Source: Oenococcus kitaharae DSM 17330
GTDB taxonomy: Bacteria; Bacillota; Bacilli; Lactobacillales; Lactobacillaceae
Reading direction: 5' to 3'
DNA: 64,000 nt
Assembly: GCF_000241055.1 (NCBI RefSeq)
Contig: NZ_CM001398.1
Location: 124,001 to 188,000 of the forward strand
A program made the translations under genes and the position numbers. Below are positions 1 to 64,000 of this stretch, one piece after another. The first letter of the stretch is position 1. Every line of letters begins with the position of its first letter. The notes under the pieces were generated by a model. That model ran no database searches and was not told where the DNA came from. It saw only the letters and a list, made by a program, of their open reading frames with translations.

Positions 1-818
1 TCTTGTTTGTAAGCATTCAAAGCCAAGGCAAAACCAATCAAGGAAATGGCTACCATCGGCATGGCACTGAAACTGTTCGTAAAGCCCTTGGCAACAGATG
101 CAAGGCCTGTGCCCAAAGACTGAATATTTGTGAAGACTGTGCTCAAAAGTGCTGTTAACGTAAAGCCCAAAATCAAATAGGCAAAATGTTTTTTAACCGG
201 CAGATAACGCAGCAGAATCGCAAAACCAACAGCTGGCAATAAAGCGCCCGCCGTTGCCAGACCATTACTGAGCCAGACCATCTGTGTATTCAGCACTTTC
301 ACAATTTGTGCAACCAGTCCGCCGCCGAATTGTAAAGCAATAAAGACTGGGATACCGCGGGACAAAGCCCAAGGAATCGTGCCATAAAGATAGTTACGTT
401 CAAAACCGCGATAGTTTTCCTCTTCGATCATTTTGTCGACCCGGTGCTGGAAGAAGGTGTTTGTAAAACGTCCTAAGACATCGGTCTCAATCATTAAAGA
501 AGCTACCGGCACACCAATTGCGGCGACGGCCGTTTGGGCATTCATACCGGAACTAATTGAAAAAGCCGTGGCCAAAATCGTGCCAGAATTAGCATCGATT
601 TTAGAGGCACCGCCAAATGTCCCAACACCCAAAACAGTCAGCTGCAAAGAACCACCGATGATCAGGCCTTGAGTCATGTTGCCCATTATGGCTCCAGTAA
701 TTAATCCGGCCCAGACTGGCTGTGCCAGAGAGGAAATAAAGGTCAGATCATCAATAATTTGATACATTGAATAAATCGTTAACAGGATTACCTGCCAAAG
801 CAAAATTTGCCCACTCAT
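1..818 (-). CDS. PTS mannose/fructose/sorbose-family IIC component (partial)
   Basis: Membrane channel subunit of a mannose-family phosphotransferase system, moving a sugar across the membrane as it is phosphorylated by IIB. About 272 codons from ATG 818 are visible and the frame stays open at base 1, so the C-terminus is outside the window. The translation is strongly hydrophobic; a segment with TQGLIIGGSLQLTVLGVGTF (about residues 49-68) is typical of EIIC-Man proteins. A GGAGAG ribosome site lies upstream of the ATG. It follows the IIB gene by 16 nt on the same strand, so a IID gene is expected next, beyond the window. The actual sugar cannot be told from sequence. Confidence 0.9.
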   Translation of the reverse strand, partial: MSGQILLWQVILLTIYSMYQIIDDLTFISSLAQPVWAGLITGAIMGNMTQGLIIGGSLQLTVLGVGTFGGASKIDANSGTILATAFSISSGMNAQTAVAAIGVPVASLMIETDVLGRFTNTFFQHRVDKMIEEENYRGFERNYLYGTIPWALSRGIPVFIALQFGGGLVAQIVKVLNTQMVWLSNGLATAGALLPAVGFAILLRYLPVKKHFAYLILGFTLTALLSTVFTNIQSLGTGLASVAKGFTNSFSAMPMVAISLIGFALALNAYKQ

Positions 819-834
819 GCTACTACTCTCTCCC

Positions 835-1329
835 TTATCTTACTTGACTAAATTTGTGTAACAGCTGCATCAAATCCAGCAATGGATCACTCGGCACCAT
901 TTGGACTGTCAGATTGACGCCTTTATCATGCAGTGCCATAAAAGCGTCAACATCTTCCTGCAGAACGTTAATTGATTTGGTCAGCGGACGCGTCCCCTCC
1001 GACTCGGACATATTGCCGACATTGACATCTGTAATCGCCACGCCAGCTGCAAGCAGATTGACAATCACTTGCGGTTTACGAGCTAGGATAAACACGCGCT
1101 GACTGTCATAGCGTCCCTTCAGGATATGATCAATCGCTTTTTCCTCATTTAAAATACTTAAGTTAACACCAGCTGGCCGAGCCAACTTAATCGCCGCTTT
1201 TTCAATTTCTGAATCGGCTGTTGCATTGTCAATGACCATGATCCGAGTGGGCTTGATCACACTCGTCCACATATTAGCCACTTGTCCATGTAACAAGCGC
1301 CCATCAATTCTCACCGCTGCAATTGCCAT
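835..1329 (-). CDS. PTS mannose/fructose/sorbose-family IIB component
   Basis: Cytoplasmic phosphocarrier of a mannose-type PTS (PTSIIB_sorb fold): takes phosphate from IIA and passes it to the incoming sugar. The phospho-acceptor is probably His14 in RIDGRLLHGQV, the family's N-terminal signature. Length 164 aa, normal for IIB-Man. An in-frame ATG at 1344 exists, but the ATG at 1329 has a well spaced AAGGTG site and places the signature at the usual distance, so 1329 is preferred. No IIA gene is next to it in the window; IIA may lie with IID beyond the left edge or elsewhere. Confidence 0.9.
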   Translation of the reverse strand: MAIAAVRIDGRLLHGQVANMWTSVIKPTRIMVIDNATADSEIEKAAIKLARPAGVNLSILNEEKAIDHILKGRYDSQRVFILARKPQVIVNLLAAGVAITDVNVGNMSESEGTRPLTKSINVLQEDVDAFMALHDKGVNLTVQMVPSDPLLDLMQLLHKFSQVR

Positions 1330-1428
1330 ACTTACACCTTCCATCTAAAATCAGCTTCCCGGCTGATCCCTGTTCTCCTAGGTACATGCCCGAATTTTAG
1401 CCTACCTGGCCGGTAAATCCTGAATGAT

Positions 1429-1443
1429 TGTTAGTAAAACTAA
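1429..1443. promoter_or_regulatory. Perfect palindrome, candidate operator
   Basis: GTTAGT-AAA-ACTAAC, a perfect 6-bp inverted repeat with a 3-nt centre, in the 226-bp divergent gap between the PTS IIB gene and yihY. It is AT-rich and sits about 100 bp upstream of the PTS start codon. No regulator gene is adjacent, so the binding protein is unknown. The rest of the gap (1330-1555) shows only a -10-like TATAAT at 1507-1512 facing yihY. Confidence 0.4.
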
Positions 1444-1506
1444 CATTGGTCTATATAGTTCACACAAGAAAATCACTGGCAAAAAAAGCGGTCAAGTTTA
1501 ATTCGA

Positions 1507-1512
1507 TATAAT
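1507..1512 (+). promoter_or_regulatory. -10 box upstream of yihY
   Basis: A consensus TATAAT 43 nt before the chosen yihY ATG (1556). No good -35 hexamer is seen at 16-18 bp. Its position argues against the in-frame TTG at 1517, which would be at the transcript's very 5' end. Confidence 0.45.
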
Positions 1513-1555
1513 CAAGTTGTCACCAGCTTCTACTAGCAGATTGAGGCCATCCAGT

Positions 1556-2422
1556 ATGATTATTAAAATCCCGAAAAGATTAAAAAAAGGGCTGGATTTG
1601 TTTATCCATTATTTTCAGCAGGCCGATATTTCAAACAACGCGATCGTCTTAGCTTATTACCTGCTCTTATCTTTGCCGCCGCTTCTTTTGGTCTTAGGCA
1701 ATCTATTGGCCTATCTGCAGGTGAGAAACGCGGACGCCATCAGCTACATCCTGCAAGTAACGCCGGCCGGCATGTCGGGCTATCTCAAACCCATCATCAG
1801 CTCTTTTCTCAATCAAGGCAGTAACGAAAGCTTATCTTTGGGCATTTTAATAGCCGTCTGGTCGGCTTCCGGCATGATCGCCACATTACGAAGCTGCTTT
1901 AACAAAATCTATCAGCCGAAAAAGCAAGAGAATCCGCTGCTATCACGAGCACTATCTTTTCTGCTGCTGGTCTTGGCTTTGCTGGCATTTGCGAGCCTGC
2001 TGACTTTGATCATTTTTGGCCAATACTTGTTAGACTTACTAAAAATTGACTGGCAGCATGCCTCCTTTTGGCTTTTAGAAATCGTTCAAGCCAAGAATCT
2101 GCTGGCCTTTGCTGGCTTTTTTGTCCTATTGTGTTCTCTATATTATTTCGTGCCCGAGACAAGGCCTAAAGCCAAATATGTCTGGTTAGGTGCCTTGTTT
2201 ACCGATTGCTGCTGGTTCATGATGGCCGCGCTTTTTCAAAATTATGTGGCATTATTCGCTCATGGCATTTCTTCTTATCAGACGATCGGTACCTTTATTA
2301 TTCTCATGTTCTGGTTAAACTTTTCCAGTCTTTTTCTGCTGTTAGGAGCTGTGATTAACGCCTGCTATCAAGCCTACTTTGAGCCGGGACGGCCAAGAAA
2401 CAGCCAAGTCAAACGATCGTAA
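1556..2422 (+). CDS. YihY/BrkB-family integral membrane protein
   Basis: Multi-pass membrane protein of the YihY/virulence factor BrkB family (once called RNase BN in error); molecular function is not established. The 288-aa sequence has about six hydrophobic segments, with family features such as AIVLAYYLLLSLPPLLLVLG near residue 30 and a polar loop between helices (VWSASGMIATLRSCFNKIY). The ATG at 1556 is preferred over an in-frame TTG at 1517, since the TTG directly follows a TATAAT and the ATG has a GAGG site. It stands alone, divergent from the PTS genes; the ABC transporter follows after 86 bp. Confidence 0.85.
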   Translation: MIIKIPKRLKKGLDLFIHYFQQADISNNAIVLAYYLLLSLPPLLLVLGNLLAYLQVRNADAISYILQVTPAGMSGYLKPIISSFLNQGSNESLSLGILIAVWSASGMIATLRSCFNKIYQPKKQENPLLSRALSFLLLVLALLAFASLLTLIIFGQYLLDLLKIDWQHASFWLLEIVQAKNLLAFAGFFVLLCSLYYFVPETRPKAKYVWLGALFTDCCWFMMAALFQNYVALFAHGISSYQTIGTFIILMFWLNFSSLFLLLGAVINACYQAYFEPGRPRNSQVKRS

Positions 2423-2508
2423 GATTTATATATTATAATTAAGTTATTATCAGACTATTTTGTAGGTAGAGTTTCACTTTTCACGCCATCGACAGGAGGT
2501 GACGACCT

Positions 2509-3792
2509 ATGAATCTGAAAAGAATGTCGCTTTTATTACTCACGCTTTTTTGTGTCATCTCAATTGCTGTTTTAGAATTTGCCAATTACGGCTCGACCAG
2601 CAATAGCCATACGATTGAATTTTTCAATCAAAAACCCGAGGTCACGAGCGGCTATCAAGAGCTGGCTCGTTTATACGAGAAGACACATCCCAATATTAAG
2701 GTGAAAATTACGACCGTGGGAAACGGCAGTGGTGCTTCGGCTTTACAAGCCAAGTTTGTTTCTGGGGATGCCCCTGATATCGTCATGCTGGGCGGCCTTC
2801 CGGAAATCGACCGCTACCATAACCGCCTGCTGAATTTGGACAAACTGCCCATTCAAAAGAAAATCGTGCCGTCTTTGAAAAGCGGCGGTCGAATATACGG
2901 CCGCAATCTTGGTGTGGCAGTTGATATTGAAGGCTACGGCTGGGCTTATAACAAAGCTGTCTTTAAAAAAGCCGGCATTGATGCCGCTCAAATCACGGAT
3001 TATGCCAGTTTTAAAGCAGCCGTCGAAAAATTAAATTCTCAGAAAAAGGCGCTCGGCCTCTCTGGTGTTTTTGGATTTAACGGTGCCGACACCAGTTCGA
3101 TTACCTCTTTTTCGGCACAATTTTTGTCCCAGTCTTATCACAATAATCTGACAAAAGCCTACCGCAGCCAGCACTTAAACTGGCGTTACAGCAAGCGAAT
3201 GGCGGCCTATGTTGATTTGGTTAAACGCTATAACGTCAAGCCGATTTTGTCGGTCCGATATGACGCATCTGTCCAAGACTTGTTTTTTCATGGCAAAGTG
3301 GCCATGATTCCACAGGGAAACTGGATTATTCCGACTTTGGATCAAGCACAAAAAGGTTTTTCAGCCAAGAATCTTGGCATGCTGCCTTATTTTGTCAAAG
3401 GCAAAGGCCAGATTATGACCGGTTCTTCTTGGTACTTAGGCATCACCAACGAACATCCTCAACGGGAAAAAGATGCCAAGGATTTTCTCCAATGGCTTTA
3501 TAACTCTCCTGAAAGTGAAAATGTGATTGTCCAGCAGATGCGCTATGTCCCGCCGATAATCAATTTTGATCTGAATAAATTACCGGACCCGCTCTCCAAA
3601 GAAATTTATCGGATCGGCACCGGCAAACATGCAGAGGTTCCCGTGCACAAACAGTTCCCTAACGGCTTTAATCAAGAGGCTATCGGACCAAACATGCAGC
3701 GCTATTTTGCAAATAAGATCAGCTGGCAGCAGTTCGTACAACGCACTGAATCACAGTATTATCAGTTGCGGCAGATCCAAGGAGGCAGATAA
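2509..3792 (+). CDS. ABC sugar transporter, extracellular solute-binding protein
   Basis: Family 1 solute-binding protein (MalE/MsmE/UgpB-like), 427 aa, presumed to capture an oligosaccharide for the two permeases encoded just downstream. Residues 1-22 form a hydrophobic N-terminal segment. It has no lipobox: the only early Cys (Cys15) is preceded by Phe in the hydrophobic core, and the place where a lipobox would be expected reads FANYGS. It may therefore be held by an uncleaved helix. Conserved SBP features include GDAPDIVMLGG and the PQGNWI region. The start has a perfect AGGAGGTGA site. First gene of a three-gene operon. The substrate is not predictable here. Confidence 0.88.
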   Translation: MNLKRMSLLLLTLFCVISIAVLEFANYGSTSNSHTIEFFNQKPEVTSGYQELARLYEKTHPNIKVKITTVGNGSGASALQAKFVSGDAPDIVMLGGLPEIDRYHNRLLNLDKLPIQKKIVPSLKSGGRIYGRNLGVAVDIEGYGWAYNKAVFKKAGIDAAQITDYASFKAAVEKLNSQKKALGLSGVFGFNGADTSSITSFSAQFLSQSYHNNLTKAYRSQHLNWRYSKRMAAYVDLVKRYNVKPILSVRYDASVQDLFFHGKVAMIPQGNWIIPTLDQAQKGFSAKNLGMLPYFVKGKGQIMTGSSWYLGITNEHPQREKDAKDFLQWLYNSPESENVIVQQMRYVPPIINFDLNKLPDPLSKEIYRIGTGKHAEVPVHKQFPNGFNQEAIGPNMQRYFANKISWQQFVQRTESQYYQLRQIQGGR

Positions 3793-4659
3793 ATGTTTCA
3801 GAAAAAATATTACTACTGGCTTTTTGTCCTACCTAGCCTGGTTCTTATCAGCGTTATCATCCTAATCCCGTTTTTGATCGGAATCTTCTACTCTTTTACA
3901 AATTCCAATGGCATCACCGCTTCCTGGGTCGGCCTGAAAAATTACTTTCTGCTTTTCAGCGATGCCAATTTCCTGCAAAGCTGCTGGCTGACCTTCTTGT
4001 TCTCACTTTTGTCAGTGGCTGGTATCAATGTGATTGCGCTCAGTTTTGCGCTGCTAGTCACTCGCCGGGATAATCGTTTCACTAAATTCCTGCGGACAAT
4101 TTTCTTCATTCCAAATCTGATCGGCGGTATTCTGCTGGGATTTATCTGGCAATTTATTTTCATCCAGATCTTTGGTGCTCTTGGCAGCCAGCTGCATCTT
4201 TCCTTTTTCAACGGCTGGCTAAGCACGCCTGAGAGCGGCCTGTGGGGCCTGGTTATTCTCTTCTGGTGGCAGATGAGCGGCTATATCATGCTGATTTATG
4301 TGGCTTTTCTAAATGCAATTCCGCGCAGTACGATCGAATCAGCAAAATTAGACGGCGCCAACGAAGGGCAAATCTTCTGGTGGATCAAGCTGCCGCAACT
4401 AGCACCAGCTTTTACGATCAGCCTTTTCTTAACCTTGGCAAACTCCTTTAAACTCTATGAACAAAACCTGGCTTTAACCAATGGCGGCCCATTCCGGTCA
4501 ACTGAAATGATCGCGATGAATATTTATAACACAGCCTTCGTCAATTACCAGCAGGGTTATGCGCAAGCAGCTGGTATTCTACTCTTTATCTTCGTCGCCC
4601 TGGTTTCCTTTGCCCAGCTTTACTTCTCCAGAAAGGGGGAACGCCAAAATGAAAGCTAA
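3793..4659 (+). CDS. ABC sugar transporter permease 1 (MalF/MsmF/UgpA type)
   Basis: Integral membrane subunit, 288 aa, about six transmembrane helices, of a CUT1-type carbohydrate importer. The cytoplasmic EAA loop that contacts the ATPase is recognisable at about residue 185 (ESAKLDGANEGQIFWWIKLP). The ATG follows the binding-protein stop codon directly, with an AAGGAGG site inside the end of that gene, so translation is probably coupled. The gene overlaps the second permease by 11 nt. Confidence 0.9.
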   Translation: MFQKKYYYWLFVLPSLVLISVIILIPFLIGIFYSFTNSNGITASWVGLKNYFLLFSDANFLQSCWLTFLFSLLSVAGINVIALSFALLVTRRDNRFTKFLRTIFFIPNLIGGILLGFIWQFIFIQIFGALGSQLHLSFFNGWLSTPESGLWGLVILFWWQMSGYIMLIYVAFLNAIPRSTIESAKLDGANEGQIFWWIKLPQLAPAFTISLFLTLANSFKLYEQNLALTNGGPFRSTEMIAMNIYNTAFVNYQQGYAQAAGILLFIFVALVSFAQLYFSRKGERQNES

Positions 4660-5464
4660 AGTGGTTAGAAACATTACCTGGATTATCAGTGTTCTGCTGG
4701 CCTTAATCTGGTTATATCCATTCGTGATCGTTCTCATCAATTCGCTGAAAACAAAATCAGACTTGTTCAGCAATCCATTAGCGTTATCTCGACCGACTTT
4801 CGGTAATTATACCGAGGCATTCCTCTCTTTGAATTACGTCCAAAGTTTTTTCAATTCGACTTTAATCACCGTCACAAGTGTGTTGCTGATTACGCTGCTG
4901 GCTTCGATGACGGCGTATGCATTAGCTCGGACACATGGCAAAATCAGCTCGATCATTTATTACCTGTGTGCGGCAACGATGCTGATTCCCTTTCAATCCA
5001 TTATGATTCCGCTGATTTCTCTGTTCGGACGAATCGATTTTTTGAACCGGATCAGCTTGATTCTCATGAATACAGGCCTGGCCTTGAGTTTATCGATCAT
5101 CCTGTATTACGGGGCTTTTCTTGGGGTCCCAGCAAGTATTGACGAGGCAGCCATGATTGATGGTGCAAATACTGTCAAGGCCTTCTTCTCAGTTATTCTG
5201 CCTTCTGTCTCACCAATGACCGGAACCGTTGTTATTCTAAATGCCATGAAAATATGGAACGACTATCTGCTCCCATCACTGGTGATTAATAAAGACGGCA
5301 TGTACACCATTCCACTGCGTATGTATTTCTTCTTCGGTGAAAACAATAGTAACTGGCAGCTAGCCCTAGCAGGACTGGTGCTGGCAATTATTCCGATCAT
5401 CATTCTCTTTATTCTGCTGCAGAAACAGATTATGCAAAGTGCCACTGAAGGTGCAATCAAATAA
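4649..5464 (+). CDS. ABC sugar transporter permease 2 (MalG/MsmG/UgpE type)
   Basis: Second membrane subunit, 271 aa, with about six helices and an EAA loop (DEAAMIDGANTVKAFFSVIL). The start at 4649 has a GGGGGA site inside the preceding gene; an in-frame start 90 nt earlier lies deep in that gene and is not used here. No ATPase gene follows: the next gene is convergent after only 4 nt, so the transporter must borrow an ATPase such as an MsmK-like protein encoded elsewhere (inference). Confidence 0.9.
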   Translation: MKAKVVRNITWIISVLLALIWLYPFVIVLINSLKTKSDLFSNPLALSRPTFGNYTEAFLSLNYVQSFFNSTLITVTSVLLITLLASMTAYALARTHGKISSIIYYLCAATMLIPFQSIMIPLISLFGRIDFLNRISLILMNTGLALSLSIILYYGAFLGVPASIDEAAMIDGANTVKAFFSVILPSVSPMTGTVVILNAMKIWNDYLLPSLVINKDGMYTIPLRMYFFFGENNSNWQLALAGLVLAIIPIIILFILLQKQIMQSATEGAIK

Positions 5465-5468
5465 GCGC

Positions 5469-6095
5469 TTAATCACCAATGACAACTTTTGTGTTAAAAG
5501 GCACGTTTTCATAGAACCATTTAGCATCAGATACAGTCAGACGAATGCAGCCATGAGAGGCCGGATGCCCCAGTTTCTCAGCTTCGGCCGCATTGTAGCT
5601 TTTATCAGCGCTGGTCGGCACACTATGGAAAAGATAAACGCCATGGTCTTTGAAGGAGACCCAATAGTTAGCACCTTCATTTAGAGATGGATTGAAAAAG
5701 GAAGGCCCGCGTTCTGCTTGGATATAAAAAGTACCGGTTGGTGTCGTATTATCCAAACCTGATGAACAATACATCGTATAGAGAGTTCGGCCGTCCTGGG
5801 CCTTGACATAGACGAGTTGTTCTTTTAAAGAGACTTGCACCCAAGCCCCGGGATTCTCCGAGAAAACAGGGTAGGCCTTTTTTTCGGATGCGGCCTGCCA
5901 ATCAATTTTTGCAGGAAGCACTTTTGGGGCCGTTTTTTTTCTACTGGAGACGGCAGCCTGACTGGTTTGTGATTGAACAGACGAACTTTGGCTCTGGGTA
6001 CCCGCTGTCTTTGGACGAGTGACAAAAAAGAGTATCAAAAAAGCCGCTAATAATATGACCCAAGCAGATAAGACAATGAGTTTTCTTCTTGTCAT
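5469..6095 (-). CDS. L,D-transpeptidase (YkuD domain), membrane-anchored
   Basis: Cell-wall enzyme of the YkuD/ErfK family, expected to make or edit L,D peptide cross-links or attach groups to peptidoglycan stems outside the membrane. The 208 aa comprise an N-terminal membrane helix (about residues 8-26), a Ser/Gln/Thr-rich linker, and a YkuD domain with HPASHGCIRL; catalytic Cys183 follows His181-Gly182. Tandem LysM domains are absent. No Shine-Dalgarno site precedes the ATG; a TAGAAT box ends 9 nt before it, so the mRNA may be leaderless. Convergent with the ABC permease after 4 nt and no obvious terminator between. Confidence 0.9.
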   Translation of the reverse strand: MTRRKLIVLSAWVILLAAFLILFFVTRPKTAGTQSQSSSVQSQTSQAAVSSRKKTAPKVLPAKIDWQAASEKKAYPVFSENPGAWVQVSLKEQLVYVKAQDGRTLYTMYCSSGLDNTTPTGTFYIQAERGPSFFNPSLNEGANYWVSFKDHGVYLFHSVPTSADKSYNAAEAEKLGHPASHGCIRLTVSDAKWFYENVPFNTKVVIGD

Positions 6096-6159
6096 TACAA
6101 AGCCATTCTAGCTTACTTAGCGGCTCAAAATAGACAACTAGGCTGTTTTTAAAGGAGTA

Positions 6160-6942
6160 TTAACGTAGATAACGCTGTTTTAATTCAGCCAAACTATCCT
6201 GATCCAAACCGATTATCTGCGTGAGATAGGCTTGTGGACTGCCAGCTACCTCACTCATGGCAGCAAAAGCGTTTGCCAGATAATCCGGATCTGTCATGAT
6301 GAAATGTTTAGCATTATCAATATCAGCATCTGAAGCACCTTGTTGAATCATTTTGGTTAAATGAGCTTCATTTTCCGGCTGATTAAATTGATCAGACAGC
6401 GCGTAATCCCGGAAAACAGTCTCTTTGTCAACGCCAACCGCAGATAAAAACAGTGCCGAGGCCAAGCCGGTCCGATCTTTGCCCTTTGTGCAATGGAAAA
6501 GTAAAGCGCCTTGGCTGCCGTCCAATAAATAGCGAAAAAAAACCTGTAGGGTCTGCTGGGAAAATTCATCGACAACCATGTTGCGATAAGTAGCCATCAT
6601 TCGCTCATAGGCAAAACCAAACTCGTGCGGTTCATGCCGAAAATCATTGGCATCGGCTGTGGAGTTGGTCGTATCCTCGTTTAGCAAAGGAAGTTCGATC
6701 TCTTCAATTGAATCCGAATAGGCATCCGGGTCATTTAAACGTTCATCTAAGCTTCTAAAATCAATCACACGTGCAATTTTATGATGCTTAAGTACTTTTA
6801 AATCACGAGCTGAAAAATCGGCCATCTTAGCGCCGCGAAAAAGGCGTCCCCAGCGAACTTGTCGATTGTCAATTGTCGAATAGCCGCCCAAATCTCGAAA
6901 GTTTCGGCCGCCTTTGATATTTAAAATACGTTTCTCGAACAT
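6160..6942 (-). CDS. Tyrosine-protein phosphatase, Y_phosphatase3 family
   Basis: Protein or lipid phosphatase of the LAB Tyr/Ser phosphatase group (relatives of MptpB and Listeria LipA), 260 aa, cytosolic. The P-loop reads HCTKGKDRTG with nucleophile Cys151 and phosphate-binding Arg157, matching the HCxxGKDRTG form of this family. The N-terminal GGRNFRDLGGY (residues 11-21) is also typical. The start has a GAGGTGAT site. It lies 37 bp downstream of upp and may be co-transcribed with it; the physiological substrate is unknown. Confidence 0.88.
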   Translation of the reverse strand: MFEKRILNIKGGRNFRDLGGYSTIDNRQVRWGRLFRGAKMADFSARDLKVLKHHKIARVIDFRSLDERLNDPDAYSDSIEEIELPLLNEDTTNSTADANDFRHEPHEFGFAYERMMATYRNMVVDEFSQQTLQVFFRYLLDGSQGALLFHCTKGKDRTGLASALFLSAVGVDKETVFRDYALSDQFNQPENEAHLTKMIQQGASDADIDNAKHFIMTDPDYLANAFAAMSEVAGSPQAYLTQIIGLDQDSLAELKQRYLR

Positions 6943-6979
6943 ATCACCTCAAAAAGAAAAAACCGCCATCGCGATTTAA

Positions 6980-7609
6980 TTACTTAGTGCCGAATAAACG
7001 ATCTCCGGCATCACCCAAGCCTGGGACGATGTAGCCTTTATCGTTCAAATGATCATCTAGTGCTGCTGCAAAAATATCAACATCCGGATCAGCCGCCTGA
7101 ACAGCTTTGACACCTTCAGGTGCCGCAACTAGCACCATCAATTTAATATAACGAGCACCACGTTTTTTTAATGCCGCGATCGCGTCTTTAGCCGAACCGC
7201 CCGTTGCCAGCATGGGATCAACCACGATCACTTCACGCTTCTCGATATCTTCAGGCAGCTTGATAAAGTATTCATGCGGCTCCAGTGTTTTCTCGTCTCG
7301 ATACATACCGATGTGGCCAATACGAGCAGCTGGAATTAATTTGACAACGCCATCGACCATGCCCAATCCTGCACGCAGAATCGGCACAACCGCCACCTTT
7401 TTTCCGGTTAATTGTTTGACGGTCGTATGTGCGACCGGCGTGTCGATTTCGACATCTTCCAGCTGCATATCCCGGCTGACTTCATAGGCCATCAAAGTGG
7501 CAATTTCGTTGACCAGCTCGCGAAAATCTTTTGTGCTCGTATTCTTGTCACGCAAAATCCTCAACTTGTGCTGAATCAGCGGATGATCAATAACTGTAAA
7601 TTTAGACAT
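6980..7609 (-). CDS. upp: Uracil phosphoribosyltransferase
   Basis: Converts uracil and PRPP to UMP in pyrimidine salvage. The 209 aa match the family length. The PRPP-binding motif [14 protein letters not shown] is at about residue 130-143, and the uracil-binding C-terminal loop [11 protein letters not shown] ends the protein. An AAGGG site precedes the ATG. It is 22 bp downstream of the Sua5 gene, in the same direction as prfA-prmC-sua5, a common Firmicutes neighbourhood. A weak GC hairpin followed by a T-run lies after its stop (about 6950-6975) and could attenuate read-through to the phosphatase gene. Confidence 0.97.
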
Positions 7610-7631
7610 TTTAGAACCCTTATCTATACTA

Positions 7632-8648
7632 TCATTCCAAATGAAAATGTTGGCCGCCAGCTGACTTTTCCAAACGATTCATGTAAGCTTCTCCGATGCC
7701 TTTTTTCGCCAAGCCCTGGACATAAATTCTCTGAACGCTGTCGCGGTCGTCAAAGGCACGCAAGGCAGAAAACAATTCTTCGGCAGCAGAATCGGCGTTC
7801 TGGCCCAATGACCAGCTTCGCTCCTCAGGAAGGTCAAACTTCGCTAATATGTCCGTCAAAGCCAAAACCGCATCACTGGGTTTCAGCACTGTTTTTAGTT
7901 GTTCAGCATCCTCAGCCTGAAAAATAATCACTTCTTTGCTTGGCGCATAGTGGCGGTATTTCATGCCGGGTGCTTTTGGTGCAACACCTTTGGCCACCGT
8001 AATTGGTGAACTTGGGTCAATGACTTTTTCCCCAATCACTGCTGCAATCTCATCAGCTGTGACCGCACCAGGACGGAGAATCGTGGCGTCGGGAACTGAT
8101 AAATCAACAATCGTCGATTCAACACCAATTTGTGAAGGGCCGTCATCAATTACAGCATCGATTCGGCCGGCCATATCATGCATCACATGCGCAGCCGTTG
8201 TTGTTGAGGGTTTGGTCGATAAATTAGCTGAAGGCCCGACGATTGGGTTGTTGAAAAGACTGATCAGGTTTCTCGTGACTTGACTTTTGGGATTTCGAAA
8301 AGCCGCCGTCGACAGGCCAGCCGTAACATTACTTGGCAGAATTTCATCATCAAGTAAAGGCAGAATCAAAGTCAAAGAACCCGGCCAGAAGTGAGCAATC
8401 AATTTCTCAGCCCGTTGATCTAATTTGGCAAATCGACGGAGCATCTGGTCATCGGAAACAGTCACAATTAAAGGATTATCATGAGGCCTTTTTTTTGCTG
8501 CAAAAACTTTATCAACCGGCTCGGATTTGGTTGCATCAGCACCAATGCCGTAGACTGTCTCAGTAGGAAAGGCTACCACGCCCCCTTTTGCCAAAATATC
8601 AGCTGCCCGCTGAATATCCTGATCATTCGTATGTAATAGTAATGTCAC
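7632..8648 (-). CDS. L-threonylcarbamoyladenylate synthase (Sua5/YwlC)
   Basis: Makes threonylcarbamoyl-AMP from threonine, bicarbonate and ATP, the first step of the t6A37 tRNA modification. 338 aa: an N-terminal YrdC domain (KKRPHDNPL and VGPSANLS motifs) plus a C-terminal Sua5 domain. An in-frame ATG at 8666 overlaps prmC, but GGAGG-7 nt-GTG at 8648 is the better start, giving MTLLLHTND. One base separates it from the prmC stop codon, so the two are translationally coupled. Confidence 0.95.
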
Positions 8649-8649
8649 T

Positions 8650-9477
8650 TCAATTCCTCCATGCAATAAAACGATTAAGGCCGGCCATATCCTGAAAGAT
8701 TTCCGGCTCGGCCTTGGGAAAACTAGCTTGAATCAGTTTGGAAATCGCCGGGCCTTGGGCATCATCCATCTCAAAAATAGCATATCCGTCCTTTTTTAAA
8801 TGGCTAACCATTTCCGGTATCAAGCGGCGGTAGACATCCAAACCATCTTCTCCGGCAAAGAGCGCTTGATGAGGCTCATAATCCAATACCTGCTTGTCGA
8901 CACTACCAGCGCCTTGGGAAATGTAAGGCGGATTAGAAACAATCAAATCAAATTGGCCGGTAACATTGTCCAATAAATCAGATAAAACAAATTTCACATT
9001 GGAAGCCGAGAGATTTTGTGCGTTTTCCCTAGCCAAATTCAAGGCTTTCCTACTTATGTCAACTGCTAACACTTTTTCAGCTTTTAATTCCAAAGCCAGC
9101 GTAATGGCAATATTGCCGCTGCCGGTGCCCACATCCAAAATAGCGAAATCCGGATCCAAAGGCAGCAGCTCCGCGTCTTTTACATGATCGATCAGCTCGG
9201 CTGTCTCGACTTCCGGAATCAAAACTCGCGAATCAACTTTAAAATGACGCCCGTAAAAATTTGCAAAACCCAACACGTATTGAACCGGTTTGCCCAAGAC
9301 AACCTGCTGGAAATCCGACCTTAATTGTCGTTCTGTTTTGTCTGGAATTTCATCGGAAAATTTCAGCAGCAATTCGGTATTATTTAAGTTTAATTCACCA
9401 CGCAAAAAAAGATCGATTGTTTCAAAATCAATCGACGTCTTAAAAAAATCATTTCTTATTTTGCGTAAAGTCGTCAT
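8650..9477 (-). CDS. prmC: Peptide chain release factor N5-glutamine methyltransferase
   Basis: S-adenosylmethionine-dependent enzyme that methylates the Gln of the GGQ motif in release factors. 275 aa with the SAM motif DVGTGSGNIAITLAL (about residues 117-131) and the catalytic NPPYIS motif. The ATG has an AGGGA site. It lies 14 bp after its substrate gene prfA, the usual order, and is followed by the Sua5 gene. Confidence 0.96.
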   Translation of the reverse strand: MTTLRKIRNDFFKTSIDFETIDLFLRGELNLNNTELLLKFSDEIPDKTERQLRSDFQQVVLGKPVQYVLGFANFYGRHFKVDSRVLIPEVETAELIDHVKDAELLPLDPDFAILDVGTGSGNIAITLALELKAEKVLAVDISRKALNLARENAQNLSASNVKFVLSDLLDNVTGQFDLIVSNPPYISQGAGSVDKQVLDYEPHQALFAGEDGLDVYRRLIPEMVSHLKKDGYAIFEMDDAQGPAISKLIQASFPKAEPEIFQDMAGLNRFIAWRN

Positions 9478-9491
9478 GTTCCCTATTATAG

Positions 9492-10565
9492 TTAAATCAT
9501 TTCCTCAAGCTGCTTTGTCTGATCGGCAATGATCAGTGCATCAATGATTTCTTCTAAATCACCATTCATGACACGATCCAACTTATTCAAGGTGAAATTG
9601 ATACGATGGTCTGTCACACGGTTCTGCGGAAAATTATAAGTCCTGATGCGTTGAGAACGATCGCCGTTACCAATTTTAGTCCTTCTTTGCTGATCATAGA
9701 GCTCCCGATTTTCTTGAGAAAAATGATCGTAAACACGCGAACGCAGAATCTGCCAGGCTTTAGCACGATTCTGCTGCTGAGAACGCTGCTCCTGCATCTC
9801 CACTTTGATACCTGTCGGCAAATGCACCAGTCGAACAGCCGAACTCGTCTTATTGATATGCTGGCCGCCGGCTCCCGAAGAACGATAGACATCTTCACGC
9901 ACGTCTTTAGGATCAATCAGATCGTCACTATCGATATCTTCAAATTCCGGCATCACTCCGACTGTGGCCGTACTCGTGTGAACACGTCCCTGTGTTTCGG
10001 TAACAGGCACACGCTGAACACGATGCGCACCGGATTCGAATTTGAGTTTGCTGTAAACTTTCTCTCCGGAAATATTGGCTACTACTTCTTTAAAACCACC
10101 AGCTTCACCAGGTGTCTGATCGACAATTTCAAACTGCCAATTCTGAGACTGCGAATAGCGTGCGTACATGTTCAACAGATCACCGGCGAACAAGTTGGCT
10201 TCATCCCCGCCTGCTGCACCCCGGATTTCAATAATAATGTTTTTATCATCATTGGGATCCTTTGGAATCATCATGAGTTTCAGTTCTTGAGCCAGTTTGT
10301 CTTGAGCGGGTTCTAGTACAGCCAATTCCGTTTTGGCTAACTCAGCCATTTCCTTATCGGCTAAAAGTTTTTTATCGTCTGCAATTTCCTGAGCATTTTT
10401 TTTGTACTGCTGATAGTTTTCGGCAATTGGCGTGATCTCCCCTAATTCCTTGGCGTACTTTGTGTATTTATTACTGTCTGCCGTTACTTCCGGATCGGCC
10501 AGCAGTTCGTTTAATTCGTCAAAACGATCAACGACTTTTTCTATTTGGGCAAAAAATTTATCCAT
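9492..10565 (-). CDS. prfA: Peptide chain release factor 1
   Basis: Recognises UAA and UAG at the ribosomal A site and triggers peptide release. 357 aa, full length. The GGQ motif is in SGAGGQHINKTSSAV and the segment RTYNFPQNRVTDHR is diagnostic of bacterial class I release factors. An AGAAGAG site lies just before the ATG. First gene of the prfA-prmC-sua5-upp cluster, upstream of which the accA terminator isolates the fatty-acid operon. Confidence 0.97.
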   Translation of the reverse strand: MDKFFAQIEKVVDRFDELNELLADPEVTADSNKYTKYAKELGEITPIAENYQQYKKNAQEIADDKKLLADKEMAELAKTELAVLEPAQDKLAQELKLMMIPKDPNDDKNIIIEIRGAAGGDEANLFAGDLLNMYARYSQSQNWQFEIVDQTPGEAGGFKEVVANISGEKVYSKLKFESGAHRVQRVPVTETQGRVHTSTATVGVMPEFEDIDSDDLIDPKDVREDVYRSSGAGGQHINKTSSAVRLVHLPTGIKVEMQEQRSQQQNRAKAWQILRSRVYDHFSQENRELYDQQRRTKIGNGDRSQRIRTYNFPQNRVTDHRINFTLNKLDRVMNGDLEEIIDALIIADQTKQLEEMI

Positions 10566-10625
10566 CTCTTCTAGTATACGTGCTCGCTTTTAAAAATTTC
10601 AGTCACAACATTCCTTATCCAGTAA

Positions 10626-10650
10626 CAAAAAAAGCCAGTCGTCATGGCTG
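10626..10650 (-). terminator. Rho-independent terminator after accA
   Basis: On the minus strand AGCCA-7 nt-TGGCT followed by a run of seven T, 11 bp past the accA stop. It closes the fatty-acid operon before prfA. Confidence 0.8.
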
Positions 10651-10660
10651 GTTGGTTTGT

Positions 10661-11431
10661 TTAAAATTTCCGAAAACGCGCATAGCGCTGATCAACTAAT
10701 TTCGTTGCCGGCATTGCAAATAATTCTTTAAATTCAGTGATTAACTGCTGTTTTAAAGCTGTGATATCCAACGGTTCGGCAATAATCTGGTCGACGATAC
10801 CGTCATCCAGCAAGGCCTTGGGAGTCAGGCCCATTAATTCAGCTGCTTCGGCAGAGCGCTTAGCATCTTTCCATAAGATCGAGGCAAAACCCTCTGGAGA
10901 TAAGACCGAATACTCACTATGTGCTGTCATCCATACCTGATCAGCACTAGCCAGCGCCAAGGCACCACCGCTGCCGCCTTCACCAAAGATCAGAGCAATC
11001 ACAGGGACTTTTAACGACATCATGGTCGCGATGCAAGAAGCAATTGCTTCGCCTTGTCCGCCTTTTTCAGCATCAACACCTGGAAAAGCGCCCGGCGTAT
11101 TGACCAGAGTTAAGACAGGCCGGTTAAAACGTTCAGCTTGTCTCATCAAGCGAATGGCCTTACGGTAGCCCCAAGGCTCCGGACTGCCAAAATGCGTAGC
11201 CAGACGATCTTTGACTTCAATCCCTTTTTGTGTCGCAATCAATGTGATCGGCTGGTCAAATAGACGGCCGATACCAGCAATAATGGCTGGATCGTCGCCG
11301 CTATGACGGTCACCATGGAATTCGTGAAAGTCTGTCAGCAGCTGATCAATTAATTGTCGACTGTCGCTTTTGCCATCGCTACGGGCTTGTTTGACAACTT
11401 CGGCAGCAGAAATGGCTTTCTCTTCTGTCAT
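10661..11431 (-). CDS. accA: Acetyl-CoA carboxylase carboxyltransferase subunit alpha
   Basis: With AccD, transfers the carboxyl group from biotin on AccB to acetyl-CoA, giving malonyl-CoA. 256 aa, the short LAB form. Motifs include GDRHSGDDPAIIAGIG and GEGGSGGALALA (oxyanion-forming glycines). The ATG at 11431 shares bases with the accD stop (ATGA overlap) and has a GGGGGG site; an in-frame ATG at 11446 is less well placed. Last gene of the fab/acc operon. Confidence 0.96.
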   Translation of the reverse strand: MTEEKAISAAEVVKQARSDGKSDSRQLIDQLLTDFHEFHGDRHSGDDPAIIAGIGRLFDQPITLIATQKGIEVKDRLATHFGSPEPWGYRKAIRLMRQAERFNRPVLTLVNTPGAFPGVDAEKGGQGEAIASCIATMMSLKVPVIALIFGEGGSGGALALASADQVWMTAHSEYSVLSPEGFASILWKDAKRSAEAAELMGLTPKALLDDGIVDQIIAEPLDITALKQQLITEFKELFAMPATKLVDQRYARFRKF

Positions 11432-12291
11432 ATCGCTGCCCCCCATATACGCTGTTGATTTAAAGCCAGCAGAGATTCAAGTTCCTGAGTTAAATTCTGG
11501 CGCGGGACAATTTCATCGACAAAACCGTTTTCCTGCAGTTTTTCAACACTTTGAAAATCGTCCGGCAATTTGCCACCCGTCGTCTGCTCAATCACACGTC
11601 GGCCCGCAAAGGCTACTAATGCCTTAGGTTCGGCTAGTGTGATGTCGGCTTCCATGGCAAAGCTGGCCGTCACGCCGCCAGTGGTTGGATCGGTCAAAAC
11701 AACAATGTACAATAATCCAGCATCAGCATGCCGGGTAACAGCTGCGGTAATCTTAGCCATCTGCATTAAGGAATGAATCCCCTCCTGCATCCGCGCGCCG
11801 CCAGAAGCAGTGAATAGAATAACTGGCAGTTTCTGTTCAGTGGCGCGTTCAAAAAGCCGTGCTAATTTTTCTCCGGTCGCCTGACCCAGACTGCCCATCA
11901 CAAAAAAGGGATCCATGATACCGACTGCTGCCAAATACTTATTCAAACGAACGCGCCCAGTCCAGACACTTTCATTCAACTTAGTGGTTTTCCGAGCCTT
12001 AGCTAATTTTTCCTGATAGCCTGGAAATGACAAAGGATCAGTGCTGACAACATCTTCATCCCATTCAGTGACATCGCTGGATAAGATTTTCAGACGTTTT
12101 CTGGCTGGAATCCGAAAAGCATAACCGCAATCAGGACAAATTTCCATATTGCCAAGACGCCGATAATAAAAACGCCCGTGGCATTTCGGACATTCACGTA
12201 TAATCCCCGAAGGAATCTGTGATGAATAGGTATGGAGCAGTTTATCGGTCTGCTGTTTTGAGAAACTTGTTAATCGGTCAAACCAGGTCAT
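11428..12291 (-). CDS. accD: Acetyl-CoA carboxylase carboxyltransferase subunit beta
   Basis: Partner of AccA in the carboxyltransferase. 287 aa. The N-terminal Cys4 zinc ribbon is intact: CPKC and CPDC pairs at about residues 34-56. The crotonase-like domain carries SGGARMQEG. The ATG overlaps the accC stop by 4 nt (ATGA) and has an AAGGAGG site, indicating tight coupling with accC and accA. Confidence 0.96.
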   Translation of the reverse strand: MTWFDRLTSFSKQQTDKLLHTYSSQIPSGIIRECPKCHGRFYYRRLGNMEICPDCGYAFRIPARKRLKILSSDVTEWDEDVVSTDPLSFPGYQEKLAKARKTTKLNESVWTGRVRLNKYLAAVGIMDPFFVMGSLGQATGEKLARLFERATEQKLPVILFTASGGARMQEGIHSLMQMAKITAAVTRHADAGLLYIVVLTDPTTGGVTASFAMEADITLAEPKALVAFAGRRVIEQTTGGKLPDDFQSVEKLQENGFVDEIVPRQNLTQELESLLALNQQRIWGAAI

Positions 12292-13673
12292 GAAGCCTCC
12301 TTCTCAGTGAGCTGCTGTTTCCAAAGAGGCAAAAACTCTTTTTCAATATAATCCGTTGTCGAACTGTCCTGAACAACTGCTGGTGCATGCATCAAATCAC
12401 GCTGATAGTCAAGGTTTGTTTTAACACCATCGATCGACATTTCGGTTAGCATACGATCCATCACCGACAACGCCTCTGGCCGATCTTTTCCGTGAGCAAT
12501 CAGTTTGGCAATCATGGAATCATAGAAAGGTGGAATTCTGCTGCCGGAATCCACACCCGAATCAATACGCGCACCTGGGCAACCCAAAGGAAAATGAATC
12601 TTCTTAATCAGACCAGCTTGCGGCATAAAATTATGCCGTGGATCTTCGGCATTAATCCGGCACTCGATGGCACTGCCATAGATATGGATATCTTTTTGCT
12701 GCAAACGTAAGGCTTCTCCGGCCGCAACGTGAATCTGCATTTTCACAAGATCAAGTCCTGTCACCATTTCTGTGACCGGGTGTTCAACCTGAAGCCGCGT
12801 ATTCATTTCCATGAAGTAGAAATGATGCTGGCTGTCCATCAGAAATTCAAAAGTACCTGTGTTCAAATAATCAATCTCATTAGCAGCTTTAGCCGCTTGA
12901 GCTAATAGCGCTTGACGTTCTTGTGTATTAATCAAAGAACAAGGACTTTCCTCAACCATTTTCTGATGTTCGCGCTGTAATGAACAGTCACGTTCTGGAA
13001 AAGCCAGCACATTGCCAAAAACATCCCGCATCACTTGCACTTCAATATGTTTCGGGTTTTCAATAACCTTTTCCAAATACATACTGTCATCATCAAAAGA
13101 AAGCTTTGTCTCGTGTTGGGCATCAGAAAACTTCTGACGAAGATCCTCAGCGCTATTGATCACACGGATACCCTTGCCGCCGCCTCCGGCCGCTGCCTTG
13201 AGCATGACGGGATAACCAATCTCATCTGCAACCTGCAAAGCCGCATCAACCGACGTAACAGCTTCTTCACTGCCTGGGATGACCGAAATACCATGTTTTT
13301 TCATCGTATCACGAGCATTGGATTTGTTACCCATTAACTCAATTGTGTCAGCTTTAGGACCAATGAAAACCAAACCGCACTCTTCACAAATTCGCGCAAA
13401 CTCAACATTTTCAGATAGAAAACCGAACCCTGGGTGAATAGCATCAGCACCCGAAAGGACAGCTGCACTAACGATATTTTGAATATTCAAATAAGAATCC
13501 GCCGGTTGTGGACCGCCGATGCAGACAGCAATATCGGCCAGCTGAACATAAAGACTGTCGCGATCAGCTGTTGAATAGACCGCGACAGATTCTATTTGCA
13601 TTTCACGAAGTGCTCGAATAATTCGAACTGCTATCTCGCCACGGTTGGCAATCAAGACCCGTTTAAACATCAT
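12288..13673 (-). CDS. accC: Biotin carboxylase subunit of acetyl-CoA carboxylase
   Basis: ATP-grasp enzyme that carboxylates biotin on AccB using bicarbonate. 461 aa with the N-terminal FKRVLIANRGEIAVRII, the ATP loop GGGGKGIRV, and EVQVMRD, all standard. The frame extends to a TTG at 13688, but a GAGG site in the fabZ stop region points to ATG 13673 (or the adjacent ATG 13670). It starts 7 nt after fabZ ends and overlaps accD by 4 nt. Confidence 0.96.
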   Translation of the reverse strand: MMFKRVLIANRGEIAVRIIRALREMQIESVAVYSTADRDSLYVQLADIAVCIGGPQPADSYLNIQNIVSAAVLSGADAIHPGFGFLSENVEFARICEECGLVFIGPKADTIELMGNKSNARDTMKKHGISVIPGSEEAVTSVDAALQVADEIGYPVMLKAAAGGGGKGIRVINSAEDLRQKFSDAQHETKLSFDDDSMYLEKVIENPKHIEVQVMRDVFGNVLAFPERDCSLQREHQKMVEESPCSLINTQERQALLAQAAKAANEIDYLNTGTFEFLMDSQHHFYFMEMNTRLQVEHPVTEMVTGLDLVKMQIHVAAGEALRLQQKDIHIYGSAIECRINAEDPRHNFMPQAGLIKKIHFPLGCPGARIDSGVDSGSRIPPFYDSMIAKLIAHGKDRPEALSVMDRMLTEMSIDGVKTNLDYQRDLMHAPAVVQDSSTTDYIEKEFLPLWKQQLTEKEAS

Positions 13674-13680
13674 CTTTACC

Positions 13681-14118
13681 TCACCCAATCAGAAAAAGTA
13701 AATCCGCTGAACAAGCCTTTTCCCCATCAACGGTCGCAACTGCATGAGCGCTGCCGATATTTTCCTTTAATTTATCCAAAGTAACTTCTAACTTTAGCAC
13801 ATCGCCAGGTCGAACCATACGGCGGAATTTAACCTTGTCGACACCACCAAAATAAGGTGTCTTGCCGGCAAAACGATCCATTTTAAGCAAGGCAATTGCG
13901 CCAGCCTGCGCCAAAGATTCAACGATTAAAACGCCAGGCATGACTGGGTTGCCAGGAAAATGACCCTGAAAAAATTCTTCATTGATCGTGACGTTTTTCT
14001 GTGCTTTGATGCTTTCTCCAGGAACTAATTCCAAGACTTTGTCAACCAGCAGCATCGGATAACGATGCGGTAAAACAGCTTGAATTTCTTCAGCTGTCAT
14101 TTCAATTTTTTCTGTCAT
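13681..14118 (-). CDS. fabZ: 3-hydroxyacyl-ACP dehydratase FabZ
   Basis: Dehydrates 3-hydroxyacyl-ACP to trans-2-enoyl-ACP in each elongation cycle. 145 aa single hot-dog domain. The active-site histidine and glutamate are present in [20 protein letters not shown] (His52 and Glu66 by count from the ATG, to within a residue or two). It overlaps accB by 4 nt (ATGA). This is the catalytically intact paralogue; a second FabZ-like gene at the head of the operon has lost the His motif. Confidence 0.96.
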
Positions 14119-14609
14119 TTGCCTACCTCTGTTTTTACTTTGATCAAGGGCTGATCGTAATCAACCATTGACTCATTATCAATGAGAATTTCTGCAATTT
14201 GGCCGGCAACCTGGCTCTTAATTTCAGTCATCATCTTCATAGCTTCAATCACACAAACTACGTCGCCGACTTTCACCTGATCCCCGACTTTCACATAACT
14301 TTGAGCTTCTGGGTTGGGCTGCAGATAAGCCACGCCGACTAACGGCGATTTAATGGTTTGAAAATCATCCTCAGATTCGGCCGCTGATTTTTTTGGTGTT
14401 TCTTCTACGGCCGGAACAGCATTATCAGCCGCTGAAGATGCTGTATCCGCAACCTTCTGCTGCGGTATATCTGTTGTTGCCGGCACACTGTGATTTGCAG
14501 TCTTATTTTTAGATAAATAAAGATGCACGCCATCAACAGTCAGATCAAATTCACGGATACTGCTTTGATCGACTTGTTCGATTAAAGCTTTAATCGCTTT
14601 TTCGTCCAC
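14115..14609 (-). CDS. accB: Biotin carboxyl carrier protein of acetyl-CoA carboxylase
   Basis: Carries the biotin that shuttles carboxyl groups between AccC and AccAD. 164 aa: an N-terminal region, a Pro/Ala/Ser-rich linker, and a C-terminal biotinyl domain with EAMKM; the biotinylated residue is Lys125. Start is GTG with a GGAG site at the end of fabF. Biotinylation requires BirA, which is encoded divergently just beyond the head of this operon together with the BioY transporter. Confidence 0.96.
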
Positions 14610-14611
14610 TT

Positions 14612-15844
14612 TTAATCACTCCATCTCTTTAATGCAAGTACAGCATTGTGCCCGCCAAAACCAAATGAATTACTCAAAGCATAATCTGCTTGTGTCTGTT
14701 TATTGGCTTCATTGACCAAATCAACTGGACATTCTGGATCTTGTTCAGTGATACCGACGTTAACCGGCAGCTGGCCATCTGATAACGCACGAGCAGTCGC
14801 GATCGCCTCGATCGCACCAGCTGCACCGAGTAAATGACCAGTCATCGATTTGGTACTGCTGACCAAAACATGGCTATCACTGCCAAACAATTGGTTAATT
14901 GCAGCAGCTTCTGCTGAATCATTACCCTTTGTAGCAGTACCGTGCGCATTAATATATCCGACTTGTGTTTTGTCTATACCAGCTTCTTCAACAGCCAGCT
15001 TCATTGCGCGAGCGGCTTGCGTGCCGGCCGGATCTGGGCTCGTAATATGATAAGCATCTTCGGTCGCACCATAGCCGACCAATTCGCCTAAGATCTTCGC
15101 ACCGCGTGCTTGGGCATGTTCTAAGGACTCTAAAATCAAGGTACCAGCACCCTCACCCATGACAAAACCGTTTCGGGCTGCATCAAAAGGCAGAGAGGCT
15201 TTAGTTGGATCAGTGGATTTTGACAAAGTAGATAAAGCAGCAAAACCACTGATACCAATTTCGTTGACTGAGGCTTCTGATCCGCCTGTCAGCATGATAT
15301 CCGCGCGTCCAGCTTGAATTGTCCGGAAGGCTTCTCCAATAGCATTTGCACCCGATGAACAAGCAGTTACAATGGTCATACAAATACCTTGGGCACCAAA
15401 ACGGATTGCCAAATTGCCGGCAGCCATATTAGCAATTGAAGTTGGGACAAACATCGGCGATACACGATCATCGCCAAGATCATGCATACGAATCACTTGA
15501 TCTTGGATTGTTGTTAATCCACCAATACCAGAGCCATAAATGACGCCAAAGCGTTCATCATCGACTGTATTTTCATTCAAACCAGCTTGTTCATAGGCCT
15601 CTAAAGCAGAATAAAGTGCTAATTGAGAAAAACGGTCCATTCTGCGCAAATCTTTTTTAGTCAAACGCTGCAAAGGATCAAAGCCATCTGTTTCACCAGC
15701 CAAAGTCACCCCTGTTGCACTTGAATCAAAAGCCGAAATAGGACGAAAACCAACTTTTTCTTGTCTCAATCCCTCGATAAATTCATCGGTCGAGTTTCCT
15801 AAGGGCGTCACTGCCCCCATTCCTGTGATTACTACTCGTGTCAT
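14612..15844 (-). CDS. fabF: 3-oxoacyl-ACP synthase II
   Basis: Condenses malonyl-ACP with acyl-ACP in chain elongation. 410 aa. The Cys-His-His triad is visible: Cys162 in VTACSSG, His in INAHGTATKGND, and His in SMTGHLLGAAGA. The ATG at 15844 has a GGAGG site; an in-frame upstream ATG would add ten unlikely residues across it. 26 bp after fabG. Confidence 0.96.
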   Translation of the reverse strand: MTRVVITGMGAVTPLGNSTDEFIEGLRQEKVGFRPISAFDSSATGVTLAGETDGFDPLQRLTKKDLRRMDRFSQLALYSALEAYEQAGLNENTVDDERFGVIYGSGIGGLTTIQDQVIRMHDLGDDRVSPMFVPTSIANMAAGNLAIRFGAQGICMTIVTACSSGANAIGEAFRTIQAGRADIMLTGGSEASVNEIGISGFAALSTLSKSTDPTKASLPFDAARNGFVMGEGAGTLILESLEHAQARGAKILGELVGYGATEDAYHITSPDPAGTQAARAMKLAVEEAGIDKTQVGYINAHGTATKGNDSAEAAAINQLFGSDSHVLVSSTKSMTGHLLGAAGAIEAIATARALSDGQLPVNVGITEQDPECPVDLVNEANKQTQADYALSNSFGFGGHNAVLALKRWSD

Positions 15845-15870
15845 ACATTTCCTCCATCGTGAAATTAAAA

Positions 15871-16602
15871 TCAAACCATGGCCAGGCCGCCATCAACTGT
15901 AATGACTTGGCCTGTCACATAATCGTTTTCCGCTAAAAAGACGGCCGTTTGAGCCACTTCATCAGGCTGGCCGAAATGGCCTAGCGGAATTTCGGATTTT
16001 AATTTTTCTTGTGTCTTTTCAGATAAAACGGCTACCATATCTGTCTCGATCATGCCAGGTGTAATCGCATTGCAACGTACATTCCTGCGGGCCGCTTCTC
16101 TGGCGATTGTCTTTGTCATGCCAATCAGGCCGGCTTTGCTGGCAGCGTAATTTACCTGGCCAACATTACCTATTAACGCAACAACACTGGAAATATTTAT
16201 AATGCAGCCGCTGCGGGCACGATACATAGCTTTTAGTGCAGGCTGTGTCACATTAAAGCTGCCAATCAAGTTGGTCTCGATCGGTGCCTTAAAATCTTCC
16301 AAAGTCATGCGATTAGCCAGCATATCACGTGTGATACCAGCGTTGTTCACTAAAATGTCTAACTGGCCAAAATGTGCAAGTGCCTGAGCAACCATCTCCT
16401 GTGCTTCAGAAGCATCCGCCACATCACCCGTCACAGCAAACACACGCTGCGAATCAGTAAATTCAGCTAATACTTGTTCCGGAACATTTTTGCGGCCGTT
16501 TAAAACAACTCGGCATCCGGCTTGATAAAAAGCTTTGGCTATTGCCAGCCCGATACCGCGTGTACTTCCAGTAACCAAAACTGTTTTATTTTGTAAATCC
16601 AT
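15871..16602 (-). CDS. fabG: 3-oxoacyl-ACP reductase
   Basis: NADPH-dependent reduction of 3-oxoacyl-ACP. 243 aa short-chain dehydrogenase with the cofactor motif TGSTRGIG (residues 11-18), NNAG, and a catalytic Ser139-Tyr152-Lys156 set (NISSVVALIGN and NYAASK). GGAGG site before the ATG. Lies between fabD and fabF as in other LAB fab clusters. Confidence 0.96.
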   Translation of the reverse strand: MDLQNKTVLVTGSTRGIGLAIAKAFYQAGCRVVLNGRKNVPEQVLAEFTDSQRVFAVTGDVADASEAQEMVAQALAHFGQLDILVNNAGITRDMLANRMTLEDFKAPIETNLIGSFNVTQPALKAMYRARSGCIINISSVVALIGNVGQVNYAASKAGLIGMTKTIAREAARRNVRCNAITPGMIETDMVAVLSEKTQEKLKSEIPLGHFGQPDEVAQTAVFLAENDYVTGQVITVDGGLAMV

Positions 16603-16622
16603 GCAAGAAAATCCTCCGAATA

Positions 16623-17555
16623 TCAGTTTGAGACTGCTGCTAATGCTTCATCCAATGATTGCGCATCACTGACAGCCTGATAACTGTCGAGTTTGATTGT
16701 TTTTTTAGCGAAGCTCACCAAAGAATGGCCAGGACCTAATTCAATGACGTGAGTCACACCTTGACGCTGCAATTCTAATAAGCAATCTGTAAAACGGGTC
16801 GATGACACCATCTGCCGACTTAATGTCTCCTTGATTGTGTCCGCTTGAAAAGCTTGGCCTGTCGTGTTGCTGATCACATTGATCGCCATTGGCCGAAAAT
16901 CAGTTTCGGCTAATTCCTGAACAAATTGATCATTAGCTGTTGCCATCAAAGGCGTATGAAAAGCACCACTGACCGGCAAATCGACGATCCGCTTGATACC
17001 GGCTTCCGTTAATTTCGAAACTGCTGCAGCCACAGCTTGTGTCTGGCCACCAATCACCGTCTGCTTGGGAAAATTATAGTTAGCCGGCTGAACAATCTGA
17101 TTAGTCTCCTGCGAAATTTCTCGGCAGACGCGTTCAATTAAATCAGTATCAGTACTCATGACAGCTGCCATAGCGCCAGGAAAAGCTTCACTAGCCTGCT
17201 GCATTAAATCGGCACGTTTTTGAATCAGACGAAAAGCAGCGTCCCATTCTAATGCGCCAGCCGCTGCTAAAGCACTGTATTCTCCTAAACTCAAGCCAAC
17301 TAAAGCCTGTGCTGCGGGCAATTGATTAGAGATAACTCGGTACAAGGCTGTACTCAGCGTAAAGATAGCAGGCTGAGCAAAACGCGTTTGTTCTAAACGT
17401 ACATCTCCGGTCTGCCACATTTGCCAGAAATCAATGCCAGAGATCTCCGCAGCTCTTTGAAACACTTTAGAAAAAGCTGGAGAACTTTCATATAATCGGC
17501 TGTCCAAAGGGGCAATTTTGCCGCCTTGTCCGCTAAATAAATAAGCTAACTTAAT
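16623..17555 (-). CDS. fabD: Malonyl-CoA:ACP transacylase, probable ATT start
   Basis: Transfers malonyl from CoA to ACP. The nucleophile is Ser89 in GLSLGEYSAL. The first conventional start codon in this frame is TTG at 17507, but it would remove the conserved N-terminal GQG oxyanion motif. The open frame continues upstream and encodes KLAYLFSGQGGKIAPL, an obvious FabD N-terminus. Between the in-frame stop (17592-17594) and that segment there is no ATG, GTG or TTG. GGAGG at 17564-17568 is followed, 8 nt later, by ATT at 17553-17555, giving 310 aa, the family's usual length. Overlaps the fabK stop by 5 nt, so coupling is likely. Confidence 0.9.
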   Translation of the reverse strand: MKLAYLFSGQGGKIAPLDSRLYESSPAFSKVFQRAAEISGIDFWQMWQTGDVRLEQTRFAQPAIFTLSTALYRVISNQLPAAQALVGLSLGEYSALAAAGALEWDAAFRLIQKRADLMQQASEAFPGAMAAVMSTDTDLIERVCREISQETNQIVQPANYNFPKQTVIGGQTQAVAAAVSKLTEAGIKRIVDLPVSGAFHTPLMATANDQFVQELAETDFRPMAINVISNTTGQAFQADTIKETLSRQMVSSTRFTDCLLELQRQGVTHVIELGPGHSLVSFAKKTIKLDSYQAVSDAQSLDEALAAVSN

Positions 17556-18510
17556 TTTCTTGTCCTCCGAGCAGTGCCGCCGCCTGATCAGTCACTTCCT
17601 GCAAAATTTCAGAAGCAGGCTGGATCTTGTTGACTAATCCAGAAATTTCACCGGCCATATAGGCACCTTGTTCAGGATCGCCAGTCTGCACAGCACGCCT
17701 TAAGCTGCCGTTGCCAAGTTCTTCAACCGCTGCATAATCAGGATTATCGTTTTGTGCTTCGCCTTTTTCATTGCGGATATAATGCGTCGCCATTTTGTTT
17801 TTCAAAACACGCGCTGGATGACCAATATATTGACCAGTCACAAGTGTGTCGATGTCTTTAGCTTTTAAAACAGCTTCTTTATATAGCGGATGGATGTGAC
17901 ATTCTTCAGCCACAAGAAAACGTGTACCCATTTGTACACCTTGTGCACCCAGCATCATAGAAGCTGCCAAGCCGCGTCCATCACCAATACCGCCAGCAGC
18001 TATCACAGGAATATCGACTGCATCGACAACCTGCGGCACCAGAGCCATCGTTGTCATTCGGCCAATATGCCCACCGGATTCCATACCTTCAGCAATCACG
18101 GCATCAACACCTTCCCGTTCCATAATCCGAGCCATACCGGTGGATGGAACAACAGGGATAACACGAATACCCGCTTGTTGAAAAGCAGCTAAATATTCAG
18201 AGGGATTGCCAGCACCAGTTGTTACCAATGCGATTGAGTCCTTCTCTGCCAAAATCACTTCAATGACTTCTTTAACATGCGGAGAAAGCAGCATCACATT
18301 AATACCAAATGGGCGCTTGGTCAAAGACTTGGCGACCTCAATTTCGTGTCGAACCACATCAGCTGGTGCGTGGCCGGAACCAATAATTCCCATGCCGCCG
18401 GCGTTCGAAACAGCAGCTGCCAGTTTCCCATCTGCCACCCAAGCCATGCCGCCCTGAAAAATCGGATAACGCAAACCGAGTGATTTGAAAAACGGACTCA
18501 ATAATTCCAT
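17551..18510 (-). CDS. fabK: Enoyl-ACP reductase II (FMN-dependent)
   Basis: Reduces trans-2-enoyl-ACP, the last step of each elongation cycle; this flavoprotein replaces FabI in many LAB. 319 aa TIM barrel with YPIFQGGMAWVADGKLAAAV at the N-terminus, ESGGHIGRM, and the FMN-phosphate region VIAAGGIGDGRG. No FabI-like gene is in the window. Lies 5 nt after acpP, and its 3' end carries the Shine-Dalgarno of fabD. Confidence 0.95.
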   Translation of the reverse strand: MELLSPFFKSLGLRYPIFQGGMAWVADGKLAAAVSNAGGMGIIGSGHAPADVVRHEIEVAKSLTKRPFGINVMLLSPHVKEVIEVILAEKDSIALVTTGAGNPSEYLAAFQQAGIRVIPVVPSTGMARIMEREGVDAVIAEGMESGGHIGRMTTMALVPQVVDAVDIPVIAAGGIGDGRGLAASMMLGAQGVQMGTRFLVAEECHIHPLYKEAVLKAKDIDTLVTGQYIGHPARVLKNKMATHYIRNEKGEAQNDNPDYAAVEELGNGSLRRAVQTGDPEQGAYMAGEISGLVNKIQPASEILQEVTDQAAALLGGQEN

Positions 18511-18515
18511 CGAAT

Positions 18516-18767
18516 TTATTCTCCCTTTTTTGCAACCAATTGCTTTGAGACAAAATCGACCAAGTCGCCAACTGTGTTCAAACCTTCTTCAACTTCGATC
18601 TTGACATCCAATTGGTCTTCGATCTCGTTCATTACTTCAAAAACATCCAAACTGTCGGCATCCAAATCGTTTTTAATGTCGGTGGTCATTTGAATTTTGT
18701 CAGCATCTTCACCAGTCTGGTCAGCGATGATGTCTTTTACTTTGTTGAATAATTCTTCTTGAGTCAT
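18516..18767 (-). CDS. acpP: Acyl carrier protein
   Basis: Carries growing acyl chains on a 4'-phosphopantetheine arm. 83 aa, strongly acidic. The attachment site is Ser39 in DADSLDVFEV. A GGAG site precedes the ATG. Between fabH and fabK, as in the streptococcal/lactobacillal fab order. Confidence 0.97.
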   Translation of the reverse strand: MTQEELFNKVKDIIADQTGEDADKIQMTTDIKNDLDADSLDVFEVMNEIEDQLDVKIEVEEGLNTVGDLVDFVSKQLVAKKGE

Positions 18768-18811
18768 GTGTTTATTTCTCCAAAATTTTTTTAATAGTAG
18801 TTGATTGATGT

Positions 18812-19783
18812 TTAAAAATGATAAATAATCGTGCCAACACTCAAGCCGGCACCAAAGCCGGTGAGTGTTAATAATTGATCCCGCTGAATCACGCCTTGGC
18901 GGACAAATTGATCCAGTAGCAAAGGGATACTTGCTGAGGAGGTGTTACCGAACTCGCTAACGTTGCTAAGAAAACGCTCATTAGGCTGCCCTAAAATCTG
19001 CGCTGCTTTATTCATGATCCGCTGATTAGCTTGGTGCATGAGAAAGTAATCCGAGTCATCCGGCGTCTGTTCAATTTGGTCAAAAGCCCGTCGAATAGAT
19101 GCTGGGACCTGCCGCGTGGCAAATGAATATACCGCTTTGCCGTCCATTTGAAAATAAGGACTGCCCGTCTGCGGCTGCTGCCAGACCTTGGAAGCGACAT
19201 AACTGCCGGCTGTCAAAGATTCGGCCTGCTCGCCATAAGTGCGCAAATCAGCCGCTAACAAACGATTTGCTTCCTGAGTTGTTTCCAACAAGACACCGGC
19301 CGCACCATCACCAAACAACACAGCGGTGCTTCGCTCCTGCCAATCGACGAGTTTGGACAAAACTTCCGAACCTATAACAACACCGTAACCCGCTGACAAG
19401 CTATTCACCAACCCTTGGGCTAGCTGTAAGGCGTAAACAAAGCCTGAACAGGCAACGTTAACATCAAATGCAAACGCATTAGTCAGTCCCATCGCAGCCG
19501 AGATCGTAGCTGCCGTTGAAGGCGCTAGACGGTCAGGACTCATCGTTGCCACAATCACATACGAAATTTCTTCGGGATGGATACCGCTGTCTTGAATCAG
19601 TTGTTTTAGAGCGCCGGCTGCCAGAGACGATGTCGTCTCATTGACTGCAATATGGCGATTAGAAATACCGGTCCGGCTTTTAATCCAGTCATCTGATGTA
19701 TCCATGATCGCCGCTAGATCGTCATTGCTGACAATCTTTTCTGGCACCTGACTAGCCGTAGCAATTATTTTAATTGTCTTCAT
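18812..19783 (-). CDS. fabH: 3-oxoacyl-ACP synthase III
   Basis: Starts fatty-acid synthesis by condensing acetyl-CoA with malonyl-ACP. 323 aa from the ATG at 19783, which puts the nucleophile at the canonical Cys112 (VACSGFVYAL). The His in MHQANQRI and the Asn in EFGNTSSAS complete the active site. The ATG lies inside the fabT 3' end (14-nt overlap) with a GAAAGG site; an in-frame start at 19807 is disfavoured. Confidence 0.95.
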   Translation of the reverse strand: MKTIKIIATASQVPEKIVSNDDLAAIMDTSDDWIKSRTGISNRHIAVNETTSSLAAGALKQLIQDSGIHPEEISYVIVATMSPDRLAPSTAATISAAMGLTNAFAFDVNVACSGFVYALQLAQGLVNSLSAGYGVVIGSEVLSKLVDWQERSTAVLFGDGAAGVLLETTQEANRLLAADLRTYGEQAESLTAGSYVASKVWQQPQTGSPYFQMDGKAVYSFATRQVPASIRRAFDQIEQTPDDSDYFLMHQANQRIMNKAAQILGQPNERFLSNVSEFGNTSSASIPLLLDQFVRQGVIQRDQLLTLTGFGAGLSVGTIIYHF

Positions 19784-20240
19784 TGCTGTCGCCTTTCTCA
19801 GTCGCAATCTCTAAGAAGGACCGTAAATTCAACATAGCGCGTTCGATTAAATCAACTTGGCTGGTATCCATGTCGCCTAAGAAAGTCTCCGTCATCTGGC
19901 GATGAAAAGACTCGTGTGCGCGATAGATTAGCCGGCCGCGCCTGGTAAGGCCTAAACGAATGACACGTTGATCATCGGCAGATTGCAGCCGTACAACGTA
20001 GCCTTTTTTTACAAGCTTATCGATCGAAGCCGTCACAGTTCCTGGAGAAAGCTGCAATTTACGCGCCACAGCAGTCGTTGTCTTGTGGTCATACATCGTA
20101 ATTGCATCAATTGTGTGCACTTCCTTGACTGTAATATCTTTAAAACGACTTGTGCGAAGGTACTTTTCTTCTACCTGCAGGATATCGTTATAAACTTCGA
20201 TCAGCAGGCCGCTGATTCTCCTTATTTTTGGATCAGTCAT
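19770..20240 (-). CDS. fabT: MarR-family repressor of fatty-acid genes, FabT-like
   Basis: Winged-helix regulator, 156 aa, in the position FabT has in streptococci and lactococci (head of the fab cluster, before fabH). FabT binds acyl-ACP and represses fab genes. The DNA-binding part includes KTTTAVARKLQLSPGTVTAS (about residues 53-72). A FabT-like half-palindrome lies in the operon's leader at 20747-20763 and a second half-site overlaps the -35. Family assignment is firm; the FabT role rests on context. Confidence 0.88.
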   Translation of the reverse strand: MTDPKIRRISGLLIEVYNDILQVEEKYLRTSRFKDITVKEVHTIDAITMYDHKTTTAVARKLQLSPGTVTASIDKLVKKGYVVRLQSADDQRVIRLGLTRRGRLIYRAHESFHRQMTETFLGDMDTSQVDLIERAMLNLRSFLEIATEKGDSNEDN

Positions 20241-20260
20241 ACATTGCCGCCTGCGCTTTT

Positions 20261-20725
20261 TTAATGAACAAGTTCGTCCTTTTCCGGCGAAGCTGTCTCC
20301 TCAGGCGAAACAACGAACAAAAGCTGTGCACTCGCAATCTGTTCTGTGCCAACTGATGCTGTACAATCGACGACACCCATGTTTTCACGCACTTTGGTTA
20401 ATTCAATACTAAGTTCGACCTGTTCGCCTGGAAGCAGCGAACGTACGAACCTTGCTGAGTGAATACCACCCAAGTAGGCCGTCTTATGTGCAAACTTAGG
20501 GGACTTCAGGATCAAAATCGAAGCCGCTTGAGCCAGCATCTCGATAATCAAAATATTCGGAACAGCTGTAATATCCCGCCGTCCCTGCATGAATTGTTCA
20601 TTGACCGTGATATTCTTGACGGCCGTGATTGATTCATCCGGTGTAAATTTCGTGACACCATCAATCCAGGCAATCGGATATCGGTTAGGAATCAAATCAG
20701 CGATTTGTCGAGCATTTAATAACAA
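20261..20725 (-). CDS. FabZ-like hot-dog protein lacking the catalytic His motif
   Basis: First gene of the fab operon, 154 aa, clearly homologous to FabZ over its length (IPNRYPIAWIDGV, NEQFMQG, LIIEMLAQAAS). In FabZ the active site is GHFPGxPxxPGVLxxE; here the aligned stretch is GRRDITAVPNILIIE, one residue shorter, with His replaced by Arg while the Glu remains. DNA for this stretch was re-read and is unambiguous. It could be a non-dehydratase partner, an isomerase-like enzyme with a different mechanism, or a regulator. Starts with TTG after an AAGGAGG site, 21 bp upstream of fabT. Confidence 0.88.
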   Translation of the reverse strand: MLLNARQIADLIPNRYPIAWIDGVTKFTPDESITAVKNITVNEQFMQGRRDITAVPNILIIEMLAQAASILILKSPKFAHKTAYLGGIHSARFVRSLLPGEQVELSIELTKVRENMGVVDCTASVGTEQIASAQLLFVVSPEETASPEKDELVH

Positions 20726-20746
20726 CAGTCAACCTCCTTCAAATTT

Positions 20747-20763
20747 ATTTCAAACATCAAAGT
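20747..20763 (-). promoter_or_regulatory. Candidate FabT operator
   Basis: Minus-strand ACTTTGATGTTTGAAAT in the 5' leader of the fab operon. It matches the published FabT consensus ANTTTGATTATCAAATT well in its left half and partly in its right half. A further AGTTTGA half-site overlaps the promoter's -35 region. Consistent with autoregulation by the adjacent fabT. Confidence 0.5.
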
Positions 20764-20776
20764 GTTTGTGCTTTGT

Positions 20777-20805
20777 ATCTTAGCAACAGCTCTGCGTATT
20801 GTCAA
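20777..20805 (-). promoter_or_regulatory. fab/acc operon promoter
   Basis: TTGACA (20800-20805), 17-bp spacer, TAAGAT (20777-20782), reading on the minus strand. Transcription would begin near 20770, about 45 nt before the TTG start of the first gene. The only near-consensus promoter seen for the 10-kb operon. Confidence 0.75.
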
Positions 20806-20943
20806 ACTTTGGCTACTTAAAAAAACGCACAAAATTCTTGTTTATGCCCAAATGAGGGCTCATAAAAGAAAAGATTACAAATTATTTTTCCTCTTAAAAA
20901 CGAATAAAAGTAATTCGAACATCAAATAAATAGTTCTTGACAA

Positions 20944-20975
20944 TGGTCAACTTATACCTGACAATTGGTTAACAA
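20944..20975 (+). promoter_or_regulatory. BirA operator upstream of birA-bioY
   Basis: TGGTCAAC, 16 nt, GTTAACAA. The right half is a perfect copy of the BirA half-site and the left half matches its complement at 6 of 8 positions, with spacing near the 15-16 nt typical of bacterial BirA sites. It overlaps the presumed birA promoter (a TTGACA begins at 20937) and ends 16 nt before the TTG start. Indicates biotin-dependent autorepression. Confidence 0.75.
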
Positions 20976-20991
20976 ATGGGGGTGATTTTTA

Positions 20992-21981
20992 TTGTCAACA
21001 AGTGAGACCCTGCTCGCTTTTCTCAGTCAGCATCCAGGGGAATGGCGCTCGGGAAGTGAACTGGCAACTCAATTAGCTATCAGCCGGACCGCGATTTGGA
21101 AGGCGTTTAATACGTTAAAAAATCAGGGTTACCTGATCGAAAGCAGACATGGCTTGGGATACAAATTATCAGCGGACGGCCGTCTGGACGAAAAAATTAT
21201 CCGCAGTCTTTTGACAGCACCTGCCGATATTACATTGCATCTATTTGAAAGCGTCGATTCCACCAATACGCTGGCAAAAAAAATGCTGGCTGAGGGTCTA
21301 AAAAAGCCGGCGGTCATCATTGCAAACGAGCAGACCAGCGGTCATGGCCGTCGTGACCGCAATTTCTTTTCGCCTGCCAACAGCGGAATTTACATGACAT
21401 TGGCCGTCCCGCTAAAACAAGGCGAAACTGTCATACCCGGCCTTTTGACAACCGCTTCAGCTGTTGCTTGCGGACGCGCCATTAAAGAAGTTTTTGGTAT
21501 TCAAATTCAATACAAGTGGGTCAACGACCTCCTATTTCAGGATAAAAAATGCGGCGGGATTCTTTCTGAAGCCATCACGGACTTGGAAAGCGGTCAAATT
21601 AATGCCCTGCTGGTCGGGATCGGAATTAACGTATCGGAATCGCAGGCACCTCTACCGCCTTCTTTGAAAAACAAGGCCGGCAGTCTGGGCCAAGATGACG
21701 GTCAGCAGCGAAATGTCTTAATCGCTGCCTTGATCAATCAGTTTTTCAGATTATATGCTTCATATAAAGACACTGCATTCTTAGATGAATACCGACGTCA
21801 TTCCTATATCCTGCGCCATCAGGTTGTGCTTGAATTTAATCATCAGAAAATCAGCGGCATTGCCCTGAAAATTGATGATGATGCTGAACTGGTTTTAGAA
21901 GACAGCAAGGGTCAACAGCGGCATTTTGCAGCTGGTGAAATTACAAAAGTAAATTTAAAAGAAAGGTTATATCATGGATAA
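20992..21981 (+). CDS. birA: Bifunctional biotin-protein ligase / biotin operon repressor
   Basis: Activates biotin to biotinyl-AMP and attaches it to Lys of acceptor proteins (AccB here); with biotinyl-AMP it dimerises and represses. 329 aa: an N-terminal helix-turn-helix (residues about 18-60, SELATQLAISRTAIWKAF), a central ligase domain with SGHGRRDRNFFSP and WVNDLL, and a C-terminal SH3-like domain. Starts with TTG after a GGGGGTG site. The DNA-binding domain agrees with the operator just upstream. It overlaps bioY by 8 nt. Confidence 0.95.
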   Translation: MSTSETLLAFLSQHPGEWRSGSELATQLAISRTAIWKAFNTLKNQGYLIESRHGLGYKLSADGRLDEKIIRSLLTAPADITLHLFESVDSTNTLAKKMLAEGLKKPAVIIANEQTSGHGRRDRNFFSPANSGIYMTLAVPLKQGETVIPGLLTTASAVACGRAIKEVFGIQIQYKWVNDLLFQDKKCGGILSEAITDLESGQINALLVGIGINVSESQAPLPPSLKNKAGSLGQDDGQQRNVLIAALINQFFRLYASYKDTAFLDEYRRHSYILRHQVVLEFNHQKISGIALKIDDDAELVLEDSKGQQRHFAAGEITKVNLKERLYHG

Positions 21982-22525
21982 ATTCACCATTCAAAACAAT
22001 TTAAAAAAGGTCGGGCTGGCTTTCCTATTAGCTATTTTCCTAGGATTCAGCTCGCAAATTACAATCCCATTAATTTGGGTGCCAATTACAGGCCAGACTT
22101 TAGCTGTCGGCCTAATTGCCAGTATCTTTGGCCTAAGTGTTGGTATTGAGTCTCTGTCGATCTACATTCTGTTGGGATGGTTGGGCCTGCCTGTGTTTGC
22201 TAATGCCCACGCCGGCCTGAGTGTTCTGTTAGGACCAACTGGCGGTTATATCTGGGGATTTTTAATCTACATCCTATTAGTACGTCTGATTAATCGCGAC
22301 CACAATAGCTGGCAATTAGGTATTGCCAATCTATCAGCAGCCACGATTCAATTAATCATCGGTGCTGTCTGGCTCATGTTCGCCGCGCCAATGACACTGC
22401 CGGCTGCTATAGAAAACGGCATTTTGCCTTTCCTAATACCGGGATTAATCAAGATTACGATCATCTGTGGGATCACGATGCTGTCTTGGCGTTATCTACC
22501 AAAACTAAATCCAATTAATAAATAA
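21974..22525 (+). CDS. bioY: Biotin transporter BioY (ECF substrate-binding subunit)
   Basis: Membrane S-component that captures biotin; in Firmicutes it normally works with shared EcfT-EcfAA' modules encoded elsewhere. 183 aa, about six helices, with the family's VPITGQTLAVGL and LLGPTGGYIWGF motifs. Translation is coupled to birA (8-nt overlap, AAAGG site). Absence of biotin biosynthesis genes nearby fits an organism that imports biotin. Confidence 0.95.
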   Translation: MDKFTIQNNLKKVGLAFLLAIFLGFSSQITIPLIWVPITGQTLAVGLIASIFGLSVGIESLSIYILLGWLGLPVFANAHAGLSVLLGPTGGYIWGFLIYILLVRLINRDHNSWQLGIANLSAATIQLIIGAVWLMFAAPMTLPAAIENGILPFLIPGLIKITIICGITMLSWRYLPKLNPINK

Positions 22526-22552
22526 AAAACAGGCCCCAGGGCCTGTTTTTTT
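22524..22552. terminator. Bidirectional terminator between bioY and tdk
   Basis: AACAGGCCC-CA-GGGCCTGTT with A-run on one side and T-run on the other; serves bioY (+) and tdk (-). Confidence 0.85.
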
Positions 22553-22630
22553 AAGCTTTAACGATATTTTTACGAACCAGTATGACCACCAGCAAAATCG
22601 CAGCCATCAACAAGTCGGTCAACAGCCACT

Positions 22631-23245
22631 TTAATCAGCGGGCTGATCTTTTTGAGGAAACAGTTCTGCAAGCCGTTCTTTATCAGGATGGTGCCAATGC
22701 TTGCGGCAGACAGGCACGTAAGTCTCATCCCCGCCGATAAATACTTGGTCTCCAGCATACTGTGGTTTGCCATTAACAATACGCAGCTGCGTAATCGCCT
22801 TTTTGCCGCAAAAAGTACAAATCGTTTTCATCTCTTCTAATTTATCTGCGATTTCAAATAAACGCTTTGAGCCCGGGAAAAGATGATTAAAAGCGTCCTG
22901 ACGCAGGCCAAAAGTCATGACAGGAATATTCAAATCATCAACAACTTCCGCCAGCTGGTCAACTTGTTCAGCGCTTAAAAACTGAGCTTCATCAATCAAC
23001 ACAGCCGAAATCGTATCAGTTGTCTTAGCTACTTCGTCAAAGAGGTTATCTTTTTTATGAATCGCGATCGCTTCGCGTTTTAAGCCGATGCGGCTGGCAA
23101 TAATGCCGACACCCGCTCGGTCGTCAACATCAGGCGTCATCAGTAAGACTTTTTTGCCTTGTGATTCATAGTTATGGGCTACCTTCAGGATTTCGATTGT
23201 CTTGCCTGATCCCATAGCGCCGTATTCAAAAAATAGCTGTGTCAT
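22631..23245 (-). CDS. tdk: Thymidine kinase
   Basis: Phosphorylates thymidine to dTMP in nucleoside salvage. 204 aa, type II TK: P-loop GAMGSGKT (residues 9-16), Walker B-like VLIDEAQFL, and a C-terminal zinc site formed by CTFC and CRKH. No Shine-Dalgarno site precedes the ATG. A TATAAT ends 7 nt upstream, so the message is predicted leaderless. Divergent from murT with only 48 bp between the two start codons. Confidence 0.96.
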   Translation of the reverse strand: MTQLFFEYGAMGSGKTIEILKVAHNYESQGKKVLLMTPDVDDRAGVGIIASRIGLKREAIAIHKKDNLFDEVAKTTDTISAVLIDEAQFLSAEQVDQLAEVVDDLNIPVMTFGLRQDAFNHLFPGSKRLFEIADKLEEMKTICTFCGKKAITQLRIVNGKPQYAGDQVFIGGDETYVPVCRKHWHHPDKERLAELFPQKDQPAD

Positions 23246-23252
23246 GTGTCCA

Positions 23253-23258
23253 ATTATA
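23253..23258 (-). promoter_or_regulatory. -10 box of tdk, 7 nt from the start codon
   Basis: TATAAT on the minus strand, separated from the tdk ATG by TGGACAC. With a normal initiation distance the transcript would begin at or within a base or two of the ATG. No clear -35 hexamer. Confidence 0.55.
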
Positions 23259-23281
23259 TCAGTGATATTTTTATGCTAGTC

Positions 23282-23287
23282 TATAAT
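23282..23287 (+). promoter_or_regulatory. -10 box of murT, 6 nt from the start codon
   Basis: TATAAT followed by TTGTTT and the murT ATG at 23294. Mirrors the arrangement for tdk on the other strand; the two boxes are 23 bp apart. No clear -35 hexamer. Confidence 0.55.
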
Positions 23288-23293
23288 TTGTTT

Positions 23294-24655
23294 ATGACTA
23301 TTAGAAGCAAATTCGCCTTGTTTGCCGGATCGACAAGCTACATATTTTTACACAAAATCCTTCATCGCGGCGGCACCTCACTGCCTGGTAAAATCGCTTA
23401 TCAGCTGGATCCAGCTATTTTAAAAGAATTTGCCGACAAAATCCAGACTGTGATTATCACAGGCACGAATGGTAAAACACTCACAACCGCCCTTTGCGCT
23501 CGAGTCTTATCCAAAAGCGGCCGCTTGATTATTACTAATAAATCCGGATCCAATATGATTCAAGGAATTGTTGCCACAATTATGGCTCACGCTGCTCAAA
23601 TCCGCCAGGCTAATCGACAAGGGCAAAAACCCATTGCGGTTTTAGAAGTCGATGAAGCCAATGTGAAAGCGGCCGCCGAAAGTCTGCAGGCCAGTCATTT
23701 TGTCTTGACAAATATTTTTCGCGATCAGATGGATCGCTACGGCGAAATTTACACAACCTATGAAAAAATCACCGATGGTATCAATAGCAGCCCAAAAGCG
23801 GAAGTGATTGCTAACGGTGATTCTCCAATTTTCGCACGCAAACCCTATGCTAATCCCGTGACCTATTTTGGTTTTGCCGACCGCCCCGAGACTGGCGACC
23901 ATCGTGCGCCAACAAACACGGACGGCATTTTGGCTCCGACCGATGATCAGGTACTGCATTACCACTATTTGACTTACGCCAATTTGGGCAGCTATTTTAC
24001 GCCTGATAAAAGTTTCAAACGGCCCGATCTGAAATACGCCGTCACCAAAGTCGATTCGCTAACGCCAGCTAAATCTGATTTTGAAATTGATCAGCATGCT
24101 TTCACACTGCCTTTAGGCGGCCTCTACAATATTTATAACGCGCTGGCTGCTTATGCTTTGGGCCGTGAATTCGGGTTGACCGCTGATCAAATTTTTGCTG
24201 CTCTCAATGAAGATTCACGCATCTTTGGCCGCCAGGAACAGCTGCAAATCGGCGACCATCTTGTCACGATCGTCCTGATTAAAAATCCTGTCGGTGCTAA
24301 CAGCGTCATTGACATGATGATTAGCGATCCGCAGCCCTTCAGCCTGGTGACACTGCTGAATGCCAATTATGCCGACGGTATTGATACCAGCTGGATTTTT
24401 GACGCGGAATTCGAGCGTCTGCATGAGACAAAACTGGCTAAAATTATTGTTGGCGGCCAGCGCTATAAAGACTTTAGCGTTCGTTTGAAAATGGCCGGTT
24501 TCCCCGACCAGATTGTCGAACAGGATTTTAGCAAACTGATTGACCGCATTAAAGCACTGCCGACAAAAAATGTTTACGTGGCTGCAACATATACAAGTAT
24601 GCTCATGTTTCGGGCAGAATTAACCAAGGCCGGCTTGGCGAAAGGAAGCTTTTGA
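23294..24655 (+). CDS. murT: Lipid II isoglutaminyl synthase, MurT subunit
   Basis: With GatD, amidates the D-Glu of the lipid II stem peptide to D-isoglutamine. 453 aa Mur-ligase fold: GRGGTSLPGKIA-like N-terminus (HRGGTSLPGKIAYQL), ATP loop ITGTNGKTLTT, and the C-terminal DUF1727 domain with ADGIDTSWIFDAEFE. The insertion that usually forms a Cys4 zinc ribbon is present in outline (HYHYLTYANLGSYFTP) but all four cysteines are replaced. The ATG at 23294 fits the family N-terminus; it has no Shine-Dalgarno and a TATAAT 6 nt upstream. Overlaps gatD by one base. Confidence 0.93.
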   Translation: MTIRSKFALFAGSTSYIFLHKILHRGGTSLPGKIAYQLDPAILKEFADKIQTVIITGTNGKTLTTALCARVLSKSGRLIITNKSGSNMIQGIVATIMAHAAQIRQANRQGQKPIAVLEVDEANVKAAAESLQASHFVLTNIFRDQMDRYGEIYTTYEKITDGINSSPKAEVIANGDSPIFARKPYANPVTYFGFADRPETGDHRAPTNTDGILAPTDDQVLHYHYLTYANLGSYFTPDKSFKRPDLKYAVTKVDSLTPAKSDFEIDQHAFTLPLGGLYNIYNALAAYALGREFGLTADQIFAALNEDSRIFGRQEQLQIGDHLVTIVLIKNPVGANSVIDMMISDPQPFSLVTLLNANYADGIDTSWIFDAEFERLHETKLAKIIVGGQRYKDFSVRLKMAGFPDQIVEQDFSKLIDRIKALPTKNVYVAATYTSMLMFRAELTKAGLAKGSF

Positions 24656-25389
24656 TGGCAGATTACAAGCTTAGAATTGCGCACTTATATGGTGATTTGA
24701 TGAATACATACGGTGATTACGGCAATGTGATTGCTTTGACCTACTATGCCAAACAGATTGGTGTAACTGTCGATTACGAGCTCGTCTCTCTTCACGATAC
24801 TTTTAAAGCAGATGATTATGATTTCGTGCTTTTTGGCGGCGGGCAGGACTACGAAGAATCTGTGACCGCTAAAGACCTGCCTGGTAAATCAGCAGAAATT
24901 AAGACTTACATCGAACAAGGCGGGTCCTTATTAGCTGTTTGCGGCGGCTTTCAATTATTGGGCCGGACCATGGAATTTGCGGACGGCAAAGTCATCAATG
25001 GTATCGGCGTCATGTCGCATCATACTGTCAATCTGAATTCACCCGAATTAAAAGACGGCATGCGCGGCAAACGTTTAATCGGCAATATTGAAATTAAAAA
25101 TAATGAAAACGGCGAAACTTACCATGGTTTTGAAAACCATCAGGGCCGCACTTTTTTGGGCGAGGGTGAAAAAGCTCTGGGCCATGTCATTTCCGGCAAC
25201 GGCAATAACGGCGACGACCAGACAGAAGGCGTGATTTACAAACAAGTCTACGGCACCTATTTTCACGGCCCGATTCTGACACGCAATGGTAATTTGGCCA
25301 AGCGAATCCTTAAAAACGCACTCTCAAAACGATATCCCAAGGTTGATTGGCAAGGCAAATTAGCAGCAATCCCGACTGAGAGCTTTTAA
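24655..25389 (+). CDS. gatD: Lipid II isoglutaminyl synthase, glutaminase subunit GatD
   Basis: Class I glutamine amidotransferase-like subunit that releases ammonia from glutamine for MurT. 244 aa. The nucleophile Cys is in AVCGGFQLLG (about residue 94) and the partner His in YGTYFHGPIL. ATG 24655 overlaps the murT stop by one base and has an AAGGAAG site; the TTG one codon earlier is not preferred. The pair forms a two-gene operon. Confidence 0.95.
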   Translation: MADYKLRIAHLYGDLMNTYGDYGNVIALTYYAKQIGVTVDYELVSLHDTFKADDYDFVLFGGGQDYEESVTAKDLPGKSAEIKTYIEQGGSLLAVCGGFQLLGRTMEFADGKVINGIGVMSHHTVNLNSPELKDGMRGKRLIGNIEIKNNENGETYHGFENHQGRTFLGEGEKALGHVISGNGNNGDDQTEGVIYKQVYGTYFHGPILTRNGNLAKRILKNALSKRYPKVDWQGKLAAIPTESF

Positions 25390-25392
25390 AAA

Positions 25393-26574
25393 TCAAGCAG
25401 CACTTTTTCGGCCAGCCAGCGTTTCCCAAAATAATAGGGCACAAAATATCAATCCCAGCAGGCCAAAAGCCATCGAAAAATTAATCATTTGGATCAGGTA
25501 ACCGACCAGCGGAAACATGATAATCATCGATAAAGAAAAAAGCATACTGGCTGTGCTTAATAAGGTCGCTCGCTGACCGCTTGGAATTAATTGATTATTG
25601 TAATTGCTGAATAGCGGTTCAACAGCCGCAGCCAGCAGGTTGACGATTAAATAGAGGCCGACTAATGTCGGAATCCAATCGATCCATGTCAACAGCATAC
25701 TTAAGGTCAGCAGAACACTCAGACCAAAAATTAAATGTTTTTGTGGAAAACGCCTCTGCAAATAAGGCGTCATCTGCACAGCGGCGATGTTGGTAATTGC
25801 CGAGGTCAGCATCAAAAGCGAGATTGACCAGCTGCTGAAATGATAGTCAGCCATCAAAGACTGGAAATAGTAATAGTAGCAGGTACAAATACTGGAAAAT
25901 AAAGCCTCAATCATAATCAAATGCTGAAGCTGTTTTGTCTGATACAAAAATTTCGCCGATCCTTTGACAATGGACCAAATACGCGGCTGGCTTTCAGCGG
26001 CACGATCTTTTTGTCGGATGGGTTCATGCATTTTATAGGCCGTCAGGCCGGCAATGATAGCACAGGCAATTTCAATCCAATAGGTTGTCTGAAAATGCCA
26101 ATGTACAAAGACAGCAGCCAACATAGCACCAATCGTACTGGCCGCCTCGATTAAAGAATTACTGACGCTAATCACATGCGGGTATCGGCCCTGGCGATCC
26201 TTTGGATCCAACGATTCGTACATCAGCGCATCGATCGTGCCGGACTGCATATTGTAAGACCAGGCACTAAAAATAAAAGAGACAGCAAAGAAAAAGAAAT
26301 TGTTGGCAAAAAGCATAATGGCTGCACTAATAAAGGCCAACAGCCGGCCAAAGATGAGAATTGTTTTGTATTTGAAACGATCAGCTAAAACACCGGTCGG
26401 CAGTTCAAACATAAAACTGGCAATGTGAAAAATGCTTTCGCAGAGACCAATCTGCCATAATGACAAACCTCGCTGACCCAAATACATAACCCAGAGGCTC
26501 GTAATACCGAAATAGCTGGCAAATTGGTAGATGTAACCTTTATAGATATTTTGACGAATTATTTTATTGTCCAT
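25393..26574 (-). CDS. MFS transporter, unknown substrate
   Basis: Major facilitator, 393 aa, about 12 helices. The loop 2-3 signature is GVLADRFKYK (about residues 61-70). It resembles small-molecule or drug efflux members of LAB, but no substrate can be assigned. AGGAG site before the ATG. Its stop codon lies 3 nt from the convergent gatD stop with no evident terminator between. Confidence 0.85.
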   Translation of the reverse strand: MDNKIIRQNIYKGYIYQFASYFGITSLWVMYLGQRGLSLWQIGLCESIFHIASFMFELPTGVLADRFKYKTILIFGRLLAFISAAIMLFANNFFFFAVSFIFSAWSYNMQSGTIDALMYESLDPKDRQGRYPHVISVSNSLIEAASTIGAMLAAVFVHWHFQTTYWIEIACAIIAGLTAYKMHEPIRQKDRAAESQPRIWSIVKGSAKFLYQTKQLQHLIMIEALFSSICTCYYYYFQSLMADYHFSSWSISLLMLTSAITNIAAVQMTPYLQRRFPQKHLIFGLSVLLTLSMLLTWIDWIPTLVGLYLIVNLLAAAVEPLFSNYNNQLIPSGQRATLLSTASMLFSLSMIIMFPLVGYLIQMINFSMAFGLLGLIFCALLFWETLAGRKSAA

Positions 26575-26687
26575 GCGACACTCCTAGAAGCATGTCAGGC
26601 CGACAATAAAAAGCGGTCAGCTCATCGCCAACCAACTGATCAAGTGTTTACAGTTCGGACTAACAGCAATAATTAATTATTTGCATT

Positions 26688-26708
26688 AAAAAAAGAGACA
26701 CTTGTCCC
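26688..26708 (-). terminator. Terminator after the FemX/MurM-like gene
   Basis: Minus-strand GGGACA-AG-TGTCTC (one G-U pair) followed by seven T. The remaining gap to the MFS gene (26575-26806) shows nothing else recognisable. Confidence 0.6.
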
Positions 26709-26806
26709 CTTAGACGTTGAAATATTAATTATCGTGTGTTGTAGACTAATCCAAGCTGCCAAAATCACGAATCCCTTCAATAAATTAGATTCATTTTAAC
26801 AAAAAA

Positions 26807-28057
26807 TCATTTGCCGCGTAAGATTTTTTTCAAATTCTGCAAGAAAACATATCTGATTTTTTTAATGGGCAGAATAAACGCACCCATATCATCGACCATG
26901 TAGCCATTAAATCCCTTTTTAAATTCATAGACACCATCTTTGCCGGAACGATCACCCGAAACACCATAAAAATTATAGCCGGGAATCTTGGCATCAACGG
27001 CTAAATTCAGTATCTTCTCCTGAACTTGATAGGGCCCATAGAAATTCTTGAATTCGCTATTTGTGTAGCTGAACATATAACTAACTTCTTGCGGCTGAAT
27101 AAAAAACAATGCACCGGCCAAATTAATCAAATGGCCTTTTTCCGCCATAATTTTCTTGGCCTGAGAAATCCGCTTGCCATGCTGCTCCATTTGACTGCGC
27201 AACTCTTTAATTTGATTGGCTTTATGGTTGTTTTGACGCTTTGCATCAGCAGCAGCCAATTTGTCAATTTGAGCTTGCAGCTGATCGATCAATTGCTGAA
27301 AATGCCCAATGTACTGATTCAATTCGATTTCGGCCACAACAAATTTCGCATTATCCTTAAAAGTCTTAAAAACACTTTCGTAATAAGCGAGCGACTTATC
27401 AGCAAAACCTAACCTCGCCGCCGTTTTACTTGTGTTTTCGTGAAATTTTGGCAACTCATCATAACCAATAAAGCGTGTCGTAACGCCGAATTCATGCGTT
27501 TTTTTAATCGAATACTGGGCCGCCTTGCTGAAACTGGCAAAAAGTGTTTTTCGATCTAATCCGGCGATATCCTTACGGTATTCATAATGAGGACTGGCAA
27601 AATTATAGCCAACTTGATCAAAAGACTGATAAATGAAGCCTAACTGTCGGTATATGGCCATGTAGCTGCTTTGATCCAGCTCAGTGACCTGTCCGTCATC
27701 GTCAATGCGCCGCAGACTCTTATTTGGAATGACACGCAGATAATAAACATGCTTTTTCTTTAAGCAGTCTTTTAAAGATTGGAAGAAAAAAATTAGCAGC
27801 TCACGGCTATTTTCGGCAGTCGGATCAATGACCGGTCCGCCCATAATCTCAGCGACACGTCCTGTTCGGCTTTTAACAATCGTAACCAAAGCCGACAAGA
27901 GAACATTTTCCCCCTCCTTGACGGCAAACAATTGTGCCTGTCTCGTATGCAAATTTTTAAAGTGATAATACTGCTCGATGCTTTGATAAAAAGACCCTTC
28001 AGGCTGAGTCTTTTCAAAACGATCAAACGATTCTGGATTCAGAATTGCAAATTCCAC
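26807..28057 (-). CDS. FemXAB-family peptidoglycan branching enzyme (MurM/FemX-like)
   Basis: Non-ribosomal peptidyltransferase that adds amino acids from aminoacyl-tRNA to the lipid II Lys side chain, forming the interpeptide bridge. 416 aa, two GNAT-like halves with a long charged helical arm (about residues 255-315, rich in Lys, Gln, Glu) as in FemA. The frame runs upstream to an ATG at 28114, but AAGGAAGG-7 nt-GTG at 28057 gives MEFAILNPESF, a typical FemX N-terminus. The added amino acid cannot be deduced. Confidence 0.9.
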   Translation of the reverse strand: MEFAILNPESFDRFEKTQPEGSFYQSIEQYYHFKNLHTRQAQLFAVKEGENVLLSALVTIVKSRTGRVAEIMGGPVIDPTAENSRELLIFFFQSLKDCLKKKHVYYLRVIPNKSLRRIDDDGQVTELDQSSYMAIYRQLGFIYQSFDQVGYNFASPHYEYRKDIAGLDRKTLFASFSKAAQYSIKKTHEFGVTTRFIGYDELPKFHENTSKTAARLGFADKSLAYYESVFKTFKDNAKFVVAEIELNQYIGHFQQLIDQLQAQIDKLAAADAKRQNNHKANQIKELRSQMEQHGKRISQAKKIMAEKGHLINLAGALFFIQPQEVSYMFSYTNSEFKNFYGPYQVQEKILNLAVDAKIPGYNFYGVSGDRSGKDGVYEFKKGFNGYMVDDMGAFILPIKKIRYVFLQNLKKILRGK

Positions 28058-28111
28058 GTAATGACCTTCCTTTATATATTTAAGTATAAGCAATTCAAAA
28101 AAATGAACCAT

Positions 28112-28141
28112 CAAAAAAACATCCGTCTAAGCAGATGTTTT
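28112..28141. terminator. Terminator after the LacS-type permease gene
   Basis: AACATC/GATGTT stem with T-runs on both sides, just past the permease stop (28148) on the minus strand. Confidence 0.75.
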
Positions 28142-28147
28142 TGAAAA

Positions 28148-30073
28148 TTATTTTTTAGTTAACTTTAATATCAGATCATCTTTAGTGACCTGGCCGCTAC
28201 TTTTCACGAGTTCAAAATGCGATAGGCTATTGGAATTCGTAATCACAACAATCACAGTATCATCGAAACCAGCTTTTTGAATGGCTGGATCCCAGAACTC
28301 AATCAGCAGATCTCCGCGTTTAACATGCTGGCCGCTTTCAAAATAATTAATAAAACCAGTACCGCGCATGTTGACCGTGCCGACTCCGATATGAATCAGA
28401 CTGGCGATGCCGTCATCAGAAACCATTCCTACGGCATGCCGTGTCGAGAAAGTCGTTCGAATGATGCCGTCAAAAGGTGCATAGACTCGGCCATCATTGG
28501 GCTTGATCGCAAATCCTTCACCCATAGATCCAGAAGCAAAGGTCGGATCAGAGACATCCTTTAAAGGAACCAGTTCACCGGAAATCGGTGCATAATAGGC
28601 AAATTCACCTTCTTTTAATGCAGCAACTGGAATCCTAGCATTTTCCTTGCTGTCGCTGAAGTTTTTACCCCAGCTCTTTTCCAGTTGATCAACAATTTTG
28701 GCATGCGCCTTTTCGTCCAAAGTAACTTTCTTGAAAAACACAATTGTAGCAATGACCACGAGCAGTAAAGGCAGGCCGAACATCATGATTTTAAAGATTG
28801 TACTTCCCTGTCCTGTCACCGTATGAGAAGAAGCACCGGCTGTCATACCAGCCCAAACAGCCGTGATACCAACAACACCGTTTGAAATCGCGCCGCCTAG
28901 CTTATCCAGCAAAGGACGAACAGACAAAGTCAGGCTTTCGTCTCGATGCCCGAACTTCAATTGGCCGTATTCGACAGAATCCGTAATTGTCATCAAAACG
29001 ACTAAGAAAACCAAAGGCTGCGGAATAAAGAAGAGTTCAGCACCGATCAGAACCAGCAGCAGAGAATTGCCAGCCATCGTAAACACAGCAATACCAACAA
29101 CCAAGACAGCGATCGAAATGAAGAAGACATTTCGACGATTAAACTTTTGAGCCAGCGGCGGGAACAATAAGACGGCCAGCAAGCCAATGAAGGTGTTTAA
29201 CGTAGCTAGAATTGAAAACTGGCTGGCATTGCCCAAGATATAGGTAAAGTAATACAGTTCCAGAGCATTTGTAATCTGAATACCAGTCGCATAAAAGGCA
29301 TAAGACAAAGACAGCCACATTAATTGGTCATTGCGTGTCAAGACATGCAGAACATCCTTCAATGACGTCTTCTCTTTGTTCTTACGCAGATCAGAATCAA
29401 TTTCTTTTGTTCCTAAACCAACAGCAATAGCCGAGATCCAAGAGATCAAACCAATAATCAACGCAAAAGCAAACCAGCCGCGATTGTCTCCCTGCCCATT
29501 ATTGCTGCTCAAAGAAAAGAACAACACAATCGGCATCACAATTACACCAACAATATTCTGCCCGATCGTCGAACCAACACGAGCAAATGTTGCTGTCTTT
29601 TCCCGTTCGCGGGAATCAAATGACAAAGCCGGAATCATTGACCAAAAGCCGATATCCTTAAAGGAATAAAACACGTCCATCGTAATATACAGAACGGCAA
29701 AAATAATTAAATACAAGATCGGATTAGAAATATTCAATCCACCAAGATTAGTAAACAATAATGTTAGTGCAATCGAACCAACGGTACCACCAACAACAAC
29801 CCAGGGCTTGAATTTACCCCAACGCGTTGTCGTGTTATCAATTGTATTTCCAATAAAGGGATCAATTGCCAGTTCGATAAAACGCAGCACCATAATAATC
29901 AGCGTAATATAGCCGATCATGCGGGCACCAGATGCACCGCTTTCCTTATCAAATAGATGCGATGTCACAAACATAATGAAATAGGTCGACAAAGTCGCAT
30001 AAAACATGTCATGGCCAAAAGCACCAAAAGAATAAGACAGCCGCGAAGTTACTGTCTTCTTTGTTTTTTCCAT
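28148..30073 (-). CDS. lacS: LacS-type galactoside permease with C-terminal PTS IIA domain
   Basis: Sodium/proton-coupled or exchange uptake of lactose or galactose (GPH family). 641 aa: residues about 1-470 form a 12-helix permease, about 500-641 a IIA-Glc-like domain with RHAVGMVSDDG and LIHIGVGTVNMRG, whose His is the expected HPr phosphorylation site. Next to galR-galKTM and lacking a beta-galactosidase gene nearby, so galactose or lactose import is inferred. The promoter region holds TTGACA, a cre and a motif shared with galK. AAGGAG site before the ATG. Confidence 0.92.
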   Translation of the reverse strand: MEKTKKTVTSRLSYSFGAFGHDMFYATLSTYFIMFVTSHLFDKESGASGARMIGYITLIIMVLRFIELAIDPFIGNTIDNTTTRWGKFKPWVVVGGTVGSIALTLLFTNLGGLNISNPILYLIIFAVLYITMDVFYSFKDIGFWSMIPALSFDSREREKTATFARVGSTIGQNIVGVIVMPIVLFFSLSSNNGQGDNRGWFAFALIIGLISWISAIAVGLGTKEIDSDLRKNKEKTSLKDVLHVLTRNDQLMWLSLSYAFYATGIQITNALELYYFTYILGNASQFSILATLNTFIGLLAVLLFPPLAQKFNRRNVFFISIAVLVVGIAVFTMAGNSLLLVLIGAELFFIPQPLVFLVVLMTITDSVEYGQLKFGHRDESLTLSVRPLLDKLGGAISNGVVGITAVWAGMTAGASSHTVTGQGSTIFKIMMFGLPLLLVVIATIVFFKKVTLDEKAHAKIVDQLEKSWGKNFSDSKENARIPVAALKEGEFAYYAPISGELVPLKDVSDPTFASGSMGEGFAIKPNDGRVYAPFDGIIRTTFSTRHAVGMVSDDGIASLIHIGVGTVNMRGTGFINYFESGQHVKRGDLLIEFWDPAIQKAGFDDTVIVVITNSNSLSHFELVKSSGQVTKDDLILKLTKK

Positions 30074-30135
30074 AAAACTAAACTCTCCTTAATCCAGGTT
30101 ATATTGCCAAACATTCTCAGGGATAGAACCTGCAC

Positions 30136-30167
30136 ATTATAGTAAGCGCTTCCAAAATAAATGTCAA
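30136..30167 (-). promoter_or_regulatory. lacS promoter with embedded cre site
   Basis: TTGACA at 30162-30167 reading leftwards; a TATAAT at 30136-30141 (20-bp spacing) or the overlapping TACTAT (17-bp) serves as -10. Between them lies TGGAAGCGCTTACT (30141-30154), a near-consensus CcpA site, so glucose repression by blocking polymerase is likely. Confidence 0.75.
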
Positions 30168-30171
30168 GTTT

Positions 30172-30186
30172 TTTACTAAATGTTTA
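30172..30186. promoter_or_regulatory. Candidate GalR operator (lacS side)
   Basis: TTTACTAAATGTTTA, immediately upstream of the lacS -35. The identical 15-mer occurs before galK at 31346-31360, flanking the LacI-family regulator gene between them. Confidence 0.6.
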
Positions 30187-30246
30187 TTAAAAATTTTCTA
30201 AACAGCAGCTACCAGCTGAAAAAATCACTCATTTTTATGCAGTGTA

Positions 30247-30262
30247 AGTAAAGCGCTAACAA
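30247..30262. promoter_or_regulatory. cre site upstream of galR
   Basis: AGTAAAGCGCTAACAA matches the CcpA consensus at all but two or three positions. It lies a few bases before a TACAAT -10 (30269-30274) of galR. Confidence 0.55.
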
Positions 30263-30288
30263 AAATATTACAATGAGTTTAACTAACT

Positions 30289-31302
30289 ATGGCAGTAACG
30301 ATTAAAGAAATTGCAAAATTGGCATCCGTGTCTCCAGGAACTGTTTCTCGGATCTTAAATTCCGATCCGACTTTATCTGTGACCGAAAGTACACGCAAGC
30401 GCGTCAAACAAATCGCAGGCAAGCTGAATTATGAAAATAATCGCGAACAGAGAAGGAAAAATATTGCCACGATTGCGGTCGTTACCAGCATGTCCGAACA
30501 AAGAGAAGTCGATGACCCTTATTGGCGCAGCGTTCATCAGGGCATTAAGCAGGCCGCCAAACAAAGCAGAGCCACAATCGCAGGCATTTTTCGCTTGACT
30601 GATGGCCTGCATGGCGTTGATTTAAGCCAATATTCGGCCGTCATTGTAACCGGTGATCTATCCATTTCTGCCATTAGGCAAATCAAGAAAATAAACACGA
30701 ATCTGGTTCTTGTTGATTCCCGAGACCGATTAGCCGATATCGATTCCGTCAACCCGGATTTAGCAGAAATGACCGAAAGAATTTTAAACGAATTCAAACA
30801 AAGCGGCCGCCAACACGTTGCCTTTATCGGCGGTATCAACGAACGAATTGATCTGGATGGTAAAATCAAAAGCCGCAGTAAAGATCCACGGACACTTGCT
30901 TATGAAAAATGGATGTCCCAAAAACAGCTTGAGAGTAGTGAAATACTAGGCAGCTGGTCGTCAGCTGCCGGTGTGGATGCAGTTAAAGTTCTGCTTCAGC
31001 AAAAGAAACCTTGTGATGCCTTATTAGTTGCGTCAGATGTGATTGCGATCGGTGCCATGAAAGCACTGCAGGAAAATGGCATTGTTATCGGAAAAGATTT
31101 GGCCTTGGCCAGCTTTGATGACTTAGATACAGCTGCCTATTTGAACCCTTCTTTGACCAGCGTGAACCTGCCTCAACACGCATTGGGTGCCAGTGCTGTC
31201 AGCCAAGCTATTGAGCTTTCCCAAAGCAGCCGCACTTGGACTAAGTGGGTAACCATCCCCAGCCGGCTTGTTTATCGCGAATCTTTTCAAAAAAATTGGT
31301 AA
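30289..31302 (+). CDS. galR: LacI-family transcriptional regulator, GalR-like
   Basis: Cytosolic repressor, 337 aa: helix-turn-helix at residues 1-50 (TIKEIAKLASVSPGTVSRIL) and a periplasmic-binding-like sugar domain. Its place between lacS and galKTM and the two identical operator-like motifs at both targets support a GalR role; the effector is probably galactose (inference). No Shine-Dalgarno; TACAAT ends 14 nt before the ATG, so the leader would be only about 8 nt. A cre overlaps the stop codon region. Confidence 0.88.
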   Translation: MAVTIKEIAKLASVSPGTVSRILNSDPTLSVTESTRKRVKQIAGKLNYENNREQRRKNIATIAVVTSMSEQREVDDPYWRSVHQGIKQAAKQSRATIAGIFRLTDGLHGVDLSQYSAVIVTGDLSISAIRQIKKINTNLVLVDSRDRLADIDSVNPDLAEMTERILNEFKQSGRQHVAFIGGINERIDLDGKIKSRSKDPRTLAYEKWMSQKQLESSEILGSWSSAAGVDAVKVLLQQKKPCDALLVASDVIAIGAMKALQENGIVIGKDLALASFDDLDTAAYLNPSLTSVNLPQHALGASAVSQAIELSQSSRTWTKWVTIPSRLVYRESFQKNW

Positions 31303-31311
31303 GCGCTTTCT
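31296..31311. promoter_or_regulatory. cre site upstream of galKTM
   Basis: TTGGTAAGCGCTTTCT, overlapping the galR stop codon and 35 bp upstream of the galK operator motif. Close to the CcpA consensus with the palindromic core AAGCGCTT. Confidence 0.6.
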
Positions 31312-31345
31312 TATGGCTTGCTTTTGTGGTAAACTACTTTTCGGA

Positions 31346-31360
31346 TTTACTAAATGTTTA
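31346..31360. promoter_or_regulatory. Candidate GalR operator (galK side)
   Basis: TTTACTAAATGTTTA, identical to the copy at 30172-30186. It lies where a galK promoter -10 would be expected. Confidence 0.6.
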
Positions 31361-31368
31361 CAAAAAAC

Positions 31369-31410
31369 ATCTATCTCGGCAGCCGAGGCGAGCTGAGTAG
31401 GCAGTTAGAT
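31369..31410 (+). other. Structured 5' leader of galK
   Basis: ATCTA (31369-31373) and TAGAT (31406-31410) enclose a CTCGG-CAG-CCGAG hairpin and a GC-rich stretch. No T-run follows, so it is not a simple terminator. It may stabilise the mRNA or affect translation; no known riboswitch class was recognised. Confidence 0.4.
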
Positions 31411-31477
31411 AAATCACACCTGCAAACACGCATTGTTAGAAAGTATTGATTTCGAGACGAAATTTGGAGTTTTATTC

Positions 31478-32650
31478 ATGACGGATATTTATACAAAATT
31501 AGAGACTATTTTTCAAGAAAAGTTTTCAGCTAAACCAGAGCGGCGTTTTTTCTCGCCTGGACGGATTAATTTGATCGGCGAACATACGGATTATAATGGC
31601 GGACATGTTTTTCCAGCTGCAATTACATTGGGTACTTATGGTGTTGCATCCAAAAGACAAGATCAGACAGTCCGCCTCTATTCGGGCAATTTTGAAGAAC
31701 AAGGTGTTGTTAGTTTTGATTTGGATAAGATACAAAAAAGTCCTAACAACAGCTGGGACAATTACGTTAAAGGCATGATTCTCGCTTTGGAAAAGGAAGG
31801 TTTCCACATTCCTAATGGTTTTGACTTGGCCATCGAAGGCAATCTGCCGAATTCTTCGGGCTTGTCATCATCAGCTTCACTGGAGCTATTAATCGGCGTT
31901 GTTTTAGAAGACTTATTTGATCTGAAAACCACACGTTTGCAATTAGTTCAAGCTGGCCAACGGGCTGAGAATGACTTCATTGGCGTCAACTCAGGTATCA
32001 TGGATCAGTTTGCCATCGGCTTTGGCAAAAAAGACCAGGCAATTTTCTTGGACACAAATACACTGGACTACGAACTCGTCCCAGCTAAATTCGGTGATAA
32101 TGTGATTTTGATCATGAACACAAATAAGCAGCGCAAATTGGCGGATTCTAAATATAATGAGCGCCGCCAGCAATGCGAAGAAGCCCTCAAGAGGCTGCAG
32201 AGCAAGTTGGATATCAAATCCTTGGGCGAATTAAGCATCAGCGAATTCGATAAAAATACAGATCTCATCGCGGATGGTACCTTGATCAAGCGCGCACGCC
32301 ATGCCGTTTACGAAAATCAGCGGACATTATTGGCTAAAGACGCACTGACAAATGGTGATTTGAAACAGTTCGGCCAGTTAATGAACCGCTCTCATAAGTC
32401 TTTGAAGGACGATTACGCAGTTACAGGGGATGAACTGGACACATTGGCCGAAACAGCTCAGCAGCAGGAAGGCGTTTTGGGTGCTCGTATGATTGGCGCT
32501 GGATTTGGCGGCTGTGCGATTGCACTTGTTGACAAAGATAAAGTGGACCAAGTCAAACAAGTTGTTGGCGACCGTTACTTTAAGAAATTCGGTTACCGTG
32601 CTGGTTTCTATGTCGCAAAAATCGGTGACGGTTCAAAAGCAGTAGATTAA
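31478..32650 (+). CDS. galK: Galactokinase
   Basis: Phosphorylates galactose to galactose-1-phosphate, first Leloir kinase step. 390 aa GHMP kinase: galactose signature [23 protein letters not shown] motif [14 protein letters not shown], and [11 protein letters not shown] near the C-terminus. An in-frame start 45 nt upstream exists, but ATG 31478 has a GGAG site and matches the family N-terminus. First gene of galK-galT-galM. Confidence 0.97.
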
Positions 32651-32683
32651 AACAATATTTATATTTTATATGGAGGATTTTTA

Positions 32684-34159
32684 ATGACGCAGAATTTAGC
32701 GGAGACTTTTGCGGATTTGGTTATCGGCTGCGGCCGTACTTATTCAGCGATGGATAAATTATATTTAGTCAATCGGATTTATGCTTTAAGCGGCGAAGAA
32801 CATCAAGATTTTCCAGCCGGCATTTCTGACAAAGATATTCTACAGGTACGCGACCACTTGTTGCAGACAGCCGTTGCAAACGGAAAAATTGAAGACTCGT
32901 TAACAGACAAAGAAATTTTAGGGTCCGAATTAATGGCTTTGACAGTTCCAAAGCCCAGCACGGTTAATCACATTTTCTGGGAAAAATATAAACAATCACC
33001 CAACACAGCTACGGATTATTTCTTTAATTTGTCCAAGGCCAGCGATTACATCAAAACTAAAGCAATTGCCAAAAATATCGCTTTTCAGACAAAAACAGAT
33101 TATGGCAATTTGGAAATTACAATCAATTTATCCAAACCGGAAAAAGATCCTAAAGCCATTGCTGCAGCCGGCAGACAAGCTTCGACCAGCTACCCGCTGT
33201 GCCAGTTATGTATGGAAAACGAAGGCTATTCAGGCCGTCTGGGCTACCCGGCTCGTGCTGAACACCGAATCGTGCGTCTGCCGTTAAATCACGAAACTTG
33301 GGGTTTTCAATATTCGCCTTATGCTTATTTCAATGAACACGCAATCTTTATCGCGCCAGTACACCGCCCCATGCATATTGATGCCGTCACGATCAATAAC
33401 CTCTTGTCGATTGTGACAAAGTTCCCTGAATATACAGTCGGCTCCAATGCTGATCTGCCGATTGTCGGCGGGTCGATTTTAAGCCACGACCATTATCAAG
33501 GCGGCCGGCACGAATTTCCTATGGCCAAAGCAGCAGTTGAAAAGACTTTTGCCCTGGCGGGCTTTCCTGATGTTTCAGCCGGCATTGTCAAATGGCCAAT
33601 GTCTGTGATCCGCCTTGCTGGTAAAGATCAAGACGATCTTGTCAAAGCGGCAGCGCATATTTTGGACAGCTGGCGGCACTATTCTGATGAGTCTGTTGAT
33701 GTGCGTGCAGAAAGCCAAGGCGTCAGGCACCACACAGTGACACCAATCGCCCGCTTTAGAGATAATCAATTTGAATTAGATCTAGTTCTGCGCGACAATC
33801 AGACATCCAGCCAGTACCCTGATGGTATTTTCCATCCGCATCAAGATGTCCAGCATATTAAAAAGGAAAATATCGGCCTGATCGAAGTCATGGGATTAGC
33901 TATCTTGCCGGCACGTCTGAAGACCGAATTGGCCGAAGTGGTTAAATTTGTGCTCGGCCAAGACAATCAGATGGCCGATTACCACCGTCCTTGGGCTGAA
34001 AAACTGAAGGCTGATTTTACCGGTAAGGCCCAGGAAGCAGATGATTACGTTTTGCAGGCGACGGGGCGTGTCTTTGCCCGGGTTCTGGAAGATGCCGGCG
34101 TTTTCAAACGCAATGCAGAAGGTCAAGAAGCTTTTGACCGTTTTATTAAACAACTTTAA
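32684..34159 (+). CDS. galT: UDP-glucose--hexose-1-phosphate uridylyltransferase (GalT2 type)
   Basis: Exchanges UMP between UDP-glucose and galactose-1-phosphate. 491 aa, the long Firmicutes form. Active-site region GGSILSHDHYQGGRHEFP with the HxH-type histidines. GGAGG site before the ATG; 33 bp after galK. galE, needed to regenerate UDP-glucose, is not in the window. Confidence 0.96.
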   Translation: MTQNLAETFADLVIGCGRTYSAMDKLYLVNRIYALSGEEHQDFPAGISDKDILQVRDHLLQTAVANGKIEDSLTDKEILGSELMALTVPKPSTVNHIFWEKYKQSPNTATDYFFNLSKASDYIKTKAIAKNIAFQTKTDYGNLEITINLSKPEKDPKAIAAAGRQASTSYPLCQLCMENEGYSGRLGYPARAEHRIVRLPLNHETWGFQYSPYAYFNEHAIFIAPVHRPMHIDAVTINNLLSIVTKFPEYTVGSNADLPIVGGSILSHDHYQGGRHEFPMAKAAVEKTFALAGFPDVSAGIVKWPMSVIRLAGKDQDDLVKAAAHILDSWRHYSDESVDVRAESQGVRHHTVTPIARFRDNQFELDLVLRDNQTSSQYPDGIFHPHQDVQHIKKENIGLIEVMGLAILPARLKTELAEVVKFVLGQDNQMADYHRPWAEKLKADFTGKAQEADDYVLQATGRVFARVLEDAGVFKRNAEGQEAFDRFIKQL

Positions 34160-34191
34160 AACGAAATCAGTATCTTAAAAAGGAGGCCAGC

Positions 34192-35235
34192 ATGATTTTT
34201 CGTCAAGATGCTTTTGGTAGATATGGTAAGCAGAAAGTGACTCGTTATACGCTGGTTAATCAGCATGGAACTAAAATTTCCGTCCTGAATTACGCCGGCA
34301 TTTTGCAAGAATTTTCTGTCCTCGATGACGGTAAACGGCAACAGCTGCTGCTAAAGTCGGATGATTTAAGCAACTATACCGATAATGACCTTTATCTCAA
34401 TCATATTGTCGGGCGTACCGCTGGCCGTATTAAGGATGCCTCATTTAAATTGAACGGCCAGGATGTTTCTCTGTTGGAGAATGAAAACGGCAATTCACTG
34501 CATGGCGGGCCGCAAGGCTTCTCTTTTCAATTCTTCCAAGTCGACCAGGCAGACGATCGCGGCAAGATTGTTTTATCCAAACAGATGACCGCCGCTGAAG
34601 ACGGTTTTCCTGGTGATTTACTATTGACAGTCAGTTATGAATTAAGCGAGGATGATCGTTTAACAGTCACCTTCACAGGTCAACAGACAGGTACCGACGG
34701 GGTCTTCAATCCAACACTGCATACCTATTTCAATCTAGCTGACGATGAGGTTGGTGATATCACAGGACACGATCTATGGCTGAACAGTCATCAGCACTTG
34801 GCCTTTGATGCAAGCAAAGCCCCTGATGGCCGTTTGATCGATAATCAAGGCCCCTTTGATCTAAAAAATCAGCCGGATTTAGGCAAAGCACTGGAACAGT
34901 TAAAAAAGATGACCGCCGAAGGCGGGTTTGATGACGTCTTTTTGCTGGATCAGGCCCATCGCGTTGATACCGATCCTGCCGCTGTCATCACGGACCGCAG
35001 CAGCGGCAGACAGGTGCGCCTCTATTCGACAAGAAATGCTATTGTGGCCTATTCAGCCGATGCAATTGATCGGGCGCTGACCTTTAATCACGGCGCTGCT
35101 CATCCTTGGACTGCAATGGCATTGGAGGCTCAAACCGCACCAAACAGTGAAAATATCCCCAGCTTAGGTGATGTTGTCATTAGGGCCGGAAGTACACAGA
35201 CTGTAAGTATCGATTACCAATATCGTCATTTATAA
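34192..35235 (+). CDS. galM: Aldose 1-epimerase (mutarotase)
   Basis: Interconverts alpha and beta anomers of galactose, feeding galK. 347 aa. Visible motifs are NHIVGRTAGRIKDA, NSLHGGPQGF with the catalytic His region, and FNPTLHTYFNL. AAGGAGG site before the ATG, 32 bp after galT; last gene before a strong terminator. Confidence 0.94.
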   Translation: MIFRQDAFGRYGKQKVTRYTLVNQHGTKISVLNYAGILQEFSVLDDGKRQQLLLKSDDLSNYTDNDLYLNHIVGRTAGRIKDASFKLNGQDVSLLENENGNSLHGGPQGFSFQFFQVDQADDRGKIVLSKQMTAAEDGFPGDLLLTVSYELSEDDRLTVTFTGQQTGTDGVFNPTLHTYFNLADDEVGDITGHDLWLNSHQHLAFDASKAPDGRLIDNQGPFDLKNQPDLGKALEQLKKMTAEGGFDDVFLLDQAHRVDTDPAAVITDRSSGRQVRLYSTRNAIVAYSADAIDRALTFNHGAAHPWTAMALEAQTAPNSENIPSLGDVVIRAGSTQTVSIDYQYRHL

Positions 35236-35248
35236 AGACATGAGTGAT

Positions 35249-35276
35249 AAAGCCCCTTTTTTGAGAGGGGCTTTTT
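35249..35276 (+). terminator. Terminator after galM
   Basis: AAAGCCCC-10 nt-GGGGCTTT followed by T-run, 13 bp past the galM stop. Confidence 0.88.
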
Positions 35277-35280
35277 AATT

Positions 35281-35321
35281 AAAAAAGCTTATTATCCGAA
35301 AACTCAGGTAATAAGCTTTTA
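35281..35321. terminator. Terminator after the diacetyl/acetoin reductase gene
   Basis: A 12-bp perfect inverted repeat (AAAAGCTTATTA and its complement) with 14-nt loop; the T-run is best on the minus strand, serving the reductase, and it also backs up the galM terminator. Confidence 0.8.
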
Positions 35322-35351
35322 ATATACATATAAAGAACAAGAGCAGGAAAA

Positions 35352-36125
35352 TTAAGAAAACTTGATGCCGCCATCAACAGCAATGGACTGACCAGTAATA
35401 TAATCACTTTCATCACTTGTCAGGAAACTAACCAGTTTGGCAACATCTTCAGGCTCCTCGCCGCGTCCCAAAAGAATGCCGTCAATAAAGGCTTGGCGTG
35501 TCGACCCCAATGGCACATTCTTGCGCTCCGAGAAACGCTGGTCAATTTCATCCCACATTGGTGTCAAAACAATACCAGGGTTATAAGCATTCACACGAAT
35601 CTTATCAACGGCTAATTCCTTAGCAGCTGCTTGTACAAGACCGCGTGTAGCAAACTTGGTTGCTGAATAAATGCCCAGCATCTCAAAACCTTCCATACCA
35701 GCAATCGATGATGCCAATACGATTGAACCACCATCACCGGATTTGCGCATCAGACGCGGTGCTGTCTGCAAAGCCCAAATTTGCGACTTCAAGTTAATAT
35801 TAATGACGTTGTCCACAGCCTCAGCTGGGGTTTCTTCGATGTTGTCAACCCAGTCAATTCCGGCATTGGCAACAAAAACATCCAGACGGCCGAATTTGTC
35901 TTCAGCGGTTTTGATCAAAGCTTCATTTACATCACGATGAGAAACATCCCCGGCAAAGGTAACGGCTTCCCCGCCGGCTGTTTTGATCTCACCAGCGACC
36001 TTATCCAATTTCGATTGTGTCCGGCCGTTAATAATCACAGCATATCCGTCATGCGACAGGCGCTTTGCGATTCCTTCGCCGATTCCTTGTCCGCCACCAG
36101 TAATAATTGCTACTTTTTTCGTCAT
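35352..36125 (-). CDS. butA: Diacetyl/acetoin reductase (short-chain dehydrogenase)
   Basis: NADH-dependent SDR reducing diacetyl to acetoin and possibly acetoin to butanediol. 257 aa; cofactor motif TGGGQGIG, NAG, Ser in VLASSIAG and YSATK as the Tyr-xxx-Lys. The segments PGIVLTPMWDEID and SDYITGQSIAVDGG match (S)-acetoin-forming reductases (BudC/ButA), distinguishing it from FabG. ATG 36125 fits the family N-terminus (MTKKVAIITG); in-frame codons to 36173 do not. Single-gene unit. Confidence 0.87.
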   Translation of the reverse strand: MTKKVAIITGGGQGIGEGIAKRLSHDGYAVIINGRTQSKLDKVAGEIKTAGGEAVTFAGDVSHRDVNEALIKTAEDKFGRLDVFVANAGIDWVDNIEETPAEAVDNVININLKSQIWALQTAPRLMRKSGDGGSIVLASSIAGMEGFEMLGIYSATKFATRGLVQAAAKELAVDKIRVNAYNPGIVLTPMWDEIDQRFSERKNVPLGSTRQAFIDGILLGRGEEPEDVAKLVSFLTSDESDYITGQSIAVDGGIKFS

Positions 36126-36218
36126 TTCGCTCACACATCCTTTGTTTTGAAATTCACAAGTATTATTGTACAACTTTTTTGGAAAACGGTTACCATTTTA
36201 ATCGCCAAACAGAAAAAT

Positions 36219-36584
36219 TTATTCTTTTTCGACGTGAAAACAATCTGGAAGGTGTTTGCCGGCATGATCTTCGCCCAACAGCAGATGATCCACATGCCCC
36301 AAAAGCTGATTCAATGTATCAACAATATGCGGGTCATCCAATTCATAATAGACAGATTTTCCGATCCGCTCTTGGCTGATTAATTGATAGGCACGCAATT
36401 TCTGCAACTGATGAGAAACAGTGGACTGTTCTGACCCCAATGCGGCAACCAGTTCGCCAACATTCAACCGATCCTGCTCCAACAAATTCAAGATCTGGAT
36501 TCGTGTTGGGTTGGCCAGCACTTTAGCAATTTTGGCCGCTTCATCCAGCTTTGCCTGATGGATTAATTTCAAACTTTCCGACAT
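36219..36584 (-). CDS. ArsR/SmtB-family metal sensor, CzrA-like
   Basis: Winged-helix repressor, 121 aa, released from DNA by metal. Recognition region SEQSTVSHQLQKL (about residues 51-63). The C-terminal helix carries Asp84, His86, His97 and His100, the same spacing as the zinc/cobalt alpha-5 site of CzrA. The alpha-3 cysteine pair of CadC/ArsR is absent (GELVAAL). Last gene of a two-gene unit after the CadD-type transporter, 9 bp apart. Confidence 0.88.
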   Translation of the reverse strand: MSESLKLIHQAKLDEAAKIAKVLANPTRIQILNLLEQDRLNVGELVAALGSEQSTVSHQLQKLRAYQLISQERIGKSVYYELDDPHIVDTLNQLLGHVDHLLLGEDHAGKHLPDCFHVEKE

Positions 36585-36593
36585 AGCTTCATT

Positions 36594-37190
36594 TTAAAGC
36601 ATTAACAGAAAATGCTGAATTGTCCCCGATTCCCACATAATCGATGCACCAAGGAGAACATAAACAATTAATTGGAAAAGATCAGCATATGAATTTAAAA
36701 AACCGCGAATCAAAGGAAACTTCGTAATTTTCAAAGCAGTGAAAGATACAGCAGAGAGTATCAGCAAAAAGACAATCAAGATCACCGGCAGATAACTAAA
36801 ATCCACACTAGCAAAAAAAGGAATGTAAATTGCGAGATTGTCGGCACTGCAAGTTGTCAAAGTCATCAGCACAACATCGCGGATTAAATGGGCATCAGAA
36901 GCTTTAGCTTTAGCAGTTTCATCTTCTTTTGAAAAGAAAGTCTTCAAGCCGACAGTAATCGGAAACAATCCTAATAAACCTAAAATCCAGCTTTCGGGAA
37001 TAAATTTCAACAAATAAGCAAGCAGCAAGCTCATCACGATCAAAATACCATTGCCAATCAATTCACCAAAAAAGATCCGTCGATGGCAGCGGCTTTTTTG
37101 ATGTTTCCCAAAAATTGCCAGTAAGACGATAAAATAATCTGATGTTGTCCCAAAATAAGAAAGCAAGGCACCTGATAAGACTGTAAGCAT
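36594..37190 (-). CDS. CadD-family cadmium/heavy-metal resistance transporter
   Basis: Small membrane protein of the Cad family (CadD), 198 aa with about five to six helices, proposed to export or sequester cadmium and related ions. Conserved parts include the N-terminal TTSDYFIVLLAIF and TLTTCSADNLAIYIPFF. GAGGCGG site before the ATG. Followed directly by the CzrA-like sensor. Metal choice is uncertain: the family name suggests cadmium, the regulator's ligands suggest zinc. Confidence 0.85.
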   Translation of the reverse strand: MLTVLSGALLSYFGTTSDYFIVLLAIFGKHQKSRCHRRIFFGELIGNGILIVMSLLLAYLLKFIPESWILGLLGLFPITVGLKTFFSKEDETAKAKASDAHLIRDVVLMTLTTCSADNLAIYIPFFASVDFSYLPVILIVFLLILSAVSFTALKITKFPLIRGFLNSYADLFQLIVYVLLGASIMWESGTIQHFLLML

Positions 37191-37221
37191 GATCCGCCTC
37201 TGATTAACATATGACTAACTA

Positions 37222-37255
37222 TTCATATGTATATATGCTCATATTAGCATATGAA
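37222..37255. promoter_or_regulatory. Inverted repeat upstream of the metal-resistance pair
   Basis: TTCATATG, 18 nt, CATATGAA, with another CATATG at 37208-37213. Lies 32 bp upstream of the CadD-type start and is a candidate operator for the ArsR-family sensor. Confidence 0.5.
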
Positions 37256-37263
37256 AAGTAAAT

Positions 37264-37281
37264 AAAAAAGCCTTTCGGCTA
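37264..37281 (-). terminator. Terminator after the phosphoesterase gene
   Basis: AGCC-GAAA-GGCT plus T-run on the minus strand, immediately after the stop codon. Confidence 0.75.
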
Positions 37282-37282
37282 A

Positions 37283-38116
37283 TTAAGCAACTAAGCGTGT
37301 CCGGCGGATTTCGCTGCCATCTTTTGCTAAGATCAAAACATTCAAAGCTGCCTCTATCGAAGCGGAATGCGATCCACCGTCAATGTCATAACGGACACGA
37401 TCGCTATCATCGTGCTGCATGGCTGCGATCGGGTTGCGGCTGTTGCCAGTCAGCAGAAAAGTCGGTGTATGTCCCGTCACAATCACTTTATCTGTCTGAT
37501 TACGATGCCAGACAGAATCAACCGTTCCTCTTTTTTTAGGATCTTCCAGATACGCCTTCATGCCGCTGCTAAAAAGATAAGGTTCGCGAATCCAGATCAA
37601 GTCCTCGATGGCAGTGTCGTGATAATCCTGTTTGCTCCAATCAAGGCCCGCATGGACAAACAAACGCTGCTGGTCTTCGATGCCATATGGAATTCTATCC
37701 AAAAAATCAATATAATGTGCGTATTTCTCGTTCAGTTCTTCTTTGGTCAGCTCTATATTAATATCGTTGGGCGTCAAGCCGAGACGTTCCTGACTGCCTA
37801 AAATACCGTTCCTGCCCCAATTAAAAAACTTATCCGAATCCCCAAGTGCTGTGCCATACAGCATATCGTCATGATTGCCGTGAATAGCCAGCGCGCCATG
37901 ATGTTCAACCTGGTCCATGATGAAGTCAATGACCTTGATCGGTTCATGTAAATTATCGCCGTTGCTGTCGGTGTAATCACCGAGGAAAATGAGCGTATAG
38001 CCATCCTGGCCAAATTCCGGCAGCTGGGTTATTTTTTTTAATGCCTGCCAATTCTCATGAATATCAGAGACTAAAATTGTTTTGTCGAGTTCGTTATGCC
38101 TTTCAAATTTATTCAT
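37283..38116 (-). CDS. Calcineurin-like metallophosphoesterase
   Basis: Di-metal phosphatase of the PPP-like group, 277 aa, cytosolic. Metal-binding motifs in order: SDIHEN (residues 18-23), GDYTDS, GNHDD, and later His in FVHAGLDW and VTGHTPTF. Such proteins act on phosphoproteins or dinucleotides; the substrate is unknown here. No Shine-Dalgarno; TAAAAT ends 7 nt before the ATG and is covered by an 18-bp palindrome, so a leaderless and regulated message is possible. Confidence 0.88.
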   Translation of the reverse strand: MNKFERHNELDKTILVSDIHENWQALKKITQLPEFGQDGYTLIFLGDYTDSNGDNLHEPIKVIDFIMDQVEHHGALAIHGNHDDMLYGTALGDSDKFFNWGRNGILGSQERLGLTPNDINIELTKEELNEKYAHYIDFLDRIPYGIEDQQRLFVHAGLDWSKQDYHDTAIEDLIWIREPYLFSSGMKAYLEDPKKRGTVDSVWHRNQTDKVIVTGHTPTFLLTGNSRNPIAAMQHDDSDRVRYDIDGGSHSASIEAALNVLILAKDGSEIRRTRLVA

Positions 38117-38118
38117 TA

Positions 38119-38136
38119 AGAATATTTTAATATTCT
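38119..38136. promoter_or_regulatory. 18-bp perfect palindrome over the phosphoesterase -10
   Basis: AGAATATT-TT-AATATTCT. It contains the candidate -10 (TAAAAT, 38124-38129 on the minus strand) of the phosphoesterase gene, so a bound protein would block transcription. Confidence 0.5.
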
Positions 38137-38456
38137 GCGTTATCTTTTTCCGAACTTTTTAGAATTGTCAAAGCTTTTACATCTCTCTTTTCAAATTTTT
38201 TACTCATAGCAAGGCCGAATCAGACATTTCTTGGGCCGGCAAATAACCGCTATACAGCAATGGTTTTCAGTACTTTTTATCATCTATAAAAAAGATTGGA
38301 TTTTTTGGAAAAAAAGACAAAAAAAATAACGTTCGTGTATTTTTGGGCTATTCTACATTTAAGCTAATTGATAACGCGTTTAGGGTGGTAATCCGAATAT
38401 TTTTGGACAAAACGCTATTAGTGTGAAGATTTAGCAAAAAAGTTTAGGAGAGTTTT
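38137..38456. other. Intergenic region before the nucleoside transporter operon
   Basis: 320 bp without a credible gene. It holds two sequences similar to the LAB PurBox (CCGAA core with AT flanks): 38146-38158, one mismatch, and 38389-38401, two mismatches. No purine-riboswitch core was found. The promoter of the downstream operon is not clear; the gene itself has a strong AGGAGAG site. Confidence 0.45.
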
Positions 38457-39542
38457 ATGAATCGTTTTCGTTGGACTATTGTTGGAATAGTCGTCGTAAT
38501 CATCGCAGCGGTTGGTGTTTACTTTGGCGTGAATAACGGCAAATCAGGCACTAACAACGCAGCTGGAAAGAGATCGGTTGCTATTATCACTGATACCGGT
38601 GGTATTGATGATCACTCATTTAACCAGTCTGCATGGGAAGGATTGCAGAAATATGGTAAGAGTGCAGGTTTATCCAGAGGAAATGGCGGATATAACTATT
38701 TCCAGAGTAATGATGAATCTGATTATAGGCCAAATATTAACTCAGCCGTTCAGGCTAAGTTCAATACCATTATCGGAATTGGTTTCTCTTTGGAAACAGT
38801 TATTAAGCAGTCTGCTCAACAAAACCCCAAAGTTAACTATGCCATCATCGATGATGTCATTCCAAATGTTAAAAACGTCGTTTCAGTAACATTCCAGACC
38901 GAACAGTCTTCATACCTGGCCGGTGTGGCAGCAGCAACAGCTTCAAAGACTCAAAAGATCGGCTTTATCGGTGGTGTTAAGGGTGACGTCATCGATACGT
39001 TCCAGGCCGGTTATGTTGCAGGTGCTAAGTCTGTCAACAAAAATATCCGTATTGATGTTCAATATGCGAACTCGTTCGCAAATGCAGCCCAAGGCCGTAC
39101 GATCGCTTCTGCAATGTACGCCAATGGTGATGATGTGATCTTTACAGCTGCCGGTGGTACTGGTAACGGTGTCTTTGCTGAAGCGAAAGCTTTGAACCAG
39201 AGAAACACAGCAGCTAATAAAGTTTGGGTCATCGGTGTTGACCGTGACCAAAAGGCCGATGGCGCTTACACCGACAAAAACGGTAGCAAGTCGAATTTCA
39301 CTTTGGCTTCAGCTGTTAAGGAAGTCGGACAGTCCGTTATCGATATTGCAAAGCAAGCACAAAACGGCAAGTTCCCTGGTGGCAAAGTTGTTACCTTCGG
39401 TTTCAAGCAGAATGGTGTTTATCTAGCAAGAGATTCAATGAGTGCCAACGTTTGGCAAGCTGTCCAAGCACAGCAGAAGCGGATCGAATCAGGTGCAATT
39501 AAGGTACCTGTTCATCCAAAGTCTTACGCTTCGGTACAATAA
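38457..39542 (+). CDS. BMP-family nucleoside-binding protein of an ABC transporter
   Basis: Extracytoplasmic receptor of the PnrA/BmpA family, which binds purine and pyrimidine nucleosides. 361 aa. Features: DTGGIDDHSFNQSAWEGL near residue 45 and GVKGDVIDTFQAGYVAGA. The N-terminus is a hydrophobic helix (about residues 7-25) without any cysteine, so it is not a conventional lipoprotein. First gene of a four-gene operon with ATPase and two permeases, as in lactococcal bmpA-nupABC. Confidence 0.9.
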   Translation: MNRFRWTIVGIVVVIIAAVGVYFGVNNGKSGTNNAAGKRSVAIITDTGGIDDHSFNQSAWEGLQKYGKSAGLSRGNGGYNYFQSNDESDYRPNINSAVQAKFNTIIGIGFSLETVIKQSAQQNPKVNYAIIDDVIPNVKNVVSVTFQTEQSSYLAGVAAATASKTQKIGFIGGVKGDVIDTFQAGYVAGAKSVNKNIRIDVQYANSFANAAQGRTIASAMYANGDDVIFTAAGGTGNGVFAEAKALNQRNTAANKVWVIGVDRDQKADGAYTDKNGSKSNFTLASAVKEVGQSVIDIAKQAQNGKFPGGKVVTFGFKQNGVYLARDSMSANVWQAVQAQQKRIESGAIKVPVHPKSYASVQ

Positions 39543-39604
39543 GATTAATCCTGCTCATCGCTTAATGGCGGTGAGCCTACATATTGGGGAGACACGAGGA
39601 AAGC

Positions 39605-41179
39605 ATGGTAAATCAAACCCAGCAGGACATTCCTGCAATCGAAATGAAGCACATTGTCAAAAAATTCGGCGATTTCGCGGCCAATGATGATATCAACCTT
39701 GATGTGAGAGCAGGCGAAATTCACGCTTTGCTTGGCGAAAACGGTGCTGGAAAGTCTACGTTAATGAATATCTTGTCAGGTCTGCTGCAGCCGACCTCTG
39801 GCGAGATTTTTTTGCGCGGTAAAAAAATCACCATCAAAGATCCGGCGGCGGCGGCCAAACTCGGTATTGGTATGGTCCACCAGCATTTTATGCTGGTTGA
39901 TGCCTTCACAGTCGCCGAAAACATTATCCTTGGTGCTGAGACAACTAAGGGCATGTCCTTGGATTTAAAAGCAGCCAAGAAAAGAATTCAAGAGCTCGTT
40001 GACAAATATAAGCTGGCTGTCGATCCAGAAGCTTTAACAGCCGATATTTCAGTCGGCCAGCAGCAGCGTGTTGAAATTCTCAAAACACTCTATCGTCAAG
40101 CCGATGTCCTAATTTTTGACGAACCTACTGCCGTTTTGACTCCGCAAGAAATTCAGGAATTAATTGCGATTATGAAAAATCTGGCAGCCGAAGGCAAGGC
40201 AATTATTCTGATCACACATAAGCTGGAAGAAATCAGACAGGCCGCCGATCGCGTGACAGTCATTCGTGCCGGTAAATCTTATGAGACCTTTGATGCAAAA
40301 AATGTTTCTGCTGTCACATTGGCTGAAAAAATGGTTGGCCGCAAAGTCTCCTTTACGACAGAAAAAAAGCCGGCCCAAGTTGGCAAAAGCATTCTTGATA
40401 TTGAACATCTAACTGTTCAAAACGCTGAAGGCGTCACCAAAGTCAACGACTTATCTCTGGATATCCATGCGGGTGAAATCATTGGTGTTGCGGGCATCGA
40501 TGGTAATGGTCAAACAGAGTTGGTTCAAGCAATTACAGGCCTGACTCATATACAATCCGGTAAGGTCACACTGGATGGCAAAGACATTACGAATAAATCT
40601 CCTCGGAAAATTATTCAATCCGGTACCGCGCATATTCCTGAAGATCGTTTACGCCACGGTCTGGAAGTCAACATGTCTCTTGCTTACAACATGGTCATCC
40701 AAAATTATTATGAGTCGCCTTATGCCAAAATGGGCGTCCTCCAATGGAAAGCTATCGCAGACCATGCACGCAAACTAGTCGATCAATTCGATGTGAAAAT
40801 TACTTCTATTGAAGAACCAGCTGGGGCTCTTTCTGGCGGTAATCAGCAAAAAGCCGTTTTAGCTCGTGAATTATCCAGAAAATCAAAGATTGTCATCGCC
40901 GCTCAGCCAACTCGTGGACTAGATGTCGGTGCGATTGAATATATTCATAAACAGCTCGTTTCACAAAGAGATCTTGGTAAAGCTGTTTTGCTGGTCAGCT
41001 TCGAACTTGATGAAATCTTAGATTTAGCTGATAAAATCGCCGTTATTTCGTCCGGCAAAATTATCGGTACCGTTGATGCCAAAGAGACAAGTAAGGAAGA
41101 ACTGGGCCTTATGATGACGGGCATGAGCCTGCAAAAAGCAAGACAGGAACTATCAGCAACCAAAGCGGAGGCCAAATAA
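39605..41179 (+). CDS. nupA: Nucleoside ABC transporter ATPase (tandem domains)
   Basis: Energises nucleoside import. 524 aa with two ABC modules: domain 1 Walker A GENGAGKS and DEPTAVL; domain 2 has degenerate Walker A GIDGNGQT and signature LSGGNQQK, as usual for RbsA/NupA-type proteins. The frame continues to a TTG at 39584, but ATG 39605 has a GAGGAA site. Overlaps the first permease gene by one base. Confidence 0.92.
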   Translation: MVNQTQQDIPAIEMKHIVKKFGDFAANDDINLDVRAGEIHALLGENGAGKSTLMNILSGLLQPTSGEIFLRGKKITIKDPAAAAKLGIGMVHQHFMLVDAFTVAENIILGAETTKGMSLDLKAAKKRIQELVDKYKLAVDPEALTADISVGQQQRVEILKTLYRQADVLIFDEPTAVLTPQEIQELIAIMKNLAAEGKAIILITHKLEEIRQAADRVTVIRAGKSYETFDAKNVSAVTLAEKMVGRKVSFTTEKKPAQVGKSILDIEHLTVQNAEGVTKVNDLSLDIHAGEIIGVAGIDGNGQTELVQAITGLTHIQSGKVTLDGKDITNKSPRKIIQSGTAHIPEDRLRHGLEVNMSLAYNMVIQNYYESPYAKMGVLQWKAIADHARKLVDQFDVKITSIEEPAGALSGGNQQKAVLARELSRKSKIVIAAQPTRGLDVGAIEYIHKQLVSQRDLGKAVLLVSFELDEILDLADKIAVISSGKIIGTVDAKETSKEELGLMMTGMSLQKARQELSATKAEAK

Positions 41180-42309
41180 TGACACAAACTAACAACAAAG
41201 CATTGATTGCGGTTCTATCTGTTGTTTTCGGATTAGTTGCCGGTGCCATCATTATGCTGATCTTCGGCTACAATCCCTTCAGTGGATATGGGTCTTTAAT
41301 TGCAACAGCCTTTGGTACGCCACAAAATATCGGTGAAATTTTCTCACAGATGACGCCGCTTATTTTGACCGGTTTATCCTTTTTAGTTGCGCAACAGGCT
41401 GGTTTTTTCAACATTGGTATGTCCGGCCAGCTCTACGCCGCTTGGGTAGGGAGCGTTTGGTTTGCACTAACCTTCCCACAATTACCAAATTTCTTGATTA
41501 TTATCGGCGCAACCCTATTCGGTGTGATACTTGGCGGCATTTCTGGCTTGATTCCGGGCTACCTGCGTGCGAAATTCGGTGCATCTGAAGTCATTATTAC
41601 GATTATGCTGAACTACGTTATTCTCTACCTTGGCAATAGCGCAATCACATCTTTTCCAAAGGCCATCAGACAGACAACTGATTCGACTAACCAAGTCGGT
41701 GATCATGGCAGCATTGCAATGAAGTGGCTGTCGGATTTAACCAATCAATCCTCCATTTCTGCAGGTATCTTTATCGCCGTGATCGTGACAATCCTAGTCT
41801 GGTTCATCATGAAAAAAACAACCTTTGGTTTCTCAATTGAAGCTGTTGGTAAAAACGCTGACGCGGCCAAGTATGCTGGCATTAACGAAAAAGCAACACA
41901 GATCTGGGCAATGACACTGTCTGGCGCCTTAGCCGGTTTGGGCGGTGTGACTGAAGGCTTGGGCCATTATGGCAACGTCTTTGTTCAAAACTCGACACCA
42001 GAGACAGGCTTTAACGGCATGGCGGTTGCTCTGTTAGGATCCGGTTCCTTTATCGGTGTCATCCTGGCAGCGGCTTTATTCTCAGCCCTGACAGTTGGCG
42101 GTTCCGGTATGCCTAACATCTCGGGTGTGCCAACCGAACTCGTTTCGATTGTCATCGCCTTGATTATTTTCTTTGTTGGTTCCAGCTATTTGATTCAGCT
42201 CCTGATTAAAAAGATCAAGGCAGCTGATGCAGCCTCTGCCGGTTCTGGAAAAGGTCCTAAGGGTAAAAAACCTAAGAAAACAAACCAGACTGAGGAGGCA
42301 CAAGCATGA
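41179..42309 (+). CDS. nupB: Nucleoside ABC transporter permease 1
   Basis: Membrane subunit of the BPD_transp_2 (RbsC/NupP-like) family, 376 aa, about eight to ten helices. Contains GFFNIGMSGQLYAAW and a conserved KYAGINEKATQIWAM cytosolic loop. A Lys/Pro-rich tail (about residues 350-376) follows the last helix. GGAGG site inside nupA; overlaps the second permease by 4 nt. Confidence 0.92.
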   Translation: MTQTNNKALIAVLSVVFGLVAGAIIMLIFGYNPFSGYGSLIATAFGTPQNIGEIFSQMTPLILTGLSFLVAQQAGFFNIGMSGQLYAAWVGSVWFALTFPQLPNFLIIIGATLFGVILGGISGLIPGYLRAKFGASEVIITIMLNYVILYLGNSAITSFPKAIRQTTDSTNQVGDHGSIAMKWLSDLTNQSSISAGIFIAVIVTILVWFIMKKTTFGFSIEAVGKNADAAKYAGINEKATQIWAMTLSGALAGLGGVTEGLGHYGNVFVQNSTPETGFNGMAVALLGSGSFIGVILAAALFSALTVGGSGMPNISGVPTELVSIVIALIIFFVGSSYLIQLLIKKIKAADAASAGSGKGPKGKKPKKTNQTEEAQA

Positions 42310-43262
42310 ATATCCTATCAATTTTGGCCTTGCTAATTAGTACCACCATCATCTACTCGGCTCCTTTGGCTTTTACAGCAATCGGCGGGACTTTTTCTGA
42401 AAGAGGCGGCGTGGTCAACGTTGGCCTTGAAGGCATTATGACCATGGGTGCTTTCAGTTCGATTGTTTTCAACTTGTCTTTTGGCAATAGTCTTGGGCAA
42501 TTAACACCTTGGCTGGGTTTGGTAGTTGGTGCCATTGTCGGTTTGGCTATTGCTTGGCTGCATGCTCTTGCCACAGTTACTTTGCGTGCGGACCATATCG
42601 TTTCCGGTACGGTTATCAATCTGATTGCGCCGGCCTTGGGTGTCTTTTTAATCAAGGTTATCTATGGCAAAGGACAGACAGACCAGATTAGCCAGAGTTT
42701 TGGTTATTCCGATATTCCTTTGCTGGATCGCATTCCGATTCTAGGCCGCCTTTTCTTCCATAACACAAGCTATCCAGCCCTGCTTTCTATCTTGGTTGCT
42801 TTCTTAACTTTTTACATCATCTATAAAACACGTTTCGGCTTGCGACTCAGGTCAGTCGGTGAAAATCCTCAGGCTGCTGATACTTTGGGCCTGAACGTTG
42901 CCCGGCTGCGTTACGAAGGGGTTCTGATTTCCGGCCTGCTTGGCGGTATTGGCGGTGCCCTTTACGCCGAATCGATTGCGCTGAACTTTGCCGTTTCAAC
43001 GATTGCTGGTCAAGGATTTATTTCGATGGCTGCGATGATTTTTGGCCGCTGGAATCCGATTGGTGCCATGCTTGCAGCGATGTTCTTCGGCCTATCACAG
43101 TCCTTATCGGTTATCGGCGCACAAATTCCTTTAATCAATCAGGTACCGTCGGTCTGGCTGCAGATTTTCCCTTACGTGCTAACAATCATCATCTTGACAA
43201 TCTTCTTTGGTAAGACGCGAGCACCAAAGGCAGATGGTGTTAATTACATCAAATCCGAATAA
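42306..43262 (+). CDS. nupC: Nucleoside ABC transporter permease 2
   Basis: Second membrane subunit, 318 aa, BPD_transp_2 family. Motifs: GGVVNVGLEGIMTMGAF near residue 35 and the loop GENPQAADTLGLNVARLRYE. AGGAGG site; overlaps nupB by 4 nt. Ends the operon at a strong bidirectional terminator. Confidence 0.92.
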   Translation: MNILSILALLISTTIIYSAPLAFTAIGGTFSERGGVVNVGLEGIMTMGAFSSIVFNLSFGNSLGQLTPWLGLVVGAIVGLAIAWLHALATVTLRADHIVSGTVINLIAPALGVFLIKVIYGKGQTDQISQSFGYSDIPLLDRIPILGRLFFHNTSYPALLSILVAFLTFYIIYKTRFGLRLRSVGENPQAADTLGLNVARLRYEGVLISGLLGGIGGALYAESIALNFAVSTIAGQGFISMAAMIFGRWNPIGAMLAAMFFGLSQSLSVIGAQIPLINQVPSVWLQIFPYVLTIIILTIFFGKTRAPKADGVNYIKSE

Positions 43263-43265
43263 AAC

Positions 43266-43297
43266 AAAAGCGGTTTTCCTAAGAAAACCGCTTTTTT
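43266..43297. terminator. Bidirectional terminator between nupC and the OppA-like gene
   Basis: AAAGCGGTTTTC-CTAA-GAAAACCGCTTT with T-runs in both directions. Confidence 0.9.
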
Positions 43298-43308
43298 AAT
43301 ACCTAAAA

Positions 43309-44961
43309 TTATTTCTTAACATAAGCGTACTTGTAGTAGAAGGAATCACCAGAATTAAAGTTCTGCAGCCCCTTCAATTTCGGATTAACCAAGCTCGGAT
43401 AAGCATTCCAATAAACTGGTGCTGCACCGGCATCCTTGGCTAAGGCGACTTCGGCATCAACTTCATCTTTCGTCCTGGCTTTGCTGTTCAAAGCATCTTG
43501 ATCCATAGCCCGATTAAAGGCATCTGTATAAGTCTTTGACTGCCACTTGCCATCATTGTTTGTGCCATTATTTGTAAACAAAGTCAGATAACCAGTCGGC
43601 TCAGAATAATCAGATGACCAACCTGCGACCATCACATCAAAATTCTGATTCTGTTGATCTTGCAGACGCTGCTGGAAAGGTACAAATTTTTCAGACACCT
43701 TGACGTTTCCAAGCTGCTGCCAAGCCTGCTGCAGGTAATCAACTTCAGGCTTAGAAACAGGATTTTCAGCTGTCGCTTCTACAGAAAGGGACAAACTCGT
43801 CAAACCGGCCTGCTTCATTCCCTTTTTGAACAACTTTTTAGCCTGCTTGATATTGTATTGATAGTAACGTCCTGTCTGTTTACGCACAGCAGTCCCAAAA
43901 TCTTTGCCATCAGCCGTTTTACCGCCAGCCCCGACAGGTACAAGCCCTGTGGCTGCCTTATACATACCGCCGGATATTTGATCAGCAATCGCCTGACGGT
44001 CAATCGACCGGCTCAAGGCCAGACGAATATTACGATTAGTCAGTCCTTTTGTCTTGCCAGTCTGGTTGAATTCCAGGTAAAAACTGGCATTTCCGTCATA
44101 GGTCTTAAAATCAGACCGGTTCTTATTAGCTGCAACAGCCTGTTGGGAGCCAAGTGGTGCCAAATCCAAACGACCCCTCTTATATAGTCCAATAGCTGCT
44201 GTAGGCTCTTTCACGACTGTCTCGACGACTTTATCCGTCTTAACGTGCTTTTGATCCCAATAGTTGCTATTTTTAATCAGATTGAATGAGCCATTGGTGC
44301 CATTCCAACCGACCAAACGATAAGGGCCGTCATAAACCTGCTTATTTGAAGCCGTACCGAGTTGTTTGCCGTATTGGCGCGCCACTTTAGGATTCTGAGC
44401 AAAAAATTGTGGTGCTGCCATTTCCAGCTCGAATTGCGGCATCGGATGATCCAACTCAACAACAAAAGTCCGGCTGTCTTTAGCGCGAACGCCCAACGAA
44501 CTAGCTGACATCTTGCCCGCTTGAATGGCATCGGCATTCTTGATTCCTGAGAATTTATAGGCCGCTTGACTGCCGGTCTTCGGATTGACGATTCGCCGCC
44601 AGGCAAAGACAAAGTCGGACGCTGTCAACTTGTCCCCGTTTGACCATTTGAGTCCCTTCCGTAATTTAAAAGTCCATGTTTTGCCATCGCTGCTATGCGA
44701 CCATTTTTCAGCCAAGCCAGCCTTAATTTGGCCATTTGCTTGACGGCTCAATAGGCCTTCCTGTACGTTAATCGCAATTTGGTCCGCATAGGCATCAGTC
44801 ATCAAAGCCGTGTCCATCGTCGTCAAATCAGTCGGCATAGAAAAGTACAATGGCGGCCTCGCTTTTGCTTGTGCTGCTAGTGGTACTGCTGCTGACACAC
44901 TCACGCCGGCAATTAACAACGCTGTCATTAAAGCTGCGCGTCCTCTGGTTTTTAAAATCAT
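43309..44961 (-). CDS. Oligopeptide-binding protein, OppA family
   Basis: Family 5 solute-binding protein for peptide uptake, 550 aa. Typical segments are KWSHSSDGKTWTFKLRKGLK and PYRLVGWN. The N-terminus is a signal-like sequence (hydrophobic core about residues 10-26, then AAQAKA) but has no lipobox cysteine, suggesting either signal peptidase I cleavage or membrane retention. It is a single-gene unit; no Opp permease or ATPase gene is adjacent, so it must serve a transporter encoded elsewhere. GGAG site before the ATG. Confidence 0.92.
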   Translation of the reverse strand: MILKTRGRAALMTALLIAGVSVSAAVPLAAQAKARPPLYFSMPTDLTTMDTALMTDAYADQIAINVQEGLLSRQANGQIKAGLAEKWSHSSDGKTWTFKLRKGLKWSNGDKLTASDFVFAWRRIVNPKTGSQAAYKFSGIKNADAIQAGKMSASSLGVRAKDSRTFVVELDHPMPQFELEMAAPQFFAQNPKVARQYGKQLGTASNKQVYDGPYRLVGWNGTNGSFNLIKNSNYWDQKHVKTDKVVETVVKEPTAAIGLYKRGRLDLAPLGSQQAVAANKNRSDFKTYDGNASFYLEFNQTGKTKGLTNRNIRLALSRSIDRQAIADQISGGMYKAATGLVPVGAGGKTADGKDFGTAVRKQTGRYYQYNIKQAKKLFKKGMKQAGLTSLSLSVEATAENPVSKPEVDYLQQAWQQLGNVKVSEKFVPFQQRLQDQQNQNFDVMVAGWSSDYSEPTGYLTLFTNNGTNNDGKWQSKTYTDAFNRAMDQDALNSKARTKDEVDAEVALAKDAGAAPVYWNAYPSLVNPKLKGLQNFNSGDSFYYKYAYVKK

Positions 44962-45011
44962 GTTTTAATGCTCCTCTCCTTCTCAATTCATGTTGAAAAT
45001 AAAATTCCTTT

Positions 45012-45041
45012 ATTATAACCACGAAAACGCGGCAGAATCAA
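45012..45041 (-). promoter_or_regulatory. Promoter of the OppA-like gene
   Basis: TTGATT (45036-45041), 18-bp spacer, TATAAT (45012-45017) on the minus strand, about 50 nt upstream of the start codon. Confidence 0.7.
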
Positions 45042-45098
45042 ATAAATTTACGAAATAATGACAAAATTTGTCCAACGTGAGACAGGTATGGTTTACAA

Positions 45099-45128
45099 TT
45101 GCTGGAATACGATTTTTTCCAGTATAAT
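45099..45128 (+). promoter_or_regulatory. treR promoter with internal inverted repeat
   Basis: TTGCTG (45099-45104), 18-bp spacer, TATAAT (45123-45128). CTGGAA at 45102-45107 and TTCCAG at 45117-45122 form an inverted repeat between the hexamers, a possible operator. Confidence 0.6.
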
Positions 45129-45169
45129 TGAAAACGGAAATCAGCTCCTTAAAAACTGATAAAGATAAT

Positions 45170-45895
45170 ATGGCCGCGCGTTACATAGAAATTTATCAAC
45201 AATTGAAAACAGAAATTATCCAAAATAAATATCCGATAGATTCCTTTTTGCCCAGCGAATGCAAAATGGCCGATCGTTTCGACTGCTCGCGGGATACAAT
45301 TCGAAAAGCACTATTACGGCTTGGTGAAGATGGCTATATTCAAAAGCGGCATGGGCGCGGCTCGCAAGTCTTGCATCATAATCTGATTAATTTTCCTATT
45401 TCCGGTTTGACCAGTTTTCAAGAACTCAAGGAAGGCCAAAAACTCAATGCCAGCACAAAGGTTGTGGTTTTTGAGGAAATACAATCCACAACGGCTAATC
45501 ATAAATTAACTGCATTTCCGATAGGCAGCAGGCTTTATCATGTTGTTCGCGTTCGATCCATCGATGGCTCTCCAAGCGTGATCGATGAAGATTACTTTGA
45601 CCAAAAAATCGTCAGCAAATTAACACCTGAAATCGCCGCTGCCTCGATCTACGACTATTTGGAAAACCAAATCGGCTTGAAGATTGCCTACGCTGAAAAA
45701 TCCGTTACCGCCACGCTAATAACTGACGCAGACCGCAAGTTGATGCCGGACCTGCCGAAATACGAAAATAGACTGATTCAAATTGAAAGCCGTGTCCATT
45801 TAGCCGATACAACTTATTTTCAGCACACGATCAGCCGTCATCGCCCAGATAAATTTCAATTTAACGAATTTTCTAGGCGTCAAAAGACAAACTAA
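45170..45895 (+). CDS. treR: GntR-family trehalose operon repressor
   Basis: Represses the trehalose genes and is relieved by trehalose-6-phosphate in relatives. 241 aa: GntR winged helix (residues about 1-68, with LPSECKMADRFDCSRDTIRK) and a UTRA effector domain. A longer frame begins at TTG 45128, but that codon overlaps the promoter's TATAAT, so ATG 45170 is chosen although its ribosome site is weak. Convergent with the trehalose operon; a matching TTGTACGTACAA operator lies before the IIA gene. Confidence 0.88.
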   Translation: MAARYIEIYQQLKTEIIQNKYPIDSFLPSECKMADRFDCSRDTIRKALLRLGEDGYIQKRHGRGSQVLHHNLINFPISGLTSFQELKEGQKLNASTKVVVFEEIQSTTANHKLTAFPIGSRLYHVVRVRSIDGSPSVIDEDYFDQKIVSKLTPEIAAASIYDYLENQIGLKIAYAEKSVTATLITDADRKLMPDLPKYENRLIQIESRVHLADTTYFQHTISRHRPDKFQFNEFSRRQKTN

Positions 45896-45921
45896 AACCC
45901 AGTTGCAAAGACTGGGTTTTT
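45894..45921. terminator. Bidirectional terminator between treR and the phosphotrehalase gene
   Basis: AAAACCCAGT-7 nt-ACTGGGTTTTT, ending both convergent units. Confidence 0.88.
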
Positions 45922-45925
45922 ATAA

Positions 45926-47584
45926 TCAATATTTAACTGCAATAACTTCATAAGGGCGCAGGACAAACTTGTCAGCCATTCTGCTATCTGAATAATTGGC
46001 CAGAAGCAGGCTTCCTGATTGGGCCTCTTTGGGCAAATCGACCGTGACAGCTTTTTCGCCAAAGTGAGTGATAACCAGCAGGTACTGATCTTGCAGCTGT
46101 CGTTTAAAAGCATAGACCTCAGCTAGGTCAGCAAACATTGGCTGATAATCGCCTAATGCGATCACAGGTTCCTGTTTTCTTAAAGCAATCAAACGCTGAT
46201 AAAATTGGAAAAGCCCTTGAGGGTCGGCCAAATCCTTGGCAACATTAATCTGCTGGAAATCGCCATTGGCCAGCCATGGCTTGTGATCAGAAAAACCAGC
46301 ATACTTTTCTGTATTCCACTGCATCGGAATCCGAGCATTATCGCGAGACTTGCTTTTGACGATCGCAAAGGCCTCATCAGCACTTACCCCCTTATCCAGA
46401 AGCTCCTGATAAGCATTTTGAGACTCGACATCGACATAATCGGCCATCGATTTAAAATCAGGATCGGTCATACCGATTTCTTCACCCATATAAATATAGG
46501 GTGTGCCGCGATTCAGATGAATGGCAGCTGCCAGCATCGCCGCGCCAAGATGATAATACTGAGGGTTTTTGATGAAACGGTTAATCGCCCGCGGCTGATC
46601 ATGATTGTTCCAAAACCAAGCCGGCCAGCCGCCGCCGTCAGAAAGCCCCTTACCCCATTCGTGGAGGATATGACGCAGTTTCTCGAAATCATAAGGTATT
46701 TTCGTCCATTTATTGCCGTTCTCATAATCCACCTTTAAGTGGTGGAAACTGAACGCCATGGACAATTCATGTCTGTCAGCTGCCGTGTAGGCGATAGCAT
46801 TCTCTACAGTGGTCGAACTCAGTTCGCCAACCGTAATAACTCCTGGATGCTTGGCGAACACATCGCGATACATATTCTGCAGATATTCGTGGACAATCGG
46901 GCGATCAGTATACATGGGTTTGCCGTTGCCGCCATGCGGATCATCCAAAAGCTTCTGGTCTTTACCGACAACATTAATCACATCAAAGCGGAAGGCTTTA
47001 GCACCTTTATCCAGCCAAAAACCTAGGACCTTATTTAATTCAGCAATAACTTCTGGATTCCGCCAATTCAAATCAGCTTGCGAAATATCGTATAAATGCA
47101 GATAATCCAAATCAGTATTACCGAATGGTGCCCAAGCACTGCCACCGAATTTTGATTCCCAACTTGTTGGAGCCGAACCATCAGCTTTTTTTGGTCGTAG
47201 AATGTAGTAATCCTGATATTTTTTGTCACCAGCTAAAGCTTTTTGAAACCAAATATGTGCCGTCGACGTATGATTGAAGACCATATCCATCATGATGCTG
47301 ATGTGATGTTCTGCCGCTTTAGCAACTAATTCTTCAAAATCAGCCATCGTGCCGAAGACCGGGTCAATCGCACAATAGTCGCTAATATCGTAGCCATTAT
47401 CACGTTGCGGCGAAGGAAAAATCGGGTTCAGCCATAGATAATCAATACCTAGTTTGGCCAAATACGGCAGTTTTTCAATAATTCCGCGCAGGTCACCGAT
47501 GCCATCCCCATTAGTGTCTTTGAATGATTTTGGATAAGCCTGATAAACAACTTTATTTGCAAATGTAGATTGTGTTTCCTTCAT
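45926..47584 (-). CDS. treA: Trehalose-6-phosphate hydrolase (phosphotrehalase, GH13)
   Basis: Splits trehalose-6-phosphate into glucose and glucose-6-phosphate. 552 aa GH13 barrel: FRFDVIN (nucleophile Asp), TVGELSS (acid/base Glu), NNHDQPRAI (third Asp), and the N-terminal VVYQAYPKSFKDTNGDGIGD. Related oligo-1,6-glucosidases are similar; the operon with trehalose-type PTS and treR decides the call. Begins 3 nt after the IIBC gene, with no close Shine-Dalgarno, so coupled translation is likely. Confidence 0.92.
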   Translation of the reverse strand: MKETQSTFANKVVYQAYPKSFKDTNGDGIGDLRGIIEKLPYLAKLGIDYLWLNPIFPSPQRDNGYDISDYCAIDPVFGTMADFEELVAKAAEHHISIMMDMVFNHTSTAHIWFQKALAGDKKYQDYYILRPKKADGSAPTSWESKFGGSAWAPFGNTDLDYLHLYDISQADLNWRNPEVIAELNKVLGFWLDKGAKAFRFDVINVVGKDQKLLDDPHGGNGKPMYTDRPIVHEYLQNMYRDVFAKHPGVITVGELSSTTVENAIAYTAADRHELSMAFSFHHLKVDYENGNKWTKIPYDFEKLRHILHEWGKGLSDGGGWPAWFWNNHDQPRAINRFIKNPQYYHLGAAMLAAAIHLNRGTPYIYMGEEIGMTDPDFKSMADYVDVESQNAYQELLDKGVSADEAFAIVKSKSRDNARIPMQWNTEKYAGFSDHKPWLANGDFQQINVAKDLADPQGLFQFYQRLIALRKQEPVIALGDYQPMFADLAEVYAFKRQLQDQYLLVITHFGEKAVTVDLPKEAQSGSLLLANYSDSRMADKFVLRPYEVIAVKY

Positions 47585-47587
47585 AAA

Positions 47588-49099
47588 TTAATTAACCGCA
47601 TCCTTAAAGACATTTTTCTTTTCAACATTGCGGACTGTATCAACATCACTGTCTTTAAAGCCCCAAAGATAAACAGCTAAGAAGGATACAATCGTCGTAA
47701 TAGCACTTGCTAGCAGGAAGATGTAAATATTATTCGGATTTGTTTTTGAGAAAAAGGATGGAAAACCGATCCAAGAACCCGTGAAACCAAACATATCAAT
47801 TTTCAAAAGCCCTGCGACAAAGGCACCCACGGCACTACCGACATTGGCCATCCAAAAGACACGGCCGTACTTCAAGTTAATACCATACATAGCGGGTTCA
47901 GTAACACCAGCAAAGCCTGACAGCGCACCGGCTAATGACAAACCTCTGATATCCGCTTTCTTACTTTTAGCCCAAACTGCTAATGCACCGGCACCTTGTG
48001 CGATCATCGTGAAGTTAATCAAACCATTTAATACAGAATGACCAGTGGAGGCAATATCATTAGAGATCAACGGAATAACCATCCAATGGAGACCGAAGAT
48101 AACCAAGCACTGATAGAAGCCGCCTATTACCAAGCCGGCAATGGCTTCGTTGGCTGTGACTAAGAAGTTGATCACGGCGGCCAGGCCAGCAGAAATAAGT
48201 GAAATTACCGGTCCAAAGAGTACCAGCACAGCGGCCGATACGATAAACAAAGTAAATAGCGGCTGGAAAATAGAGCGCAAGCTTAGCGGCAAGACTTTCT
48301 TAAACCAGTTGCCAACCGGCCTTGCCAGCCAAGCTGCGAAAATAATTGGAAAGATCGAGTATGTGTATTGCGGAATATGAATCGGAATACCGAACAAGCT
48401 GGCATTCAATGGAATACCGAACAACGTACTCATCCCCTTTGTAGGTGCTGCCCACAAAGCGGCAATTGTCGGGTGAACCAGCACGCCGGCAATCGCGGCT
48501 ACAACAATCGGATCAGACCGCAATTGTTTGGCTGCGGTGTAACCAACAAGAATCGGCAGGAAATAAAAAGTCGAATCGCCCATGGCATTAATAATGATAT
48601 AAGTCGACGATTTAACATCAATCCAGCCTAAGTTGAAGGTAAACAGGGTTAAGAGGCCCTTTAAAATACCGGAAGCAGCCAGCAACCCAATAATCGGAAT
48701 CATTGATCCTGTAATTGTTCCGATCAAAACCTGAAAAGCATATTTGATCCATCCCCAGAGATTAGTGGGGCGTTTCTTGGCTGCTTGTGCCTGTGTGGCT
48801 GCGATCGCCTGGTTGGTTGCGTCCTCATCAACAACGCGATCACCCAGCTGGGCAATTACCTCGTCGTAAACATCTGTGACAGCCGGTCCAATGACGACTT
48901 GGAACTGATCCAAAGCTGCATTATAGACAGCTCCAGCAATACCGTCCAGACTAGAGACCTTGTTAGCATCAGCCTTCTTAGGGTCCTTCAGGTAAAAACG
49001 CAGACGTGTAATACAGTGGATTAATTTATCAACGTTATCAGCACCACCGACACCGTCAATGATATCGGCTGCTAATTTTTTATAATCTTGTTTTGCCAT
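47588..49099 (-). CDS. treB: PTS trehalose-specific IIBC component
   Basis: Imports trehalose as its 6-phosphate. 503 aa: an N-terminal IIB domain with the phospho-cysteine in HCITRLRFYL (Cys29 by count), a linker, and an EIIC membrane domain (from about residue 110, ten or so helices; GFAGVTEPAMYGINLKYGR). There is no fused IIA domain; IIA is the separate gene upstream. Substrate inferred from the hydrolase and TreR site. Confidence 0.9.
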   Translation of the reverse strand: MAKQDYKKLAADIIDGVGGADNVDKLIHCITRLRFYLKDPKKADANKVSSLDGIAGAVYNAALDQFQVVIGPAVTDVYDEVIAQLGDRVVDEDATNQAIAATQAQAAKKRPTNLWGWIKYAFQVLIGTITGSMIPIIGLLAASGILKGLLTLFTFNLGWIDVKSSTYIIINAMGDSTFYFLPILVGYTAAKQLRSDPIVVAAIAGVLVHPTIAALWAAPTKGMSTLFGIPLNASLFGIPIHIPQYTYSIFPIIFAAWLARPVGNWFKKVLPLSLRSIFQPLFTLFIVSAAVLVLFGPVISLISAGLAAVINFLVTANEAIAGLVIGGFYQCLVIFGLHWMVIPLISNDIASTGHSVLNGLINFTMIAQGAGALAVWAKSKKADIRGLSLAGALSGFAGVTEPAMYGINLKYGRVFWMANVGSAVGAFVAGLLKIDMFGFTGSWIGFPSFFSKTNPNNIYIFLLASAITTIVSFLAVYLWGFKDSDVDTVRNVEKKNVFKDAVN

Positions 49100-49119
49100 A
49101 ATAACCTTTCTTTCATCAA

Positions 49120-49608
49120 TTACTTGCTTGTCGCCTGGCCAATTTCCTGGCCTTGCTGAGCCGGGCCGTAATTAACCGAAAATGTGTCCAGCGCATCTTT
49201 AGAATTCGTAATCAGCACCATCGTGGTTAATGGAAAACCAGCAGCTTTGATCATCGGCCAATCAACCTGAGCCAATTTATCGCCGCCAGCAACCACATCA
49301 CCAACTTTCACAAAGAGCTTAAAAGGCTTGCCGTTCATGCTGACCGTATCAATGCCCATGTGGACAAGCACTTCTAAACCATCAGCACGCTTCAAGCCGA
49401 CTGCATGCGGTTGAAGCACAGTCACCGTCCCGGCAGCAGGTGAAACGACAATCGGATCTTCCGGTTCAATCGCAAAACCTTCGCCCATCATTTTTTGAGC
49501 AAAAACCGGATCGGAAACCGTTGCCAGATCGGCCACTTTCCCGCTGACAGGTGCGTATAATTTCTCGTCATCAATTAATTCTTTTTTCTTTTTGCCAAAT
49601 CCGAACAC
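49120..49608 (-). CDS. PTS glucose-family IIA component
   Basis: Phosphocarrier passing phosphate from HPr to the IIBC protein. 162 aa IIA-Glc fold with PHAVGLKRADG and LVHMGIDTVSMNG, the latter holding the phospho-His. Similar in sequence to the IIA domain fused to the LacS-type permease in this window. Starts with GTG after AGGAGG. First gene of the trehalose operon, so it is inferred to serve TreB. Confidence 0.92.
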   Translation of the reverse strand: MFGFGKKKKELIDDEKLYAPVSGKVADLATVSDPVFAQKMMGEGFAIEPEDPIVVSPAAGTVTVLQPHAVGLKRADGLEVLVHMGIDTVSMNGKPFKLFVKVGDVVAGGDKLAQVDWPMIKAAGFPLTTMVLITNSKDALDTFSVNYGPAQQGQEIGQATSK

Positions 49609-49622
49609 ATGACCCTCCTAAC

Positions 49623-49634
49623 TTGTACGTACAA
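49623..49634. promoter_or_regulatory. TreR operator
   Basis: TTGTACGTACAA, a perfect 12-bp palindrome close to the Bacillus TreR site TTGTATATACAA. It lies just downstream of the predicted start of transcription and 15 bp before the GTG of the IIA gene. Confidence 0.75.
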
Positions 49635-49651
49635 CATTGGCTTACAAGGTA

Positions 49652-49680
49652 ATCATAAGCGATCCGAATACCCATTGCAA
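49652..49680 (-). promoter_or_regulatory. Trehalose operon promoter
   Basis: TTGCAA (49675-49680), 17-bp spacer, TATGAT (49652-49657) on the minus strand. Confidence 0.7.
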
Positions 49681-49690
49681 GCGTTTACAT
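49675..49690. promoter_or_regulatory. cre site 1 of the trehalose operon
   Basis: Minus-strand ATGTAAACGCTTGCAA, one mismatch to the CcpA consensus, overlapping the -35. Confidence 0.75.
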
Positions 49691-49703
49691 AAAACGCTTT
49701 CAA
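49688..49703. promoter_or_regulatory. cre site 2 of the trehalose operon
   Basis: CATAAAACGCTTTCAA; its last 13 positions match the CcpA consensus. Directly adjoins site 1, 13 bp away. Confidence 0.6.
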
Positions 49704-49732
49704 AAACATATTTTCACAAATAATTAGTCATC

Positions 49733-49755
49733 AAAAAAGCCTGTTTAACAGGCTT
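49733..49755 (-). terminator. Terminator downstream of the gene remnant
   Basis: AAGCCTGT-TAA-ACAGGCTT followed by T-run on the minus strand; it isolates the trehalose promoter from upstream transcription. Confidence 0.75.
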
Positions 49756-49811
49756 AAGAATTAAATAAGCTCAGATTGTGATTAAAAATGGTTGGATTAA
49801 TTTCTGATTTT

Positions 49812-50054
49812 TCATGAGCCCGCAACTTGCCGTGAAATTTTCTCATCAGCAATTTTTAGAACCTGATCATAATTAGACAGAAAATGATCATCCACTTGAT
49901 GCTCGATTTCAATCGCGGTTGCTGGAAAAGCTAGGATTAAATAATGGATAGCTAAGGCACTGGCAGTATCCAGCCCGAAAGAGCTTCATCAACTCAGAGA
50001 ATTTTGGATGATAAAGCAGTGTCAGGTACAACGGAATGTAGTACAAAAAGACCC
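49812..50054 (-). pseudogene. Frameshifted C-terminal gene remnant
   Basis: Two overlapping open stretches without start codons read as one protein if a frameshift near 49965 is allowed: first FLYYIPLYLTLLYHPKFSEL, then LDTASALAIHYLILAFP and a charged tail ending at TGA (49812-49814). Codon use looks coding, and a terminator follows 57 bp later. No family was recognised. It may be the tail of a decayed gene whose 5' part is gone. Confidence 0.35.
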
Positions 50055-50075
50055 GCCTCCACAAAGAGGCGGGCT
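50045..50075 (-). terminator. Terminator of a possible small transcript
   Basis: Strong minus-strand stem (GCCCGCCTC and GGAGGCGGGT) followed by five T. There is no protein gene for it to end; see the small RNA candidate. Confidence 0.7.
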
Positions 50076-50121
50076 TGTATTAAGGCAAGTTATTCCATAA
50101 GGGCCTGCACCAAGCCCTCAG
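50049..50121 (-). ncRNA. Possible small RNA of about 70 nt
   Basis: A TATAAT (50127-50132, minus strand) is followed by an AGGGC/GCCCT hairpin and then the terminator at 50045-50075, with no credible reading frame. No -35 is evident and no known RNA family (SRP, 6S, RNase P) was recognised. Proposed on layout only. Confidence 0.3.
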
Positions 50122-50210
50122 CCCACATTATAAAATAAAATAACACGATATATTCACGATCCGGCAGGTTTACGCAGTTTGTCTTAGCAGATGCCGGCAC
50201 TCCTATAGCG

Positions 50211-50240
50211 ACAAAAACCGCCAACTCAACGTTGACGGTT
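50211..50240 (-). terminator. Terminator after tRNA-Gln
   Basis: AACCGTCAAC, short loop, GTTGGCGGTT with one G-U pair, then TTTT, 13 bp past the tRNA 3' end. Confidence 0.8.
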
Positions 50241-50252
50241 ATCCCTCTTGAA

Positions 50253-50325
50253 TTGCCCTTGCTGGACTCGAACCAGCGCATGATGGCACCAGAAGCCATT
50301 GCCTTACCAACTTGGCCAAAGGGCA
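50253..50325 (-). tRNA. tRNA-Gln (anticodon CUG)
   Basis: Folds as a full cloverleaf: acceptor TGCCCTT/AAGGGCA, D stem GCC/GGC, anticodon stem ATGGC/GCCAT with loop TTCTGGT (anticodon CTG), T stem GCTGG/CCAGC with loop TTCGAGT, discriminator A. The CCA end is not encoded. It reads CAG codons; a second tRNA-Gln for CAA must be elsewhere. It lies 39 bp downstream of the amino acid permease stop. Confidence 0.93.
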
Positions 50326-50364
50326 TTAACAAGATATCATTTTACCATGATATCGCGTTAAAAT

Positions 50365-51780
50365 TCAAGCATTCGTCTGCTGTAATTTTGAATGATGAAG
50401 CCCATAGCCGTAATAGATAATCAAGCCAATCACCGTCCAGATCGCAAACATCAGTAAGGTCTGGCTCCTCAGCTGCGTAATGAAAAAGAAACTCGTAATT
50501 CCGCCAATAATCGGAATAATCGGATAACCAGGGACTCGAAAACCATCCGCATTAGCAATATCAGCTCGGTGTCGAAGCGGCAGGATACCAAAGTTGACAA
50601 AGACAAAGGCCGCTAAAGTGCCAGCATTGATCAAAGAAGCTAATTCTGAAAGAGGTACCAACCCAGCTAGGAGAATCTCGATCAAACCAGCAATCAGTAG
50701 GGAGTTCATCGGGACATGCTGCTTACCGGTGATTTTACCAAGAAATTTCGGTAATAAACCGTCCCGGCCGAATGAGTAGATCAGACGGGATGAAGCAAAT
50801 ACCAAGGCCAACACACCTGTGAACATGCCAATCATCGAACCAATGCCAATCACAGAAGCCAAGCCGCCCTGTTTGACATAACTGAAGGCAAATGACGCAG
50901 GATCACTCACATTCAAGTTTTTATAATTAACCATGCCGGTTAAGATAATAGCAAACAAAGTATAGAGAACCGCAGCAACCAAGACCGTATAAATAATGCC
51001 ACGTGCCATTTGTGTTTTTGGTTTTTTAACTTCAGCTGTATGTGCCGCCAGGGTATCAAAACCAATGAAAGCAAAGAAGATGCCCGAAGTACTGGCCCAG
51101 ATGCCCCCAAGTCCAAAGAGGCCGGTCTGAAATTCTTTTGGATAGAAAGGCACGTAATTACCCGGTTTGATAAAGAAGATACCCACGGCAATGAAAAGTG
51201 TCAAAATGAGCAGTTTGATCAAAACGAAAACATTTTCTACCCAGCGTGTCGTGGACAGGCCGATCATCTGAACCCCAAGGATCACCAATAATAACAGCAC
51301 GGCCGGCAGGTTGATAATACCGCCTTCAAAGGGTCCAGCCAGCACAGCTTGAAAACCTTTAATATGATTTGTTTGCAACAAGCCGCCCAAGTAGGACGAA
51401 AATCCTACAGAAACGGCCGAAGTCGCTAAGAAATACTCCAAAATTAGTGACCAGCCTAAAAACCAGCCAACCACCTGCCCAAAGACAACCGACCCATACG
51501 AGTAGGCCGAACCAGCGACCGGCATTGCACTGGCAAATTCTGAATAGGCCATGCCGGAAATACCGGAAATGATGGCTGCAATCAAAAAGCCGATCGCCAC
51601 AGCCGGGCCGGAATGCTGTGCTGCTTCAGTTCCCGGCAAGATAAAAATACCAGTACCGATAACTGTCCCAATTCCAAGTGCGACTAAATCTTTTGTGTCC
51701 AAAACACGTTTTAAGTGCGAATCTGCACTTGCAAACTGTGCAATCGAATCACGACGAAAAGATCGTTTAAAAATTCCCAA
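50365..51780 (-). CDS. APC-family amino acid permease
   Basis: Amino acid-polyamine-organocation transporter, 471 aa, about 12 to 13 helices. The helix-1 motif GIGTVIGTGIFILPGT (about residues 35-50) and FAFIGFDTLAAHTAEVKKP are typical of cationic amino acid permeases (YfnA/CAT-like). The long upstream frame to 51843 crosses the promoter; AAGGGAGG-5 nt-TTG at 51780 is the likely start (MGIFKRSFRRDS). Substrate is uncertain. Confidence 0.9.
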   Translation of the reverse strand: MGIFKRSFRRDSIAQFASADSHLKRVLDTKDLVALGIGTVIGTGIFILPGTEAAQHSGPAVAIGFLIAAIISGISGMAYSEFASAMPVAGSAYSYGSVVFGQVVGWFLGWSLILEYFLATSAVSVGFSSYLGGLLQTNHIKGFQAVLAGPFEGGIINLPAVLLLLVILGVQMIGLSTTRWVENVFVLIKLLILTLFIAVGIFFIKPGNYVPFYPKEFQTGLFGLGGIWASTSGIFFAFIGFDTLAAHTAEVKKPKTQMARGIIYTVLVAAVLYTLFAIILTGMVNYKNLNVSDPASFAFSYVKQGGLASVIGIGSMIGMFTGVLALVFASSRLIYSFGRDGLLPKFLGKITGKQHVPMNSLLIAGLIEILLAGLVPLSELASLINAGTLAAFVFVNFGILPLRHRADIANADGFRVPGYPIIPIIGGITSFFFITQLRSQTLLMFAIWTVIGLIIYYGYGLHHSKLQQTNA

Positions 51781-51811
51781 AATTACCTCCCTTAAAAAGT
51801 AAATTGTCAAA

Positions 51812-51840
51812 ATTATGCCATGTAAGTAGACGAATGTAAA
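51812..51840 (-). promoter_or_regulatory. Promoter of the amino acid permease
   Basis: TTTACA (51835-51840), 17-bp spacer, CATAAT (51812-51817) on the minus strand, directly below the upstream gene's terminator. No T-box element is present. Confidence 0.7.
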
Positions 51841-51841
51841 C

Positions 51842-51870
51842 AAAAAAAGCCAAAGAATTCTCTTTGGCTT
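51842..51870 (-). terminator. Terminator after the thioredoxin-like gene
   Basis: AAGCCAAAG-6 nt-CTTTGGCTT plus seven T on the minus strand. Confidence 0.85.
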
Positions 51871-51892
51871 GTGAAATATTTGTTAACTTTAA

Positions 51893-52225
51893 TTAAAGAG
51901 TCGCGTCATACCAGGCTAAGACTTGTTTGGGCGTCAAACGCTCGCCATCTCCGATGTGAGAAAGCTGTTTGCCATCCTGGAAAAGAACAAAGGAAGGAAT
52001 ACCTCGAAGCCCTTGAGCTTTAGCAATCTCAAGATTGGCATCGCGATCGGCGTCAAACCAATTAGCAGTCTGCGAGACGTGATCCCTGATGCTTTGGACG
52101 AAGGGTTTGATAGCTTTGCAGTCGCCGCACCAGTCAGCTGACAAAAACATTACCTGCCGTCCCGGCTCATTTATCTTATCTTCAATTACTTGATCGCTAT
52201 TAACTTCTGGTTCATAAAAGTTCAT
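51893..52225 (-). CDS. Thioredoxin-family protein
   Basis: Small thiol-disulfide oxidoreductase, 110 aa, cytosolic. Active site WCGDCKAIKP (CxxC with Gly-Asp instead of the Gly-Pro of classical thioredoxin) and the cis-Pro loop GIPSFVLF. It is a divergent thioredoxin-like protein rather than the main TrxA. No Shine-Dalgarno; a good promoter ends 6 nt before the ATG, so a leaderless mRNA is predicted. Single-gene unit. Confidence 0.9.
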   Translation of the reverse strand: MNFYEPEVNSDQVIEDKINEPGRQVMFLSADWCGDCKAIKPFVQSIRDHVSQTANWFDADRDANLEIAKAQGLRGIPSFVLFQDGKQLSHIGDGERLTPKQVLAWYDATL

Positions 52226-52231
52226 ACTTAC

Positions 52232-52259
52232 ATTTTATCAGTAAAATACGATTTGCCAA
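52232..52259 (-). promoter_or_regulatory. Promoter of the thioredoxin-like gene, abutting the start codon
   Basis: TTGGCA (52254-52259), 16-bp spacer, TAAAAT (52232-52237); only GTAAGT separates the -10 from the ATG. Confidence 0.65.
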
Positions 52260-52346
52260 GTCCTTGAACACTTTTAACTGCAGGCAGACACAATGGCCGC
52301 CGAATTCAAGAGAATGCTGGTTGTTCGGACCATTGAGTCTATCTGA

Positions 52347-52715
52347 TTATCCATATATCTGGCGTAATTGTTTGAAAAATAAATCAACAAATGCCATTAA
52401 TTTTTCACGCGTTAAATAGACATTGTCGCCATTTTTGAAGGAAAGGACACTTTCGTAGGGAAAACCATCAGGAAACACAATCGGGCGGCCAGCCATAATT
52501 GCTTGATTAATAATTCGCAACTCAATCAGCGAATTAAAGCTTTCAGTAATTTTGTCCGCCTGATCCAAGGCTCTATTTGCAAAACGGCGATCCAAAGACA
52601 AAAGCACACTTTGCAAGAAAATTTGTTCTTTAGACTGAACCTGATCTAATAAAAGATGCGTCTGCCCCTCAGACCGATCAATATATTCTTTTGTATAATG
52701 CTGAATTGCTGGCAT
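52347..52715 (-). CDS. Conserved-looking protein of unknown function
   Basis: 122 aa, soluble, not recognised. It is rich in charged and Leu/Ile residues, predicted mostly helical, with no Cys, signal or membrane segment; one loop reads FPDGFPYESVLSFKNGDNVY. The ATG has an AGGAGCAG site. It follows ppx by 67 bp on the same strand and is followed by the separately promoted thioredoxin-like gene, so it may be the last gene of a ppk-ppx unit. No function is assigned. Confidence 0.65.
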   Translation of the reverse strand: MPAIQHYTKEYIDRSEGQTHLLLDQVQSKEQIFLQSVLLSLDRRFANRALDQADKITESFNSLIELRIINQAIMAGRPIVFPDGFPYESVLSFKNGDNVYLTREKLMAFVDLFFKQLRQIYG

Positions 52716-52782
52716 ATCTGCTCCTCAAAATATCATTCACAGTTGGACAGCAAATGCTGTAGATATATAAATAAGGTTTATC

Positions 52783-53766
52783 TTATATATCTTCGTTTTC
52801 CGTGTCGACTAAATCATCATCAACCTTAGGATCCTGCACTTCATGCCCTGTAATTTTCTGAATTTCTTCAAAAAGAATACCCTCGCGCAAACCAGATTGA
52901 GAAAAAATCACTTGATCAGAATCAATGTATTGAAACAATTTAATCAAAGGCAGCATACCGCCAACGATAATATCGGCGCGTTCTTTGGCTAGACCCGGCA
53001 TTTCACCGCGTTCTTTGGCATTTTTTGACAAAACCTCTTCAAAAATTTGATTTGCCTCAGTAGCCGGCAAATGATAACCGTGAATCGATAAGCCAATCAT
53101 TTCCTGCTTGCGTCTGGAAATTTTAGCCATCGTTCGATTAGAACCGCCAATAGCCACAATTGGGAAATTTCGCACTTCTGTCAACCAAGCGACATCCGTA
53201 AAAAGACGCTGTAAAGCTGTAATTGCTCTAAAAAATGAGACAGCCGTTACTTTGTCTTTTTCCAGATATGTTTCCGTCAAATTGACGGATCCTGCCGGCA
53301 GGGAAACAGCGTGTATCTCCTGTCCATCCCTCACCATGACCATTTCCGACGAAGCACCGCCAGTATCCAAGATCAAAGCATTCTCGATTGGCAAAGTTTC
53401 AATGATGCCTAAATAGTCATAATGCGCCTCTTGCAGGCCAGGAATGACTTCCAATGGCTGATCCAAGGCACTTTGAAATTTACTTAAAAACTCTTTTTGG
53501 TTAGAGGCTTGCCGGACAGCTGCAGTAGCAACTGCTCTCACAGTAATCTCATCGTAGGCATCGATTTCTTTTTTGAAATTTTTCACTGCCTGGATTGTCC
53601 TGTCGATCGCATCGGGCTGCAAAACACGTTTTTTGCCCATGCCGGCCGATAGCCGTACCATTTCTTGAAAACGACCCAAAATCTCATACTGGCCGTCCTT
53701 CTCGTATTGACTGATTGTCATACGAACAGAATTTGATCCCAAATCAATCACTGCAAATTTTGCCAT
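52783..53766 (-). CDS. ppx: Ppx/GppA-family exopolyphosphatase
   Basis: Hydrolyses terminal phosphates from polyphosphate (or pppGpp in GppA-like members). 327 aa, the short two-domain form without the extra C-terminal domains of E. coli Ppx. Features: N-terminal AVIDLGSNSVRMTI, the ILDTGGASSEMV phosphate-binding region and AIGGSNRT. AGGAGG site before the ATG; 26 bp after ppk, so the two opposing activities are co-expressed. Confidence 0.92.
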   Translation of the reverse strand: MAKFAVIDLGSNSVRMTISQYEKDGQYEILGRFQEMVRLSAGMGKKRVLQPDAIDRTIQAVKNFKKEIDAYDEITVRAVATAAVRQASNQKEFLSKFQSALDQPLEVIPGLQEAHYDYLGIIETLPIENALILDTGGASSEMVMVRDGQEIHAVSLPAGSVNLTETYLEKDKVTAVSFFRAITALQRLFTDVAWLTEVRNFPIVAIGGSNRTMAKISRRKQEMIGLSIHGYHLPATEANQIFEEVLSKNAKERGEMPGLAKERADIIVGGMLPLIKLFQYIDSDQVIFSQSGLREGILFEEIQKITGHEVQDPKVDDDLVDTENEDI

Positions 53767-53792
53767 AAAGCCTCCTTTGTCTCCAGTGTAAC

Positions 53793-55880
53793 TTATTGAT
53801 CGCCAATAAATTTCTCAGCAAATTTATCTGAAACGAATTTATGGTCCAGAAAAAGCTGCTGGCTATCAACACTTCGTCGACGTTTGGAATGTTTGATATA
53901 ACTGCCATCAGCTTTCATTTTCCACATGTTGACCGTGTCAGCCCACATGGTTTCAAAAATTTCCGCTACCTCAGCTTCACAGGCGGGGTCGAGAATAGGA
54001 ACCATCAATTCTACGCGCCGATAAAGATTTCGAGGCATCAGGTCTGCACTAGCAATGTAAGTCAATGGCTGCTGCCCGTTAGCAAAACGATAAATACGCG
54101 AATGCTCTAAAAAGCGGCCGACAATGGAGTGAACTTTAATCTTATTCGTGACTGATTTTATTTCAGGTTTTAAGGTCTCAATACCTCTAATTAACAGATG
54201 AATCGGAACACCCGCTTGACCAGCAGCGACTAAATGATTAATGATCTCGGTATCATTTAATGAGTTTGCTTTCATCCAGATACCAGAACTTTGGCCTGCC
54301 GCTGCATGAGCAGCTTCTTGATCAATCAAGTCGGTCAGTCTCGCCGCAATACCGTTGGGTGAAATATAAGCTAGTTTAAGTTCGCTTGGCATTGAATAAC
54401 CGGTTAAATAATTAAAAATCTGGGTCACATCATCTGCCAACTGTTCGTTTGCAGTGAACAAAGAGATATCAGTATAAAGACGGGCTGTGATTTCGTTATA
54501 ATTTCCTGTTCCGATGTGCATATAGCGTGTCGTTTTGCCAAATTCTCTTCTAACGACCAAAGCCATTTTGGCATGCACTTTCAAATTCGGCAAACCATAA
54601 ATGACATGAACACCTTCTTTTTCTAATTCTCCGGCCCAATGGACATTGTTTTCTTCATCAAAACGTGCCTTAACTTCGACCAAGGCTGTCACTTGTTTGC
54701 CATTGGCAGCGGCTCGTGCCAAAGCCGCGATGATTGGCGACTGGTCTGACACGCGATAAAGGGTCATTTTAATCGCCATCGTCTCGGTATCATCAGCTGC
54801 CCGATTAATAAAGTTGACCACAGGCGCGTAGTCATCATATGGATGCTGCAGAATCACATCATGGTCAGCAATTGTTTCAAAAATACGTGAACCCATCAAA
54901 TCTCCTGCCAGGCGAGATTTAAAAGGTGTATACATCAATTCGGGCCGCTGAACCTGTTTAATCAAAGTATCCAAAAAAGCCAAATCCACAGGTCCTGAAA
55001 CACGATAAACACGTCTCTTATTCAGAGGAAGCGCCTTCTCGAGGTGTTTTTCCAGTTTGCGCGACATCTGTTTTTCAGCAACCAGTCGAATTACCTGACC
55101 CCGCTCGCGCTTTTTCAGCTGTGTCTGAACTTCTTTTAGTAGATTGGGTGAATCTTCCTCGGCAATTTCCAGCTCCATATCACGCAGAATATGAAAAGCG
55201 GATACCTCTTGAATATCATAATGATTGAACAGAAGGCTAATAAATTCCTGAATAGTATCTTCGATTAAAACATATGTCTGGCCATCCCCAGTAGGCAGCT
55301 GAATGACACGCTGCAGGTTTTTCGGAACCTGAATAAAGGCATAACGATCAATTTTGCCTTTCTTCTTGCTGCCAGCTGCTAGTCGAATACCTAAATTCAA
55401 ACTATCATTGGATAAAAAAGGAAAAGGCCGCGTACCATCATCAGCCATGGGCGTTAGAATTGGTAAAATCTCCTGCTCGAAATAATTTTGCAACCAAGCA
55501 TATTGAGCAGGCTGCAAATCAGCTACTGCTAAGACATTCACGCCGCTTTTAGCCAGCATCGGAATCAAAGAACGCGCATAAAGGGAATGCTGTTTTTTTA
55601 GTTGTGTTCCGGCAGCAGCGGAAATTAAATCCAGTTCGGCAGATGGGGTTAAACCAGTGGGATCCTGAGTTATCAAATGCAGCTGCACCATTTGATGGAT
55701 CGAAGCCAGTCGAACCATAAACCATTCGTCAAGATTTTTTTGCGTAATCGACAAGAAACGCGCCCGCTCCAGCAGCGGGTGCCTGATGTCTCTGGCTTGA
55801 GCTAAGACGCGGTCATTGAAACGCAGCCAAGAAATTTCGCGATTGACAAGATACTTTGAATTTTTTTCGTTTTCAGCCAT
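53793..55880 (-). CDS. ppk: Polyphosphate kinase 1
   Basis: Reversibly polymerises ATP gamma-phosphate into polyphosphate via a phospho-histidine. 695 aa. N domain starts VNREISWLRFNDRVL; the catalytic His is in KVHAKMALVVRRE; MHIGTGNYNEITARLYTD follows. There is no normal Shine-Dalgarno. The start lies only about 30 bp past the pepO terminator; a tandem AAGTAAGAAT repeat (55888-55907) supplies a weak -10 ending 7 nt before the ATG. Confidence 0.95.
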   Translation of the reverse strand: MAENEKNSKYLVNREISWLRFNDRVLAQARDIRHPLLERARFLSITQKNLDEWFMVRLASIHQMVQLHLITQDPTGLTPSAELDLISAAAGTQLKKQHSLYARSLIPMLAKSGVNVLAVADLQPAQYAWLQNYFEQEILPILTPMADDGTRPFPFLSNDSLNLGIRLAAGSKKKGKIDRYAFIQVPKNLQRVIQLPTGDGQTYVLIEDTIQEFISLLFNHYDIQEVSAFHILRDMELEIAEEDSPNLLKEVQTQLKKRERGQVIRLVAEKQMSRKLEKHLEKALPLNKRRVYRVSGPVDLAFLDTLIKQVQRPELMYTPFKSRLAGDLMGSRIFETIADHDVILQHPYDDYAPVVNFINRAADDTETMAIKMTLYRVSDQSPIIAALARAAANGKQVTALVEVKARFDEENNVHWAGELEKEGVHVIYGLPNLKVHAKMALVVRREFGKTTRYMHIGTGNYNEITARLYTDISLFTANEQLADDVTQIFNYLTGYSMPSELKLAYISPNGIAARLTDLIDQEAAHAAAGQSSGIWMKANSLNDTEIINHLVAAGQAGVPIHLLIRGIETLKPEIKSVTNKIKVHSIVGRFLEHSRIYRFANGQQPLTYIASADLMPRNLYRRVELMVPILDPACEAEVAEIFETMWADTVNMWKMKADGSYIKHSKRRRSVDSQQLFLDHKFVSDKFAEKFIGDQ

Positions 55881-55912
55881 AAATACAATTCTTACTTATT
55901 CTTACTTATGTA

Positions 55913-55949
55913 CAAAAAAGAGCAGCCTCCCTGCAATTACCAGAGGCTG
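55913..55949 (-). terminator. Terminator overlapping the pepO stop
   Basis: Minus-strand CAGCCTC-13 nt-GAGGCTG plus T-run; the left arm is within the last pepO codons. Confidence 0.75.
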
Positions 55950-57826
55950 ACACGTTTTTCAGGCGCACGATACATAGCGTCTTTAGGGCCAATGTTAAAG
56001 GTCTCAAAGAAATCCGCAAAATTCTTAACCGGCTCATTAGCACGCAATTTATTCGGTGCGTGTTCATCAATACTTGTCAAAAGTTTGATATATTCGGTAC
56101 CAGCCTTCATACGCCAGATCTCAGCCCATGTTTTGAAAAATAATTCAGCAGAGAATTGATCATCCTCTTTTGCGGCCTGCAGTGCCGCTGAAAGTCCGCC
56201 CAAATCGGCAATGTTTTCCGTTAAAGTCAGTTTCGGATTAACTGGTGCACCATCAACGTCCAGGCGGGACCAGGAATCAACGATTGCTTGTGCTTTTTCT
56301 TGGAATTTGGCCAGGTCCTCGTCAGTCCACCAATTATTCAAAGAGCCCTTTTCATCAAAACGAGCGCCATTTGTATCAAAAGCATGTGAGACTTCATGTG
56401 CAATAACAGCACCGATACCGCCATAATTAGCTGATGCATCACGATCAAAGTCATAGAAAGGCATCTGTAAAATACCGGCCGGAAAATTAATTGAATTGGT
56501 CTGCGGATCGTAGTAAGCGTTGACTGTATCGGGCGTCATGACCCATTCAGTATTATCAACCTTGGTGTCCCAGCGGCCCAAATTGAACTCGGCTTCTTGT
56601 TTGACCAAGACGCGTTCGTTTTCGGCCAAACTGGCAGTCAAATCAACTTTGCGAGCCAGAAAACGTGCCGGTACCTGATCTGGATAACCGATTTTAATCG
56701 CAATATGATCTAATTTACTGATTGCTTTTTTAATCGTCTCTTGACTGAGCCAATCGTTATCAGTCAGGCGGGACCGGTAAACACCGATCATTTTATGAAT
56801 CATGGCCTCTACATTCTTTTTGGCTTCTGGTGAAAAATGTTTGATACGGAAATATTCGCCTAAGAGAAAACCAAACTGGCGGTGTGCCAAAGCATAGGCA
56901 GCACGAGCTGCTTCAGGTGCTTGAGCGGCACCAGTCAGTGTCCGAGAATAGCTGCCGGCAATCTTATACAGATCATAAGAGGCAAAACGCGCGTAAGCCG
57001 AGGCATTGGCTGCTATTAGCCAGTTCTTAAAAATCGGCCAGTTCTCAGAAGCGAAGACTTTCTTGCCTGCTTCCCAAAAACGTTCAGAAGTCAAAACAAC
57101 CTGATCGACATTTTTACCGACTAGTTGGTCAATATAATGTTTCAAATCGACTTGATCAACAGTGGCTGCAAAATCATCAATTGATTTAGGATGATAGTTC
57201 TTATAATATTCCATTTGTTCTTGACGGCTAAGCACCAATTTCGGCAGCAAAGCATCAAATTTTTTAGCATCGGAGACAATCTTGGCAACATCCTCTTCGC
57301 TATAACCAGCGGCTGCCAAAATTTTGCTGGTCATTTTAGACCAAGCTGCCAGTAAAGCTTCTTTTTGCGGATTATCATCAGCATAATAAGTCGTATCCGG
57401 CAAGATAGTATCAGGTTCGTCTACCCAGAAAATATAGTGGTCAGCTTCTTTAAAATCTGGTGCAACGCCAAAATTAAAACCAGTTGTGTAACCCTGCATA
57501 TCCAAATCAGCAGCTTGATCAGAAAAATCCTGAAAACTCGTTAGTTTGTCAAGGACGGCTAGAGCTTGTTTGACCGGTTTGGCACCATCAGCATTCCGCT
57601 TTTCCCAATCATCGGCTAATTTATAAAAGTCAACAAAATTCTTTAAATAAGCCGGGGCCTCTTTTTCCCCCTTGGCAAAAGCCTCAGTATCGGCGCGCAT
57701 ATCATCCTCAATCGACAGGTATAAATCTGTAAACGAACTTGCAGCCGGCATATCGGGACGAATTTTTGCCGTTTTCAACCATGCTTCATTGACCGAAGCA
57801 AAGAGATCATCTTGTACTTTAACCAT
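55937..57826 (-). CDS. pepO: M13-family metallopeptidase (neutral endopeptidase PepO)
   Basis: Zinc endopeptidase of the neprilysin family, in LAB an intracellular oligopeptidase. 629 aa without a signal peptide. Zinc motif AHEVSHAFDTNGARFD (HExxH) and downstream ENIADLGGL supplying the third ligand; NAYYDPQTNSINFPAGILQ precedes them. TTAGGAGG site before the ATG. Single-gene unit. Confidence 0.95.
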   Translation of the reverse strand: MVKVQDDLFASVNEAWLKTAKIRPDMPAASSFTDLYLSIEDDMRADTEAFAKGEKEAPAYLKNFVDFYKLADDWEKRNADGAKPVKQALAVLDKLTSFQDFSDQAADLDMQGYTTGFNFGVAPDFKEADHYIFWVDEPDTILPDTTYYADDNPQKEALLAAWSKMTSKILAAAGYSEEDVAKIVSDAKKFDALLPKLVLSRQEQMEYYKNYHPKSIDDFAATVDQVDLKHYIDQLVGKNVDQVVLTSERFWEAGKKVFASENWPIFKNWLIAANASAYARFASYDLYKIAGSYSRTLTGAAQAPEAARAAYALAHRQFGFLLGEYFRIKHFSPEAKKNVEAMIHKMIGVYRSRLTDNDWLSQETIKKAISKLDHIAIKIGYPDQVPARFLARKVDLTASLAENERVLVKQEAEFNLGRWDTKVDNTEWVMTPDTVNAYYDPQTNSINFPAGILQMPFYDFDRDASANYGGIGAVIAHEVSHAFDTNGARFDEKGSLNNWWTDEDLAKFQEKAQAIVDSWSRLDVDGAPVNPKLTLTENIADLGGLSAALQAAKEDDQFSAELFFKTWAEIWRMKAGTEYIKLLTSIDEHAPNKLRANEPVKNFADFFETFNIGPKDAMYRAPEKRVSLW

Positions 57827-57992
57827 GTTTCCTCCTAAATTGTTTCAATTCTAACATTAAAAAGACCGCGATTGCTTGTTTGCCAAAACCACTCAGCATT
57901 TGTTAGCCACTATCATTGACTCAAGGCTTTCTGCAAGAATACTATAAAAACAGACCAGTTTCTGATGATAAAAACACGGAAAGAAGGACCTT

Positions 57993-59372
57993 ATGGACGA
58001 ATATCGTATTGAAGAAGACAGCTTGGGGCCAGTGAACATTCCACAAAATGCACTTTGGGGACCACAAACTGAACGCAGCCGCCAAAATTTTTCTGCCGGC
58101 AGCAAAATGCCTTTAGTCTTAATCAAAGTGCTGTTGCAGCTGAAAAAGGCCGCAGCTGATGCCAATCGAGCAGCAGGTACTCTGAGCGGTGATAAAGCGA
58201 ATTTGATTATTCAAGCTGTTGATAAATTACTCGTACTCAATGATGAAGATCTCAGACAAGACTTTCCCCTGGTCATTTATCAGACAGGATCTGGTACCCA
58301 GACGAATATGAATGTCAATGAGGTCGTGGCACATATGGCAGGGCGGCTGAATTCACAAATTCCTATTCTTCCTAATGATGACGTCAATCAGGGACAAAGT
58401 TCAAATGATATTTTCCCGACTGCCATGAATATCACAGCTGCTTTGGCTGTCACTAAACTCAATCAGGCCATTCAACATTTAATCAGAGAATTAAAAAAGA
58501 AAGAAACGCAATATTGGCGGACTGTTAAGGTTGGCAGGACGCACCTTCAAGATGCCACCCCCCTAACTTTTGGGCAGGAAATCAGCGGCTGGGTCAGTCA
58601 ATTGCAGCATGATTTGTCTTATCTGCAGACACTAGCACCGACGCTTAATGAATTGGCCATAGGTGGAACTGCTGTCGGGACGGGCCTGAATGCCGCACCA
58701 GGTTTTGCCCAAACAATTGCCAAAAAAATGGCTGATCTTTATCACATCCCCTTCACTGCTGATTCCAATAAATTCTATGGGTTAGCAGCACATTCCGGCC
58801 TTAATGTTGTGCACGGCGCGATCAAAACATTAGCCAGCGATCTCTTAAAGATTGCTAATGATATTCGTTTTCTAGCCAGCGGGCCAAGAGCGGGTTACGG
58901 TGAATTAACAATTCCAGCCAATGAACCTGGATCGTCAATTATGCCCGGAAAAGTGAATCCGACACAAGCCGAGGCCATCACAATGGCCGCAGTCCGAGTG
59001 TTAGGCAACGATGTCGTAATTAGTCTAGCAGCCAGCCAGGGAAATTTTGAAATGAATGTCTATAAACCTGTTTTGATTAGTGCCTTTTTGGAATCCGCTG
59101 ATTTGCTCAGCACGACAATTACCTCATTTACAGACAAATTAGTCGTCGGGCTCACAGCAAATGTTCAGCGCATGCAAGAACTGTTAAATCAGTCCTTAAT
59201 GACCGTGACCGCCTTATCGCCGCATATCGGCTACCACGATAGTGCCATGATCGCTCAGCTAGCGCAGCGAGAGGGGCTCACACTTAAGGCAGCAGCATTG
59301 AAATCTGGCAAAGTATCAGAGAAACAGTTCAATAAATGGGTTGTCGCAATTGGCATGACCAACATCCAATAG
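57993..59372 (+). CDS. fumC: Fumarate hydratase class II
   Basis: Interconverts fumarate and malate. 459 aa homotetramer type. The signature GSSIMPGKVNPTQAEA and the GSGTQTNMNVNEV region distinguish it from aspartase only partly; the THLQDATPLTFGQE segment (Arg-Thr-His context) favours fumarase. AAGGAC site before the ATG. Stands alone; with malate common in fermentations of this group, a role in malate/fumarate metabolism is inferred. Confidence 0.92.
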   Translation: MDEYRIEEDSLGPVNIPQNALWGPQTERSRQNFSAGSKMPLVLIKVLLQLKKAAADANRAAGTLSGDKANLIIQAVDKLLVLNDEDLRQDFPLVIYQTGSGTQTNMNVNEVVAHMAGRLNSQIPILPNDDVNQGQSSNDIFPTAMNITAALAVTKLNQAIQHLIRELKKKETQYWRTVKVGRTHLQDATPLTFGQEISGWVSQLQHDLSYLQTLAPTLNELAIGGTAVGTGLNAAPGFAQTIAKKMADLYHIPFTADSNKFYGLAAHSGLNVVHGAIKTLASDLLKIANDIRFLASGPRAGYGELTIPANEPGSSIMPGKVNPTQAEAITMAAVRVLGNDVVISLAASQGNFEMNVYKPVLISAFLESADLLSTTITSFTDKLVVGLTANVQRMQELLNQSLMTVTALSPHIGYHDSAMIAQLAQREGLTLKAAALKSGKVSEKQFNKWVVAIGMTNIQ

Positions 59373-59413
59373 ACCGCCAGGAATGAAACACCCCCCAGTA
59401 AACTCAGACAAAC

Positions 59414-59452
59414 AAAAACCGCAAGCTCAGAAGCACAGAGCTTGCGGTTTTT
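59414..59452. terminator. Bidirectional terminator between fumC and the glutamine transporter
   Basis: 15-bp perfect stem (AAAAACCGCAAGCTC and its complement) with 9-nt loop. Confidence 0.92.
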
Positions 59453-59478
59453 GAAAATGTTTAATATCGTGATAAATT

Positions 59479-60147
59479 TTAAGCTGCCATACGACGATCA
59501 AACCATTTAGCAATCAGAGACAGGCCAAAGTTCAAAATGAAATACATAATTGCCAGGGCAATGAAGACTGGAATTGTGTAATTCGAATTTTGAGCATAAA
59601 CAATCTGCCCACGGAAAGTCATTTCAGCTAACACAATACCAACTGCCAAACTGGTATCCTTCACCAAAGAAATCAGCTGTGAAATGATTGGCGGAATCAT
59701 CTTCTTGATGCCTTGCGGCAGCACAATGTGCATCAAAGCTTGGGCATTACTCATCCCAACTGATCGTGCACCTTCTGTTTGGCCAGCCGGGACTGCCAGC
59801 AGGCCGCCTCGAATAATTTCAGCCAGCATTGTCGACTCAAAAACCGTCATCGCAATCACAGTCGCCCAGAAAACCGGCAGATACAGGCCAATTCTCGGGA
59901 GCACAAAGTAAATGAAGAAGATAATCAATAGAAGAGGCAGATTACGTATAACATCATTAATAATCGTCACGTAACGAGATAGAAATGGCACTTTTTCGTA
60001 CATAATCACGCCAACAAAAGCACCAATCACGAGACTGGCAATCACAGAAATAATCGACACACCAATAGTTATGCCAAGCCCTCCAAGAAGGTAATTGATG
60101 TTGCTTGGTGTAAAAGCGTCAAATATACTTGCAGCGATAATCATCAT
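59479..60147 (-). CDS. Polar amino acid ABC transporter permease (GlnP-like)
   Basis: Membrane subunit of a His/Glu/Gln/Arg-type importer, 222 aa, about five helices. EAA-type loop: QTEGARSVGMSNAQALMHIV. Last gene of a four-gene operon; overlaps the other permease by 4 nt with a GGAGGA site. Confidence 0.92.
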   Translation of the reverse strand: MMIIAASIFDAFTPSNINYLLGGLGITIGVSIISVIASLVIGAFVGVIMYEKVPFLSRYVTIINDVIRNLPLLLIIFFIYFVLPRIGLYLPVFWATVIAMTVFESTMLAEIIRGGLLAVPAGQTEGARSVGMSNAQALMHIVLPQGIKKMIPPIISQLISLVKDTSLAVGIVLAEMTFRGQIVYAQNSNYTIPVFIALAIMYFILNFGLSLIAKWFDRRMAA

Positions 60148-60800
60148 GAGTCCTCCTTTGCCAATCCCTTAGTTTTTGCTTCCAAATATTTCATGTAATA
60201 ACTCAAAGGCAAGGTAATAATCAGATAGAAAATACCAACAATAATATATGAGTTAAAACTATCAAAAGTAGCAGCGGCCACGTTATTAGCTGTATACATC
60301 AAATCTCCACCGGCCACAAAAGCTAGAATTGACGAGTTTTTTACCAAGTTAATGAATTGGTTTCCCAAAGAAGGAATCGCAATTTTGTAAGCCTGCGGCA
60401 GGACGATAATGCGTAAAGTTTGCGAAAAACTCAAACCGTTAGCACGAGCACCTTCCGTCTGGCCAATATCGACAGCGTTGATACCAGCGCGGACGGTTTC
60501 TGCGATAAAGGCCGATGTATACAAGGAAAGCCCAATCGTACCTGCAGTAAAACCATCCAACGCAATAACCCGTGTACCGACAAGGTAAAAAAACATCACG
60601 ATAATCAGCAAAGGAATATTTCTGAAAACCTCAACATATATCCTGGCAATGCCGCGCGCAATCCGACTCGGAACGATCTGCAAAATTGCGAAAAGTGTCC
60701 CCAAAATCAAAGATGCAATCAGAGCAATAATACTAGACAAGACCGTATAACCGAAAGCCGTCAGAAAAGCACCAAAATTAGAAGTCAATAAATTTATCAT
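60144..60800 (-). CDS. Polar amino acid ABC transporter permease
   Basis: Partner membrane subunit, 218 aa, about five helices, with the loop IGQTEGARANGLSFSQTLRI. Overlaps the binding-protein gene by 4 nt and the second permease by 4 nt. As a heterodimer with that permease it forms the channel. Confidence 0.92.
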   Translation of the reverse strand: MINLLTSNFGAFLTAFGYTVLSSIIALIASLILGTLFAILQIVPSRIARGIARIYVEVFRNIPLLIIVMFFYLVGTRVIALDGFTAGTIGLSLYTSAFIAETVRAGINAVDIGQTEGARANGLSFSQTLRIIVLPQAYKIAIPSLGNQFINLVKNSSILAFVAGGDLMYTANNVAAATFDSFNSYIIVGIFYLIITLPLSYYMKYLEAKTKGLAKEDS

Positions 60801-61660
60801 CTCTCAAGCGACCTCCAGTTCAGTCCGGGAACACCACGGAACCATTTTCTGATCAAACGGTTATACGTACCGTTTGCAATAATTGCCTTTAAAGCGCGAT
60901 TAGTCTGCTTAACCATGGCTGTCTGATGATTATCGTAAGCGACACCATAAGGCTCAGTGGTAAAAGTGCCGCCGACAACTGAATAGCCGGGGTTTTCTGT
61001 GGCAAGCCCGTATAAGATACCATTATCAGTTGTGAGCGCCTGACCTTGGCCGGCCTTTAAAGCAGCCATAGCCTGGCCATAATCGCCCAATGCCAACACT
61101 CGAGCTTTAGGAGCAAATTTTTTAATATTAATAACAGAGTTAGATCCAACAACACCAAGAATTGTCGATTTACTATTATTCAAACTACGCACATTTTTAA
61201 TACCAGAACCGTCCTTAACCAAGATAGCTTGTCCGGCTTTAAAATATGAGTTTGAGAAATCAATGATTTTTTCACGTTCGGGTGTAATCGTTGCCGTGGC
61301 GATAAAACCATCAATATTCGCATTTTTTAATAACTGAATTCGAGTATTTGAAGTCACTACCGTAAAATCAGCCCGCATCGGAACACCAGACTGCTTTGAC
61401 AGTTGAACCGTTAAAGCCTTAGCAATATCAACATCAAAACCTTCTGGCTCGCCGCTTTTGGTATTCATTAAGCCGAATAATTTAGTATCGGCCTTAACGC
61501 CCCAGCGAATGGCGCCCAAACGCTGAACACGTTCCCAGGTATCAACATGCCGAGCATTTCTGGCTGCCACAGCCGAAGCAAAAATGACACCTAAAATGAT
61601 AACAACCGTTAGGATGATCGAGGTGATGATACCGATTCGCCTTTTTTTTGCTTTTTCCAT
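60797..61660 (-). CDS. Polar amino acid ABC transporter substrate-binding protein
   Basis: Family 3 solute-binding protein, probably for glutamine or glutamate. 287 aa. Core motifs GFDVDIAKAL, IDGFIATATITPEREKIIDF and TEPYGVAY. N-terminus: a strongly basic MEKAKKRR then a hydrophobic helix (residues 10-33) with no cysteine, hence no lipobox; probably an anchored receptor. AAGGAGG site. Between glnQ-like ATPase (12 bp) and permease genes. Confidence 0.92.
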   Translation of the reverse strand: MEKAKKRRIGIITSIILTVVIILGVIFASAVAARNARHVDTWERVQRLGAIRWGVKADTKLFGLMNTKSGEPEGFDVDIAKALTVQLSKQSGVPMRADFTVVTSNTRIQLLKNANIDGFIATATITPEREKIIDFSNSYFKAGQAILVKDGSGIKNVRSLNNSKSTILGVVGSNSVINIKKFAPKARVLALGDYGQAMAALKAGQGQALTTDNGILYGLATENPGYSVVGGTFTTEPYGVAYDNHQTAMVKQTNRALKAIIANGTYNRLIRKWFRGVPGLNWRSLER

Positions 61661-61672
61661 TCAGTATCCTCC

Positions 61673-62428
61673 TTAATGATCCAAAACTTGATCAACAAAT
61701 TGCTGAGCACGTTCACTTGTTGGTTTGTTGAAGAAATCTTCTGTTTTGGAGTCTTCGAGGATTTGACCATCAGCCATAAAAATAACGCGGTTGGCTACTT
61801 TACGGGCAAAATTCATTTCATGTGTCACGATCAGGCTTGTAAGGTCAGAATCATTAGCAATCTCCTGGATAATCCTTAAAACATCACCGATCATTTCTGG
61901 ATCGAGCGCTGAGGTCGGTTCGTCAAATAGCAGCGCTAACGGCTTCATAGCAAGACTTCGAGCAATAGCGACACGCTGCTTTTGGCCACCAGAGAGCATG
62001 CTTGGCATCGAACCAGCCTTGTCTTTTAATCCAACTCGATCAAGCAGATCTAAGGCATATTTTTCGTTTTCCTCTTCCGGAATATGATTCACAATTCTAG
62101 GAGCCAACATGACATTTTCCAGCACCGACTTATTGTTGTATAAGTTAAAATGCTGAAAAACCATACCAACACGTTTGCGAATCTTATTGATATCGGTTTT
62201 CGGATCATGAATATCAAAACCGTTGACGGTCAGATGCCCTTCCTGAATTGGTTCCAAACCGTTAATCGCCCGAATCAGGGTTGATTTTCCGGAACCTGAT
62301 GGCCCGATCAAAACAACTGTCTCGCCACGATCAATGGTCAGATTTACTTTTTTCAAAGCGTGAAAACTACCGTAATATTTTTCTACGTCCTGAAACTGGA
62401 TCATAATATCCTTTTTTTCTTCGGCCAT
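61673..62428 (-). CDS. glnQ: Polar amino acid ABC transporter ATPase
   Basis: ATP-binding subunit, 251 aa. Walker A GPSGSGKST, Q-loop region FQHFNLYNNKSVLENV, signature LSGGQKQRVA, Walker B LLFDEPTSALDPE. ATG 62428 has an AAAGGAG site; the longer frame to 62494 runs into the promoter. First gene of the ATPase-binding protein-permease-permease operon. Confidence 0.94.
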   Translation of the reverse strand: MAEEKKDIMIQFQDVEKYYGSFHALKKVNLTIDRGETVVLIGPSGSGKSTLIRAINGLEPIQEGHLTVNGFDIHDPKTDINKIRKRVGMVFQHFNLYNNKSVLENVMLAPRIVNHIPEEENEKYALDLLDRVGLKDKAGSMPSMLSGGQKQRVAIARSLAMKPLALLFDEPTSALDPEMIGDVLRIIQEIANDSDLTSLIVTHEMNFARKVANRVIFMADGQILEDSKTEDFFNKPTSERAQQFVDQVLDH

Positions 62429-62464
62429 ATAAACTCCTTTCAAATAGGTCTTCTGGTTAATGAA

Positions 62465-62494
62465 ATTATACAGAACATTGATCGGCAAAAACAA
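62465..62494 (-). promoter_or_regulatory. Promoter of the glutamine-type ABC operon
   Basis: TTGTTT (62489-62494), 18-bp spacer, TATAAT (62465-62470) on the minus strand. Confidence 0.65.
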
Positions 62495-62512
62495 AAAATT
62501 ATTAATTTTAAT

Positions 62513-62540
62513 AAAAAAAACGCCTTACTTGCCGGCGTTT
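62513..62540 (-). terminator. Terminator overlapping the ABC exporter stop
   Basis: AACGCC-9 nt-GGCGTT with eight T following; the stop codon TAA lies in the loop and the left arm is coding. Confidence 0.85.
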
Positions 62541-64000
62541 TCCATACTCTGCATTTTATAAAGATCGTAATAATAACCTTTTTGAGCTAATAACTGGCGA
62601 TGTGTCCCTTGTTCGACCACAACGCCTTTGTCCAAAACGAGAATCAAATCAGCATCTTTGATCGTCGACAGTCGATGGGCAATGGCAATTGTTGTTCGAT
62701 TGGTTCGCATATTCTTCAGTGCTCTTTGAATAGCTGCCTCAGTCTGCGTATCAATGTTAGCCGTCGCTTCATCGAGAATCAGAATTTTTGGATCCCGGAC
62801 AATGGTTCTCGCAAATGAGATCAACTGTTTCTGTCCAGCCGACAGAGAGGACCCGCCTTCCAAAACTGGTGTTTTATAGCCGTGAGGCAGCGAATCAATG
62901 AATTTATCTGCATCAACAAAACGTGCAGCGTCTACAATCTGCTGATCTGTAATTGAATCATCATACATCCGGATATTTGAATTGATGTCCCCATAAAACA
63001 TGAAACTGTCTTGCAGGACCAGTCCCATTTTTTCCCGAAAATCGACAGGATCCAGATCTCGAATATCCTGTCCATCAATTAAGATACTGCCCTTTTGGAA
63101 CTCATAGAAACGCATCAGCGCATTAATTGTGGACGATTTCCCAGAACCGGTGTGACCGACTAAAGCAATCGTCTGCCCTGGTTCGGCTGTAAAAGAAAGA
63201 TCATGCAGAATAGTTGTCTTGCCGTCATAAGAGAAATCGACGTGGCGAAATTCAATCTTGCCATCAGTAATTTTGCCATTAGCATTCTCGTGCTGAGCAG
63301 GTTCATAAGTCGTATCATCGAGAATCTTACCTGCACGATAACCGGAAACGACGCCATCCTGAAAAGTCGACAAACTTTGCTGCACATTATTCAAGGGATT
63401 AAAAATGTTGCCGATCCAGTTCGTAAAGGCATAAATCGTCCCGCCAGCAACAGCAGCCGTAAAGGACTGATTCCCTAAATACCAGAGAATGAACACTGTC
63501 GTCATACCAAGTAAAAGCTGGTTCATCGGGCCAAGGAGCCGTGAGTCCATTTTGACCATGTGAAAACGTGCATCAAAATATTCCTGATTGATCTTTTCGA
63601 ATTCACTCTTCATGCGTGTTTCTTGATGAAAGTTCTGAATGGTCTCGATGCCATTGATCGATTCAGCCAATTTAGCATTCAGAGCGGACAATTTAGCACG
63701 CATATTACGGTAAACACTTGAAGAATACTTTTGATAAACCCAGATCGTCAGCAAAGTCACAGGAACGATTAATAGCAGCCAATAGGACAAACCTGGATCT
63801 GAAGCGAACATAAAGATATACACACTAATGATTGAAGCAACCGCATAAATTAAATTGACCAGCAGCATCCAAAAATCAAAAAACGATTCAGTATCATTCA
63901 TAACTCGTGTAACAAGTGCACCGCCAGGAACCTGATCAAAATAACGCATACCCAGTTGATGCAGTTTGGCATATAGACGCTTACGAACGTTATTTAAAGC
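62525..64000 (-). CDS. ABC multidrug-type exporter half-transporter (partial)
   Basis: Half-size ABC exporter, membrane domain fused to ATPase. About 491 codons visible; the frame is open at base 64000, so the N-terminal part of the membrane domain is missing. Coupling region RYFDQVPGGALVTRVMNDTE, Walker A VGHTGSGKSS, signature SLSAGQKQLISFARTI, Walker B ILILDEATANID. It resembles the LmrD/YheH-type partner of heterodimeric exporters, so another half may lie upstream outside the window. An internal ATG at 63949 is not the true start. Confidence 0.9.
   Translation of the reverse strand, partial: ALNNVRKRLYAKLHQLGMRYFDQVPGGALVTRVMNDTESFFDFWMLLVNLIYAVASIISVYIFMFASDPGLSYWLLLIVPVTLLTIWVYQKYSSSVYRNMRAKLSALNAKLAESINGIETIQNFHQETRMKSEFEKINQEYFDARFHMVKMDSRLLGPMNQLLLGMTTVFILWYLGNQSFTAAVAGGTIYAFTNWIGNIFNPLNNVQQSLSTFQDGVVSGYRAGKILDDTTYEPAQHENANGKITDGKIEFRHVDFSYDGKTTILHDLSFTAEPGQTIALVGHTGSGKSSTINALMRFYEFQKGSILIDGQDIRDLDPVDFREKMGLVLQDSFMFYGDINSNIRMYDDSITDQQIVDAARFVDADKFIDSLPHGYKTPVLEGGSSLSAGQKQLISFARTIVRDPKILILDEATANIDTQTEAAIQRALKNMRTNRTTIAIAHRLSTIKDADLILVLDKGVVVEQGTHRQLLAQKGYYYDLYKMQSMENAGK

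Follow-up and report, generated by a model that had tools for sequence, protein, structure and literature searches.

The window, which is the whole 64-kb stretch of Oenococcus kitaharae DSM 17330 DNA analysed here, carries on its minus strand a fatty-acid synthesis cluster that is presumably an operon. The cluster includes a MarR-type regulator, fabH, acpP, fabK, fabD, fabG, fabF, accB, fabZ, and accC, of which fabD, fabK, and acpP were named by profile and the other genes by reading the sequence. The enoyl-ACP reductase gene fabK (17551..18510, minus strand) matches TIGR03151 with E=4.5e-134 and 446.5 bits, just under the cut-off of 453.1. Directly downstream lies fabD (16623..17555, minus strand), which encodes a malonyl-CoA:ACP transacylase of 310 aa when read from an ATT codon. 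It matches TIGR00128, the NCBIfam fabD profile, with E=3.2e-74 and 250 bits, a score below the curated cut-off of 260.9, which is exceeded in only 9 of 201 family genomes, and its best solved relative is 3im8 (E=3.3e-60). The match to the family is nearly full-length, with the GQG and GLSLGEYSA motifs present, and it is the only fabD match in the 1.84 Mb genome. The next gene, fabG (15871..16602, minus strand; named by reading the sequence), has an ATG start with a Shine-Dalgarno (SD) motif 13-15 nt upstream. Reading of the cluster also shows two FabZ-like dehydratase genes on the minus strand (13681-14118 and 20261-20725), one of which may be an isomerase-type enzyme for unsaturated fatty acids.

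The FabD N-terminus, KLAYLFSGQGG, is encoded on the minus strand upstream of the first in-frame ATG, GTG, or TTG, as is evident from direct reading of the sequence. The closest in-frame stop is a TGA 13 codons upstream of the ATT (17592..17594), and the 12 intervening codons include no ATG, GTG, or TTG. After this TGA the fabD frame reads CTG ATC AGG CGG CGG CAC TGC TCG GAG GAC AAG AAA ATT AAG TTA GCT TAT TTA TTT AGC GGA CAA GGC. The first canonical codon is a TTG at 17505..17507, which is codon 17 when the ATT is counted as the first and lies 3' of the GQG motif. It was the start picked by the ORF lister and is rejected here. The ATT (AUU) at 17553..17555 is homologous to the initiator methionine by both profile and alignment. 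TIGR00128 places the lysine after the ATT at model position 2 in each of the five fabD-bearing Oenococcus genomes, so that the ATT itself falls on position 1. Likewise, alignments with the best-matching solved FabD structures begin at query residue 1 or 2. The sequence-only reading had placed the GQG-containing N-terminus upstream of the first TTG and had located a GGAGG 8 nt before the ATT, and both statements agree with the coordinates found here (GGAGG at 17568-17564, ATT at 17555-17553). Its expectation that automated calling would truncate the gene was borne out by the simple ORF caller, which chose the TTG at 17507.

The fabD start is embedded in the end of fabK. The fabK 3' end reads GGA GGA CAA GAA AAT TAA, and the same bases in the fabD frame are GAG GAC AAG AAA ATT AAG. 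The fabK TAA stop (17551..17553, minus strand) begins with the T that ends the fabD ATT (ATTAA). With this one base in common the spacing is -5 nt, and the arrangement is identical in all five Oenococcus fabD loci. This start-in-stop arrangement is a structural point that was absent from the earlier reading. Across 2.66 million gene pairs surveyed, -5 overlaps were more than 1,000-fold rarer than -4 overlaps; they were described as incompatible with NTG starts, and annotation errors or the use of ATT were suggested for the cases seen (PMC10666635). Any start in the -5 register must end in T, and the rare codon is therefore tied to the overlap. The position of the ATT inside the fabK stop codon thus offers an alternative reason for a start ending in T. 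The spacing of -5 nt lies within the range of about -8 to +6 nt given for termination-reinitiation pairs (PMC10666635). The fabK-fabD junction of Oenococcus is, on the sequence evidence, a homology-supported and genus-conserved -5 nt overlap, which recurs in five genomes with its frame fixed by homology.

The SD-like GGAGG of fabD (17564..17568, minus strand) lies within the Gly-Gly codons of fabK, and its duplex with the 16S tail has an energy of -9.5 kcal/mol. The tail, GGATCACCTCCTTTCT, is present in two copies in the genome. Pairing energies for fabD range from -9.3 to -14.1 kcal/mol in Oenococcus, against -19.2 to -1.2 kcal/mol for 41 of the 61 ORFs of the window, and the fabD SD is therefore of ordinary strength relative to these 41 genes. 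By duplex energy, which is not the exact criterion used in PMC13009471, the SD core comprises 5-6 pairs in four Oenococcus genomes (-9.3 to -10.5 kcal/mol in G000 to G003) and is longer in the fifth (-14.1 kcal/mol in G004). No shared mRNA structure was seen around the fabD start when computed foldings of the five species were judged by eye. The string GGAGG-N5-9-ATTAA occurs at 10 sites in the genome, against 12 for a reversed-pattern control, and only the fabD site among the 10 links the end of a long ORF to a long ORF without a nearby canonical start. Since the string is not enriched, the case rests on conservation and not on motif counts. When the 61 main ORFs of the window were examined by eye for conservation ahead of their first canonical codon, only fabD stood out as having an unusual start; most ORFs were judged without a profile test, and the one at 62525-63949 is truncated at the edge of the window.

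The search for fabD covered seven Oenococcus genomes (G000 to G006, G000 being that of the window) and located the gene in five of them (G000 to G004). The nearest relative is G001, probably O. kitaharae CRBO2176, with a FabD 98% identical to that of the window, and G002 is probably O. oeni DSM 20252. Neither fabD nor fabK was found in G005 and G006, whose assemblies are only 65-68% complete, and these two genomes are hence uninformative about the start; the gap reflects either missing sequence or a loss of fatty-acid synthesis. The ATT stands at the homologous codon in all five genomes with fabD, preceded by GGAGG (GGGGG in G003) and an 8-nt spacer, and its final T is in each case common with the fabK TAA. 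A comparison of this junction in related species had been suggested by the sequence-only reading, and the rare codon proves to be conserved. Its central proposal, that fabD starts with ATT, thereby gains strong support, together with the assignment to profile position 1. It had also considered ATT, ATC, and CTG to be the sole options for initiation. The lack of any ATG, GTG, or TTG holds true, but CTG and ATC cannot be the conserved start because an in-frame TAG separates their region from the ATT in G003 and G004. By conservation, then, the start of Oenococcus fabD is very likely the ATT.

Canonical starts prevail in FabD outside the genus. A total of 122 family junctions was assembled (30 + 92 loci), 10 genomes with a weaker best FabD match (E about 1e-28 or worse) being left out. 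All 117 of the non-Oenococcus junctions have a canonical start 5 to 14 codons before the GQG motif (ATG in 85, TTG in 29, and GTG in 3). In L009, one of these loci (minus strand of genome G118, genus g21), the codon homologous to the start is CTG; the locus was scored by two alternative GTGs, lying three and four codons farther upstream, and not by the CTG. In a wider set of FabD-like loci from genome contigs, 71 of 77 non-Oenococcus members were used, and the other 6 match only from query residue 53-54. A canonical start lies 5-20 codons before GQG in 67 of the 71. The remaining four have a canonical start only farther upstream, in frames with no stop for at least 168 codons ahead of GQG, and are taken as internal domains of longer proteins. 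On viral contigs, 61 stretches fit a peptide pattern and none of them encodes a relative.

A FabK-like tail before fabD was recognised in 20 of the 122 family junctions and in none of the other 102. These 20 comprise the 5 Oenococcus loci, 8 other FabK-like loci, and 7 that were set aside by eye as non-FabK. The fabK stop to fabD start spacing in the 8 non-Oenococcus loci ranges from -8 to +5 nt. In L008, from a g21 relative, GGTGGT precedes the fabD start by 7 nt, a distance also seen in Oenococcus, but fabK stops earlier, at +1, one codon past the two glycines. This earlier stop implies that in Oenococcus the former fabK stop was probably lost and replaced by one lying on the start of fabD.

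Other positions for the start were weighed against the ATT. The TTG at 17507 was called mechanically by the ORF lister. A start there would remove the GQG motif, which all 11 aligned FabDs share without change, and none of five SD motifs scanned falls within 25 nt of it. The codon is TTG in G001 and not in G002, G003, or G004. The idea that the ATT is instead a sequencing error would require the same error across five genomes, which is not credible, and a truncated FabD or a false ATT can be practically dismissed. A separate possibility is that the start differs between species (ATG in G004, TTG in O. oeni, and in O. kitaharae CTG or some other codon) and that the ATT is just an internal isoleucine codon. 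In-frame candidates do exist in three genomes. G001 has one TTG 20 codons upstream of the ATT and another as codon 6, neither of them common to other species; O. oeni has a TTG 5 codons upstream; and G004 (locus L004) has an ATG 2 codons upstream (MPIKLAY...). However, in O. oeni the TTG overlaps the SD and in G004 the ATG lies 2 nt after GGAGG, whereas in two of the five species (G000 and G003) the stretch from the upstream stop to GQG contains no canonical codon at all. Only the ATT is common to all five with correct spacing, which makes species-specific starts improbable. The ATG of G004 may mark the beginning of a departure from ATT. Production of FabD as a fusion to FabK, through a +1 frameshift at the end of fabK, would be in keeping with the overlapping frames and with a fabK stop that lies within an A/T run. 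It is very improbable nonetheless, as AAU or CAU slipping to AUU would by inspection leave P-site mismatches, the codon before the stop varies among the species, and FabK and FabD each have a near-complete and separate family match.

The preferred reading, held with considerable confidence, is that fabD would be initiated at AUU by ribosomes, or their 30S subunits, that end fabK at UAA and re-initiate to give full-length FabD. The AUU shares a base with the fabK UAA and GGAGG lies 8 nt before it, so a ribosome terminating FabK would already sit over both the fabD start and its SD-like sequence. This ribosome or its 30S subunit would then re-initiate with fMet-tRNA at AUU, and the resulting FabD would begin (f)Met-Lys-Leu-Ala-Tyr-Leu-Phe-Ser-Gly-Gln-Gly. 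We infer from the sequence that AUU is used in vivo and coupled to fabK, with a lower yield of FabD and a sensitivity to the level of IF3 as the expected outcomes. Spacings of -4 to +3 nt are reported to give the most efficient coupling (PMC12548453). In E. coli, raised IF3 led to less re-initiation, and the effect was smaller with an SD present (PMC2268962). In poor medium, AUU and AUA starts of S. aureus gave about 10% of the AUG level (PMC13009471). Counting against the proposal, ATT was a weak start in E. coli, at about 0.3% of ATG (Hecht 2017, cited in PMC10666635). The GTC start of Streptomyces sigR is repressed by IF3 (PMC5472188), and an IF3-dependent control of fabD is possible. A further step is that the -5 overlap is maintained across the genus because re-initiation at AUU keeps FabD low relative to FabK, the IF3 level tuning the supply of malonyl-ACP; this suggestion is tentative and at present rather doubtful.

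The AUU may instead serve as the start with no regulatory meaning. Here fabK would have lost its earlier stop, the new stop would have fallen on the fabD start, and the codon would have been trapped by the -5 overlap, its weakness being tolerable through coupling to fabK. This account is given slightly less than an even chance. The L008 junction speaks for it, with a fabD start at the same distance from GGNGGN and a fabK stop at +1, as does the restriction of a -5 overlap to starts that end in T (PMC10666635). MutS1 (TIGR01070) gave no match above the curated cut-off in any of the seven Oenococcus genomes, two of them incomplete, and weaker MutS-family matches in all; this would favour drift. 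Against a trapped codon stands a simple escape. A single T-to-G substitution would turn the ATT into ATG and the fabK TAA into GAA, lengthening FabK by 6 aa in four of the five species and by 13 in G003. This change is a small cost to FabK, and its absence from all five genomes counts in favour of selection for ATT, as do the MutS1 result and the hypermutability described for O. oeni (PMC6498615). The identity at 4-fold sites of fabD is near-random between deep lineages (0.28-0.46), so that a free site would have drifted; it is 0.63 between G002 and G004 and 0.81 between G000 and G001. Part of the conservation of the A and first T of ATT could come from fabK, as both bases lie in its last codon, AAT (Asn) in four species and CAT (His) in one. 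Within the three-codon tail of FabK, two further columns show no variation either, and the glycine pair encoded by the SD belongs to FabK as well. The weakness of ATT may or may not itself be under selection.

Weak starts are found elsewhere in these genomes. The apparent infC start is an ATA preceded by GGAGG in all 6 Oenococcus loci (L111-L116, upstream of position 1501, coding strand), and it is ATA (29) or ATC (1) in the 30 family loci (L221-L250) returned for 41 family genomes, which implies that weak infC starts are retained in these bacteria. Such an infC start is invisible to ORF callers confined to ATG, GTG, and TTG. E. coli pcnB has an AUU start outside infC, as in fabD; unlike fabD, it is not known to have a stop/start overlap. 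The infC gene (AUU, AUA, or AUC start) resembles fabD in its weak, conserved, non-canonical start, ATA in the same genomes, but in E. coli it is regulated by its own product (PMC5472188), whereas the product of fabD is a metabolic enzyme and the gene overlaps the stop codon before it. Among the Bacillota, cvfC1 (AUU) and ccpN (AUA) of S. aureus likewise have conserved starts of this kind; they show extended SD pairing (PMC13009471). In G000, fabD has a plain GGAGG, and it overlaps the preceding stop codon. Similarly, Streptomyces sigR has a conserved non-canonical start outside infC; its codon is different (GTC), and repression by IF3 was demonstrated for sigR (PMC5472188), whereas for fabD a response to IF3 is a prediction. 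Coupled pairs with -4 or -1 nt overlaps are co-directional like fabK-fabD, with a spacing indicative of termination-reinitiation (PMC6728339; PMC10666635), whereas the -5 nt of fabK-fabD is called impossible with canonical starts in PMC10666635. No report combining fabD, AUU, and start codon was found in the literature searched, and no title or abstract opening among the matches listed was on the fabD start codon.

ORF callers restricted to ATG, GTG, and TTG would truncate or misplace the N-terminus of Oenococcus FabD. The fabK-fabD junction of this genus provides a conserved example of a -5 nt overlap that is impossible for canonical starts, and it assigns an AUU start to a gene of fatty-acid synthesis with a single match in the genome. 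With this example, the efficiency of re-initiation at a non-canonical codon lying on a just-used stop can be tested in harmless bacteria, as can any influence of IF3 on fatty-acid synthesis.
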